Part shown: positions 1-31,930 of the stretch, one piece after another
How the letters are laid out: the number at the start of each line of letters is the position of its first letter
Numbering within the stretch: the stretch's first letter is position 1
Source of the DNA: a virus
Virus record (IMG/VR): IMGVR_UViG_3300032083_000034
Coordinates: 1 to 31,930 of that record
Direction: 5' to 3' (one strand)
DNA: 31,930 nt
The notes under the pieces: generated by a model
The model's input: the letters and a program-made list of their open reading frames with translations, nothing else
Told to the model about the DNA's origin: nothing
Database searches by the model: none
Position numbers and translations under genes: made by a program

Positions 1-252
1 AATTATACATCAAAATATTATTATCAATTATTTCACCATCTGGCAAAGTTCTATTATCAAAAAATCCTTGTATCTGTGGTAGCTGTGGTTGTTCAAAGAA
101 ACTCTTACTATCTGCCAATACTTGCATAACAACCAAAGTCTTTGTTTGATTGTTGGCATCATATTTACCTTTATCACCCATTTTCTTGACTATCTTGTTG
201 GCTTTTTCTTGTTTAGTTTCTTTTACTTCTTCTTTAGGTTTTTCTTTTGTTT
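1..252. repeat. Left copy of terminal redundancy (circular closure)
   Basis: This stretch matches 31679-31930 at a constant offset of 31,678 with no indels. I count six substitutions, at 92, 98, 119, 209, 215 and 241. The repeat lies inside one open reading frame, so it is the overlap of a circular or terminally redundant map rather than a duplicated gene. Five of the six differences fall on third codon positions and four are silent, which points to real strain variation rather than random read error. Confidence 0.95.
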
Positions 253-1309
253 CTTCTACTGGTTCATCTACAGGTTCATCAACCTTTGCAACTTCAACTT
301 CTTCTACAGGTTCTTCTACAATTTCTTCTACGACTTCTTCCATTTCAACTTCTATAATTTCTTCCATAGGTGCTTCTTCTATTTTTATTTCTTCAATAAC
401 AGGTGCTTCTATTTCTGCTTCAACAGTTTCATAAGAAATTTCCATTGGTTCAGGTTCAATAGGTTCAAACATAATAAAATCATCTTGCTTAGAAACATCA
501 TTAAATTCAAAAACAGTTTCAGCTACATCAATTAATTCAGGTTGGTCTAAATTTAACGCAATAAAAGTTTCTAGCTTTGTAATTTCTTGGGTAATGATTG
601 TTTCAATAACATTATATAAAACATTAATAGTCACATCATCAAACAGAACACCAACCGCTAGATTGATATCCCTACCGCCTACTTCAATAATGAGATTAGT
701 TATCTTTCCTGAAAAATCAAAATTGCCTTGATATTGTTGATATCCACTATTAACGCCTGAAGCTGATAAAACATCAGTACCATTAAAGACTTCCGTATTT
801 CCATTTCTACCAATGACTTTCATATAAACACTATCTTGGTCATCTTGTTTATCTACTTTGATTGTATATTGAGTTTGACCACCATAATTAATATCTAGTT
901 CTGAAATATCTACTTGCTGATAAAAGGTGGTTAAATTAGCGTCTGTAATCTCAGCACATTTATCTGTGCCTAATTCATTACAATAACTACCAGAAGGCAT
1001 TGAGGCACTACCCTGTCCACCCCAATCAATATCCATATCACCCTCTTTAGATGTAGAAACAAATCCATTACTGCCATCTAATATATCTCCGCTATCTTTA
1101 TTGGTGACTGTGGTTGTTGTTGTGGTGGTTGTGATTGTTTCGGTTATATAGATACCTGTACTATCAGTATCTTCTTCAATGACTTTTTCTTTAGTAATTA
1201 TATCTGTCACTAAGGGAGTACATAAACCTATAGTGTCAGTGGTACATTCTTGAGCCTTAGAATATGAGAAGCAAACCAAGAGCCATAAGACCAAAATTTT
1301 TAAGACCAT
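1..1309 (-). CDS. Large exported acidic protein, N-terminal 436 codons (continues at 31623-31678)
   Basis: This gene runs off the left edge and finishes in the right-hand repeat (stop at 31623), giving 454 aa in all. The ATG at 1309 follows a clear AGGAG six bases upstream. Residues 1-20 form a signal peptide (hydrophobic core LVLWLLV, exit near SKAQ/E). Next come a Cys-containing segment, a run of eight threonines (60-67), a probable beta-sandwich (about 90-235), a long Glu/Pro/Val-rich acidic tract (about 275-350) and a Lys-rich, well-ordered C-terminus from about 365. The start overlaps the end of the upstream 186-aa gene by 53 nt. I do not recognise a named family. The signal peptide, acidic stalk and conserved end suggest a protein placed in the host envelope or on the virion. 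The frame was checked codon by codon with no internal stop. Confidence 0.85.
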   Translation of the reverse strand, partial: MVLKILVLWLLVCFSYSKAQECTTDTIGLCTPLVTDIITKEKVIEEDTDSTGIYITETITTTTTTTTVTNKDSGDILDGSNGFVSTSKEGDMDIDWGGQGSASMPSGSYCNELGTDKCAEITDANLTTFYQQVDISELDINYGGQTQYTIKVDKQDDQDSVYMKVIGRNGNTEVFNGTDVLSASGVNSGYQQYQGNFDFSGKITNLIIEVGGRDINLAVGVLFDDVTINVLYNVIETIITQEITKLETFIALNLDQPELIDVAETVFEFNDVSKQDDFIMFEPIEPEPMEISYETVEAEIEAPVIEEIKIEEAPMEEIIEVEMEEVVEEIVEEPVEEVEVAKVDEPVDEPVEETKEKPKEEVKETKQEKANKIVKKMGDKGKYDANNQTKTLVVMQVLADSKSFFEQPQLPQIQGFFDNRTLPDGEIIDNNILMYN

Positions 1310-1817
1310 CTATATCTCCTTCTTCTTTAACTGGTTCTGGTTTTTGTAATTGTGATTTTACAACGCTTCCTTCTGGAATTAATTTTTGTCCTTCTTCAGT
1401 CATCCAACCATCAACTGCGTCTTGTCCAATCTTACCGCCTATATATGGACAACTTGTGCCAGAAAAATGCATAGCATCCCAAACTCTTGCGTCTTGGCAT
1501 AAAATAGAAACACCTGCAACTTTCATTCCCATTGAGTAAAGGCTTCTAGCTAATTTAATACGTTCACAATTAAGGTCGGTTATTGTAGTGCCACCTGATG
1601 CACCGATATAAGGTAGTTGAATTGCACCGACACTAGATGTCTTACATACATCACTATTAACTATATTGACAGCAGGGGAATTAGCAGTAGGGGGAGTATT
1701 ATTAACGACAGTAGAACTTACTGTATTCGTTTCAGCTTGAACTTGAGTACAAATTAATAATGTAAATAAAAAAACTAATAAAGCAGGAATGAAATATGTA
1801 AACCAATCATTTCTCAT
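1257..1817 (-). CDS. Exported protein with C-terminal hydrophobic end, 186 aa
   Basis: The N-terminus has a charged start and a long hydrophobic stretch ending TQVQA/E around residue 28, a good signal peptide. The mature part is Thr/Asn/Pro-rich, then has a conserved-looking core with motifs NSDVCK, NCERIKLARSLY and ILCQDARVWDAM and four cysteines, which could pair in the periplasm. The last dozen or so residues are hydrophobic (FGLMALGLLLIF) and may anchor the protein. I recall similar proteins beside tail-fibre genes in marine phages, but no function is established. Its ATG at 1817 overlaps the fibre gene's stop by 4 nt and its end overlaps the next exported protein. A virion-associated or envelope role is inferred. 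Confidence 0.85.
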   Translation of the reverse strand: MRNDWFTYFIPALLVFLFTLLICTQVQAETNTVSSTVVNNTPPTANSPAVNIVNSDVCKTSSVGAIQLPYIGASGGTTITDLNCERIKLARSLYSMGMKVAGVSILCQDARVWDAMHFSGTSCPYIGGKIGQDAVDGWMTEEGQKLIPEGSVVKSQLQKPEPVKEEGDIDGLKNFGLMALGLLLIF

Positions 1818-4318
1818 CTCGCTACTACTGGAACACCTGATGATGTCAAAAATGGATTTTCTGCAAATGCCATGTAAATGTATGTTCTACCAGAGCCATT
1901 CCCTGCACCATCAGATGCTCTACATTTAAATCCATTAGATAAAATATCCATTAAAAGATTTGTATTAGTAGCTTCTGGAGCATTAGTACTGGGAATAAGT
2001 ATTGCAGAATTACTATCATTATTAAAATCTAGTCTTTTAGTATCTTGAATATGCCATTGTTCAGCTGCAGTTGAACATTTTCTCAATACCCAAGCAGGTC
2101 TAAAGCCTGTATAAACGAATGTTCCGTCAGCATTTCCATTACCTGTATAGCTACCCATTTTAGAGTATCCTTCTATTTCTGCGAAACAGTAGGCAACATA
2201 GTTTGAGCCACTATTATTCATTGTAGCTTCAGAACCTAAACCGATTACTGAAGTTGTATTGTTCTCAGGATTAAATACATCATATTGAGTTGTATAAGCA
2301 TCAGAAGAGTTTATTTTTATCCAAGCATTGTCTCCATATTGAGATTGTAAGGATTTGTGCCATGTACCCCAGTTGAAACCAGTATTAGTTCTTGACCTAC
2401 CAATAATCGCAGACGGAACTACGCCTAGACCATGACCAACAGTAGCACTAGCACCTGTTCCTGTATAAGTCACAATACTAAATCCTGCGGTTGTGTTAGC
2501 TTGAACTGTTGAGGTAATACTTCCGTCTGTGTTAGATGATGTAGTACCACCATTGGCACTCCATGACCATGCAACTCCTGTACGACCTGCTCCACCACCT
2601 GCCAAAGCATGAGGTAAGTTTGTTTTAAATGTTGCCCCATTACTTGTAAATTCCATATAATTACTAAATGTTTCTTCTGCAGTGGTTAAATTAGAAACTA
2701 ATCTTTTATTATCACCACTGGTGGTATTATGTAATTCATGCCTAGCGTCATAACTTCTACTTTTAGTCCAAAGAAAATCAGGCTTAAATCCTGTATTAAT
2801 AGTTATGTCTGAGCCTGTTGATGTCACAAGAGTAGTATTAAAATATTGACTACCATCATCAATCGTAGGGGATAATTCAGTTGCTAGGTTAGTAGTGTTC
2901 AAACATAAAAAGCCTGTTGGTGGAGCATAAAAAAAGTCACCCTCACCATTAGCATCAGAATTATTCTGAGCAGTTTTATTTCCTGCAAAAGAACTGTCTT
3001 GCCCAAAGTTTACAAGTTGTGCGGTATAACTTGAACTACTTCTATAAGATGCTGAATAAATAATTTTATCACCTGTAATACTAGAATAAGCAGGTGATGT
3101 ATCTGTGCTTGGATTACCTGTTATCCAAGTATTATTTCTTCCAAACCAAATTTTTCCATTATCTGAATCATAAGCTATTTGATAAATGTCGCCTACTGAA
3201 GTATCAATGCTCGTATCTTTGTTAGTTTCAGTGCCACTACTTACTGTCGCTATATAAGTATCGCCAGAATCTTGCCATACTACTGAATATTGTTCAGCAG
3301 TAAAATATCCATGTGTTCTTATATCATGAGCATTTTGAATCCCAAACAATCCAGATTGATTAGAAACATAGGTAATAACTGTTTCTGCATACCATTTACC
3401 ACTACCTTGAGGAATTAAAAAGTTTGAAGAACTACCACTCCAACCTGTGCTAGATGAAGGTGTAAATTGTAAATTACCTTGCGATAAAACTCCCATATGA
3501 CCATTTTGCCTCATTTGTCCTGCTAATGGGCTTAAAGTATTAAAATTTTTTGTAGGTGTATCTGGCATTTGGTCAGTAGATGCTAAATTAGTTGCAGTGA
3601 AGTTATTACCAAGACCACTAGCATCAGCACCGAGACTACCGCTATCTGAGAAGTCAAGTTTAAACCCATTCGTGCCATAACTACCTGAATATGCTTTTGG
3701 TTTCCATATACCACTATCATCAAATTCTCCAAAGTCAGTAGGTGCTTTTGCAGTTCCGTCTATTAAATAAACATCTGCTAAATATCCGTCAAATAAAGCT
3801 GAATCTCCAACTTGTTGTCTGCCAATTATATTGTTGTAGCCTGATACATTCATATAACTATCATAGTTAAGAGTAGGATAGTTTGCAGTTGCAAAACTTG
3901 TGACTTTTACTCCATTGACATAAAGTTCCAATCTATCTGCTTCAGTTGATTGGGTAGAGTCGTGTTTAATAAAAAAATGATACCAAGCTGAAACATCACG
4001 ATAAACTGCATTGGTTTCTAATCTATCTACATATCCACCAGAATAATTATAAAAATTAAATCTGTTTGTACTTTCATCAAAAAACATTGATGAATAATTA
4101 CTGGTATTATTTGATGTAAATATAAATTGTTGGCTACCACTTGTAGGAATATCACATCTTTTTACCCATGAACTCCAAGTCCAAGTTTTTCTATTACCTG
4201 CACTATTTGTTCTTGTTAAATAAGCACTATCATCATCATTAAATCTTAGGGAATTATCTATGTTATAAGGGCCTGCACTAACTGCTGTACCATTCCCACC
4301 TAGAATTGGGAATGTCAT
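1814..4318 (-). CDS. Tail fibre / receptor-binding protein with LamG-like and SPRY-like domains
   Basis: The 834-aa product is rich in Gly, Ser, Thr, Asn and aromatic residues, as in adhesive phage fibres. Residues about 20-200 look like a concanavalin-A/LamG fold (WTWSSWVK, RLELYVNGVKV, FDGYLADVYLIDG). A linker containing DFSDSGSLGADASGLGN follows. Residues about 300-470 resemble a SPRY/B30.2 domain (GKWYAETVI, WFGRNNTW). The C-terminal third carries GFKPDFLWTKSR, GRTGVAWSWSANGG and FRPAWVLRK, patterns I associate with the DUF7483 domain of marine phages. The gene lies at the end of the tail module and starts by TAATG overlap with the preceding gene. It probably binds a surface sugar or protein of the host. 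The receptor is unknown. Confidence 0.85.
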   Translation of the reverse strand: MTFPILGGNGTAVSAGPYNIDNSLRFNDDDSAYLTRTNSAGNRKTWTWSSWVKRCDIPTSGSQQFIFTSNNTSNYSSMFFDESTNRFNFYNYSGGYVDRLETNAVYRDVSAWYHFFIKHDSTQSTEADRLELYVNGVKVTSFATANYPTLNYDSYMNVSGYNNIIGRQQVGDSALFDGYLADVYLIDGTAKAPTDFGEFDDSGIWKPKAYSGSYGTNGFKLDFSDSGSLGADASGLGNNFTATNLASTDQMPDTPTKNFNTLSPLAGQMRQNGHMGVLSQGNLQFTPSSSTGWSGSSSNFLIPQGSGKWYAETVITYVSNQSGLFGIQNAHDIRTHGYFTAEQYSVVWQDSGDTYIATVSSGTETNKDTSIDTSVGDIYQIAYDSDNGKIWFGRNNTWITGNPSTDTSPAYSSITGDKIIYSASYRSSSSYTAQLVNFGQDSSFAGNKTAQNNSDANGEGDFFYAPPTGFLCLNTTNLATELSPTIDDGSQYFNTTLVTSTGSDITINTGFKPDFLWTKSRSYDARHELHNTTSGDNKRLVSNLTTAEETFSNYMEFTSNGATFKTNLPHALAGGGAGRTGVAWSWSANGGTTSSNTDGSITSTVQANTTAGFSIVTYTGTGASATVGHGLGVVPSAIIGRSRTNTGFNWGTWHKSLQSQYGDNAWIKINSSDAYTTQYDVFNPENNTTSVIGLGSEATMNNSGSNYVAYCFAEIEGYSKMGSYTGNGNADGTFVYTGFRPAWVLRKCSTAAEQWHIQDTKRLDFNNDSNSAILIPSTNAPEATNTNLLMDILSNGFKCRASDGAGNGSGRTYIYMAFAENPFLTSSGVPVVAR

Positions 4319-4929
4319 TATATCACCTCTGGGAAACTAGCTAAAGGTCTTGAGGTTGTATCTGTATCTTCATCATACACCCAAGTGAATAAAGTTTTTA
4401 AAGCATCAACATCAGAACAAGCATTAATCTGTGTTTCCATTTCATTTGATTTTGCTCTTACATTTGCTCTGTAAGTTGCAACATTACTTGGTACATCATA
4501 ATCAGCGACTTCAGTTGCTTTGACTACATGCCAATCAGTAGGGGATAGAAGTCCACTTGCTTGTGCTTTAATTTTTTTAATCTCTAATGATTTTAGTCCT
4601 TCAAATCTCACATCACCTACTGATTTATCGCTAGGGATTTCATCACCTTCTTCAAAAAGAACATCATTTAAAGGTTTTGCAGTGGCAGTGCCATAACTTC
4701 CAGTGACAGTACCACTAGAATAGGCATAACTAACATCAGTATTGATATAATATGCTTCATCTTTCTTATTAGTTGTGTCCATGACCACTTCATATATTCC
4801 AATCGCTTCCCTTTCAGCGTTTGTCCATAATGAAAAAATTGTTTTAGGATATTGATTATCATCAATGGTTATTCCTTTGCTTGAGTTTACTATTTTAACA
4901 AAAGCATTATCTTGTACTAAAGCAAACAT
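4318..4929 (-). CDS. Tail-fibre-associated protein or fibre assembly protein, 203 aa
   Basis: The start (MFALVQDNAFVKIV) and the stretch YPKTIFSLWTNAEREAIGIYEV match the general pattern of proteins encoded beside fibres that aid their assembly or sit at their base. The middle has an alternating Thr/Ser/Tyr beta segment. The C-terminal half is helical (DWHVVKATEV, VATYRANVRAKSNEMETQI) and recalls DUF4376-type tail-assembly proteins. It sits between a short fibre-like gene and the large fibre, with TAATG overlaps on both sides. The exact role is inferred from position and this resemblance. Confidence 0.65.
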   Translation of the reverse strand: MFALVQDNAFVKIVNSSKGITIDDNQYPKTIFSLWTNAEREAIGIYEVVMDTTNKKDEAYYINTDVSYAYSSGTVTGSYGTATAKPLNDVLFEEGDEIPSDKSVGDVRFEGLKSLEIKKIKAQASGLLSPTDWHVVKATEVADYDVPSNVATYRANVRAKSNEMETQINACSDVDALKTLFTWVYDEDTDTTSRPLASFPEVI

Positions 4930-5579
4930 TATCCGATATTTAAAGACCTTCCTACTTCTAATAAGTTAGTTCCATCAGATTTAAAGATAATTATATCTTT
5001 AGCTGATGCAGTGGTTGTTAATGTAGGTGCTAACGTACCTGTGAACTTGTATGCTGAGTTGAATGTCAAAGTTCTTGAGCCTGTACCATCTTGAATAATA
5101 GCTAGAGAATAAAATGCTCCTGCTTGTTGATTGGTTGGTGCGTTTAAAGTTCTATTTCCTGCAAGAGTTACTTTTGCCACTTGTTGAGTAGATAAGTTCC
5201 AATCAATCGTTGCTCCGTCAGTTAGTGTTTGTTCTGCAAAATATCCTTTTTTAGCAAATAAGATATTGCTATCTGATAGTGTTAAGACTGTACCTGTAGC
5301 TGATGTAGATAATCCTGTAATTGATACGGAACTATCTAGCCAATCAACTGTGTTAGCTGAATAATCAATAGTGGCTAATGATATATTATCTGCACCATCA
5401 TAGAATTTAAGAGTTGGGTTTGTTGCATTAGTTGTATCTAGCCAAATTGTACCTGCGACTGCTCCACTAGGTGTAGAACTGCCTGAATGTGTTGAATTAA
5501 TAGCTGATAATGCATTGTTTAAATCGCTTCTAAATGCAGGGAAACCCTGATTGGCGATATTCATATCATGTTGTGCCAT
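4929..5579 (-). CDS. Tail fibre-like structural protein, 216 aa
   Basis: The N-terminus (MAQHDMNIANQGFPAFRSDLN) and the following phrase GTIWLDTTNATNPTLKFYDG are typical of short tail-fibre or collar proteins in marine phages, where the second motif is common next to tip protein J genes. The rest is predicted beta structure rich in Thr, Ser, Ala and Leu. It lies directly downstream of the J-like tip gene with a 9-nt gap and is coupled to the next gene by TAATG. A structural role at the tail tip or as a fibre is likely. I see no enzymatic motif. Confidence 0.75.
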   Translation of the reverse strand: MAQHDMNIANQGFPAFRSDLNNALSAINSTHSGSSTPSGAVAGTIWLDTTNATNPTLKFYDGADNISLATIDYSANTVDWLDSSVSITGLSTSATGTVLTLSDSNILFAKKGYFAEQTLTDGATIDWNLSTQQVAKVTLAGNRTLNAPTNQQAGAFYSLAIIQDGTGSRTLTFNSAYKFTGTLAPTLTTTASAKDIIIFKSDGTNLLEVGRSLNIG

Positions 5580-5588
5580 AACTTACTT

Positions 5589-8384
5589 TTAATGTCCTTT
5601 CGCTATATAGTCAAATGTTTTACTAATCGGAGTACCACCTGAATTTTTAAATGTAATATTAAATCCACTGGTTGATTTAGATGTTATCTCATAAAAATCA
5701 CCTGTTGCCAAGCCTTGTGCTGAAACACCAATAGCAGGTGTAGAAATAAACACAGGTGAGAATGTAATAGATTTTGTTCCTGCACCTGATGCTACATCAT
5801 TTTCAGAAACTAATCTTTCTTGCATATCAGCATCTACGGATAGTGCTGATACCACAGGAGTTGCGGAGTTATCTAAACTCTGCATTATTAATCTAAATTT
5901 AAAATACCTAGCGGAATAATCACCCACATTGAAATTTCTAAATGATGTATAAGTTGTATTGTCAGTAGATGTAGCAATCTCTAAATGACTAGATGCGTTC
6001 ACAGATGCGTCACCATCAAAGTTAGATGCTTGGTCATCAAATAGTCCTGCTACGTTATCAAACAATCTATCTCTATCATCTGTGGTTTGAGTAATGTTTC
6101 CTGTTAATCTAGTTGTTTGAACACTTCCTAAATCTATAATATTAGCAAATTCATATGTTCCAATAGACGGAACATTATTATTTACTGTACCACCATCAAA
6201 ATTCCTTGCGGTTATATCATCAAAGTTATCTGTAGTATTCGCATCAAATAATTCAATACTATCTAATTCTAAAGCACTATCTACCGCAACACAGTTTGTT
6301 TTAGTTCCTGTAAAGTCTGGATTTTCTGTAGCAGTATTAGCATTAGTAAAGTTTCCAATAGCAGTAATGTTAGTAGTAATAATAGCTTCATTAGATGAGA
6401 AGTTGCCTAGCTTATCCACTGCCTTGATAAGATAGCTACCTGTTCTTGCAGGTACAGTCACAGATGTTGCAGGTCTTGATACTCTATTAATTAAAGTAAA
6501 ACTATTTTGCCATTCTGGATTGACTGTTTCTGTAGTGAAGTTGACAACATAATAATTAAGGTCTGCGTCTGGAATACTCTCCCAAGATAAATGAGCATCA
6601 GTACCTACGATATTAATTGCAAAGTCTTGCACATCACTAGGTGGGTCAATCTCACCCACAATATCTCTAGTAGCAGTTACGTTTGTACTTTCTATGCCAA
6701 GTGAATTAATAGCCTTAACTCTTACTGTATAATTATCACCTGAGATAACATTCAATACTCTATGAAATAAATCTACTGTACCTCTACTATGAACAATAAA
6801 ATTACTATCAGCAGTTCTTTTATATTCTACTTGATATTCTCTAACAAAATTATCAGGTGATGCCCCAATCGTAATATTCATGGCAACAATAACTGTCCCA
6901 TCATTGTATTCAATTAATTCATCAGCAAGGGTGACTGATGCAGGGGGTTGAACTGTAAAAGGATTAGGAAAAGACGTATCAGGTTCAGTTGCTACCTGTG
7001 ATTGTGTTTCAAAAGTATAAAAACTATCTTGATGTTCTGTTAATGATAAAGAAACAGTGTAATCAGCATTAATAGCTAATCCTGCAACCCTAAAACTTTT
7101 AGCTGAGAAACCTGTTAAATCTTCTGTTAATGATACGATATCACCTACTGCTAAATTCATAGCTTGATAATTTGCAGTTAATGAAACTGCTAAACTATTT
7201 CTTGAACGTAATAAAACAAGTTTAGCCATTTCTTTTGCTTGATAAGGTGATGTAATTGTAGGTAAATCTATTGCACCCTCTTGTAAGATATTTCCATCTT
7301 CACTTAAATAAGTTGAATGGTTAGTGTCATAAACAATCGTATCGCTTTGATAATTTTTTTCAGGATTAATAAAGGTTGCTTGAATTTTATTAAACTTAGA
7401 ATTTTTCTTTTCTGATTGAACTTGAATACCACCGATTACATTATCTTTATTTAGAGTAAGAACTGATGAGCCTGTAGTTTCTACAACAAGTCTATATTTA
7501 CCTTGCTGATAAGTTAATAAACCTCTCATACCTCGTAAAAGATTTCTAACATTGTCCATAATTTTATTTGAAGTATCTAAAACAACATTTGTATCTATAA
7601 GATTAATTTGAGATGCACCTGTATAGGGTGTTATCTGTGTGGCACAAACTGTAGATGCAGTATAAAAACTAGGAATATCTATATTTGCAATCGGAATGGC
7701 TTTACCAAATCTTGTATCTGTTAAATAATTTAAAAGAATAAATGCAGGGTTGGTTGAATATTGATTTGCAGTTTCACTACTACTTCCATCATAAGTAGAT
7801 ATTAATTTACCTTGTACTTTGGCTTGTATGTTTGGAATACCAGTATATTTATCTGCATCCCATTCTATTCTAAATGCAATATAAGCTATTCCAGATAATT
7901 TATGATTACTTCCCCAATTCGTTAATGTTGATAATAAACTAGAAGCTGATTGGCTATCACCACCAAAAAAAGGTTGAATAGTTATTGTTGTTCCAAAACG
8001 ACTATCATTAGAAGTTATTTGTGTTCCATCTGCAATAGAGCCACTAAAAGTCACTGCATCATCATTAACTTTTATTTGAGTTATATTATTTATTTTACCT
8101 TCACATAATACAATAGCACCATACAAATATTGATTATCTGTTCCTGAAACTTCTAAAAATACTCTTGTACCACCAATTAATCTTTCACCATAAACAACAG
8201 GAATATGTGCATTGTTAGATTGTTTGTTAAGTAAAACACCTCTTGCGTTTTGGTCAGCTAAATCTCTATCAAAATCAGGAAGGTCAGGAATAGGAATAAT
8301 CCATGAGATAACTTCAATAAATACTTGTTGGACACCTTTCCAAATATTATTAAGTGCTTTTCCTATACCATCAAATAAACCCAT
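5589..8384 (-). CDS. Tail tip protein, lambda J-like, with fibronectin type III region
   Basis: At 931 aa this is the largest product. The N-terminus has an amphipathic/hydrophobic segment (VFIEVISWIIPIP), then the J-family hallmark NAHIPVVYGERLIGGTRVF. A tail-hub core follows (YLTDTRFGKAIPIANID, RNLLRGMRGLL, EKKNSKFNKIQATF). About residues 480-690 look like fibronectin type III repeats. The final 80 residues, ending in FDYIAKGH, resemble the small C-terminal modules of tail fibres. Order (tape measure, two minor tail proteins, then this) matches lambda H-M-L-J. It closes the tail tube and positions fibres. No K or I homologue lies before it, unlike lambda. Confidence 0.9.
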   Translation of the reverse strand: MGLFDGIGKALNNIWKGVQQVFIEVISWIIPIPDLPDFDRDLADQNARGVLLNKQSNNAHIPVVYGERLIGGTRVFLEVSGTDNQYLYGAIVLCEGKINNITQIKVNDDAVTFSGSIADGTQITSNDSRFGTTITIQPFFGGDSQSASSLLSTLTNWGSNHKLSGIAYIAFRIEWDADKYTGIPNIQAKVQGKLISTYDGSSSETANQYSTNPAFILLNYLTDTRFGKAIPIANIDIPSFYTASTVCATQITPYTGASQINLIDTNVVLDTSNKIMDNVRNLLRGMRGLLTYQQGKYRLVVETTGSSVLTLNKDNVIGGIQVQSEKKNSKFNKIQATFINPEKNYQSDTIVYDTNHSTYLSEDGNILQEGAIDLPTITSPYQAKEMAKLVLLRSRNSLAVSLTANYQAMNLAVGDIVSLTEDLTGFSAKSFRVAGLAINADYTVSLSLTEHQDSFYTFETQSQVATEPDTSFPNPFTVQPPASVTLADELIEYNDGTVIVAMNITIGASPDNFVREYQVEYKRTADSNFIVHSRGTVDLFHRVLNVISGDNYTVRVKAINSLGIESTNVTATRDIVGEIDPPSDVQDFAINIVGTDAHLSWESIPDADLNYYVVNFTTETVNPEWQNSFTLINRVSRPATSVTVPARTGSYLIKAVDKLGNFSSNEAIITTNITAIGNFTNANTATENPDFTGTKTNCVAVDSALELDSIELFDANTTDNFDDITARNFDGGTVNNNVPSIGTYEFANIIDLGSVQTTRLTGNITQTTDDRDRLFDNVAGLFDDQASNFDGDASVNASSHLEIATSTDNTTYTSFRNFNVGDYSARYFKFRLIMQSLDNSATPVVSALSVDADMQERLVSENDVASGAGTKSITFSPVFISTPAIGVSAQGLATGDFYEITSKSTSGFNITFKNSGGTPISKTFDYIAKGH

Positions 8385-8929
8385 TATTTTCTACCCCAAA
8401 GAATATCTTGAACTGTTAAACCTGCGAATTCAAAACCAACATCTGTACTAAAAAATCTTTGTTGACTTCCGTTATTAGTTTTTCTTCCTGCGGTTCTACT
8501 AAAATCTGCAAAATGTGAAGTACAATTTAAAACTAATCTACCTTTTTCAGTATCTATTCTAAAACTATCAATAAAACCTATTTCATAAGTGAATGTATCT
8601 ATTAAAGCATCTGTGCTATTTAAGAAACCCATGTCCACAGTCACTTGGTCGTTATTCACCACATTGTTTAAAACAATAGAAACAAAGGCACTATCAACCG
8701 CTGATAATTCTATTTGAAAGCTAGATACATCAATAGATGAATTTTCTCCTTTACCACTTATTCCTAATAGATGAGAACTTGCAGTATATGTGTTAGAATT
8801 ATGGGTTATATCTTTATAATGGTTTGTTAGTCTTTGAGGTGTAGGAAAATTTATTTCTACTAAGGCAATCGCCTTAATATTTTGATTTCCCAACTCTGTG
8901 GTTATGTTACTAGATAACCCTCTAGTCAT
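8384..8929 (-). CDS. Minor tail protein, lambda L-like / DUF2163-type
   Basis: The product has 181 aa. The start MTRGLSSNITTELGNQNIKA and the pattern KAIALVEINFP...YKDITHNSNTYTASSHLLGIS are characteristic of tail-tip proteins of the DUF2163/lambda gpL type, which join the tube end to the J hub. It is coupled by TAATG to both neighbours, the M-like gene upstream and the J-like gene downstream. No cysteine cluster like the iron-sulphur site of lambda L is visible, so the link rests on position and the N-terminal pattern. Confidence 0.75.
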   Translation of the reverse strand: MTRGLSSNITTELGNQNIKAIALVEINFPTPQRLTNHYKDITHNSNTYTASSHLLGISGKGENSSIDVSSFQIELSAVDSAFVSIVLNNVVNNDQVTVDMGFLNSTDALIDTFTYEIGFIDSFRIDTEKGRLVLNCTSHFADFSRTAGRKTNNGSQQRFFSTDVGFEFAGLTVQDILWGRK

Positions 8930-9519
8930 TAGAGAGCCTCTATGAAATCAACTTCAAATTTATATAAATCTATATCGTCAGTATTAAATTGTTGAATATC
9001 ATTAGTTAATCTAACTGTAAATTCTACACCATCATAAGTCACAGAAGCATCATTGGATAAAGCACTTCTTAAAGGTGGCTCTATTGTAAGAGTAGCTTCA
9101 TTAGAAACATCAGCAGTTGCATCAGCAACAACCATATAAACTTTTGTATCTCCGCCAAACTTTACAAAATCACCTGCTTTAATTGTACCTGTCATTCCAT
9201 CAACAGTTATTGTTGTATCACCTGCGGTATGTGAACCATTGACTAATACTGTTCCTGATACATTACCTTTTGCATTCTTTAAATCAGGTAAAGCTATTTG
9301 GAATGTTTCTTTCTGACTTCTCTGCTTCATAATAAAAGCTATGACTGGAGCAAAATCACTTCTTCTCATAGGTGGGTAAGTTGCACTAAATTTAAATCTT
9401 TGTCCATCTACTTGAACGCTAAACATCTTACCGCTATCAGTAGTAGATGTAATTGTTTTTTGTTCAGATGAAAAACCTATTGAATTAAATTCAGGTGATG
9501 TTGGATAAGTGCCACTCAT
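8929..9519 (-). CDS. Minor tail protein (lambda M-like / distal tail position)
   Basis: The product is 196 aa and beta-rich. It opens with TYPTSPEFNSIGFSSEQKTITSTTDSG-type sequence and includes RFKFSATYPPMRRSDFAPVIAFI and a central hairpin module (TTITVDGMTGTIKAGDFVKFG), a pattern I recall from many marine siphoviruses. It lies directly after the tape-measure gene and before the L-like gene, the place of lambda M or a distal tail protein. The assignment depends on synteny and fold impression. Confidence 0.7.
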   Translation of the reverse strand: MSGTYPTSPEFNSIGFSSEQKTITSTTDSGKMFSVQVDGQRFKFSATYPPMRRSDFAPVIAFIMKQRSQKETFQIALPDLKNAKGNVSGTVLVNGSHTAGDTTITVDGMTGTIKAGDFVKFGGDTKVYMVVADATADVSNEATLTIEPPLRSALSNDASVTYDGVEFTVRLTNDIQQFNTDDIDLYKFEVDFIEAL

Positions 9520-11606
9520 TAAACTAACGCCTCTTTTCCTTGACTATTTAAAGCATCATTTATCACATTAACTATTGTACTTCTACGTTTTAATAATAAA
9601 TCATCAAAACCCTCTGTGTCATTAGCATATACATTTAAATTGACTGTAGTCGCACCCATTCCACCTAGTTTATTATTGGGTACTATTGTTCCTGCTTGTT
9701 GGGGAATAAAAAGTTCAGGCCCTGCCTCACCAACCATTGAAGGACGACCAACTGGCGGTCTACCACCTTTTTCAAATCCTTTAATTTTATTAACCATTCC
9801 AATACCTGTTGCTATAACTCCTGCCGCTAGGAATGGCCCTAAAACTCCACCTTGTGCTAATGCTTTAGTTCCTGCTTCGTATGTATTTATTAATGCGGTT
9901 TTTATAGCCTTCATTTGGAATAATGATTTAGCTTTACCAATAGCGGCAGTCACTGCCTCACCTATTAATGCTTCTACTAATGCTCTTTTTACTGCATCAC
10001 CAAATCCTTTCATGTCAAGTTTTCCTGTAATGACAAAATCACTTAATGTCTTAGTTAAACTTGCAAATGCAGTCTTTCCTGCTTTTTCAAAACTATCAAA
10101 TGTACTTTCGTTCATAGCATCTTGAAATCCACTTTTAAATCTTTGCAAACTAGATAACTGTTCATCTGTGTTATTTCTAAATTTTTCGTTAAATTTGTCT
10201 AATTCAAATCTAAAATTTTCTAAAGACATTGAATTTAATTCTTCTGTATCATCTATAACATTTCTGTATTTCAGACGGAACTTTTCAAGTTCAAGACTTT
10301 GTTGTCTAAATATACTTGAATTATTTTTTTGTTCTTTTGTTAATTCTTTAAAATTATGAGATAAATGTTTAGTTGATACTGAAATTTTATTAAATCCATC
10401 AACACTTGTTAATAATTCAATTCTTTCTTTTGTTTTATCTATAGTTCTTTGTAATTCTTCTAATTCTTTTATAGACAACTGGAAATTAGCTTCATTCATT
10501 TCTCGTTGTGATTGAACTATCTCACCAAATCTAGTATTCAGTGATTTTAGTAAAAATTCTGCATCTTCTAATTCTTGGATATTAACAATGTTAGCTTCTA
10601 ATTGTGCTAAACTTGATGCTTGATTAAATAATTCTCTAATTTGACCAACTAAAAATGATATTGTTGTGACTGCCGCTACACCTTTTTTACCTAATAATAA
10701 TGCTGAAATTAATCCTGATGTTTGAACAAATGAAGGTAGACTTTGAAATCCTGTAATTGTTGTGCCTAATGCATCAGATACATTTTTTACTGCAGGTGCT
10801 ACATTTTTAATTAGATTTGATGTTTTACTAATTGCTCCTGCAAAGTTTTCACCGATAGCTGTTGCAATATCTTTTATTTGTTGTTCATTCTGCTCTAAAA
10901 ATACATTTAAGTCACCAAACTCACCTTTAAGTTCATCAAAAAATCCTGATGCAACATCTTTTTGAAATTTAAAATACTTATCTCCAATCATTGAGATAGT
11001 ACCTTCAAGTGTAGTTGCTAAATCTTTAGTGGCATTAGCAAATTGACCATCTCCTGCAAATAATTCTTCAAATCTTGCTACTGTTTCTTCTGCAGTGACT
11101 TTTGCACCATTTTGAAATCCTAATAAGGCTCTCACACCTCTTTCTCTAAATAAATCTGCCGCACCAATACCACCTGCAAATGCTCTTTGAATTTGTGATG
11201 ATGTGGTTTCAAAATCTAATCCTGTGACTGCCGCTACATTACCAGTTATCTCTAAAACTCTATTAAGGTCTTGTGCATCTTTAGCAACAACTGCCAAATT
11301 ACCTGATGCTCTTGATATTTCCTCTAAGGAAAATGGAACTCTACCTGCAAAATCTGTAAGACTATCAAAGGCTTCTTTACCTTCTTCTATTGAGCCAAAT
11401 AAGAATTTAAAACGAACTTGTAGGCTTTCAACTTCTTTACCTACATTAACAAATGATTTGACAACTGCACCTGCACCAAGACCAACCAATGCACCTTTTA
11501 AGCTAAAAACCGACCTTTTTACATTTCCAAGATTTTTTTGAACACCAGTTAGTGCTTTTTTGGTTTTATCATTAGCGATAATGTCAATCAGTAATTTTTT
11601 AGTCAT
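9519..11606 (-). CDS. Tail tape-measure protein
   Basis: The product has 695 aa. It is mostly helical, with an Ala/Gly-rich N-terminus (LKGALVGLGAGAVVKSF), a SLEEISRASGNLA motif typical of tape measures, long coiled-coil stretches (about 330-500) and hydrophobic segments (LISALLLGKKGVAAVTTISFL; GPFLAAGVIATGIGMV). Near the C-terminus is GRPSMVGEAGPELFIPQQAG, a very common tape-measure end signature. The gene lies after the frameshifted chaperone and starts by TAATG overlap with the chaperone extension. Its length would set the tail length, a short to medium siphovirus tail. No peptidoglycan hydrolase domain is seen. Confidence 0.92.
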   Translation of the reverse strand: MTKKLLIDIIANDKTKKALTGVQKNLGNVKRSVFSLKGALVGLGAGAVVKSFVNVGKEVESLQVRFKFLFGSIEEGKEAFDSLTDFAGRVPFSLEEISRASGNLAVVAKDAQDLNRVLEITGNVAAVTGLDFETTSSQIQRAFAGGIGAADLFRERGVRALLGFQNGAKVTAEETVARFEELFAGDGQFANATKDLATTLEGTISMIGDKYFKFQKDVASGFFDELKGEFGDLNVFLEQNEQQIKDIATAIGENFAGAISKTSNLIKNVAPAVKNVSDALGTTITGFQSLPSFVQTSGLISALLLGKKGVAAVTTISFLVGQIRELFNQASSLAQLEANIVNIQELEDAEFLLKSLNTRFGEIVQSQREMNEANFQLSIKELEELQRTIDKTKERIELLTSVDGFNKISVSTKHLSHNFKELTKEQKNNSSIFRQQSLELEKFRLKYRNVIDDTEELNSMSLENFRFELDKFNEKFRNNTDEQLSSLQRFKSGFQDAMNESTFDSFEKAGKTAFASLTKTLSDFVITGKLDMKGFGDAVKRALVEALIGEAVTAAIGKAKSLFQMKAIKTALINTYEAGTKALAQGGVLGPFLAAGVIATGIGMVNKIKGFEKGGRPPVGRPSMVGEAGPELFIPQQAGTIVPNNKLGGMGATTVNLNVYANDTEGFDDLLLKRRSTIVNVINDALNSQGKEALV

Positions 11607-12132
11607 TATCTTCTTTTACCTTGCATCTTCTGTTTATTCAATGCTTTTTGTTCTTCTTCATGTTTGAGATTATAATAAGCTACCCACATATTATATTCAT
11701 CTACTGGGATTTGTAAAATCTCCCCAATAGTTTTATGTAGCTTTTCTGCTAGGAAAAAATGAAATCTAAAATCTGAATCAGAATTTAGTTTTTTTTTAGG
11801 GTTTTAGTATCATCAGTTGAAGGATTTAATATTTCACTAGACACTCTAGCAATAATATCAGGGTCAACAAACTTCTTCATCCTAATCTTACTTTCTAAAT
11901 CAAACATTAACTCACCATCTTTTGTTTGTGCCTTTTTTACAATGACATCAATTAAGACAGTTAAGTCGTTATCACTAGAGCCTTTAAAGATTTCTGCTTT
12001 TTCTAAAAGTGTAAATGGTTTAACATAAATGGCATCTTCGCCTGTTAATCCCCATTCTTCTACTTCAATAATTTTAATCTCTTGGTGCTTAAAATGATTT
12101 ATAGCACCCTCAAGATAATCTTTTTTGGGCAT
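11606..12132 (-). CDS. Tail assembly chaperone, long -1 frameshift product (G-T-like), 175 aa
   Basis: The 115-aa frame ends at a run of nine A on the coding strand (11789-11797) containing the slippery heptamer A AAA AAC (11794 to 11788), directly before TAA. A -1 shift there opens 60 more codons with ordered sequence (FRFHFFLAEKLHKTIGEIL, DEYNMWVAYYNLKHEEEQK) ending at TAA 11606-11608, which overlaps the tape-measure ATG. The lengths agree: 527 nt plus one reread base equals 176 codons including stop. This reproduces the lambda G/GT arrangement between the major tail protein and the tape measure. The long form should bind the tape measure while the tube grows. Confidence 0.88.
11785..12132 (-). 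CDS. Tail assembly chaperone, short form (G-like), 115 aa
   Basis: This is the in-frame product that most ribosomes should make. It is acidic and helical (HFKHQEIKIIEVEEWGL, VKPFTLLEKAEIFKGS, DLTVLIDVIVKKAQTKDG). The pattern recalls the tail assembly chaperone families found before tape-measure genes. It begins 6 nt after the major tail protein stop and terminates immediately after the slippery A-run. Identity as a chaperone rests on position, size and the frameshift site. Confidence 0.85.
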   Translation of the reverse strand: MPKKDYLEGAINHFKHQEIKIIEVEEWGLTGEDAIYVKPFTLLEKAEIFKGSSDNDLTVLIDVIVKKAQTKDGELMFDLESKIRMKKFVDPDIIARVSSEILNPSTDDTKTLKKN

Positions 12133-12137
12133 TTAGA

Positions 12138-12527
12138 TTAGACTGTTGTGTGTGTGACGCCACCAGTAAATTGAACATTAAATGTTCTACTGATTACACC
12201 ATCCATTGTCACTGCTACTGATGCACCTGTCACTAAAGCAGTTCCAGTATAATAAGCATCACCGCTATCTGCACCTTCAGGGTAAAGATTTAATGTGACA
12301 GAAGCACCAACATCAAGGCTTTCTTGACCTGATGAATCTGTTTCATCCCAATGGCATTCAATAGTACCAGTGGCATCTTTTCTTAGTGCAATATAGGTTT
12401 TTGCAGTATCAGTTAATGATGTATCTTCAACAGTATCGTTAGTTTCGTCAATATTAAAACCTATTACTTCAGCTACAGTTGCTGATGCAATTTTGACTAC
12501 TCCGCTTGTTCCGACGTGTGTTGCCAT
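12138..12527 (-). CDS. Major tail tube protein
   Basis: The product is a 129-aa beta-rich, acidic, Thr/Gly/Ala-rich protein with the tail-tube style start ATHVGTSGVVKIAS and phrases FNIDETNDTVEDTSLTD, DATGTIECHWDETDSSGQ and VTMDGVISRTFNVQFTGG. The pattern of a short N-terminal strand, a T-rich specificity loop and a final RTFNVQFTGG strand is common to siphovirus tube proteins. It precedes the chaperone and follows the tail terminator in canonical order. It polymerises into hexameric rings. Confidence 0.88.
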   Translation of the reverse strand: MATHVGTSGVVKIASATVAEVIGFNIDETNDTVEDTSLTDTAKTYIALRKDATGTIECHWDETDSSGQESLDVGASVTLNLYPEGADSGDAYYTGTALVTGASVAVTMDGVISRTFNVQFTGGVTHTTV

Positions 12528-12685
12528 TCGTTATCTCCTTCGTTATTTGTTTCTACCTTTTTTTTAGATTTGGTAGGTTTTTTTTCTGCTTCTAGTTTAT
12601 AACCATTAGCAAGAAACTTGTCTATATTATTATCCCATACTTCTATGGAAATATCATCTTTGTATAGCTTTACTCTTTTAGCCAT
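12497..12685 (-). CDS. Small basic protein, 62 aa, related to the 53-aa protein at 14077
   Basis: The sequence begins MAKRVKLYKDDISIEVWDNN, then FLANGYKLEAEKK and a Lys-rich tail (KKPTKSKKKV). It resembles the 53-aa product at 14077-14238 (KLKKGD...WEKN...LRGYDL...EKKP): a short strand, a tryptophan near residue 17-20, a GY-K/D-L motif and a lysine tail. Its C-terminus overlaps the tube gene by 31 nt, and its start is coupled to the tail terminator gene by TAATG. The function is unknown. A small accessory of capsid or tail assembly is possible from its place. Confidence 0.7.
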   Translation of the reverse strand: MAKRVKLYKDDISIEVWDNNIDKFLANGYKLEAEKKPTKSKKKVETNNEGDNEWQHTSEQAE

Positions 12686-13128
12686 TATGCCGTACCTCGT
12701 ACAAATTCATAAAATACTCTTACCACAATTCTCACTCCACCCAAAGGATATAATGTGCCTTCATCAGAACTAACTTCTACTATTTGGCTATTAAGAGAAT
12801 TACCACCTCTAGTCCTATCTGCATCAAGAGTTTCTTCTATAACTTCTATAAGCTGATTTCTTTTTGTATCTAAATTAGTTTCTGTGCCTTTAACATAACC
12901 CACTAAAACATAATCTATTGTGCCACTTCTTTTTCCTGCCGCAGTATCACCTAAAGTATAATCTTCTCTTACCTCGTCACCTGTAGATATATATATTGCA
13001 GGAAATTGAGGGTCAGCTAATTGTTCAGGTTCAAAAGGCTCTCTAGTTATTTTTTTTAATTCAATAGGTGAAGTCACTGCATCTAATACAGTAATAATAT
13101 TGGCGGCTATATTTTCTCTAATACTCAT
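12685..13128 (-). CDS. Tail terminator / tail completion protein
   Basis: The 147-aa product alternates helix and strand in the manner of tail terminators. It has an N-terminal helix (ENIAANIITVLDAV), a PAIYISTGDE strand, a VLVGYVKGTE strand, a long helix (DTKRNQLIEVIEETLDADRT) and a final RIVVRVFYEFVRG strand. It sits between the gp10-like neck gene (4-nt overlap) and the tube gene, the lambda gpU position. The assignment is by fold impression and order. Confidence 0.75.
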   Translation of the reverse strand: MSIRENIAANIITVLDAVTSPIELKKITREPFEPEQLADPQFPAIYISTGDEVREDYTLGDTAAGKRSGTIDYVLVGYVKGTETNLDTKRNQLIEVIEETLDADRTRGGNSLNSQIVEVSSDEGTLYPLGGVRIVVRVFYEFVRGTA

Positions 13129-13589
13129 AATCTTAGTTCTCTTTCTAGCACATTAAAGAATATCTTTTCAATATTTGTTTCTTCTTTTTTACTTATTCTA
13201 AAAAAGGGTCGGATAACTCTACTTTTGCCAACACCTGCAACATCATGGAAAAATGCTTTTTTATTAGCTGATGCCTGTCTAAAAAATAATTGACCTTTAC
13301 TGGTTGTGACTTTACTTGTTAATGAACTAAACATTTGTCCTGTATCAGTTAAATCAACAACTCCAGATTCTTTTACTAATCTTCTTTTATATTTAGGTGA
13401 ATAAGGTTTAAATGCTCTACCTCTAAAATCTACACCTTTGTTTTGGGTACGTTCTTTAATAGCGGAAATTTCAAAAGCAGTTGCGTTAGCTAAGGCTCTT
13501 TTAATTGCTCTTTGTACTTGTTTAGAAACTTTTTGAACTGATTTACTTACTTGAACAGAATTGTCCTTGATGCGAACACTCGCAACCAT
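13125..13589 (-). CDS. Neck / head-tail joining protein (HK97 gp10-like or Mu G-like)
   Basis: The product is basic and 154 aa. An N-terminal helix (VSKQVQRAIKRALANATAFEISAIKERT) is followed by the phrase GVDFRGRAFKPYSPKYKRR, then LTDTGQMFSSLTSKV and a C-terminal PFFRISKKEETNIEKIFF helix. The FRGRAFKPYSPKY segment with a following DTGQM is a signature I link to virion morphogenesis/HK97 gp10 neck proteins. It starts by TAATG overlap with the adaptor gene upstream and overlaps the terminator gene downstream by 4 nt. It would sit at the head-tail interface. Confidence 0.75.
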   Translation of the reverse strand: MVASVRIKDNSVQVSKSVQKVSKQVQRAIKRALANATAFEISAIKERTQNKGVDFRGRAFKPYSPKYKRRLVKESGVVDLTDTGQMFSSLTSKVTTSKGQLFFRQASANKKAFFHDVAGVGKSRVIRPFFRISKKEETNIEKIFFNVLERELRL

Positions 13590-14077
13590 TAACGAACTAA
13601 TCTTAAATGATGTATAGGTTCTTTTTCACTAGCGGTGACATTGCTATCACCATCTTCATCATACTCAACACCATCTCTTAATACTGCATTAAATTCTTCT
13701 GCATATTTTGTTCTATAATGTGCCATTTGAACTTGGAAAGCATCTTGTCCATCTCCACCTTGTGGGTCTTTCCATTTAGTCAAGATAGGATAAATATATT
13801 CTGCTAATGCTCTATAAACTACACTTCTAGTCCATTGTGAATTTGTTAATTTAGAACTATCTAACTCTAGTGTTGTGACTTTAGTAATATCTTTGTATCT
13901 GACTGTATGGCGGTATCTTTCCCACCATTCTTCTCTAATCTGTCTAATAACATCATTCTCAGCTTGTTGTAAGGGTGCATCAAAATCATTATTACTATCT
14001 AATAATCCATAGTCCTCTATATCAGGAACATAATTTTTAATGTCTGCTATTGCTACTGAAAATTCTGTTGTTGCCAT
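13589..14077 (-). CDS. Head-tail connector (adaptor) protein
   Basis: This acidic 162-aa protein has mostly helical segments: IADIKNYVPDIEDYG, LQQAENDVIRQIREEWWERYR, SVVYRALAEYIYPILTKW and AHYRTKYAEEFNAVLRDGVEYD. The order of helices and the position after the capsid gene match gp6/gp15-type adaptors that stack below the portal. It is joined by TAATG to the 53-aa gene upstream and to the neck gene downstream. Confidence 0.75.
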   Translation of the reverse strand: MATTEFSVAIADIKNYVPDIEDYGLLDSNNDFDAPLQQAENDVIRQIREEWWERYRHTVRYKDITKVTTLELDSSKLTNSQWTRSVVYRALAEYIYPILTKWKDPQGGDGQDAFQVQMAHYRTKYAEEFNAVLRDGVEYDEDGDSNVTASEKEPIHHLRLVR

Positions 14078-14238
14078 TAATCTTCTTTCTTCTTTCTAGT
14101 TTTTTTTGGTTTTTCTTCAGCAGGTTTTTTTTCTACTAAATCATAACCTCTTAATTTCCAATGTATTAAATTTTTTTCCCAATCAAATTTTGTTCTTGTG
14201 ATTATTTTATCGCCTTTTTTTAATTTAACTGTGTCCAT
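14077..14238 (-). CDS. Small basic head-module protein, 53 aa
   Basis: I read this short frame directly: MDTVKLKKGDKIITRTKFDWEKN-type start, an HWKLRGYDLVEKK core and a Lys-rich tail ending RKKKED. An AGGAG lies 8 nt upstream of the ATG, and the stop overlaps the adaptor ATG as TAATG. It shares layout with the 62-aa protein at 12497-12685. The function is unknown. It lies between the capsid gene and the neck genes. Confidence 0.75.
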   Translation of the reverse strand: MDTVKLKKGDKIITRTKFDWEKNLIHWKLRGYDLVEKKPAEEKPKKTRKKKED

Positions 14239-14256
14239 AATAAACTCCTAATAGTA

Positions 14257-14277
14257 GGTGGGGATTATATCCCCACC
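14257..14277. other. Strong hairpin after the capsid gene
   Basis: A perfect 9-bp inverted repeat (GGTGGGGAT / ATCCCCACC) with a 3-nt loop lies 12 nt beyond the capsid stop codon and about 20 nt before the next ATG. No U-run follows on the transcribed strand (TACTATTAGGAG instead), so it is unlikely to be a full intrinsic terminator. An mRNA end-protecting or attenuating hairpin that favours capsid expression is more likely. Confidence 0.7.
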
Positions 14278-14289
14278 CACAAGCATATA

Positions 14290-15135
14290 CTACTGGATTG
14301 ATGAGTCAAAGTGCATTTCTACACCATATGAATCATGTAATTCTCCAACACCATAAACTGCAGTAGCAACAATCTCGTCTGCTCTTAGAGAAGCATCTCT
14401 TTGAGTTTCAATCTTGATGTCCTGCATCATAGCTAGTGCTAAAGCATCCTTATGGAATACTGCACCTTTGTAATCACCTGCTGTACCTGTGTTAGCCATA
14501 TTTGAAGTTTCAAATACTGTAATACCTGCAATCTGACCTACATAACCTGAGCGTAGTGCTTCGTTCTGTAAATCACCTGCATTTGGATTAGCAAATGTGT
14601 TTGTTAAGTTTGCTTTTAAGTCATAAGCAATCTTTGGGTGTAATACTGCATAACACTCATTTGTTGGCAGTCCTGCCGCTCTTAGAGTTGATGCCGCATT
14701 GAAGATAGAAGAAGCCGCAATCGCTCCAGTTCCGTCACCTAATGTAGTTGAGAAACCATCAAATAATGCGATTAAGTCTTCGTCCATTTTCTTTGCAATA
14801 CCTTCACCGAATAATCTACCGATATCAGCCGCTACGTTTCTTGGTGCGGAGTTTCTCGCTAAATCAGTTAGTGTTGTCATTACGCCAACCTCAGATGCAG
14901 TGATTGTCACTGAACTTGGGTTTACTGCTGTGTTTGATAAATCGGTTGCTTCTGCTACACCTGCCGCCGCGATAGCTGAGTAAATCGGTACTTCTACGGA
15001 TTTACCACCACCTGCGATAGTGTAGTTTTTTACCAAGTTCTTCATTATAGATTGCTCTTGAATTACGAACTCAGCTTCAGCAACGATTTCTGTGTACAAT
15101 TCACTAAGAGTTGTACTTGTGCTTTCGTTTGCCAT
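14290..15135 (-). CDS. Major capsid protein (HK97-fold)
   Basis: The 281-aa product starts ANESTSTTLSELYTEIVAEAEF, followed by a helix and an E-loop-like part (VPIYSAIAAAGVAEATDLSNT). Then come NSAPRNVAADIGRLFGEGIAKKMDEDLIALFDGF (spine helix region), NECYAVLHPKIAYDLKANL (P-domain strand-helix) and AVYGVGELHDSYGVEMHFDSS at the end. Gene order scaffold-capsid-connector supports the call. Codon use is notably richer in G/C at several third positions than its neighbours, as expected for a highly expressed gene. There is no N-terminal protease-processed delta domain; a separate scaffold lies upstream. Confidence 0.92.
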   Translation of the reverse strand: MANESTSTTLSELYTEIVAEAEFVIQEQSIMKNLVKNYTIAGGGKSVEVPIYSAIAAAGVAEATDLSNTAVNPSSVTITASEVGVMTTLTDLARNSAPRNVAADIGRLFGEGIAKKMDEDLIALFDGFSTTLGDGTGAIAASSIFNAASTLRAAGLPTNECYAVLHPKIAYDLKANLTNTFANPNAGDLQNEALRSGYVGQIAGITVFETSNMANTGTAGDYKGAVFHKDALALAMMQDIKIETQRDASLRADEIVATAVYGVGELHDSYGVEMHFDSSIQ

Positions 15136-15152
15136 TGTTATTTACCTTTCGT

Positions 15153-15863
15153 TTATTTTTTTAAGTTAATATGAGTGACACTGTCTCTAGTTTTACGATA
15201 CTCTGCGTATGCTTTTCTATCAGCAGGATTACTCATGTCTAAGTCCGAAATGTTTAAAGTCTTATTCGTATTTGACTGACCCACATTACTTACACTTCCG
15301 CTCCCAGAGGGAGTTGCCGACTGAAAGTGTGCGTTCTGCGTTAAAAACTCTTGTACAGCTTCATCAACTGTCAATAAGTCACCATCCTTGTTATATCTTG
15401 GTGTTCCTGAATTATCAACAACTTCTACTTTGCCATCTTTATTAAGATGAACGCTATTCTTTAGTAGAGATTTGATTTGTTCTGGATTGATGGCTTTATG
15501 CTTTGAAGCGGCATTGATTAATTGCTTATCAACTCTTTCATCTCTGAGTTCTGCTTCTAGCTTATTAAGTTTATCATTATATTCTTGAGTTTTCTTTTTG
15601 ATAACTTCATCAAACTTACCTCGTTCAAGTTGTTTTTCTTCTTCAGCTTTTCTTCTTTCTTCTATAGCCGCTTTTACGTCATCTAATGAGCCTACTCCTA
15701 GTTCATTTAAGATTTTTTGTTCTTGACGATAAAGTCTGTCTTTGACTACTTTATCAATATCAACTTGATTTGGTTTTGGTTGTTCTACTGGTTGTTCTTG
15801 TTTTACTTCTACATTTTCTGTTGTTGTTGCTTCCACCTGTTCCGTTTTATTCTCGTCAGACAT
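15153..15863 (-). CDS. Capsid scaffolding protein
   Basis: The 236-aa product has a charged, low-complexity Glu/Lys/Gln/Val N-terminus (TEQVEATTTENVEVKQEQPVEQ), a long coiled coil with runs such as EERRKAEEEKQLERGKFDEVIKK and EYNDKLNKLEAELRDERV, and a C-terminal part with SATPSGSGSVSNVGQS and a basic end (KAYAEYRKTRDSVTHINLKK). This layout is typical for phage scaffolds, whose basic C-terminus binds the capsid protein. The gene lies 17 nt ahead of the capsid gene. Confidence 0.88.
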   Translation of the reverse strand: MSDENKTEQVEATTTENVEVKQEQPVEQPKPNQVDIDKVVKDRLYRQEQKILNELGVGSLDDVKAAIEERRKAEEEKQLERGKFDEVIKKKTQEYNDKLNKLEAELRDERVDKQLINAASKHKAINPEQIKSLLKNSVHLNKDGKVEVVDNSGTPRYNKDGDLLTVDEAVQEFLTQNAHFQSATPSGSGSVSNVGQSNTNKTLNISDLDMSNPADRKAYAEYRKTRDSVTHINLKK

Positions 15864-15913
15864 GATTATAACTCCTTTATTAGTTATTTATTTAAGAGAT
15901 ATATAAAAAAATT

Positions 15914-16843
15914 CTATTCTTCAATCAAATTTTCCCATTCAGGGTCGTATGGGATAAAGGAATGACGACATCTATAGCCACCTCTATTGATAAATGGGTC
16001 TGTTCCTGACTTTCCTGCCCACCTAGTAGATGCCCAAGTATCTATGGCTTCTTGCTCTGTAAAGACTTTATTGAGATTGGCTCTACAAAAGGGTCTAGTA
16101 GTAATAATATTTGTGCCTGTGTATTTGTAAGATGTAATCCCTGCTTCATTAGCTTTGTACTTAGTAAATTGTCCGTCAAACTGCATTAAACTATCATGTG
16201 CCATTTGACTTGCGTATCTACGCATATTATCTCCATAAACATCAGCGGCATATTTAGATTGTAATGTTTCTTTAGCAGTAGTGACTTGTGCTTTGATACT
16301 AGGATTGTTGGAATATCTATTTTTATCTATGAAATCTACAAGGCGGTTTATTTCTGTTTCATCACTTCTTTGGTAAACACCATTAATCTTGGCTCTAATA
16401 TTTTTAACCATTTGATTAAAGTCTTTGCCTACAATAGCTGACTGATAAACTTCATTGGCTAATGTGTCTAGGTAGGTATTAGCAATATCCTCAAACCCAC
16501 TAAAAGATAAAAATTTTAATTGGTTAATAACTTCAAGATTAGGTTTTGTTAATGACTTAAATCTTGCAGGGATAGGTAGTGGCTTAATAAACTTTTGATA
16601 TTCTTTAATGACTTCATCATATTCACTGCGGATAATATCATCTACTTCTGATAAATAATTTTCTTCAATTAATCTTTTAAGGTTGGGTCTAAGTTGAATG
16701 GCTAGTTGGGTGGTTAGTTTTTCACCACCTGCGGTTGACTTAGTTAAGTCAGCAATAATATCATCTTCAAGTTTTTTAAGTACGCCAATAACTCTTTCTT
16801 CGTGAGTATCAATTAATTTGTTTAGTATTTCTTGTTTTGCCAT
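15914..16843 (-). CDS. Minor head protein, SPP1 gp7 / MuF-like
   Basis: The product has 309 aa, largely helical. The C-terminal part contains YKYTGTNIITTRPFCRANLNK and ends NRGGYRCRHSFIPYDPEW, a characteristic Cys/His pattern of the MuF/phage head-morphogenesis domain. The place between portal and scaffold is canonical. It likely binds the portal and enters the procapsid, and may be ejected with DNA. A 50-nt AT-rich gap separates it from the scaffold gene. There is no extra C-terminal toxin domain: the protein ends about 10 residues after the motif. Confidence 0.85.
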   Translation of the reverse strand: MAKQEILNKLIDTHEERVIGVLKKLEDDIIADLTKSTAGGEKLTTQLAIQLRPNLKRLIEENYLSEVDDIIRSEYDEVIKEYQKFIKPLPIPARFKSLTKPNLEVINQLKFLSFSGFEDIANTYLDTLANEVYQSAIVGKDFNQMVKNIRAKINGVYQRSDETEINRLVDFIDKNRYSNNPSIKAQVTTAKETLQSKYAADVYGDNMRRYASQMAHDSLMQFDGQFTKYKANEAGITSYKYTGTNIITTRPFCRANLNKVFTEQEAIDTWASTRWAGKSGTDPFINRGGYRCRHSFIPYDPEWENLIEE

Positions 16844-16846
16844 TCA

Positions 16847-17125
16847 TTAAACTTTAAAACCTTTTTTCCAAGATTGCACTGCCCAATAAGCAGGGGATAG
16901 GTTTTTCTGTCCTTTGACTTTGGCTAATATAGGTCTAAATCTAGCCATAAAACTTCTTTGTCTAGCAGGGATATTTTTCTTTATAGAAAGATTAGGGTCG
17001 CCAAATCTGACTATTTTAACATTGCCAGTTGCTTTATTCTTCACATATACACCAAACTTCTTTGACTTGCTAGGTGTTCTAAATGGTTTATTCAGCTTAA
17101 CTTGACGACCTTTATAAGTAGCCAT
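16847..17125 (-). CDS. Small basic protein, DUF6321-like, without its usual cysteines, 92 aa
   Basis: The sequence contains VKLNKPFRTPSKSKKFGVYVK and VKIVRFGDPNLSIKKN. I recognise both as the signature of a small domain frequent in phage head modules, often fused to prohead proteases. In the forms I recall, the second half carries a histidine/cysteine cluster before a YW motif. Here that part reads FMARFRPILAKVKGQ...SPAYWAVQSW with no cysteine. It is strongly basic, starts by TAATG coupling to the 32-aa gene and ends 3 nt before the MuF-like ATG. The function is unknown. Confidence 0.75.
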   Translation of the reverse strand: MATYKGRQVKLNKPFRTPSKSKKFGVYVKNKATGNVKIVRFGDPNLSIKKNIPARQRSFMARFRPILAKVKGQKNLSPAYWAVQSWKKGFKV

Positions 17126-17223
17126 TATTTCTTTTTCTTTCTTTTGTGTGCTGAGTTTTTCATCAATCTACCATCTGGCATATAATGAAATCCTCTAGGT
17201 GCTTTTTTACGTCTTTTAGCCAC
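17125..17223 (-). CDS. Very small basic protein, 32 aa, GTG start
   Basis: The frame reads VAKRRKKAPRGFHYMPDGRL, then MKNSAH and a basic KRKKKK end. The phrase GFHYMPDGRLMKNS matches a widespread short marine-phage protein that I recall without function. The GTG start overlaps the upstream stop as TAGTG, and its own stop overlaps the next ATG as TAATG. Charge suggests nucleic-acid or capsid-interior contact. Confidence rests on the recognised motif and tight coupling. Confidence 0.75.
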   Translation of the reverse strand: MAKRRKKAPRGFHYMPDGRLMKNSAHKRKKKK

Positions 17224-17300
17224 TATTTTTTTTTCTTCTTTCTTTTCTTCATCTTCATAGAAGATTTAACTGATTTTGTTTTTCCGTAGTGTTTTGGCAT
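17223..17300 (-). CDS. Micro-gene for a lysine-rich 25-aa peptide
   Basis: This frame begins MPKHYGKTKSVKSSMKMKK and ends in a lysine run. AAGGA lies 8-9 nt upstream of the ATG, and the TAG stop overlaps the GTG of the next gene. The MPKHYGK start is shared with other tiny phage peptides I recall. It overlaps the -1 extension (17255-17464) by 46 nt in another frame, so at least part of this segment is coded twice if both are real. Confidence 0.6.
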   Translation of the reverse strand: MPKHYGKTKSVKSSMKMKKRKKKKK

Positions 17301-17697
17301 TGGTTTATCCTTTCTTCGTAATGTTTAAAACATAATAGTTCTAACATACCAAATCTGTAATTAAAACCTATACATGCAAACTTACCACAAAAGCATTTCT
17401 TTTGACCATGTTGTTGATGTGTCCAGTTGTATAAATCATTAACTGAAACAGTCTTGCCTTTTACTTTTTCTTTTTGCGTAAGTCTAAGTCGTGTTTCCGA
17501 CTACCTCTTAGAAATGAATTAACTCTACCCATAGACCATGCCGCCATAGGAACTCTACGACTACCTGCGGATAAGAAAGCACCCTGTCCTCTACGATACA
17601 CTTTTGCTAATGTTGTATAAGTATATTTCTTAGATGCCTTTGCTTTTCTTTGTAAGGTTGCTTTTACAGTAGCGGATAATGGTTTAGCTTTTACCAT
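17255..17697 (-). CDS. Possible -1 frameshift product: DUF5824-like domain plus cysteine-rich extension, 147 aa
   Basis: The 78-aa gene ends CGC AAA AAG AAA AAG TAA. In the -1 frame, 69 further codons are open to TGA at 17255-17257. They encode convincing protein: SVNDLYNWTHQQHGQKKCFC, GKFACIGFNYRFGMLELLCF and KHYEERINQC. Five cysteines and several histidines suggest a metal site. No ATG, GTG or TTG precedes the cysteine region in that frame, so it must be reached by slippage at one of the AAA AAG pairs (17464-17476), by an unusual start, or the sequence has an indel. Length fits a -1 shift (443 nt plus 1 equals 148 codons). The extension looks genuine. How it is translated is the open point. 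Confidence 0.55.
17461..17697 (-). CDS. Small basic head-module protein, DUF5824-like, 78 aa
   Basis: The sequence includes KAKASKKYTYTTLAKVYRRG, QGAFLSAGSRRVPMAAWSMG and RVNSFLRGSRKHDLDLRKKKK. The YRRGQGAFLSAGSR...W..GRVNSF pattern is a recognisable short domain (DUF5824-like) found repeatedly in marine phages. Its role is unknown. The ATG overlaps the upstream stop (TAATG). The end is an alternating AAA AAG tract directly before the stop, see the frameshift entry. Strong positive charge is shared with the neighbouring small genes. Confidence 0.8.
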   Translation of the reverse strand: MVKAKPLSATVKATLQRKAKASKKYTYTTLAKVYRRGQGAFLSAGSRRVPMAAWSMGRVNSFLRGSRKHDLDLRKKKK

Positions 17698-17870
17698 TAG
17701 GCTTTAGTTCTTGATTTTAGTAATGACATAGGGATGCGTTTACCTGCTTTATATAATGCTGATACTTTTTTGATTAATGATGCTCGTCTTGTTCTCTTAG
17801 CACCTTTTAAACCTGATAAATATTTTTTAGGTACTTTAGTTTTTTTATCTTTAGGAACTCGTCTAGCCAT
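17697..17870 (-). CDS. Small basic protein, 57 aa
   Basis: The sequence includes VPKDKKTKVPKKYLSGLKGA and KRTRRASLIKKVSALYKAGK. The VPKKYLSGLKG...SRA-type motif followed by a Y.AGK..P helix is a recurring small phage domain I have seen beside DUF5824-like proteins. No function is known to me. It is coupled by TAATG to the virion protein upstream and to the 78-aa gene downstream. It is highly basic and lacks cysteine or aromatic clusters. Confidence 0.8.
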   Translation of the reverse strand: MARRVPKDKKTKVPKKYLSGLKGAKRTRRASLIKKVSALYKAGKRIPMSLLKSRTKA

Positions 17871-18583
17871 TAAGATTGGTCAATCTTTTCCAAGATTAAT
17901 TCAAATCCACCACTGACTGCTGATGTGGCACTAGATTTAGCAATTAACTCAATATCTGTCTTTTCAGTAATGACAATAGGAACTACATAATTTTTTTCTA
18001 TAAAACCACCTCTTGTAGTAATGAATGATTTTGTACTCCAAACATTACCATTAGATATATCTTTAGTAATAAATCTAATTTCGTTTTCTAAATCTTTTGA
18101 ACTACCTACATCTAATTGCAATAAATAAGCATTGTATTTTCTTGGCACTGTATAAACGCACATTAAAGTTTGTCCATAAGTAGGTCTAATCTGTGCTACT
18201 GTTGTTGATGATACTGTAATTGATATTGTACCTACATTCGCATTTCCTGTATTGGCAGTTGTCATTATTGCTCTAAATACTCTAATAAAGTTAGTTGAAC
18301 CTGCACTTCCACCTATCGTTAATGTTTCAGTAGCTAAATCATAATTACTATCTAATCCCTGTATCTCTACAGTTCCAGTATTATCATCTGTACTAGAACT
18401 TGTAGCAGTTGCAGTACCTGCACTTGATGGATAACTGTATGTATTGTTTCCATCCCAAATTGTTTCAAAGGATGTACCTACTGCGGTATTTAAACCAAAT
18501 TTAGAAATTCCTAAAAAATTTTGAACTAATCCTTTTTGTACGGATAATCCTAAAGGAAAATTATACAAATTACTTAATGCCAT
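17870..18583 (-). CDS. Beta-rich virion-type protein, 237 aa
   Basis: The product is rich in Thr, Ser, Gly and Asn and shows long alternating strands: FGLNTAVGTSFETIWDGNNTY, GTVEIQGLDSNYDLATETLTI, GNANVGTISITVSSTTVAQI, QTLMCVYTVPRKYNAYLLQL and GGFELILEK. The IWDG...Y, VQGLD and YTVP..YNAYLL motifs occur in a family common in marine podo- and siphoviruses that I recall as structural but not functionally defined. It lies just after the portal with a TAATG link. A capsid decoration or internal virion protein is possible. Confidence 0.7.
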   Translation of the reverse strand: MALSNLYNFPLGLSVQKGLVQNFLGISKFGLNTAVGTSFETIWDGNNTYSYPSSAGTATATSSSTDDNTGTVEIQGLDSNYDLATETLTIGGSAGSTNFIRVFRAIMTTANTGNANVGTISITVSSTTVAQIRPTYGQTLMCVYTVPRKYNAYLLQLDVGSSKDLENEIRFITKDISNGNVWSTKSFITTRGGFIEKNYVVPIVITEKTDIELIAKSSATSAVSGGFELILEKIDQS

Positions 18584-20001
18584 TATTCTTCTATTTCTTC
18601 TCCTTCTATGGTTGGCGTACTAAATTGTCCAATATTGACAGCTTTTGCATCTATTTCATTATCAATAGTATTAATCTTTTCATCATCATCTACGACTGCT
18701 CTTGCAATCTGTTTATCTACTTCTTTAACAAAACTATCAGACTGAACGCCACTAGCTTTTGCCATTTGTAGGAATTGTAAGTCGGATGCGTAATCTCTAA
18801 GATTGAAACTATCAGGATAAATTATTTCACCATCAAATTCTCTGCCTTGCCATTCAGCGAATAAATTCCAAATTTGTTCTTCTGCGTTTTGTAAATAGTC
18901 AGCCTTCTCAGATAATCTAGCGTTTAATAATTGAAATTCTGTTTGTAAGGCTATACCTGACTGTACTCTATCCTGAGTGGCTCTTACTGCACCCATATGT
19001 GTAATTCTATTAATAGATTCTACCTTCATATTGATGTTATTCATTATGCCATCTAATGACTGTGAACTAGGTTGGATAAGATAGGGTTTTAAGTTGGGTT
19101 CTAAATCTTCAGGCATTTCAATAATAGAACCTGCACCTGCACTAGCCTCTACATTAGGTGTCTTAACTAAACTTGGGTGATTTGATAATCTGATTAATTG
19201 TTCAATCTCAGAATAATCATTATAGATAGCTTTTTGTAATTCAGCTACATCATTTAAATCAGATATGCCAATACCTCTACGCTGAGATTTTTGATTATAT
19301 AAAACAACAGCAGGAATCTTTCCTAACATATTTGGCATTTCATCAACCATTATTGGTTTAGATGTGGAATAGCCTTTATTAAATTCTGCAACTCTGTAAG
19401 TAGTAATATCTTCCATAGTCCAAACTCTAATAGTTGCCATGTCATCAAATAAATCTTCTAGTAGTGTTAATGATGTTAAAATGTATTTACCATTTAAACT
19501 GCGTTCAAAATTCCAGTTTAAGACGTTCTCAGGTGTATAAAGACTCATGTATGGTCTAATGTCTAATTGTAATTCTTCTGCTCTAGTTTGTGTTTGTACC
19601 GCAGGTTTATCTAACATTGCCCAACAAGTACCATAGATAGATGCGTTTACTTGCATCTCTCTGATGACATTGTTGAATGACCTTCCATCTAAATCAGCGT
19701 CATTAAGGAATGAATTTAATTGTTCATCACCATTCATAGAACCATAATTTCTTGTAGGTGGTACTCGGAATAAGAAAGACGAATAGATTTGTACCACATT
19801 CTTACAATGATTATCTATGGGAGTATTTTCTGCTCGTTTTAAATATTCTTCATCTGTTTCTAAAATATATCGGTTAAGTTGATAACCATTTTGGTAATCT
19901 TGTCCACCCAAGTATGACATCAAATGAAAATGCCAATCGGCAAACTTTTCTTCATAATGTTTGTGTTTTTGGGTTAAAAATTCTCTACTGTATAATGCCA
20001 T
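18583..20001 (-). CDS. Portal protein
   Basis: The 472-aa product opens MALYSREFLTQKHKHYEEKF; the best ATG is at 20001, which overlaps the TerL stop as TAATG and has GGTGGAG just upstream. An ATG three codons earlier exists but is less well placed. Features include NHCKNVVQIYSSFLFRVPPT, DGRSFNNVIREMQVNASIYG, GKIPAVVLYNQKSQRRGIG, AIYNDYSEIEQLIRLSNHPSL and TQDRVQSGIALQTEFQLLNA, all usual in DUF4055-type/large portal families. A C-terminal helical, acidic tail ends EGEEIEE. It forms the dodecameric DNA gate. Confidence 0.9.
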   Translation of the reverse strand: MALYSREFLTQKHKHYEEKFADWHFHLMSYLGGQDYQNGYQLNRYILETDEEYLKRAENTPIDNHCKNVVQIYSSFLFRVPPTRNYGSMNGDEQLNSFLNDADLDGRSFNNVIREMQVNASIYGTCWAMLDKPAVQTQTRAEELQLDIRPYMSLYTPENVLNWNFERSLNGKYILTSLTLLEDLFDDMATIRVWTMEDITTYRVAEFNKGYSTSKPIMVDEMPNMLGKIPAVVLYNQKSQRRGIGISDLNDVAELQKAIYNDYSEIEQLIRLSNHPSLVKTPNVEASAGAGSIIEMPEDLEPNLKPYLIQPSSQSLDGIMNNINMKVESINRITHMGAVRATQDRVQSGIALQTEFQLLNARLSEKADYLQNAEEQIWNLFAEWQGREFDGEIIYPDSFNLRDYASDLQFLQMAKASGVQSDSFVKEVDKQIARAVVDDDEKINTIDNEIDAKAVNIGQFSTPTIEGEEIEE

Positions 20002-21221
20002 TAACTCCACCTCTTGGGTTTACTTGGTGTAAACTGTCTTTTGACAGGGTATAAATATTCCACTAAATATCCTAATGCATCATTCATATGGTCGTAATTG
20101 TTGTCCTTGTCAGGCACAGTTGTTCCTTCTTTATAAATTTGTCTTTCAATGCTTTTTAGCATAGTTTTGCATTTATTTGCAATAAATAATGTTCTGTCAC
20201 CAACTCCGTTCTTCAATTTAGTATTCACTGCATTTATTCTATCTCTAATGAGTGGATGATTATTTCTTACTCTGATATTAAATCCTGCATTTTTTAATAT
20301 AGCTAAATCTGTGACACCACCTGCTGATGTTTTTCTTTGCTTTGACGCAGGGTCAGGATAAATAAATATATGCTTATCCTTAAATCTATTTTTGATTTCT
20401 TGTACCATTTCGTCAGTATTAGAACTATAGATAACAATCTCTTCATAGAGATAAACATTATTGCCTTTTAACTCACATATCACAGCACTCATTGGGTCTA
20501 TATTGAAGTCCATGCCAATATGTATTTCATCAGTTTCAGGAATATAATTATCTATAACATTCTCTTTTCTATCAAAGTTATAATATATTTGACCTGCATA
20601 ATTCACAAATGAACCCATATACTCTTGTTGAAATGTTCTTTCGTCTAGGTCTTGTTTAGCTTGTTCTATTTCTTGTGGTGATACCCTGCCACCATCTAAG
20701 GTAGTAAATTGAAATGATGCCCAGTTATTTGGGTCTTCATCAGCTTTAGTAAATAGGTTATAACTCCAGTTTCCATATCCTCTAGGTGTGCCACAGAATA
20801 AAGCTGAACCATTCCTATCAGATAAAGTTGGTCTTAAAATTTCATACCAAGTATTCTCTCTAATATCTGCGAACTCATCCATAATTAAAAAATCTAATCC
20901 TACACCTCTAAGGCTATTTTCATTATCTGCACCCCTTAATGATATAGTTGAGCCATTTCTTAATGTAATAGTCAAGTCAGAGTTATTAACGGATTTAATC
21001 CATTTATGTGCGGTTAGCTTTTCTATTAAGTCAGTCCAAACAATCGTCTTAGCCATTCTATAAGTTGGTGCTACATACCAAACCTTACGTTTAGGATATC
21101 GGCTAAACTTAGCTATCTCAGTGACGGATAAAAAAGTTTTTCCCCACCGCCTCCCTGCGATAATGCACCGAAATCTTTTATCACATTCAAGAACTTGTTT
21201 TTGAGGTTTACTTAGTGGCAA
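20001..21221 (-). CDS. terL: Terminase large subunit
   Basis: The 406-aa protein has an N-terminal packaging ATPase and a C-terminal nuclease. Walker A is AGRRWGKT (residues 22-29). The adenine/arginine region VWYVAPTYRMAK follows. Walker B is LIMDE (112-116) and the coupling motif is CGTPRG. The nuclease domain shows HIGMDFNIDP (first acidic residue) and IYPDPASKQRKT, then the C-terminal NNYDHMNDALGY with conserved Asp/His/Asn. It overlaps the XF1762-like gene by 14 nt and is followed by the portal gene. Cohesive-end versus headful packaging cannot be decided from sequence alone; the circular assembly fits headful or terminal redundancy. Confidence 0.97.
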   Translation of the reverse strand: MPLSKPQKQVLECDKRFRCIIAGRRWGKTFLSVTEIAKFSRYPKRKVWYVAPTYRMAKTIVWTDLIEKLTAHKWIKSVNNSDLTITLRNGSTISLRGADNENSLRGVGLDFLIMDEFADIRENTWYEILRPTLSDRNGSALFCGTPRGYGNWSYNLFTKADEDPNNWASFQFTTLDGGRVSPQEIEQAKQDLDERTFQQEYMGSFVNYAGQIYYNFDRKENVIDNYIPETDEIHIGMDFNIDPMSAVICELKGNNVYLYEEIVIYSSNTDEMVQEIKNRFKDKHIFIYPDPASKQRKTSAGGVTDLAILKNAGFNIRVRNNHPLIRDRINAVNTKLKNGVGDRTLFIANKCKTMLKSIERQIYKEGTTVPDKDNNYDHMNDALGYLVEYLYPVKRQFTPSKPKRWS

Positions 21222-21702
21222 TAATTAAACAACCTTTTTCCCATCTATATTTTATTTTTTTATATATCTCTTGATTTTGTCTAACTATACCATCTTGCTT
21301 TTGTTTATTTAACCAAGCCTTAGAACTATCTTTAGTTTGACTTACAATTCGCATCCCAATAGCTTTACAAGCTGCTGATTTTTCTTCTATCAAGGTATAA
21401 GTAATCATTCTTTGATAGCCTAGAGCATCTGCAACTCTCCAACATCTTCCATAAAGATAACTATTTGTGTTTCTAGGTGCGTTATCTAAGACACAAGACC
21501 TAAGTAATTCTAATGTTTTCTTATCATCTAATGTTGCAGATATAGGTCTGCCACATATAGCAACACCAACTAGGTTATTTTCATGTAAAACACCTATTGA
21601 GAACTTATGTCCTTGAACTTTTTTGTTATGACTATGATGTTCTGTGACAAATTCATTAGCTTCTTTTAATGAGATTGGAATAGTGGTGAAGTTTTTAGAC
21701 AC
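21208..21702 (-). CDS. XF1762 / Mom-like GNAT-fold protein, 164 aa
   Basis: The start is GTG, overlapping the TerS stop as TAGTG. Motifs are PISLKEANEFVTEHHSHNKK, QGHKFSIGVLHENNLVGVAI, CGRPIS, LYGRCWRVADALGYQRMITY and AACKAIGMRI. This is the pattern of the XF1762 family. The layout (HH near the start, a GHKFSIGV strand, CGRP, A.ALGY..MITYT) resembles phage Mu Mom, a GNAT-like enzyme that modifies adenine in phage DNA to block restriction. A DNA-modification role is therefore an inference. The position between the terminase genes suggests action on DNA about to be packaged. Confidence 0.7.
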   Translation of the reverse strand: MSKNFTTIPISLKEANEFVTEHHSHNKKVQGHKFSIGVLHENNLVGVAICGRPISATLDDKKTLELLRSCVLDNAPRNTNSYLYGRCWRVADALGYQRMITYTLIEEKSAACKAIGMRIVSQTKDSSKAWLNKQKQDGIVRQNQEIYKKIKYRWEKGCLIIATK

Positions 21703-22004
21703 TAATCTACACTAAATGGCAATGGTTCATTTTCATCAGATACCATTCCACCATCTGATTGACCTAATTCATTCTTGCCTAACCATATAGCCATAGTTGC
21801 GTTTCCATTCTCAGCTATCTTCCATTGTATCTGTCTTAAACGTAGTTTTTTCAAACTTCTGCCTTTTGTAAGATATTCGGAATAACTCTTTCTAATAGTC
21901 GCTTCATTACAGTTAAAGAAATCTGCAATCTCAACATTAGTACAACCAAATGAAGCCAATTTTTGAACTTCCTCCCCATTGATATTTAATTTCGGTCTTG
22001 CCAT
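21702..22004 (-). CDS. Terminase small subunit-like HTH protein
   Basis: The 100-aa protein carries a helix-turn-helix near residues 19-48 (FGCTNVEIADFFNCNEATIR), then a basic helix (KGRSLKKLRLRQIQWKIAENG) and MAIWLGKNELGQ. Small terminases share this layout: a DNA-binding HTH followed by an oligomerisation helix. It is the first gene after the probable late promoter and lies one gene before TerL. A transcription factor is the alternative. The ATG at 22004 follows AGAGGA. Confidence 0.8.
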   Translation of the reverse strand: MARPKLNINGEEVQKLASFGCTNVEIADFFNCNEATIRKSYSEYLTKGRSLKKLRLRQIQWKIAENGNATMAIWLGKNELGQSDGGMVSDENEPLPFSVD

Positions 22005-22020
22005 ATTGTCCTCTTTCTGT

Positions 22021-22072
22021 GCGTAGAGTGTACGCTAATTGCTTTATATCAATAATAGACACTATTAATCAA
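22021..22072 (-). promoter_or_regulatory. Probable late promoter with two palindromic operators
   Basis: On the minus strand, TTGATT (22072-22067) and TATAAA (22048-22043) are 18 nt apart, a reasonable sigma-70 promoter driving TerS and the virion genes. A 15-bp palindrome TAATAGACACTATTA (22053-22067) occupies the spacer and touches the -35 box. A second, GCGTA-GAGTG-TACGC (22021-22035), sits where transcription would begin. The -35 box overlaps the methyltransferase stop codon. A repressor or activator binding both sites would control the packaging and structure operon; the ribbon-helix-helix protein at 27163 is a candidate. Confidence 0.6.
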
Positions 22073-23208
22073 TTTATTTTTTCTGCCTTTTGTCCTGTGT
22101 ATTGTTCCCAACGCTTGACAATTACATCAATATACTTTGGGTCTAACTCCATCATATAGCATTTACGATTAGTTTTTTCACAAGCAATCATAGTTGAACC
22201 ACTACCACCAAAAAAATCTATAATAATATCATCTGATTTTGATGAATTTTTTAATGCTCTATCAATAAAAGCAACAGGTTTCGGTGTTGTATGACCTTTT
22301 AAATTTTCTTTATGAATTTTCCAAACAGAAGTTTGTTTTCTATCACCAAACCAAGAATGAGTGCCTGTTTTATTCCACCCATATAAACAAGGTTCGTGAA
22401 TAGATTGATAATCTGTTTGTGATAATGTTAATGAATTTTTTTCCCAAATAATCATTGAACTAAAATGAAAATAATTTCTGAATGTTTTATGAAAAATATC
22501 TGCACATCTATCAGAATGAAAACAATAAATAGAGGCACCAGATTTAGAAAATAATTGATAATGATAAAATGATTTTTCCAATAATTGTTCTAATCCTTCT
22601 CTATCATCATTATTAATACCTTTATAATCAACACCATATGGAGGGTCAGTAAATATCATATCTGCTTTTTGATTATCCATTAATTTTTCTAATAATTCTG
22701 TGTCAGTGCTATCCCCACACATCAATCTATGTTCACCAAGTTTATATATATCCCCTAGTTGTGCCTTTGGTTCTTCAGGTGTTTCAGGAACTGCATCTTC
22801 ATCTGTTAGTCCATCTTTCTCACCTACAATTATTTTCTCTAACTCATCAGGGTCAAATCCTGTTAGTTCTAAATCATAATTATTATCTAGTAAGTCAGTA
22901 AACTCTTGAATTAATAAACCCATATCCCAATCAGAATATTCATTGGTTTTATTATCAGCTATTCTATATGCCTTTGCTTTTTCAGGTGGTAAGTCAGCAA
23001 TGGTGACAGGAATAGTTTTTAAGTTTAAAGACTTGGCGGCTTCATACCTACCATGTCCAACTATAATAACTCCTGCTCTGTCAACTACTATGGGTTGTTG
23101 GAAACCAAATTCTTTAATTGATTGTGCAACTTTATTTATATCGTATTTATGTCTCGGATTTTTTTGATAAGGTTTGATGTCGCTTATCGCTTTATCTTGT
23201 ACTATCAT
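22069..23208 (-). CDS. ParB-like domain fused to beta-class DNA methyltransferase
   Basis: The 379-aa protein has an N-terminal ParB/Srx-like domain (1-105; IKPYQKNPRH, FGFQQPIVVD, GHGRYEAAKSL). After a linker it has a methyltransferase domain with catalytic TDPPYGVDYKG (DPPY at 188-191) and SAM-binding FFGGSGST (332-339). The DPPY-before-FxGxG order is that of the beta class of N6-adenine or N4-cytosine enzymes. No partner restriction endonuclease is adjacent, so it is an orphan enzyme that likely protects phage DNA or marks it for packaging or replication. It is linked by TAATG to a 59-aa gene upstream and precedes the late promoter. Confidence 0.93.
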   Translation of the reverse strand: MIVQDKAISDIKPYQKNPRHKYDINKVAQSIKEFGFQQPIVVDRAGVIIVGHGRYEAAKSLNLKTIPVTIADLPPEKAKAYRIADNKTNEYSDWDMGLLIQEFTDLLDNNYDLELTGFDPDELEKIIVGEKDGLTDEDAVPETPEEPKAQLGDIYKLGEHRLMCGDSTDTELLEKLMDNQKADMIFTDPPYGVDYKGINNDDREGLEQLLEKSFYHYQLFSKSGASIYCFHSDRCADIFHKTFRNYFHFSSMIIWEKNSLTLSQTDYQSIHEPCLYGWNKTGTHSWFGDRKQTSVWKIHKENLKGHTTPKPVAFIDRALKNSSKSDDIIIDFFGGSGSTMIACEKTNRKCYMMELDPKYIDVIVKRWEQYTGQKAEKIN

Positions 23209-23387
23209 TAGTGATAAGTGACTTGAGGTTGAAGTTGATATCCCATGATGCTCATAACATACTCTAAACTTTTTTCTGCATCTTCTTTACTTTCAAAGAT
23301 ACCATAATTAACAAAAGCTGAGAATGTTCCATCCTTGTTATCAATAATAATATAATTCTGTGGATTTTGCATATCTGTTTTACTCAT
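23208..23387 (-). CDS. Small hypothetical protein, 59 aa
   Basis: Read directly from the sequence: MSKTDMQNPQNYIIIDNKDG, then FSAFVNYGIFESKEDAEKSL and EYVMSIMGYQLQPQVTYH. A short strand pair (NYIIIDNKDGTFSAF) followed by a helix suggests a small alpha/beta fold. Its TAA overlaps the methyltransferase ATG, so the two are translationally coupled and it may be an accessory of that enzyme. No clear Shine-Dalgarno lies before the ATG at 23387. Confidence 0.7.
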   Translation of the reverse strand: MSKTDMQNPQNYIIIDNKDGTFSAFVNYGIFESKEDAEKSLEYVMSIMGYQLQPQVTYH

Positions 23388-23567
23388 TTAACAATTCAAA
23401 GATAACAATTTATTTCTATATTCCAACCATGAATGTTTATCATATTACTAACAAATCTATCAGTTTTTTTCTTAACCTTTTCAAGTTTGATAATGCTCCT
23501 AAAGGCATTGACCAATTTGTAGAAGTAGAATTTAGAAAGCAAGATAGGGAGTGGGCGAAACTCCATT
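23388..23567. other. 180-nt gap with conflicting short frames on both strands
   Basis: Two overlapping frames are open here. On the minus strand, an ATG at 23564, just after the DUF1376 stop, gives 56 aa (MEFRPLPILL start, KLEKVKKKTDRFVSNMIN, IHGWNIEINC). On the plus strand, an ATG at 23430 gives 53 aa running to 23590 (DNAPKGIDQFVEVEFRKQDR, EWAKLHFMSRHSQ). The C-terminal half of each looks protein-like, and neither has a good ribosome binding site. A GGAGT/ACTCC inverted repeat lies just after the upstream stop. I cannot decide which is real. Operon direction favours the minus frame. Confidence 0.4.
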
Positions 23568-24398
23568 TTATGTCTCGCCATTCGCAATAGCTTTATCTAG
23601 TTCTTCAATATAACTAACTGACCATGATAAAGGCTTAATACCTTTTTTACGCATATCTATATCACCTTTTAACTTCCATTCTCGCATTTCCTCATTTGAT
23701 TTTTCTTTAACAGGTGTCACTTCAAGATATATCTTTTTCCTCAAAAACCGCTCTAGTGCCTTGTAATAATCACCTTTTTGGTTTCTATAGGTGACGTACT
23801 TATCCCCTACTGATTGTTTTTGTTTATCATCTAGTTTTTTCCATTGTTGAAAGCTATCCCACTTTACTGACCTAGTATCTTTATAATCTAAAACATACTT
23901 TCGCCAGAAAGTATCAAATTCCTGCGTATATATATTTGATTTATGATTAATGGTTGGTGTGTTAGTGTGTTCGTGTGTTAGTGTGTTAGCATTGCCAACG
24001 CTATGCGTTTGCACTGCGTCCGCATTAGGTGTTGTATCCCCTTTTGGTGCACCAGAGGGGTATCGAACACCCCATCTTGCCTCTGCTGACTTGACTGCCT
24101 TTTGATGCTTTTCTTTAGCTTTTTCTATCTCTAAGTCACATCTTTTGTTGTGAATTTTACCTTCTTCAATATAGATTTTATCTTTGTTGATTAGTTCAGT
24201 TTTGATTTTCTCTATATCTTCATAGAAAGGTCTAGTCACTTGTTCCCAAGTCACTTCGTCATCAAATAACTTATTATCCTGAACGTAAATTAAATCGCAT
24301 ATTCTGCGATAGGCTAGTTCAGCTTTACCTGTAAGTGTAGAACAACCTGTCCACATATCGTTTGGACAATATTGTACGAATATCATTTTCTTTGTCAT
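23568..24398 (-). CDS. DUF1376 replication-type protein
   Basis: I place the start at 24398 because GGAGG lies 5 nt upstream, giving 276 aa; a longer upstream start has no such site. The N-terminal 100 residues (FVQYCPNDMWTGCSTLTGKA, ELAYRRICDLIYVQDNKL, then EGKIHNKRCDLEIEKAK) are the DUF1376 domain, found in phage and prophage replication initiators such as YdaU. A linker rich in Thr/Asn/His (about 125-150) precedes a C-terminal helical part with EFDTFWRKY and KALERFLRKKIYL. It likely helps load or start replication at the phage origin. No helicase loader or helicase gene accompanies it, so host proteins are presumably used. Confidence 0.8.
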   Translation of the reverse strand: MTKKMIFVQYCPNDMWTGCSTLTGKAELAYRRICDLIYVQDNKLFDDEVTWEQVTRPFYEDIEKIKTELINKDKIYIEEGKIHNKRCDLEIEKAKEKHQKAVKSAEARWGVRYPSGAPKGDTTPNADAVQTHSVGNANTLTHEHTNTPTINHKSNIYTQEFDTFWRKYVLDYKDTRSVKWDSFQQWKKLDDKQKQSVGDKYVTYRNQKGDYYKALERFLRKKIYLEVTPVKEKSNEEMREWKLKGDIDMRKKGIKPLSWSVSYIEELDKAIANGET

Positions 24399-24537
24399 AA
24401 TTACCTCCGTTATAACATTTAATACATTTATGCTCATTTGTGTACTGTGAAATCTTTATAGACATGAATTTAGTATATTTACGCTTACAGTCCATACACT
24501 TCACAATTTCTTTTTGGCTTTTTGTAATCTTAGTCAC
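24325..24537 (-). CDS. Zinc-ribbon protein, 70 aa, GTG start
   Basis: The start GTG overlaps the previous stop as TAGTG. Two CxxC pairs (KCMDCKRKY at 14-17 and HKCIKCYNGG at 38-41) would bind one zinc. The remainder is basic. Its 3' end overlaps the DUF1376 gene by 74 nt in another frame and contains that gene's GGAGG. It lies within the replication/recombination block, so DNA or RNA binding is plausible but unproven. Confidence 0.7.
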   Translation of the reverse strand: MTKITKSQKEIVKCMDCKRKYTKFMSIKISQYTNEHKCIKCYNGGNYDKENDIRTILSKRYVDRLFYTYR

Positions 24538-24896
24538 TATTTTACTAAATCAGCTATAGGAACTAAAACCATATCGGAATTTTCACCACCATTAACTATA
24601 TTACCTTGCTGATAGTGATATTTTGCAACAACTAATAGTTTAGCTATAGGAACAATTAATATTCCTTCTGTAAATCCATTAGCATCTAAAATAAATGCCC
24701 AGTATTCAGATTTAGTTGTGGCTATACCTGATGGCTTACCTCTTGATTTATATTCAATAGCTAAATTGCCTGTTTTTTTCCATTTACAGTCAGTTTTAAC
24801 TTCAATGGGTTGATTAACTAAAATATTAGCTAATTCTTCTTCTTTCATTTGACCAAATTTTAAATCGTGTGTGAAAGTATTATTTTGTTCGTACAT
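24537..24896 (-). CDS. Small PD-(D/E)XK nuclease-like protein, 119 aa
   Basis: The best start is the ATG at 24896, with a G-run upstream; earlier in-frame codons lie inside the previous gene. The core reads KEEELANIL (acidic helix), PIEVKTDCKWKKTGNLAIEY and KSRGKPSGIATTKSEYWAFI. This gives E20/E21, D36 and E48-Y-K50, in the spacing of PD-(D/E)XK enzymes. Small proteins like this act as single-strand or branched-DNA nucleases in phage recombination sets. A binding protein without activity is the alternative. Confidence 0.75.
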   Translation of the reverse strand: MYEQNNTFTHDLKFGQMKEEELANILVNQPIEVKTDCKWKKTGNLAIEYKSRGKPSGIATTKSEYWAFILDANGFTEGILIVPIAKLLVVAKYHYQQGNIVNGGENSDMVLVPIADLVK

Positions 24897-24897
24897 A

Positions 24898-25659
24898 TTA
24901 AATCCCCCAAATATCTTTTCTAGCTTGATATAAATGTTTACTACGCCAAATAAAATCATCCATTTTTGGTTGGTAGATATAAGCAAAGTCTTTAGGTTCA
25001 TTACATAACTCTAAAACTCTGTTCATGCTTTTTAATCCATTGTTAATCTCAATCTCAAACTCCTCTGTAAATTCTATAGGTTCAAGATGTGATTTAGCAG
25101 GAGTGACGATAAATAAATAACATTCAACTTCCATATTATAAGTTTCTTGTAGTGCCTTGCGATAAAACCATTGCTGTAGTTTATCATAATGGTTAATAGC
25201 CATTCTTCCTTTAGTCTTTAGGTCATACATAAAAAGTTTGTCATCTTTCTTGTAAACGAAATCACTAAATCCTCTAAAGGGTATTCCAAGAACTTCTGTA
25301 AATAGTTCTTCTTGATAAGAATGTAATTCTTTATCAGCTACTATTTCTTTAAATGATTTAGCTTGTTCAAACATCTTAGGTATTAAATCAAGATATTTTT
25401 CTACATCATCTCTATTAGGATAATCTAAAGTTTCTTTTTTAAAGTTAGTTAAGTATTCAGCTTGATTAACTTCCTTACCCTCTAAATAATCCATTAACAT
25501 AGGCTCAACTGTATTTCCTGCTTGAGCAGGTGGTGATGATGTACCTAATCTTTTATAGATTTTTTCTATAATAAATTGGCAAGTATAGTTTCTATATCCA
25601 TTTAATTTGGATGGTGACATAGGGAGTAAATCCCATTTCTTAAAGTTTTCTAGTTTCAT
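24898..25659 (-). CDS. RecB/Cas4-like PD-(D/E)XK exonuclease
   Basis: With the start at 25659 (GGGAGGAG 5-6 nt upstream) the protein has 253 aa. The N-terminal SPSKLNGYRNYTCQF segment resembles the SxSxLxxYxxCP opening of this family. The active site reads RGFSDFVYKKDDKLFMYDLK (D133, D146-L-K148), followed by a QQWFYRKAL helix like the RecB QxxxY motif. Together with the ERF annealing protein at 26193 it forms a plausible exonuclease-annealase pair like lambda Red. The start overlaps the HNH gene by 20 nt. There are no cysteines for an iron-sulphur cluster at the Cas4 positions. Confidence 0.82.
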   Translation of the reverse strand: MKLENFKKWDLLPMSPSKLNGYRNYTCQFIIEKIYKRLGTSSPPAQAGNTVEPMLMDYLEGKEVNQAEYLTNFKKETLDYPNRDDVEKYLDLIPKMFEQAKSFKEIVADKELHSYQEELFTEVLGIPFRGFSDFVYKKDDKLFMYDLKTKGRMAINHYDKLQQWFYRKALQETYNMEVECYLFIVTPAKSHLEPIEFTEEFEIEINNGLKSMNRVLELCNEPKDFAYIYQPKMDDFIWRSKHLYQARKDIWGI

Positions 25660-25909
25660 TGTACTCCTCCCAGAGTTCATCTGCATAGATTTTTGGGTCT
25701 ATGTTTATTTCTTCCCAGTATAACCTTTCACCTCTTTTATGAAAGATAGAATGACAAGTAAAACATAATGGTATTCCTACACTGTCATCTCTAATCATAG
25801 CACCTACTCGGTACTTACCTTGCAAGTGATGAAATTGTATTTGAGAATAATTTAATCTTCCTTCTAAATTACAAATATAGCAGGGGTGATTTTCTACCAC
25901 CCACTGCAT
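25640..25909 (-). CDS. HNH nuclease (Ref-like / DUF968-like), 89 aa
   Basis: C10-x2-C13, HH27-28, and IPLCFTCH (C49-x2-C52-H53) with H57 form the zinc and catalytic framework of a compact HNH domain. The FHHLQGK and GIPLC..CH pattern resembles the Ref/DUF968 recombination-associated HNH proteins. AAGGA precedes the ATG. It sits between the SSB-tail protein and the RecB-like nuclease, so a role in strand cutting during recombination or in degrading competitor DNA is likely. A homing endonuclease is less likely since it is small and within an operon. Confidence 0.85.
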   Translation of the reverse strand: MQWVVENHPCYICNLEGRLNYSQIQFHHLQGKYRVGAMIRDDSVGIPLCFTCHSIFHKRGERLYWEEINIDPKIYADELWEEYNETRKL

Positions 25910-25931
25910 ATATTTTTTATCCTTAATTATT

Positions 25932-26192
25932 TTAGAATGGCGGTTTGTCAGTTTGTTCTACCTTTACTTCACCTTCATTAATTAAGTATGTATTAGGTTC
26001 AATTTTAATTGAAACCATATCCGTAGGCTTTCCATTATTAGTTTGGTCTTTTTTCCATAAAGCTACTTCATAAGGAATACCTGCGGTTAAGGTGACATCA
26101 CTATCAAATACAACTTTTGCATTTTTATATAGTGGTTGATTATCACCTTCAGTCTTTCTGTCGTTCTTAAATAAATTTAACCAGTTTGCCAT
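25932..26192 (-). CDS. Small protein with SSB-like C-terminal tail, 86 aa
   Basis: The start MANWLNLFKNDRKTEGDNQP and GIPYEVALWKKDQTNNGKPT form a short beta-barrel-like region that recalls DUF736 or minimal OB proteins. The C-terminus ends acidic then hydrophobic (VKVEQTDKPPF), like the PF-ending tip by which single-strand DNA-binding proteins recruit repair enzymes. It sits one base after ERF and ahead of the nucleases. I infer a small ssDNA-binding or partner-recruiting role. Confidence 0.6.
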   Translation of the reverse strand: MANWLNLFKNDRKTEGDNQPLYKNAKVVFDSDVTLTAGIPYEVALWKKDQTNNGKPTDMVSIKIEPNTYLINEGEVKVEQTDKPPF

Positions 26193-26624
26193 TTATAAAC
26201 CTCCTTTGGTTGTTTGTTGGGTTGGTTGTTTAACATTTGATGCTATGTTCCCATCATCATCAAAATCTGCTTCTAAGTTCAGCATTGATTGAATGTGATA
26301 TCTTCTAAAATAAGTAATACCAGAACCAATCTGTTGAGGTGTACTTTGAATAGTACCAATAGCTGATTTAGAGTTTATAGATTCATTAGTATCAATATGC
26401 GTTAGTGTTGTTATTAAATACTGAATGTTATCTTCAAAGTTTAGAGTGTAATGCAAAGATAATTTATTTTTGTAAAGTGCATCCTTACAAGATTTAAAAA
26501 TATCTTCTAGTGTAGAATAAGTATGAACACCATTTTGTGTTTTAAAAAAATTATTCTTTCCACTTTTCTCTAAAGTATTGAAGTTTTGTTTGGCGTTCTC
26601 TAACGCCTCTAGTAGTTTTGACAT
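26193..26624 (-). CDS. ERF-family single-strand annealing protein
   Basis: The 143-aa protein contains YSTLEDIFKSCKDALYKNKL, YLITTLTHIDTNESINSKS and the hallmark TPQQIGSGITYFRRYHIQSM followed by LEADFDDDGN. These mark the ERF/Sak-type annealases, here in short form. It would coat single strands made by the RecB-like exonuclease and pair homologous phage ends, useful for circularising or building concatemers from terminally redundant genomes. AGGAGG lies upstream of the ATG. Confidence 0.9.
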   Translation of the reverse strand: MSKLLEALENAKQNFNTLEKSGKNNFFKTQNGVHTYSTLEDIFKSCKDALYKNKLSLHYTLNFEDNIQYLITTLTHIDTNESINSKSAIGTIQSTPQQIGSGITYFRRYHIQSMLNLEADFDDDGNIASNVKQPTQQTTKGGL

Positions 26625-26639
26625 ATTAGACCTCCTGTC

Positions 26640-26936
26640 TTAGTCATTTGATAATATACTATGACCCCTATTAGTCATGCATTTATTTACCATTTGTTTA
26701 TATGAATAATCCCACTTGTCTGGTAGCCAAAGAAGTGAGGGTCGCACATACCAGTTATAGACGACTTTACTAGCCTCAATAACATCTGATGTATTCTCGT
26801 TTGCGATTGCTCGGCAAGTTTGCAAATCATCATTAAAACGATAAGCAACTTTTTCACCTTTATTACCCCTGCTGTCATTTATCGGAGTGTAAGTGCAAGA
26901 TACTATTAGCAACATACTCACTAATAACTTTAACAT
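26640..26936 (-). CDS. Probable lipoprotein, 98 aa
   Basis: The N-terminus MLKLLVSMLLIVSC ends in a good lipobox (I-V-S-C14), so cleavage and lipidation at C14 are expected, followed by TYTPINDSRGN. The mature part is helical with two more cysteines (LQTCRAIANENTSDV; VNKCMTNRGHSIL). This CTYTP..D..G and KC..NRGHS arrangement is one I recall from other marine phages, function unknown. GGAGG lies 5-6 nt upstream of the ATG. As an early-type envelope lipoprotein it might block superinfection. That is an inference. Confidence 0.8.
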   Translation of the reverse strand: MLKLLVSMLLIVSCTYTPINDSRGNKGEKVAYRFNDDLQTCRAIANENTSDVIEASKVVYNWYVRPSLLWLPDKWDYSYKQMVNKCMTNRGHSILSND

Positions 26937-27039
26937 CTATTTCCTCCTGTTTAAATTTGCATAGGGGATAATGCTTATATCCATAATTAACATACAACTT
27001 AGCTATTAATGGGATAAAGGGTTTCAGTTCTTGTTTCAT
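26875..27039 (-). CDS. Small hypothetical protein, 54 aa, overlapping the lipoprotein start
   Basis: Read directly: MKQELKPFIPLIAKLYVNYG then YKHYPLCKFKQEEIDVK. AGGAG sits 7 nt before the ATG at 27039. The last 62 nt overlap the lipoprotein gene, and the first 41 overlap the zinc-ribbon gene, both in other frames. The strong ribosome binding site argues for translation. The protein could be a coupling frame or a true small protein. Confidence 0.55.
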   Translation of the reverse strand: MKQELKPFIPLIAKLYVNYGYKHYPLCKFKQEEIDVKVISEYVANSILHLHSDK

Positions 27040-27163
27040 TTTCTATCTCCTGTGGTTCATAGTCTTTTCCGTAATAAGTACATTCAGGACATTGATGAAC
27101 ACGATTATCTTCATCAATGTAATAATCATTTCCTAAACATATTTTACATACATCTTCTTTCAT
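26999..27163 (-). CDS. Zinc-ribbon protein, 54 aa
   Basis: Read directly: MKEDVCKICLGNDYYIDEDN, then RVHQCPECTYYGKDYEPQEI. CxxC pairs at 6-9 and 25-28 form a classical zinc ribbon. GGAGG lies 5-6 nt upstream, and the ATG overlaps the RHH gene stop as TAATG. Short zinc ribbons like this are common early phage proteins. The target is unknown. Confidence 0.75.
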   Translation of the reverse strand: MKEDVCKICLGNDYYIDEDNRVHQCPECTYYGKDYEPQEIENETRTETLYPINS

Positions 27164-27351
27164 TATTTACCTCCAAATGTATTGTTTACTGCAAACGTAA
27201 AAGCATCTGTTAATGTCATAGATAAACCCATTTGTTTTAAAGTTTCTCTAATCTTCACAACATCTTTTTTTCTTACTTTAATAGTCGTAAACATTTCTGT
27301 AGTTGTTTGTTTACCACCAAACTTTAGTATTCTAGCTTTGATGTCAGTCAT
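27163..27351 (-). CDS. Ribbon-helix-helix DNA-binding protein, 62 aa
   Basis: After a basic start (MTDIKARILKFGGK), the sequence MFTTIKVRKKDVVKIRETLK forms the beta strand and first helix, and QMGLSMTLTDAFTFAVNNTF forms the second helix of an Arc/MetJ-type fold. Such dimers bind short inverted repeats. The palindromes at 22021-22067 are possible targets, though this is not shown. The final FGGK codons contain the GGAGG site for the next gene. Confidence 0.75.
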   Translation of the reverse strand: MTDIKARILKFGGKQTTTEMFTTIKVRKKDVVKIRETLKQMGLSMTLTDAFTFAVNNTFGGK

Positions 27352-27354
27352 TAC

Positions 27355-27705
27355 TTATCTCCTTTCTATTTTAATAAAACTAGGTTCTTCTTGATATGGT
27401 TTCATTTCATAATTTTGAAAATATTCTTGCCTCAGTCTTAACAAATCTCTAATCAAAAACATTTTTTCCATATCAGTGTCGCTTATGTATTTTTCTAAAT
27501 AATATTGATTACCACTTTCAGTAATACAATTTTCTATTTGTGCATCAAAAGAGCCAGACGCAACACATTCATCACAACCATCTCTTTTAATATCTGGGTC
27601 ATCAACATTAACTTGACCTGCACCATTACAAGCAGTGCAGGTTTCTCTTTTAGTTGATAAGTCAATAACAAACTCCCAATCTATTTTGACTTTAAGTTTA
27701 TTCAC
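27355..27705 (-). CDS. Protein with DnaJ-like CxxC zinc motif, 116 aa
   Basis: I choose the GTG at 27705, 6-7 nt after GGGAGA, giving 116 aa; an upstream TTG-start frame runs through the neighbouring micro-gene. The centre holds CTACNGAGQV and CDECVASGSF, two CxxC pairs with the CxxCxGxG flavour of DnaJ zinc centres. A helical C-terminus (MEKMFLIRDLLRLRQEYFQN) follows. It lies among small early genes. A chaperone or nucleic-acid role cannot be separated from sequence. Confidence 0.7.
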   Translation of the reverse strand: MNKLKVKIDWEFVIDLSTKRETCTACNGAGQVNVDDPDIKRDGCDECVASGSFDAQIENCITESGNQYYLEKYISDTDMEKMFLIRDLLRLRQEYFQNYEMKPYQEEPSFIKIERR

Positions 27706-27784
27706 CGAACATCTCCCATATAAAATATAAAGTAAAACCAATCATGGCTATGTGTGCGAATGTAGTGATTATTAAATTAAACAT
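27698..27784 (-). CDS. Micro-gene for a 28-aa membrane peptide
   Basis: Read directly: MFNLIITTFAHIAMIGFTLY then FIWEMFGE. Nearly the entire peptide is hydrophobic, one transmembrane helix with a short acidic end. An excellent AAGGAGGG lies 6 nt upstream, embedded in the last codons of the previous gene. The stop overlaps the next gene's GTG region. Possible roles are a membrane regulator or a small holin-like/antiholin peptide. Confidence 0.7.
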   Translation of the reverse strand: MFNLIITTFAHIAMIGFTLYFIWEMFGE

Positions 27785-28025
27785 TTTGTACCCTCCTTAA
27801 ATATTTTCCTGTTTGTGTATCAATGTAAGGTTTAGCATAAATTTCGCATGACCTTTTCAAATCATCTTCAAAACCTGCATTAAAAAATTCATCTGCATAA
27901 AACCATTTCTTTGGATAATTTTGATAACAAATTTTTAAAGCTGATTGATAATCTTTTGCTTTAACATTAACTACATTTTTTCTTCTACCCCAATGTGTAA
28001 TAATTTCAAAAATATATTGTTCCAT
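27777..28025 (-). CDS. Hypothetical protein, 82 aa
   Basis: The sequence starts MEQYIFEIITHWGRRKNVVN, continues VKAKDYQSALKICYQNYPKK and ends GKYLRRVQNV. It alternates strand and helix and looks like a small soluble alpha/beta protein. I recognise no family. GGAGG lies upstream, the ATG overlaps the previous stop as TAATG, and the stop overlaps the 28-aa peptide gene. Confidence 0.75.
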   Translation of the reverse strand: MEQYIFEIITHWGRRKNVVNVKAKDYQSALKICYQNYPKKWFYADEFFNAGFEDDLKRSCEIYAKPYIDTQTGKYLRRVQNV

Positions 28026-28216
28026 TATTTTACCTCCTGTTGTTTTCTAGTTTCAAAATCAGTAGCATCTTCTATTCCTCTTTTTGTAAAATCTTTAGTA
28101 ATTTTATCCATAGCTGAATTTAAAGATGTTATAAGTTCTTCTGTGTTTTCATAACCATTAAATTCTCTAAGGCTAGTTGCTATTAGTAATGCGTCATATT
28201 CTTTTTGGTTTAACAT
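28025..28216 (-). CDS. Hypothetical acidic helical protein, 63 aa (first gene after control region)
   Basis: The ATG at 28216 has GGAGG 6 nt upstream, so I prefer it to an ATG seven codons earlier. The product (MLNQKEYDALLIATSLREFN; MDKITKDFTKRGIEDATDFE) is helical and has no recognised domain. As the first gene downstream of the AT-rich non-coding region, it may be made early in infection. Confidence 0.75.
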   Translation of the reverse strand: MLNQKEYDALLIATSLREFNGYENTEELITSLNSAMDKITKDFTKRGIEDATDFETRKQQEVK

Positions 28217-28442
28217 TTGAACCTCCTGTTTGTTCATAATTAATATTCGTAAACTAATTTATAATTTATGCAATAGTTTTTTTATAAATATTTTATAATT
28301 ATTTGGGAATTGAATTATCTCAATAAATTGCTAGATTTTAGCTAGTGTTTTTAGTTTAACACATTTTCTTTTAACACTATTCCTCCTGTGTGGGGTGATT
28401 TTAACAGTCACCCCACTATAACCTCACAAAAAGATTAAAACC
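28217..28442. promoter_or_regulatory. AT-rich non-coding control region / candidate origin
   Basis: This 226-nt stretch is the longest without a convincing gene. The half near the 63-aa gene (about 28235-28310) is almost pure A/T with many TATAA-like words and a TTGCAT box, suited to promoters or to DNA unwinding. The other half carries a 9-bp hairpin (28390-28416). On the minus strand an AGGAGG follows it, then GTG and an 8-codon frame (28377-28351). Early promoter, attenuator or replication origin are all possible. I cannot place exact promoter boxes with confidence. Confidence 0.45.
28390..28416. other. 9-bp perfect hairpin
   Basis: GTGGGGTGA (28390-28398) pairs with TCACCCCAC (28408-28416) around a 9-nt loop. 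Neither strand has a following T-run, so a simple intrinsic terminator is doubtful. On the minus transcript it ends immediately before an AGGAGG and a mini frame, which suggests attenuation, mRNA protection or a protein-binding site. Its GTGGGG core resembles the post-capsid hairpin at 14257. Confidence 0.65.
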
Positions 28443-28739
28443 CTACTGTAAGTGCCTTAAAAGCGGTTTTTTGGGTATAATTATAGGTACTTCCCACCTT
28501 AGTTCTCGTTCAATAGTGGATTTAATTATAGAGTGTCCTGAACCTGCACAATCATCACCCCACATAGTAGTTAATTTATAGGCTATTTCTGTTTCTTCTA
28601 AGAGTTTGCCTACTACCTTCATAATGTTATTTTCAGGATTTAAGTCAGCTAGGATTTCTTTGTATTCTTGCCAAGAGTTAGTGGAGGATGAATGGTCGTA
28701 AAATTCTAAGTATAATATTGTTTCAGTTCTTTTTTTCAT
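28443..28739 (-). CDS. Hypothetical protein, 98 aa
   Basis: The sequence contains TILYLEFYDHSSSTNSWQEY, VGKLLEETEIAYKLTTMWGD and SGHSIIKSTIERE. The order Y.EFYD...W, VG.L.EET and SG..IIKSTI matches a small protein frequent in marine phages, of no known function to me. There is no Shine-Dalgarno before the ATG. TATAAT overlaps the ATG, so the gene might use a leaderless or near-leaderless transcript. It stands alone between the terminator at 28785 and the non-coding region. Confidence 0.75.
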   Translation of the reverse strand: MKKRTETILYLEFYDHSSSTNSWQEYKEILADLNPENNIMKVVGKLLEETEIAYKLTTMWGDDCAGSGHSIIKSTIERELRWEVPIIIPKKPLLRHLQ

Positions 28740-28784
28740 TATAATAATTACAACAAACGAAAGGAAAAGTTTGTGTGTATATTT

Positions 28785-28821
28785 AAAGGCAAGGTGTTAA
28801 TCATCTTGCCTTTTTTATTTT
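28785..28821 (+). terminator. Intrinsic terminator hairpin after the lysis block, T-run stronger on the plus strand
   Basis: AAAGGCAAG (28785-28793) and CTTGCCTTT (28805-28813) form a 9-bp stem with an 11-nt loop. On the plus strand it is followed by a T-run (TTTTTTATTTT), a textbook terminator. On the minus strand, where the lysis genes end (stop at 28801-28803 lies in the loop), only TTTAAATATA follows. It probably works in both directions, ending the lysis operon and blocking antisense transcription. Confidence 0.7.
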
Positions 28822-28947
28822 ACCTATTCTTAGCTTTGGTTTCTTAATGGGGATTTTACCAAAAGTTAATTTTTTAAATGTTCTACCTTTACTACCGATT
28901 ATTCTAGGTTTGATTAAAACTGATAGGGTGGCGGTGGTGGTAATCAT
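28801..28947 (-). CDS. Small basic protein, 48 aa
   Basis: Read directly: MITTTATLSVLIKPRIIGSK, GRTFKKLTFGKIPIKKPKLR, then IGKIKKAR. It is strongly basic with a short N-terminal hydrophobic strand. The ATG overlaps the upstream stop as TAATG, and the frame ends inside the terminator loop. It is the last gene of the lysis block. The function is unknown. Confidence 0.65.
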   Translation of the reverse strand: MITTTATLSVLIKPRIIGSKGRTFKKLTFGKIPIKKPKLRIGKIKKAR

Positions 28948-29078
28948 TAGTGCATTAAGTTATGTCCAAAATAGACAATCACTAACACAACAATTAACTT
29001 CCATAGATTAGACCAAGTCCAATAAGGGTCTGCCCAATCAAGGAGTGCTTCTATAGGTTTCCAAATAAGTTTTTTCAT
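28947..29078 (-). CDS. Small membrane protein in lysis block, 43 aa
   Basis: Read directly: MKKLIWKPIEALLDWADPYW, TWSNLWKLIVVLVIVYFGHN, then LMH. Trp-rich amphipathic residues precede one transmembrane helix (LIVVLVIVYFG). The ATG overlaps the holin stop by 4 nt. A second holin, antiholin or spanin-type helper is possible given the position. Confidence 0.75.
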   Translation of the reverse strand: MKKLIWKPIEALLDWADPYWTWSNLWKLIVVLVIVYFGHNLMH

Positions 29079-29488
29079 TTGCTTATACCTTTCTGTTTCT
29101 CATACGTTCTGAGTGTAGCCATGCCCAAAAGGCTCATGACCAATGGCATTAAAACACCCATATCTAAAGTTGGCAATGGTAAAGTTTCAACTTCAAATAC
29201 TGCAAGGAAAAACATAATAAATTGTTTTAAAACAAATTCCCAAAAGATTGCTAAGGCACAACTGAAACCAATCAGGGGTCGCCAAATTCTTTGTAGTAGT
29301 CCACCTAAACCTGTTGCAGTAGATTTAGCATCAGCAAGATTTATATCTGTCTGTGCTTTGTTTAATGCGTTATCTAATTCTTTGAGTTTTATTTTTGCTT
29401 GTGCTTTTTCTTCTTCTGATGTGTGGAGTTCATCAACTATCTTTCCAACACTATCTACTAACCCACCACCTAATAATTTATTAATCAT
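29075..29488 (-). CDS. Holin, GTA-holin 3-TM family
   Basis: The 137-aa product has an N-terminal amphipathic part and charged coiled region (SEEEKAQAKIKLKELDNALN). Three hydrophobic segments follow: RPLIGFSCALAIFWEFVLKQ, IMFFLAVFEVETLPLP and LMPLVMSLLGMATLRTYEKQ. The WRPLIGF and L..LLGM...RTYEK.KG motifs define the 3-TM holin family (DUF3154-like) typical of marine phages and gene transfer agents. It starts by TAATG overlap with the endolysin, forming the lysis pair. Confidence 0.9.
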   Translation of the reverse strand: MINKLLGGGLVDSVGKIVDELHTSEEEKAQAKIKLKELDNALNKAQTDINLADAKSTATGLGGLLQRIWRPLIGFSCALAIFWEFVLKQFIMFFLAVFEVETLPLPTLDMGVLMPLVMSLLGMATLRTYEKQKGISK

Positions 29489-29952
29489 TATTCTTTCCTC
29501 ATTCTATTACTAAGTTCTGTTATTCTTTTAACAATGCCTCTTACTGGACTTCTTCCTAATTTAGAATCTAGTAATTGGTCAGCACATTCACCCCAGTTTT
29601 TTTCTTCTAATGCTTTTCGTGCCATCTTAAAACCTAATAGACGAGGTAATCCCATCCAAAAACATAATTCTATAATAATTAAAAATTTATCTTCAGGTAT
29701 GCTGTTTGGGTCAATAAAAACTTTTGCACCATCAATCGCAACATTCACATCTCTTTTAAAAATCTCTATAGCTTCATCTTCGCTATATCTTTTATCAGGA
29801 CTAAAATTATCCATTTCATCTTTAGTCACCATATGACCATAGCAAATAGTCCATAATCCTGCGGTGTCTTTATAAGGTACATGCATCCCATCTTTATCTT
29901 TGTTGCTACCTTCATGCTTCAAAATTGAAGCACATAATTTATCAATATCCAT
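29488..29952 (-). CDS. Endolysin, T4-type lysozyme (GH24)
   Basis: The 154-aa protein contains ILKHEGSNKDKDG with catalytic E14, then VPYKDTAGLWTICYGHMVT with D29 and T35, matching the E-8/9-D-5-T triad of T4 lysozyme. The C-terminal FWMGLPRLLGFKMARKALEE helix bundle and SPVRGIVKRITELSNRMRKE are also typical. No signal peptide is seen, so export depends on the holin encoded next. It cuts the glycan of peptidoglycan. Confidence 0.95.
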   Translation of the reverse strand: MDIDKLCASILKHEGSNKDKDGMHVPYKDTAGLWTICYGHMVTKDEMDNFSPDKRYSEDEAIEIFKRDVNVAIDGAKVFIDPNSIPEDKFLIIIELCFWMGLPRLLGFKMARKALEEKNWGECADQLLDSKLGRSPVRGIVKRITELSNRMRKE

Positions 29953-30121
29953 TCTTCTTTTTAACCTTTGGGAGTAATTCTGTCAAAATCTTACTGATGT
30001 CTTGTTGTAAGACGTTCAAATAACCTATGTGCATATCTAAACTATTCCTTTCTGTTATTTCTTCTTTTTCTTCATTCGTCATTGTTAGTCTTATTTCTTT
30101 TCCTACTTTTATTATTCTCAT
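29942..30121 (-). CDS. Small helical protein, 59 aa
   Basis: Read directly: MRIIKVGKEIRLTMTNEEKE, EITERNSLDMHIGYLNVLQQ, then DISKILTELLPKVKKKNGY. AGGAGG is 4 nt before the ATG. It is charged and helical, a likely short coiled coil, and overlaps the endolysin start by 11 nt. The function is unknown. Confidence 0.75.
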   Translation of the reverse strand: MRIIKVGKEIRLTMTNEEKEEITERNSLDMHIGYLNVLQQDISKILTELLPKVKKKNGY

Positions 30122-30130
30122 TCTGCCTCC

Positions 30131-30472
30131 TTAATCTAATACTTCATTGAGAATTTTGGTTATTATATTATCACCTTCATAACTAATCAATTCGCACATT
30201 TTATTTTCATAGATATAAAGAAGATGAACATTTAGACGCTTTTGTTCTTCTGATAACACTCTGCGAATAGTAGAACCTATTTTTGCACCGCTCATTCTGA
30301 TACTAGCGGTTTTAACATCTACTAAAAGAACTTCCCCTGTATTTGGTTTGATAGCTACTAAATCTACTGCTGATTGAACTGATTTTTTGGTATAAACAAA
30401 ATACCCTGCTTTGGTAAGATAATATTCAGCGATTAATTCTGATGCTACGCCTTTTTGTTGTTTATCATCCAC
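30131..30472 (-). CDS. Hjc-like PD-(D/E)XK endonuclease, 113 aa
   Basis: The sequence KGVASELIAEYYLTKAGYFV gives E12. AVDLVAIKPN gives D37, and EVLLVDVKTAS gives D52-V-K54: the ordered acidic-acidic-xK site of archaeal-type Holliday junction resolvases and related PD-(D/E)XK endonucleases. It lies next to the lysis genes rather than in the recombination block. It probably resolves branched DNA before packaging or attacks foreign DNA. Confidence 0.82.
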   Translation of the reverse strand: MDDKQQKGVASELIAEYYLTKAGYFVYTKKSVQSAVDLVAIKPNTGEVLLVDVKTASIRMSGAKIGSTIRRVLSEEQKRLNVHLLYIYENKMCELISYEGDNIITKILNEVLD

Positions 30473-30495
30473 AATAAAAACTAAACATTAATCCT

Positions 30496-30693
30496 TTACG
30501 AATTTTCATATTCTGTTGCATCAACACAAGCAAAGAAGTATTTGCGAATATTCTGTTCATCTAGCATTAACTTTAGATAACTTCCATTCATTTTGCAATC
30601 CTCTACGGATTTATGTTTTTCATTAATGGTAATACATTCTCCTGCTATGCACATATACCCCAAAAGGAATATAGAGGAGATGTTAATCACCAT
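30496..30693 (-). CDS. Small exported cysteine-containing protein, 65 aa
   Basis: The N-terminus VINISSIFLLGYMCIAGECI is hydrophobic like a short signal peptide or membrane anchor. The rest holds C33 and C56 (SVEDCKMNG; KYFFACVDATEY) plus two cysteines near the hydrophobic stretch, suggesting disulphides in the periplasm. It overlaps the upstream spanin-like gene by 11 nt. The function is unknown; a partner of the membrane coiled-coil proteins is possible. Confidence 0.7.
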   Translation of the reverse strand: MVINISSIFLLGYMCIAGECITINEKHKSVEDCKMNGSYLKLMLDEQNIRKYFFACVDATEYENS

Positions 30694-30874
30694 TTAAATG
30701 TTTTTCTATCCAAATAATTTTTTCTTTAATGACTGCAATATCTTGTTGCATTTCTGAAATTGAATCAGCTTTTTTTTCTACTGCTTCTAATCTAGTTGAC
30801 CACATTCCCCAAGTCATTGCTAGAGAAGCAATGATAGCTATGTAAGGCAATATGTTTTTTAGTTCTATGTTCAT
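30683..30874 (-). CDS. Membrane-anchored coiled-coil protein, spanin-like, 63 aa
   Basis: A transmembrane helix (LPYIAIIASLAMTWGMWSTR) is followed by a coiled coil (LEAVEKKADSISEMQQDIAV; KEKIIWIEKHLNGD). This is the layout of inner-membrane spanins and of a small protein family common near phage lysis genes. With a TAATG start and the endolysin and holin nearby, a spanin-type role in disrupting the outer membrane is plausible. No clear outer-membrane lipoprotein partner is adjacent. Confidence 0.65.
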   Translation of the reverse strand: MNIELKNILPYIAIIASLAMTWGMWSTRLEAVEKKADSISEMQQDIAVIKEKIIWIEKHLNGD

Positions 30875-31185
30875 TACATTGTGTTTTCTGTTATTCCAGT
30901 AGTATTTAGCTTAACTTGAGCCTGTTTGTCAAATGTTTCTGCTATCTCAATATCTTTTGCATATTTCTCTTTATATTCTGCTTTTGCTCTTTGCTTTCTT
31001 GCGACATCATCCATAGTCATTCCTGATATTTCTCTATGTAAGGCTTGGTTTTTTTCTGCCCAATTATCTAATCTTTCAAGATAGAGTTGTTCTCTAATTT
31101 TAGCTTCTTTCACTTCTTCCCTTGCTTCCCTTAATTCTTTTTTTGCTTTCTTTAGTTGTTCTTGTAGTTCATTTTGTGTTGCCAT
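30874..31185 (-). CDS. Charged coiled-coil protein, 103 aa
   Basis: Residues 5-50 form a long coiled coil (QEQLKKAKKELREAREEVKE; AKIREQLYLERLDNWAEKNQ). It then reads MTMDDVARKQRAKAEYKEKY and ends without hydrophobic parts. It is soluble and probably oligomeric. It lies between two membrane coiled-coil proteins, so a common complex is possible. No family is recognised. Confidence 0.75.
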   Translation of the reverse strand: MATQNELQEQLKKAKKELREAREEVKEAKIREQLYLERLDNWAEKNQALHREISGMTMDDVARKQRAKAEYKEKYAKDIEIAETFDKQAQVKLNTTGITENTM

Positions 31186-31632
31186 TTATTTTACTCCTGA
31201 TAATGGGTTGTTTAATGCTTTTCTTATCTTATCATCTATTTCTTTTTCTAAAATCTTAAAATCTTCTGAAATTTCTCTTTCATTAGCTTTTACTCTGTCC
31301 TCAATATCATTGACTACCTTATCTATGGCTCTTACATCTTGCTTAATTTCTTTTAAATCTTCTCTAATTGTTGTTTGCATTTGACTAGCTACATCATTGA
31401 CTAGGCTAACTTCTTCTAAAACTGAGGATATTTCTGATTTAAGAACTGCTATTTGTTCATCATATTTACTCATGTCAGGGGAAATAAAATCGTTCACTCT
31501 TTGTTGAAGTGTCTGATAATCCTTCCAAAATTCAAATGCACCCCATAATCCACCACCAAGAGTTCCTAATAAAGAAAATATAATAAAGAGTTTTCCACCC
31601 TTCATAGAAATTCCCTTATATTCTACTTCCAT
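31186..31632 (-). CDS. Membrane protein with long periplasmic or cytosolic coiled coil, 148 aa
   Basis: The start MEVEYKGISMKGGKLFIIFS leads into a transmembrane helix with glycine-zipper spacing (LLGTLGGGLWGAFEF), then a long heptad-rich coiled coil (KSEISSVLEEVSLVNDVASQ; DVRAIDKVVNDIEDRVKANE). I recall YKGISMKGG-starting proteins in related marine phages, supporting the ATG at 31632 over the internal one. It overlaps the 454-aa gene stop by 10 nt. A bridging or receptor-blocking envelope role is inferred. Confidence 0.78.
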   Translation of the reverse strand: MEVEYKGISMKGGKLFIIFSLLGTLGGGLWGAFEFWKDYQTLQQRVNDFISPDMSKYDEQIAVLKSEISSVLEEVSLVNDVASQMQTTIREDLKEIKQDVRAIDKVVNDIEDRVKANEREISEDFKILEKEIDDKIRKALNNPLSGVK

Positions 31633-31930
31633 TGTAAATCTACCAATTCATTGTGTCCTAAATCATTATTCATAAACAAATTATACATCAAAATATTATT
31701 ATCAATTATTTCACCATCTGGCAAAGTTCTATTATCAAAAAATCCTTGTATCTGTGGTAGCTGTGGTTGGTCAAAAAAACTCTTACTATCTGCCAAGACT
31801 TGCATAACAACCAAAGTCTTTGTTTGATTGTTGGCATCATATTTACCTTTATCACCCATTTTCTTGACTATCTTGTTGGCTTTTTCCTGTTTGGTTTCTT
31901 TTACTTCTTCTTTAGGTTCTTCTTTTGTTT
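31623..31930 (-). CDS. C-terminal part of the 454-aa exported acidic protein
   Basis: This is the second copy of the gene that begins at 1309. It carries the Lys-rich linker (KANKIVKKMGDKGKYDANNQ), the ordered end (TKTLVVMQVLADSKSFFDQP) and the true stop at 31623-31625. The ATG at 31859 is internal, since the frame stays open to the window edge. It differs from the left copy by one D/E and one K/E change plus silent substitutions. Confidence 0.88.
   Translation of the reverse strand, partial: TKEEPKEEVKETKQEKANKIVKKMGDKGKYDANNQTKTLVVMQVLADSKSFFDQPQLPQIQGFFDNRTLPDGEIIDNNILMYNLFMNNDLGHNELVDLQWK
31679..31930. repeat. Right copy of terminal redundancy
   Basis: It aligns without gaps to 1-252 (six substitutions). 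Merging the two gives a circular unit of 31,678 bp with a single intact 454-codon gene across the junction. Confidence 0.95.

Follow-up and report, generated by a model that had tools for sequence, protein, structure and literature searches.

A mobile cassette of small basic genes in the head module of a pelagiphage probably encodes head-internal proteins related to DUF5824 and PHROG 7595

The internal proteins of bacteriophage T4 are among the closest described counterparts of the genes considered here. They carry leaders of 10–19 residues that direct them into the head before being cleaved off, T4 gp21 cleaves after L/I-x-E, and the proteins are kept in the head, although they are not conserved across phages (PMC9026906). 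Their lysines touch DNA phosphates (PMC3012670). T4 gp23 has a 65-residue propeptide ending at FLTEAE (PMC9958956), a motif located at residues 61–66 in the T4 record. A second related system is ORF125 of Vibrio phage ICP1, which has been described as a predicted procapsid protease (PMC7567579, PMC9040626). A third is the Tlr6f/DUF5754 domain, reported in 2015 from nearly all polinton-like viruses, virophages, many giant viruses (Megavirales) and some phages, with neither a known function nor a known structure (PMC4642659).

The DNA analysed here, called the window throughout, is a virus record of 31,930 bases with a GC content of 32.9%. Its portal–terminase and capsid genes share ~69% DNA identity with those of the Pelagibacter phages HTVC112P, HTVC111P, HTVC202P and HTVC026P, and the window phage is an HTVC010P-like pelagiphage of the SAR11 type; pelagiphages are among the most abundant viruses of the ocean. 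On the minus strand the genes follow the order TerL, portal, p237, p57, p78, ext, p25, p32, p92, MuF, scaffold and major capsid protein. The flanking genes, all on this strand, encode an SPP1 gp6-like portal (18583–20010), a MuF-like minor head protein (15914–16843), a scaffolding protein (15153–15863) and a major capsid protein (14290–15135), the last identified by its match to the HTVC112P annotation.

The upstream neighbour of the block, p237 (17870–18583, minus strand), is not basic and matches gp176 of phage S-CREM2 with 39% identity over 229 residues. Because gp176 was detected in purified virions by mass spectrometry with 20 unique peptides (PMC10665884), the earlier proposal that the gene at 17870 encodes a virion protein is supported by homology. 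It evolves faster than the neighbouring genes (dN/dS 0.32), no counterpart was found in many relatives, and a search for solved-structure relatives returned weak SH3-type rows only. The p237 family is common to cyanomyoviruses and vibriophages, whereas close pelagiphages differ from one another: some have it, some have a divergent version and in some it was not found.

Between p237 and the MuF gene lie five small open reading frames on the minus strand: p57 (17697–17870; 57 aa, net charge +20), p78 (17461–17697; 78 aa, +20), p25 (17223–17300; 25 aa, +13), p32 (17125–17223; 32 aa, +13), an optional gene with a GTG start, and p92 (16847–17125; 92 aa, +23). With net charges per residue of +0.25 to +0.52, their products take the first five places in the genome for basicity; among its 43 other genes the median is −0.02 and no value exceeds +0.13. 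One-base TAATG stop/start overlaps connect p237 to p57, p57 to p78 and p32 to p92, while a one-base TAGTG overlap connects p25 to p32; a gap of 3 nt, without overlap, separates p92 from MuF. A preliminary sequence-only reading of this DNA had described five frames chained by such overlaps and had called all of the products highly basic. Sizes, place and overlaps were as described, but the chain is broken between the p78 stop and the p25 ATG, which are ~160 nt apart with ext in between. Likewise, the charge ranking bears out the basicity of the five frames but not that of ext (17255–17464, minus strand), a 69-aa extension from p78 in the −1 frame. With a net charge of +4, a pI of 8.9 and 13% K+R, and with a CxC...C plus CxxH arrangement of zinc-ribbon-like appearance, ext does not belong among the basic peptides.

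Median dN/dS values against relatives were 0.15 for p57, 0.08 for p78, 0.12 for ext, 0.19 for p25, 0.12 for p32 and 0.12 for p92, comparable to those of the portal (0.08) and MuF (0.15) genes. This indicates that selection acts at the protein level in every frame of the block, ext included; p78 is the best conserved of the block proteins.

How ext is expressed was considered from the sequences around the p78 stop. In the clade of the window, ATG, GTG and TTG are absent upstream of the conserved ext domain, and in relatives that lack p78 or carry a divergent p78 (L125, L126, L128, L142) ext is a free gene with its own ATG. An A-rich run of lysine codons, CGCAAAAAGAAAAAG (17464–17478, minus strand), precedes the p78 stop and is a candidate −1 slippery site. 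A-rich lysine runs are found in every member, some of them with a perfect A AAA AAG or A AAA AAA, and the candidates within the window are C AAA AAG and G AAA AAG. The likeliest route of ext expression would appear to be a −1 frameshift giving a p78–zinc-ribbon fusion. Because a search for a conserved stem downstream of the p78 stop gave no consensus stem (window z-score +0.56), non-canonical initiation is a possible alternative route. Known RNA families were searched for across the window and none was found. The two forms of ext may mark an evolutionary switch from a separate gene to a frameshift product. At 17255–17300 the last 46 nt of ext are read a second time, in another frame, as the beginning of p25.

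Profile comparison suggests that p57 and p78 each supply one half of a DUF5824 domain (PF19141) that is split over two genes, with p57 (PHROG 38321) aligning to the N-terminal and p78 (PHROG 28338) to the C-terminal half in the same order. Joined artificially, the window proteins score 24.7 bits over profile positions 1–108 of 127, against a cut-off of 25, and the joined pair from HTVC026P scores 33 bits, above the Pfam cut-off, with coverage of 1–108/109 of 127; a single chain from a T4-like phage reaches 87.8 bits over positions 1–125. For p57, all 49 of 49 non-redundant sequences scored above the 99th percentile of their own shuffles against the T4-like N-terminal profile, while other basic proteins scored near zero, and hhalign gave 65% for its placement as the N-terminal half compared with <2% for controls. 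The window form differs from DUF5824 in being strongly basic and in having its halves on two genes rather than in one chain; because these genes are joined by a TAATG overlap, we refer to the pair as a split form and not as a standard member of the family. A structural model of a T4-like DUF5824 was confident in the helical p78 half alone (pLDDT ~75–87), and it is uninformative on how the halves pack because the p57 half is modelled at a pLDDT of only ~45–56. Searches for solved-structure relatives of p57 and p78 found none, and a literature search on DUF5824, DUF6321 and lysine-rich pelagiphage proteins found no papers.

The remaining large member of the block, p92, is assigned to PHROG 7595 by a profile match of residues 3–86 to positions 9–96 of 96 (E 5.4e-18). 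Kinship with Tlr6f/DUF5754 is indirect and runs through family members: 11 of 55 match DUF5754 (PF19058; best E 8.2e-6), but the window protein itself scores 11.8 bits, far below the cut-off of 27.4, and thus appears to be a distant relative only. An AlphaFold2 model of p92 (mean pLDDT 88) shows a small beta-sheet and two helices. A fold search of the PDB with this model returned nothing at E ≤ 0.001 and no known DNA-binding fold. Rows for Cren7 recurred, at E 1.4–3.8, and rows for a kinase lobe at Z ≤ 3, and neither was used as evidence. In a separate search for solved-structure relatives, the p92 profile hit no more than ~21 residues of designed Pizza beta-propellers and of the pknD protein, and these hits were judged spurious. 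With Foldseek, the clear matches of p92 were uncharacterised phage proteins and the weak ones were proteins of Chrysochromulina ericina virus and Tunisvirus. Each of the two domain models also hit proteins annotated as XkdF and ChaB, and A0A516M8K9 is a single chain hit by both. A search for a solved structure or known function of p57, p78 or p92 found none.

To follow the arrangement of these genes across viruses, viral contigs were scanned with p78. This gave 387 relatives, and the best 80 were kept. All contigs used were picked for their resemblance to p78, ext, p237 or HTVC008M; the sample is therefore not random, and all frequencies are conditional on this choice. Among the best 80 of the 387, p78-selected as they are, p57 stands directly upstream of p78 in 79, and the order p57-p78-p92 is kept in all 74 contigs that carry the three genes. 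The sequence-only reading had seen in the block a conserved, undescribed functional unit, for which it proposed a synteny survey; such conservation applies to p57-p78-p92 but not to p25 and p32, which are replaced by other families in relatives.

The position of this cassette is variable. Two contexts were found, the portal/MuF interval as in the window and, in other phages, a site upstream of the terminase gene; as a mobile unit the cassette lies upstream of TerL in L004 and L012. In HTVC112P p92 is upstream of TerL, whereas HTVC041P and phage S30-C28 have it between scaffold and capsid genes and Kolga after the ribonucleotide reductase genes; the p57-p78 pair of HTVC026P is situated close to the right end. 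The cultured phages HTVC026P, HTVC111P and HTVC202P have all of p57, p78 and p92, but with p57-p78 far from p92. Roseophages and flavophages also carry relatives of p92, as do autographiviruses, where these genes are placed between those for scaffold and capsid. The idea that the unit is tied to the portal is therefore not upheld. A counterpart on an unrelated host is in Prochlorococcus phage MED4-184 (CPAG_00041–00044), where the same families occur in the same order adjoining scaffold and capsid genes, as p57-p78-p60-p92-scaffold-MCP. Here, the cassette follows MuF instead of preceding it as in the window, and an extra basic protein of 51 aa (PHROG 31838) replaces p25, p32 and ext.

Longer chains that include these modules are found in T4-like marine phages. 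At dozens of loci p57-p78 is the C-terminal part of a cytidyltransferase-like (NMNAT-like) protein, and in HTVC008M, which has a prohead protease gene, p92 lies in the gene next to such a cytidyltransferase-p57-p78 fusion. Among the fetched loci, p57-p78 occupied one ORF in 66 cases and p57-p78-p92 one chain in 10, including gene 18 of the isolate Melnitz-3. Of 29 non-redundant T4-like sequences, 24 have the motif L/I-x-E shortly ahead of the p78 domain (shuffled 6.5 ± 2.1, maximum 16 in 2000 runs), and of 24 such sequences, 16 have it shortly ahead of the p92 domain (shuffled 6.6 ± 2.1, maximum 14). L/I-x-E is a short motif and Glu is frequent in the linkers; because the sequences, thinned at 80% similarity, are still related and shuffling kept composition but not phylogeny, these figures serve as guides and not as probabilities. 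A typical predicted border reads LELTE followed by AEYQGKKVTLNKP, with the cut between them, and in the window the first residues of free p92 are MATYKGRQVKLNKP, so that this protein begins at the predicted cut. The T4-like relatives begin MKKFKQYIDE, MKKFSEIIEA, MITFKKYLEE or MSIKSFSDFLTE, resembling the MKTYQEFIAEA of T4 ipII/ipIII. A further fusion is found in ICP1 ORF125 (PHROG 9979; L337:4709–5545, minus strand), located in the head operon between portal and capsid genes, where an XkdF-type protease domain (39.5 bits, above the cut-off) is followed by a p92 domain (49 bits); by contrast, p92 of the window stands alone, with no protease domain attached. The p92 part of ORF125 is matched by PHROG 220, 'minor head protein and DNA pilot', as well.

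A cytidylyltransferase of S-CREM2 that was detected in virions, for which its authors allow for contamination (PMC10665884), was considered as a carrier of DUF5824 and ruled out, having neither DUF5824 nor DUF5754. It begins MKNFSSFLTEA (L252:13609–14469), close to a T4 capsid-targeting leader.

We consider it reasonably probable that p57, p78 and p92 are head-internal proteins produced from separate mini-genes and probably bound to the packaged DNA. Packing in the head with the DNA is probable because these are the separate-gene versions of domains that elsewhere are fused with predicted cut sites. A head location is suggested by the prohead-protease fusion, the border cut sites and the capsid-targeting-like N-termini of relatives, and charge alone suggests that the proteins might neutralise or organise the DNA. 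The cassette beside scaffold and MCP in MED4-184 also speaks for this reading. Binding to packaged DNA or to the scaffold, as suggested in the sequence-only reading, is compatible with these findings. Homologies, gene order, fusions and the distribution of cut-site motifs are shown by the sequences, and from them late timing, head entry, DNA binding and ejection are inferred; we propose that the three proteins would be made late, alongside the capsid genes, would enter the procapsid with the scaffold, would remain in the head on the packaged AT-rich DNA through Lys/Arg-rich surfaces and may exit with the DNA at infection. According to this model, p57 and p78 would jointly form one DUF5824 unit, and modules that T4-like marine phages make as one or two longer chains, with predicted prohead-protease cuts at the borders, would be produced 'pre-cut' as separate genes in the window phage. 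Like T4 IPI, IPII and IPIII these would be small head proteins, and the T4-like module homologues share with them the leader type and L/I-x-E; however, sequence homology to the T4 proteins is not shown, and p57, p78 and p92 of the window have neither a leader nor a prohead-protease site, a pattern seen in the T4-like homologues.

Several observations count against a head-internal role. No direct virion detection of p57, p78 or p92 was found, the genes sometimes lie outside the head module (p57-p78 in HTVC026P, p92 in Kolga), and the window proteins lack leader and cut site and gave no known DNA-binding fold; the brevity of L/I-x-E and the abundance of Glu in the linkers also weigh here. The pelagiphage transcriptome paper deals with other phage types and so provides no timing for the block genes.

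If the proteins acted solely in procapsid assembly, as basic partners of an acidic portal or scaffold that are gone before or during packaging, their genes would be expected where they are, adjoining portal, MuF, scaffold and MCP, and the portal does have a net charge of −31; the fusion of the ICP1 p92 domain to a prohead protease would also fit. However, the scaffold is only mildly acidic (−5), the predicted T4-like cuts would free the p78 and p92 domains intact and not degrade them, and T4 internal proteins, which are likewise cut, stay in the head (PMC9026906). We therefore regard a role confined to assembly as unlikely. Somewhat less likely again are late cytoplasmic proteins that bind nucleic acid or take over the host and use the head operon for expression timing only: their mobile position among phages and the cytidyltransferase/NMNAT-like fusion in T4-like phages would be accommodated, but capsid-targeting-like leaders, border cut sites and a prohead-protease fusion are unexpected for such proteins. 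That the frames are open merely by chance, as a 32.9% GC genome, A-rich lysine codons and the lysine runs that end p25 and p32 might suggest, is very improbable and already contradicted by selection (dN/dS 0.08–0.19, with Arg and other non-A-rich residues conserved) and by synteny (74 of 74 p78-selected contigs, and the presence of the genes in cyanophages, roseophages and flavophages as well).

For the head-internal reading of p57, p78 and p92 a wider setting can be tentatively proposed, which we hold to be possible though doubtful. DUF5824 and Tlr6f/DUF5754 might both belong to a single, ancient system inside the head that tailed phages have in common with polinton-like viruses and giant viruses, present in large phages as a procapsid polyprotein cut by the capsid protease and in small ones as pre-cut mini-genes. 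The evidence links the phage relatives of Tlr6f/DUF5754 to head morphogenesis, together with DUF5824, which occurs alongside them; a head role, if true, would explain the unannotated mini-gene block of pelagiphages.

The slot between p78 and p92 is variable, being occupied by other small basic families in relatives, and we take its occupants p25 and p32 to be basic peptides of an accessory kind. Its commonest family is of the MPYGKGTYGSKVGRPKK type with an AT-hook-like core, of which p25 is a divergent form. Further small basic families in the slot, seen in L001–L164, begin MALTKKQKKLPMALQKAI, MPLIKGYSAKSISKNIRTELKAGKPRKQAIAIAL and MPKKKSIWEKKRPKSLGK. Basic mini-proteins of PHROG 31838, not seen in the window block, accompany p57-p78 elsewhere (L004:1592–1774, L166:4662–4817).

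Follow-up and report, generated by a model that had tools for sequence, protein, structure and literature searches.

The DUF5824-like gene and the Cys-rich frame

The window, i.e., the whole stretch of virus DNA that was analysed (31,930 bases), encodes a capsid protein 69-79% and a terminase 55-58% identical to those of the Pelagibacter phages HTVC111P, 112P, 202P and 026P, which indicates that the virus is a marine relative of the pelagiphages. The studied locus has the terminase/portal genes on one side and the minor head, scaffold and capsid genes on the other, in a cluster where stop-start overlaps are the rule (Table 1). The 0-frame gene ends with CGC AAA AAG AAA AAG TAA. The DUF5824-like label given to it in the preliminary description turned out to be weak, the Pfam match (PF19141) having an E-value of 0.003 and 18.1 bits against a gathering score of 25, whereas PHROG 28338, the annotated function of which is unknown, was matched solidly (E=1.3e-17). 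Homology to a tail assembly chaperone (lambda G/GT), which lies upstream of the tape measure gene, was not found, and the position between the portal and minor head genes does not correspond to that of such a chaperone.

An open frame on the minus strand extends from 17500 to 17255; its translation has five Cys and contains WTHQQHG, FCGKFAC and GFNYRFG. The frame comprises 69 sense codons from GTA (17464) to the stop and stands in the -1 register relative to the 78-aa gene (17697-17461). The 69 codons, the three motifs, the five Cys, the -1 register, the continuation after AAA AAG AAA AAG TAA and the lack of a usable start codon had been described earlier from the sequence, and all of them were reproduced. 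The Cys-frame codons preceding the domain are TCG GAA ACA CGA CTT AGA CTT ACG CAA AAA GAA AAA GTA AAA GGC AAG ACT GTT TCA GTT AAT GAT TTA TAC AAC TGG; ATG, GTG, TTG, CTG, ATT, ATC and ATA, that is, any NTG or ATN, are absent from this part of the window. The sole Met of the frame is internal (GMLELL). Standard gene finding would miss this protein family due to the absence of a start codon.

Table 1. Features of the locus in window coordinates.
Feature	Position	Strand	Remark
0-frame gene, 78 aa, DUF5824-like / PHROG 28338, ends RKKKK*	17461..17697	-	
Stop codon TAA of the 0-frame gene	17461..17463	-	always TAA in Cys+ genes
-1 frame appended after the slip, Cys-rich domain, 71 aa	17255..17470	-	predicted fusion product 147 aa
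Conserved domain core, W to HYxxR, invariant C-x-C...C-x2-H, putative zinc site	17309..17425	-	
Proposed slip site C_AAA_AAG (0-frame codons AAA AAG)	17470..17476	-	
Second possible slip site G_AAA_AAG, adjoining the stop	17464..17470	-	not conserved (AAG AAG, AGA CGC in relatives)
ACG codon in the Cys frame, candidate non-AUG start	17477..17479	-	
Conserved stem-loop AGUCG-NAARCA-CGAYU, just 5' of the slip site	17487..17502	-	
Shine-Dalgarno-like GAGGU directly 5' of the stem-loop	17503..17507	-	may alternatively pair with 17480-17483 as an outer stem

In the Cys frame, from past the 0-frame stop to the internal Met, pS and pN of 0.463 and 0.059 were determined with 19 unique close relatives, resulting in a dN/dS of 0.086. 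In the same 19 relatives, the other two frames were interrupted by stops in 10/19 and 19/19 of the sequences, and their ratios were >1. By this comparison, the Cys frame is evidently under strong purifying selection and translated. A start at the internal Met was rejected, as the part upstream of it is also under strong purifying selection.

The Trp, C-x-C-G, C-x2-H and Arg of the domain were invariant in 45 relatives, and three invariant Cys and one His in such spacing suggest a zinc site. A confident small fold was predicted by AlphaFold (pLDDT 87.7). No credible match to this fold was found in PDB or among viral models, and no match to the sequence in Pfam, PHROGs or PDB sequences, so that by none of these (Pfam, PHROG, PDB sequence, fold) could the domain be assigned to a known zinc-finger family or fold. 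Relatives of the domain were absent from the genome contigs and INPHARED phages searched. The fusion product would presumably be a minority head- or neck-associated protein.

Encoding of the Cys domain in relatives

The scan of IMG/VR resulted in 55 loci with relatives of the Cys frame, to which more distant ones were added by a profile scan. Among the 74 distinct sequences compared, every one located after a DUF5824-like gene with the HDLDLR-Lys tail was in the -1 register. The 32 distinct DUF5824/Cys junctions (contig sequences) shared one register, and none had an NTG start. Upstream of the domain Trp, ATG, GTG, TTG, CTG and ATC were found in no member of this class, ATA in a few, and ATT in one, inside the conserved part.

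The other upstream genes were a gene of the virion cluster, about 220-245 aa in length and with the ending LEDVTYSA or LEDYD, one gene ending with ISAID, and a second DUF5824 type ending with KRKSRK. Behind these, the Cys frame was at +1 and nearly always had an in-frame ATG, GTG or TTG; in L046, for example, the start is the ATG in TAATG. Only L160 and L169 among the +1 forms had ATA/ATT alone. In the domain tree (midpoint-rooted, short alignment), all the -1 forms grouped in one clade with the start-bearing +1 forms around it. From this arrangement, the Cys domain is judged to be ordinarily a free-standing overlapping gene, and most likely one lineage lost the start once the Cys gene came behind this DUF5824-like gene. 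The comparison of relatives proposed in the preliminary description hence gave a separate ATG, GTG or TTG gene in nearly all the other lineages and a -1 frame always after AAAAAR in the lineage of the window.

Some further features of the relatives were observed. The Cys gene occurs behind at least four different upstream genes, as if a module were inserted at gene ends. In several relatives, the upstream TAA stop comes from the module's own CTAAAGG or GTAAAAGG (codons for xKG), the site corresponding to 17461-17464 of the window. In L160 and L169 (LEDVTYSA class), ATA stands near position 2990 where the Cys gene usually has its ATG (GAGGATGTC to GAGGATATT), which is another possible non-AUG start.

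Proposed slip site and conserved 5' element

The motif [C/A]_AAA_AAR was present at one fixed place in 29/29 distinct genes followed by the Cys frame (Cys+) and in 43/81 homologues without it (Cys-); the Cys+ genes are one clade, and these and the following counts are therefore not independent events. The Lys-rich tails of Cys- relatives frequently contain AAAAAR tracts. The tetramer A_AAG/A_AAA was found in 29/29 Cys+ genes, the full X_XXZ_ZZN heptamer only in the A_AAA_AAG and A_AAA_AAA lineages. A slippery motif (Z_ZZN or X_XXZ_ZZN) is accordingly found in frame before the 0-frame stop, and a translated -1 ORF lacking its own start is found downstream. Of the tetramers in E. coli, A_AAG slips most readily, although on its own it is barely shifty and needs a stimulator (PMC4066793). 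The tails of the Cys+ genes were CGC AAA AAG AAR AAG TAA, CGC AAA AAG AAA AAG AAG TAA, CGA AAA AAG AAG AAG TAA, CGA AAA AAG AAA AAG AAA TAA and CGA AAA AAA AGA CGC AAG AAR TAA. The Lys codons 3' of the slip site thus vary among the Cys+ genes.

An NTGA junction, which gives NTG in the same -1 frame, was determined in 26/81 Cys- homologues and in none of the Cys+ genes. A single change of TAA to TGA, silent in both frames, would yield GTG in Cys+ genes, and TAA was kept throughout. Because of the 26 Cys- relatives, a normal start is within easy reach at this junction, yet it never occurs in Cys+.

In 32 Cys+ genes, the ten codons adjoining the Lys tail on its 5' side had a synonymous divergence of 0.177 compared with 0.358 in the preceding 29 codons, the corresponding values of 42 homologues without the Cys frame being 0.432 and 0.470. 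The contrast between the Cys+ and Cys- genes persisted at matched divergence. By parsimony, the codons GGT, AGT, CAC, GAC and TTA had undergone two changes in total, while about 20 were expected from the upstream codons (P 5e-7, with the five codons picked after inspection of the data). Their positions coincide with the stem AGUCG/CGACU and its flank, and the free third bases are located in the loop, the bulge or at places tolerant of G-U. All 126 cells of the stem pair in 14 distinct sequences, with one-sided G-U changes only and no two-sided change, and the fold energy differed from that of random synonymous codings only with P 0.04-0.09. Therefore, the case for the element is based on the synonymous constraint and the comparison of Cys+ with Cys- genes. 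A scan in which the pattern was degenerate with respect to the encoded peptide detected the inner stem in 29/29 distinct Cys+ and 1/81 Cys- genes.

L239, the one Cys- DUF5824-like gene with the inner stem, may belong to a lineage from which the Cys frame was lost, or have the stem by chance. Dual coding upstream of the slip site was ruled out as the source of the synonymous constraint, since the -1 peptide there varies freely (LRLT/LGST/LRFT/FRPT) and CGT variants place a stop in it. A conserved 3' stem-loop was likewise not evident: the individual folds differ, and the single-sequence folds had no 3' structure in common. Nothing credible was found in Rfam.

GAGGU, replaced by GGGGU in two Cys+ sequences, is 26 nt from the heptamer linearly and 10 nt from it with the stem-loop folded out. 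Bacterial -1 frameshifting is stimulated either by a downstream structure or by an upstream Shine-Dalgarno sequence at about 6-17 nt, and a spacing of 10 nt is that of dnaX.

Proposed programmed -1 frameshifting and competing explanations

The Cys domain is probably the C-terminal part of a 147-aa fusion produced by programmed -1 ribosomal frameshifting. Most ribosomes would read the DUF5824-like gene to TAA, resulting in the 78-aa protein, and some would slip back one base with Lys-tRNA on [C/A]_AAA_AAR and read into the zinc-finger-like domain. We infer the slip itself and its rate, as well as the proposed role of GAGGU and the stem-loop just 5' of the slip site in setting the efficiency. 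Such frameshifting would account for the missing start, the kept slip motif, the variable Lys codons following it and the absent NTGA junction. Against it stand the imperfect heptamer C_AAA_AAG and the fact that no conserved 3' stimulatory structure is evident, the 5' element being the only conserved candidate stimulator. The weak slipping of A_AAG alone, the attenuation of -1 slips by E-site hairpins in other systems, the equally complete conservation of ACG, the shared ancestry of the Cys+ genes and the frequency of AAAAAR tracts in Cys- tails also count against it.

The preliminary description had offered either recoding or a non-AUG start, and both readings survived the comparison of relatives. 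According to the latter, a separate Cys protein would begin at the conserved ACG (17479-17477), with GAGGU as the recruiting element. With the stem-loop folded out, the effective spacing between the two would be about 7 nt, and this geometry makes initiation at ACG the main rival, although a rather unlikely one. ACG was found in 29/29 Cys+ compared with 23/81 Cys- genes and is situated 18 codons before the domain Trp, as is the ATG of the LEDVTYSA relatives. It is also in agreement with the conservation of both GAGGU and the stem-loop, with the normally free-standing Cys gene of the relatives and with the finding that Cys+ genes never have CGT before AAA, a codon by which ACG would be followed by a stop. 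However, GTG or ATG is only one or two silent changes off and never used, the conservation of AAA AAR is not predicted, and ACG is partly a consequence of CGN and YTA codons of shared ancestry. ACG is also a very poor bacterial start.

A restart of ribosomes terminating at TAA, at a non-standard Cys-frame codon adjoining the stop, is very improbable. The stop falls at the boundary of the domain, in a cluster where stop-start overlaps prevail, but the codons there (GTA/ATA, AAA, GGN) include no accepted start, and only the coding is conserved around the stop. Slippage of RNA polymerase on the A-rich tract, by which edited mRNAs would join the frames, can hardly be expected either: a run of eight A occurs in the L081/L102 lineage, but the window and most of the relatives have runs of only five A, split by G. 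Sequencing error, including the indel considered in the preliminary description, and a chance open frame were rejected and, like gene decay, have a negligible probability, as they fit only the odd anatomy of one sequence, whereas the -1 register, the absent start and the motif are common to 32 distinct contig sequences, among which the slip site occurs in several variants, the dN/dS is 0.086 and the Cys/His are invariant.

Regarding programmed frameshifting in more specific terms, it is possible, although doubtful, that a 5'-only -1 signal is used in these marine phages, where a Shine-Dalgarno sequence would be brought to working distance from the imperfect C_AAA_AAG by a stem-loop folded behind the ribosome. 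The signal would have arisen with the loss of the start from a free-standing zinc-finger gene, which thereby turned into the frameshift extension of its neighbour.

Phage -1 recoding is of a known kind, while novelty apparently lies in the gene, in the domain and in a conserved element restricted to the 5' side. In lambda G/GT, a domain is appended through a low-level -1 slip close to where a short gene of the structural cluster ends (PMC5009743), as is proposed here, but the DUF5824-like gene lies between the portal and minor head genes, and the slip motif and the zinc-finger-like extension are different. The T7 gene 10 capsid protein is likewise a virion-cluster protein with a C-terminal extension obtained via a -1 slip on an imperfect heptamer (PMC5009743), although the proteins and signals are unrelated. 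The proposed slip of Lys-tRNA on A-rich sequence 3' of a Shine-Dalgarno-like element resembles E. coli dnaX (A_AAA_AAG, internal Shine-Dalgarno); in contrast to dnaX, the site is mostly C_AAA_AAG, GAGGU is distant unless the stem-loop folds out, and a conserved 3' stem-loop is not evident. Refolding hairpins immediately 5' of a slip site also modulate frameshifting in other systems, where -1 slipping is attenuated by those in contact with the E site (PMC3639245, PMC6321510); the inner stem here is 10 nt from the slip site and its effect is only proposed. In the light of these hairpins, the 5' element might reduce slipping, instead of stimulating it, should the outer stem form as well.

The closest cultured relatives by capsid and terminase, the Pelagibacter phages HTVC111P/202P/026P, carry a DUF5824-like gene, in HTVC111P elsewhere in the genome than in the window, and the Cys domain was not found in them. 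In the open-access literature searched, no paper naming DUF5824 was found, nor any title or abstract on frameshifting in pelagiphages, absence there being no proof. For the relatives of Pelagibacter phages, the locus provides a conserved candidate for recoding in a gene other than the tail chaperone, and its start-bearing relatives and start-less clade are directly comparable. A 5'-only signal would test the effect of duplexes behind the ribosome on -1 slipping.

Several minor observations were made in the window and the relatives. Two tiny Lys-rich ORFs (17125-17297) follow the Cys gene and overlap its 3' end, the first (MPKHYG) beginning within the Cys gene and the second appearing to use the GTG in TAGTG; in many relatives, tiny basic genes (MPYGKGTYGSK...) follow the Cys gene. 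A Mom-like DNA modification protein (PHROG 1384) is encoded at 21208-21702, adjoining the terminase, with a ParB-like/DNA methyltransferase gene nearby at 22069-23208. Tandem repeats of 12 and 36 bases, TTCTTCTACA-like, are located at 205-340, and GTTAGTGT forms a tandem array of 4.6 copies at 23953-23989. At positions 1-130 of L214, poly-C at the contig start is followed by an apparent Illumina adapter sequence, an assembly artefact in the public record.

Follow-up and report, generated by a model that had tools for sequence, protein, structure and literature searches.

A stretch of viral DNA (IMG/VR record IMGVR_UViG_3300032083_000034; 31,930 nucleotides, referred to here at its full length as the window) carries a run of genes for exported and membrane proteins on both sides of the junction of its ends, which raises the questions of which of these genes belong together and what they do for the phage. 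The initial annotation had proposed six consecutive, mostly overlapping genes at 30496-31930 as one envelope-directed system. All six reading frames are present on the minus strand, in the reading order A to F (Table 1), and their placement between the tail fibre and the nuclease and lysis genes was borne out: the tail fibre gene (1814-4318) directly precedes A, and beyond F come a nuclease-like gene and a gene of 59 aa, and then those for a lysozyme (PF00959) and a 3-TM holin (PF11351). The span given for the block contains F, E, D, C and the end of B and leaves out A and most of B (window 1-1817). Overlap was found for A/B (53 nt), B/C (10 nt), D/E (1 nt) and E/F (11 nt), whereas C and D merely abut.

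Because B runs across the ends of the record, its status as a gene depends on the join. Positions 1-252 and 31679-31930 of the window are identical at 246 of 252 bases, so the genome closes to ∼31.7 kb. The six mismatches in the repeat probably reflect strain variation in the assembly, and may be why IMG/VR does not class the record as circular. Three related contigs (L093-L095; ∼90-91% DNA identity to the window) continue unbroken across the join, and in L094 an intact B of 454 aa is 91.4% identical to that of the window. Thus, B is a genuine gene rather than a product of misassembly.

Table 1. Positions of the block genes, the adjoining lysis genes and two small protein families found with the module (window coordinates unless a locus is named).
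Feature	Position	Strand	Description
A	1257-1817	minus	186 aa; signal peptide, T/S/N/P-rich stretch, ∼100-aa 4-Cys domain, hydrophobic C-terminus
B, N-terminal and middle part	1-1309	minus	signal peptide, carbohydrate-binding-like beta-sandwich (∼70-233), acidic linker (∼285-363)
B, C-terminal end across the record join	31623-31678	minus	454 aa in all with the 1-1309 part
C	31186-31632	minus	148 aa; one transmembrane segment, ∼115-aa coiled coil predicted by sequence, C-terminal NPL
D	30874-31185	minus	103 aa; soluble coiled coil predicted by sequence; accessory, lineage-specific
E	30683-30874	minus	63 aa; N-terminal membrane segment and short coiled coil; accessory
F	30496-30693	minus	65 aa; small exported Cys protein; accessory, lineage-specific
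Endolysin (phage lysozyme)	29488-29952	minus	PF00959, E 3.8e-10; phrog_7
3-TM holin, GTA type	29075-29488	minus	PF11351, E 3.9e-11; phrog_3427
Small basic protein family ('KYKGRNVKLNKP')	window 16847-17125; L004 5393-5665; L011 4228-4506; L175 6628-6879		
efTM examples	L234 6817-7134; L218 6912-7241; L295 5429-5767; L011 3870-4226		

A, B and C are conserved in fixed order far beyond chance in the IMG/VR loci examined. A scan with A showed the module to be common in marine phage contigs (at least 594 A-encoding stretches, 80 loci kept), a scan with C gave 67 relatives, and adjacency was then scored with profiles built from both scans. B followed A in every one of the 69 A-loci that extend 400 nt or more beyond A, C followed A in all 46 loci with at least 3 kb beyond A, A preceded C in all 35 loci with at least 2.3 kb of flank, and B preceded C in 54 of 57 loci, the exceptions (L152, L154 and L155) representing a second form of the module; these loci are partly non-independent, since L013 and L110 are one contig and many others are close relatives. 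Among the examined loci with enough flank, none had only one or two of the three genes.

The same could not be said of the other three genes. Among 102 loci with at least 1.5 kb after C, D was found after C in 29, E in 27 and F in 23, and all three together in just 7. The proposal of a six-gene unit was therefore abandoned, and the co-occurrence that it implied held for A, B and C only, with D, E and F as lineage-specific accessories. A relative of E also adjoins C in phage HTVC115P (gp48, 54% identity), and members of the F family have an N-terminal hydrophobic stretch (25 of 25) and a median of 4 Cys.

The three-gene module also occurs in named phages. A was matched by tblastn in 11 of 50,697 phage records, comprising the Pelagibacter phages HTVC115P, HTVC202P, HTVC023P, HTVC033P, Baldr and Mosig, MedDCM-OCT-S28-C10, the Roseobacter phages CRP-207 and CRP-810, and two Manatee Spring records. 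In each of the 11, A is followed on its own strand by an exported middle gene and a membrane coiled coil resembling C, which ends in NPL in ten records and in NPM in MW202675. The middle gene is B-like in eight (weakly so in MW202481) and is an unrelated helical protein in CRP-207, CRP-810 and MW202675. By name or group these carriers belong to the podo- and myoviruses; the tail genes of the window suggest a siphovirus. In a collection of genome contigs A was found at nine loci, all on MAG or single-cell contigs by title, so that A looks virus-borne.

Joint inheritance was also evident from sequence divergence. Across 72 dereplicated loci, pairwise distances were correlated between A and B (0.53), A and C (0.62) and B and C (0.68), values reached by 0 of 500 permutations. 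In the 29 loci with a lysozyme, the within-module correlations (r = 0.73, 0.70 and 0.65) compared with 0.48, 0.49 and 0.61 between module genes and lysozyme. In the 16 loci that also had a holin, however, the correlation of C with holin (r = 0.83) exceeded that of B with C (r = 0.72), so C is co-inherited with the holin as strongly as within the module.

The A family corresponds to phrog_20531, which has no assigned function. Its N-terminus is hydrophobic in 130 of 130 members, with a signal-peptidase-I-like site in 99 and a hydrophobic C-terminal stretch in 87; the window's A lacks a lipobox, and a lipobox-like N-terminus was seen in only 3 of the 130. An 82-sequence alignment shows no variation at two of the four conserved cysteines (C58 and C84) and very little at the other two (C107 and C123); in an 11-sequence alignment (A1) all four are invariant. 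The predicted structure (mean pLDDT 78.6) is confident for about residues 81-160, and neither a sequence profile search nor fold comparison of the model gave a match in the PDB. In both CRP-207 (L011 1725-1940) and MW202675 (L012 886-1101) a small lipoprotein is encoded just before A; the one in CRP-207 matches the A profile and phrog_20531 and, judging by this similarity, is possibly a lipid-anchored relative of the Cys domain of A.

B is likewise exported, with a hydrophobic N-terminus in 117 of 120 family members and a signal-peptidase-I-like site in 103; the window's B has no lipobox, and 8 of the 120 N-termini are lipobox-like. In a model of the L094 homologue, residues 33-251 mostly had pLDDT >90, the acidic linker fell below 50 and the C-terminal helices were weakly modelled. 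The fold of this head matches the sugar-binding domains of Fbs1/Fbs2, CBM16 and a Klebsiella phage tailspike domain (VIA-align Z 13-14, over 136-155 residues at rmsd 2.4-3.5), suggesting that it has a glycan-binding-type fold, with binding itself a prediction from the model. Comparison of B with the PDB by sequence gave five weak matches, four of them on the linker and C-terminal part. Window-type and podovirus-type B proteins have the beta-sandwich head in common (hhalign probability 99.5).

C begins with a short N-terminus and a membrane segment near residue 15, which holds the Gly-rich stretch GTLGGGLWGAF and is followed by a median of 121 residues with coiled-coil character as predicted from sequence and weak profile matches. 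The tripeptide NPL at the C-terminal tip is invariant in 67 of 67 C sequences, and in a wider set NP[LM] was present in 120 of 128, the remaining 8 being a different, Rz-like gene. Family medians for Cys per protein are 4 for A, 5 for B and 0 for C.

The second form of the module shows the same bracketing by A and C. In L154, four exported genes (p303, p166, p137 and p143) lie between A and C. IMG/VR scans gave 110 relatives of p166 and 82 of p143, of which 80 were kept from each, and the exact order A-p303-p166-p137-p143-C was found in 108 of these 160 loci, some contigs being counted twice; the remaining loci had the same order cut by contig ends, or an added Rz-like gene. A was upstream of p166 in 107 of 107 loci with room, and C downstream of p143 in 145 of 149. 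The first protein, p303, is probably the counterpart of B: 37 loci have a p303 that matches the B profile (best E 1.1e-7), and over its final 33 columns it aligns with the C-terminus of B (hhalign probability 47, E 1.9e-4). All p166, p137 and p143 sequences begin with a hydrophobic N-terminus (153/153, 157/157 and 157/157, respectively), and none of the three matched a named family. The idea that cyanophages have similar genes was dropped, as a tblastn search of the phage collection with p166 and p143 gave no match at 1e-4. Many second-form loci also have beside C a small protein with, by eye, an EF-hand-like start and a membrane part (efTM; 59 loci matched). PHROGs give it no named function, and the label 'holin-like' was unsupported. 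A lysis-type neighbour was recorded in 23 of 59 second-form loci, 22 of which have efTM and 8 an Rz-like gene; since the holin label is unsupported, counts that include efTM were not used, leaving Rz-like genes near the module in 8 of the 59.

One explanation for an envelope module in this position, also raised by the initial annotation, is a role in lysis. We searched 35 whole records for three lysis markers (holin PF11351, endolysin phrog_7 and Rz-like phrog_739 at E <1e-10). Of the 23 marker-bearing records, 14 have A no more than 5 kb from a marker (6.1 expected, p 4e-4), and when the window's six relatives were collapsed, the figure was 8 of 17 (4.0 expected, p 0.026). The module was more than 10 kb from every marker in 8 of the 23 records and 5-10 kb away in one more, and 12 of the 35 had no marker from these three families. 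Position is thus not decisive, given these distant and marker-free records. In Mosig, a holin-type gene is directly beside the module, 431 bases from A, and in S28C10 the module is flanked by the terminase and by a small membrane gene that looks holin-type by eye, a slot that in the sister phage HTVC200P holds other small membrane and coiled-coil genes. Two A genes are present in the 52.8-kb record of locus L083 (G010), and a strong Rz-like spanin gene lies 653 bases from one of them.

We therefore compared the module with the two-component spanins typified by lambda Rz/Rz1. C has the putative layout of an i-spanin, an N-terminal membrane segment followed by a predicted coiled coil, and a 28-column stretch across its membrane segment resembles the Rz-like family that occurs next to the module (hhalign probability 79); like spanin genes, the module is often, not always, near holin and endolysin. 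In contrast to spanins, the A-B-C unit has no o-spanin lipoprotein by the lipobox test, and it has two large exported partners instead of one short lipoprotein. C also differs in having no Cys as a rule, and about 4% of two-component spanins are without periplasmic Cys for intermolecular disulfides, according to the portion of PMC6139136 consulted. Nor does A have the layout of a unimolecular spanin, combining a signal peptide with a hydrophobic C-terminus and no lipobox. The window's A, B and C matched no spanin PHROG (D matched one at E 0.35), and PF03245 was above cut-off in 0 of 11 records; because spanin families are very diverse, the lack of a family match says little. On the minus strand of the window, a single lipoprotein candidate was found: a 98-aa protein with the lipobox LIVSC (26640-26936), which lies ∼4 kb from the block and matches no PHROG at E 0.01.

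A canonical Rz-like gene co-exists with the module in 4 of the 35 records (phrog_739, E <1e-13); weaker phrog_739 matches (E 1e-4 to 1e-2) were taken as coiled-coil noise, the control search being positive in 11 of 14 genomes. In L066, L068 and L074, A-B(-C) comes directly after a lysozyme, an Rz-like gene and a lipoprotein ORF, in that order, and this Rz-like gene matches a named spanin family. The autographivirid pelagiphages HTVC019P, HTVC031P and HTVC200P have a ∼120-aa membrane coiled coil and a ∼70-aa small protein before the terminase, which share with A-B-C of their sister phage S28C10 both the slot and the character of small envelope proteins, but show no relation to A, B or C; HTVC115P has both sets, so they are not mutually exclusive. 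Replacement of a spanin by A-B-C is weakened by both observations. Thus, the proposed lysis role keeps partial positional support and loses its simplest version, and we conclude that A-B-C stands on its own as a module, is often found in the company of lysis genes and does not simply replace a spanin.

The signal peptides of A and B, the single N-terminal membrane segment of C and the joint inheritance of the three genes make it probable that A, B and C form one phage-encoded envelope complex. Our preferred reading of its role, put forward tentatively and at less than even confidence, is that this complex is made with the late genes and helps the last steps of host lysis. As subunits of one complex, C would be anchored in the inner membrane and extend its coiled coil into the periplasm, the glycan-binding-like head of B would hold peptidoglycan or an outer-membrane glycan, the acidic linker of B would span across so that its C-terminal domain could meet C at the NPL tip, and A would complete the complex. 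In the least certain step, the complex might pull on or open the outer envelope once holin and endolysin have done their work, either alongside a canonical spanin or in its place. More broadly, and held with somewhat greater caution, the A-B-C core may be a phage envelope apparatus of an undescribed kind, exchanged as a cassette among unrelated marine tailed phages and reworking the infected diderm envelope as an additional lysis machine or a surface device. A and C with its NPL tip would then bracket an interchangeable exported middle, namely the putative glycan-binding B, B with three exported proteins, or the unrelated helical protein of the Roseobacter phages.

We considered the possibility that the module instead serves superinfection exclusion or receptor masking, with exported proteins blocking other phages or stopping released virions from sticking to debris and the head of B occupying surface glycans. 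T5 Llp, T4 Spackle and P22 SieA are single superinfection exclusion proteins; they resemble A-B-C in being phage-encoded envelope or periplasmic proteins and differ from this three-gene set in acting singly. Consistent with exclusion, A, B and C are all envelope proteins, A directly follows the tail fibre gene in the window's lineage, and the B head, whose fold also occurs in phage tailspike domains, differs between lineages, a variation that a changing surface target would explain no less well than peptidoglycan. However, the same A and C are found amid very different neighbourhoods in podo-, sipho- and myovirus backgrounds, unlike a receptor-specific mask, and the B profile matched one ORF per locus (138 matches in 138 loci) and not the tail fibres. 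We regard exclusion as less probable than a role in lysis and as the most serious of the alternatives.

Another explanation is surface display, in which A and C would anchor or assemble an exported fibre or adhesin (B, or B with p166, p137 and p143) on the surface of the infected cell; keeping cells together, as proposed for pelagiphage curli, would be one such use. The second form, with three more exported proteins between B and C and A and C flanking, agrees with this idea, as does the appearance by eye of p166 as pilin-like and p137 as chaperone-like. In contrast, neither the PDB nor Pfam gave a pilus chaperone or pilin match to the profiles of p137 and p166, and the unit has no gene recognisable as usher- or pore-like. 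Pelagiphage curli or type VIII secretion modules (CsgG, CsgF and CsgA/B), as described in the portions consulted of PMC7029224, PMC9599517 and PMC9004378, are likewise a multi-gene envelope set common to Pelagibacter podo- and myoviruses, for which lysis or aggregation was proposed, but no sequence relation to A-B-C was seen. CsgG (PF03783) was found in 0 of the 35 module records, the control search being positive in 4 of 14 genomes, which argues against both a curli identity and display of this type. HTVC008M, which carries csgF/csgG according to the same portions of these papers, was not among the phage records matched by A, and nothing annotated in its primase region recalls A-B-C. On the o-spanin and CsgG tests together, A-B-C is classed with neither spanins nor curli, and we consider surface display to have a rather low probability.

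It is very improbable that A, B and C are virion or morphogenesis components, carried in the particle or aiding its assembly. The genes do lie among late genes and adjoin the tail fibre or terminase in several phages, but A and B have signal peptides and C has a membrane anchor, features unusual in proteins assembled in the cytoplasm, and no structural family was matched above noise, apart from a weak match of one C-like protein to a tape-measure family (E 0.0015), as coiled coils give. That the three are unrelated neighbours held together by operon inertia alone, as the compact, collinear genomes of small marine phages and the presence of other genes between B and C in some loci might suggest, is scarcely tenable, because the same A-B-C order recurs beside different neighbours (terminase, primase/reductase, tail fibre and lysis genes), which requires retention as a unit.

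The suggestion that this is an undescribed envelope-directed multi-gene system agrees with the literature searched, in which we found no description of A-B-C; most subscription papers and preprints lay outside its scope. The module is also absent from the portions consulted of PMC9599517, PMC9004378, PMC12753301, PMC9038755, PMC11288001, PMC6139136 and PMC7029224. Among its cultured carriers are phages of Pelagibacter, one of the most abundant bacteria in the sea, in which the module genes are nearly all annotated as 'hypothetical' or misnamed. A lysis role, if true, would show how marine phages in which no Rz-like gene was found with the families searched cross the outer membrane, and a surface role, if true, would represent a widespread way of changing infected cells. 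Because HTVC023P, HTVC033P, HTVC115P, HTVC202P, Baldr, Mosig, CRP-207 and CRP-810 are named, culturable carriers, A-B-C can be tested.

Several existing annotations of module genes look wrong. In CRP-810, A is annotated as 'OmpA family protein', and C is named 'lysozyme' or 'putative lysozyme' in CRP-810 gp51 (L175 6204-6626) and CRP-207 gp73 (L011 3292-3873). In MW202481, A and C (L008 5875-6381 and 7251-7625) are unannotated; the place of A is covered by annotations of short antisense genes, and B bears the name 'transport protein tonB'. The small basic protein family of Table 1, recognised by eye, recurs in module carriers; it adjoins the module in HTVC202P and lies close after C in CRP-207 and CRP-810. 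Elsewhere in the window, the minus-strand gene at 22069-23208 encodes a 379-aa protein that, by eye, has a ParB-like domain fused to a DNA methyltransferase.
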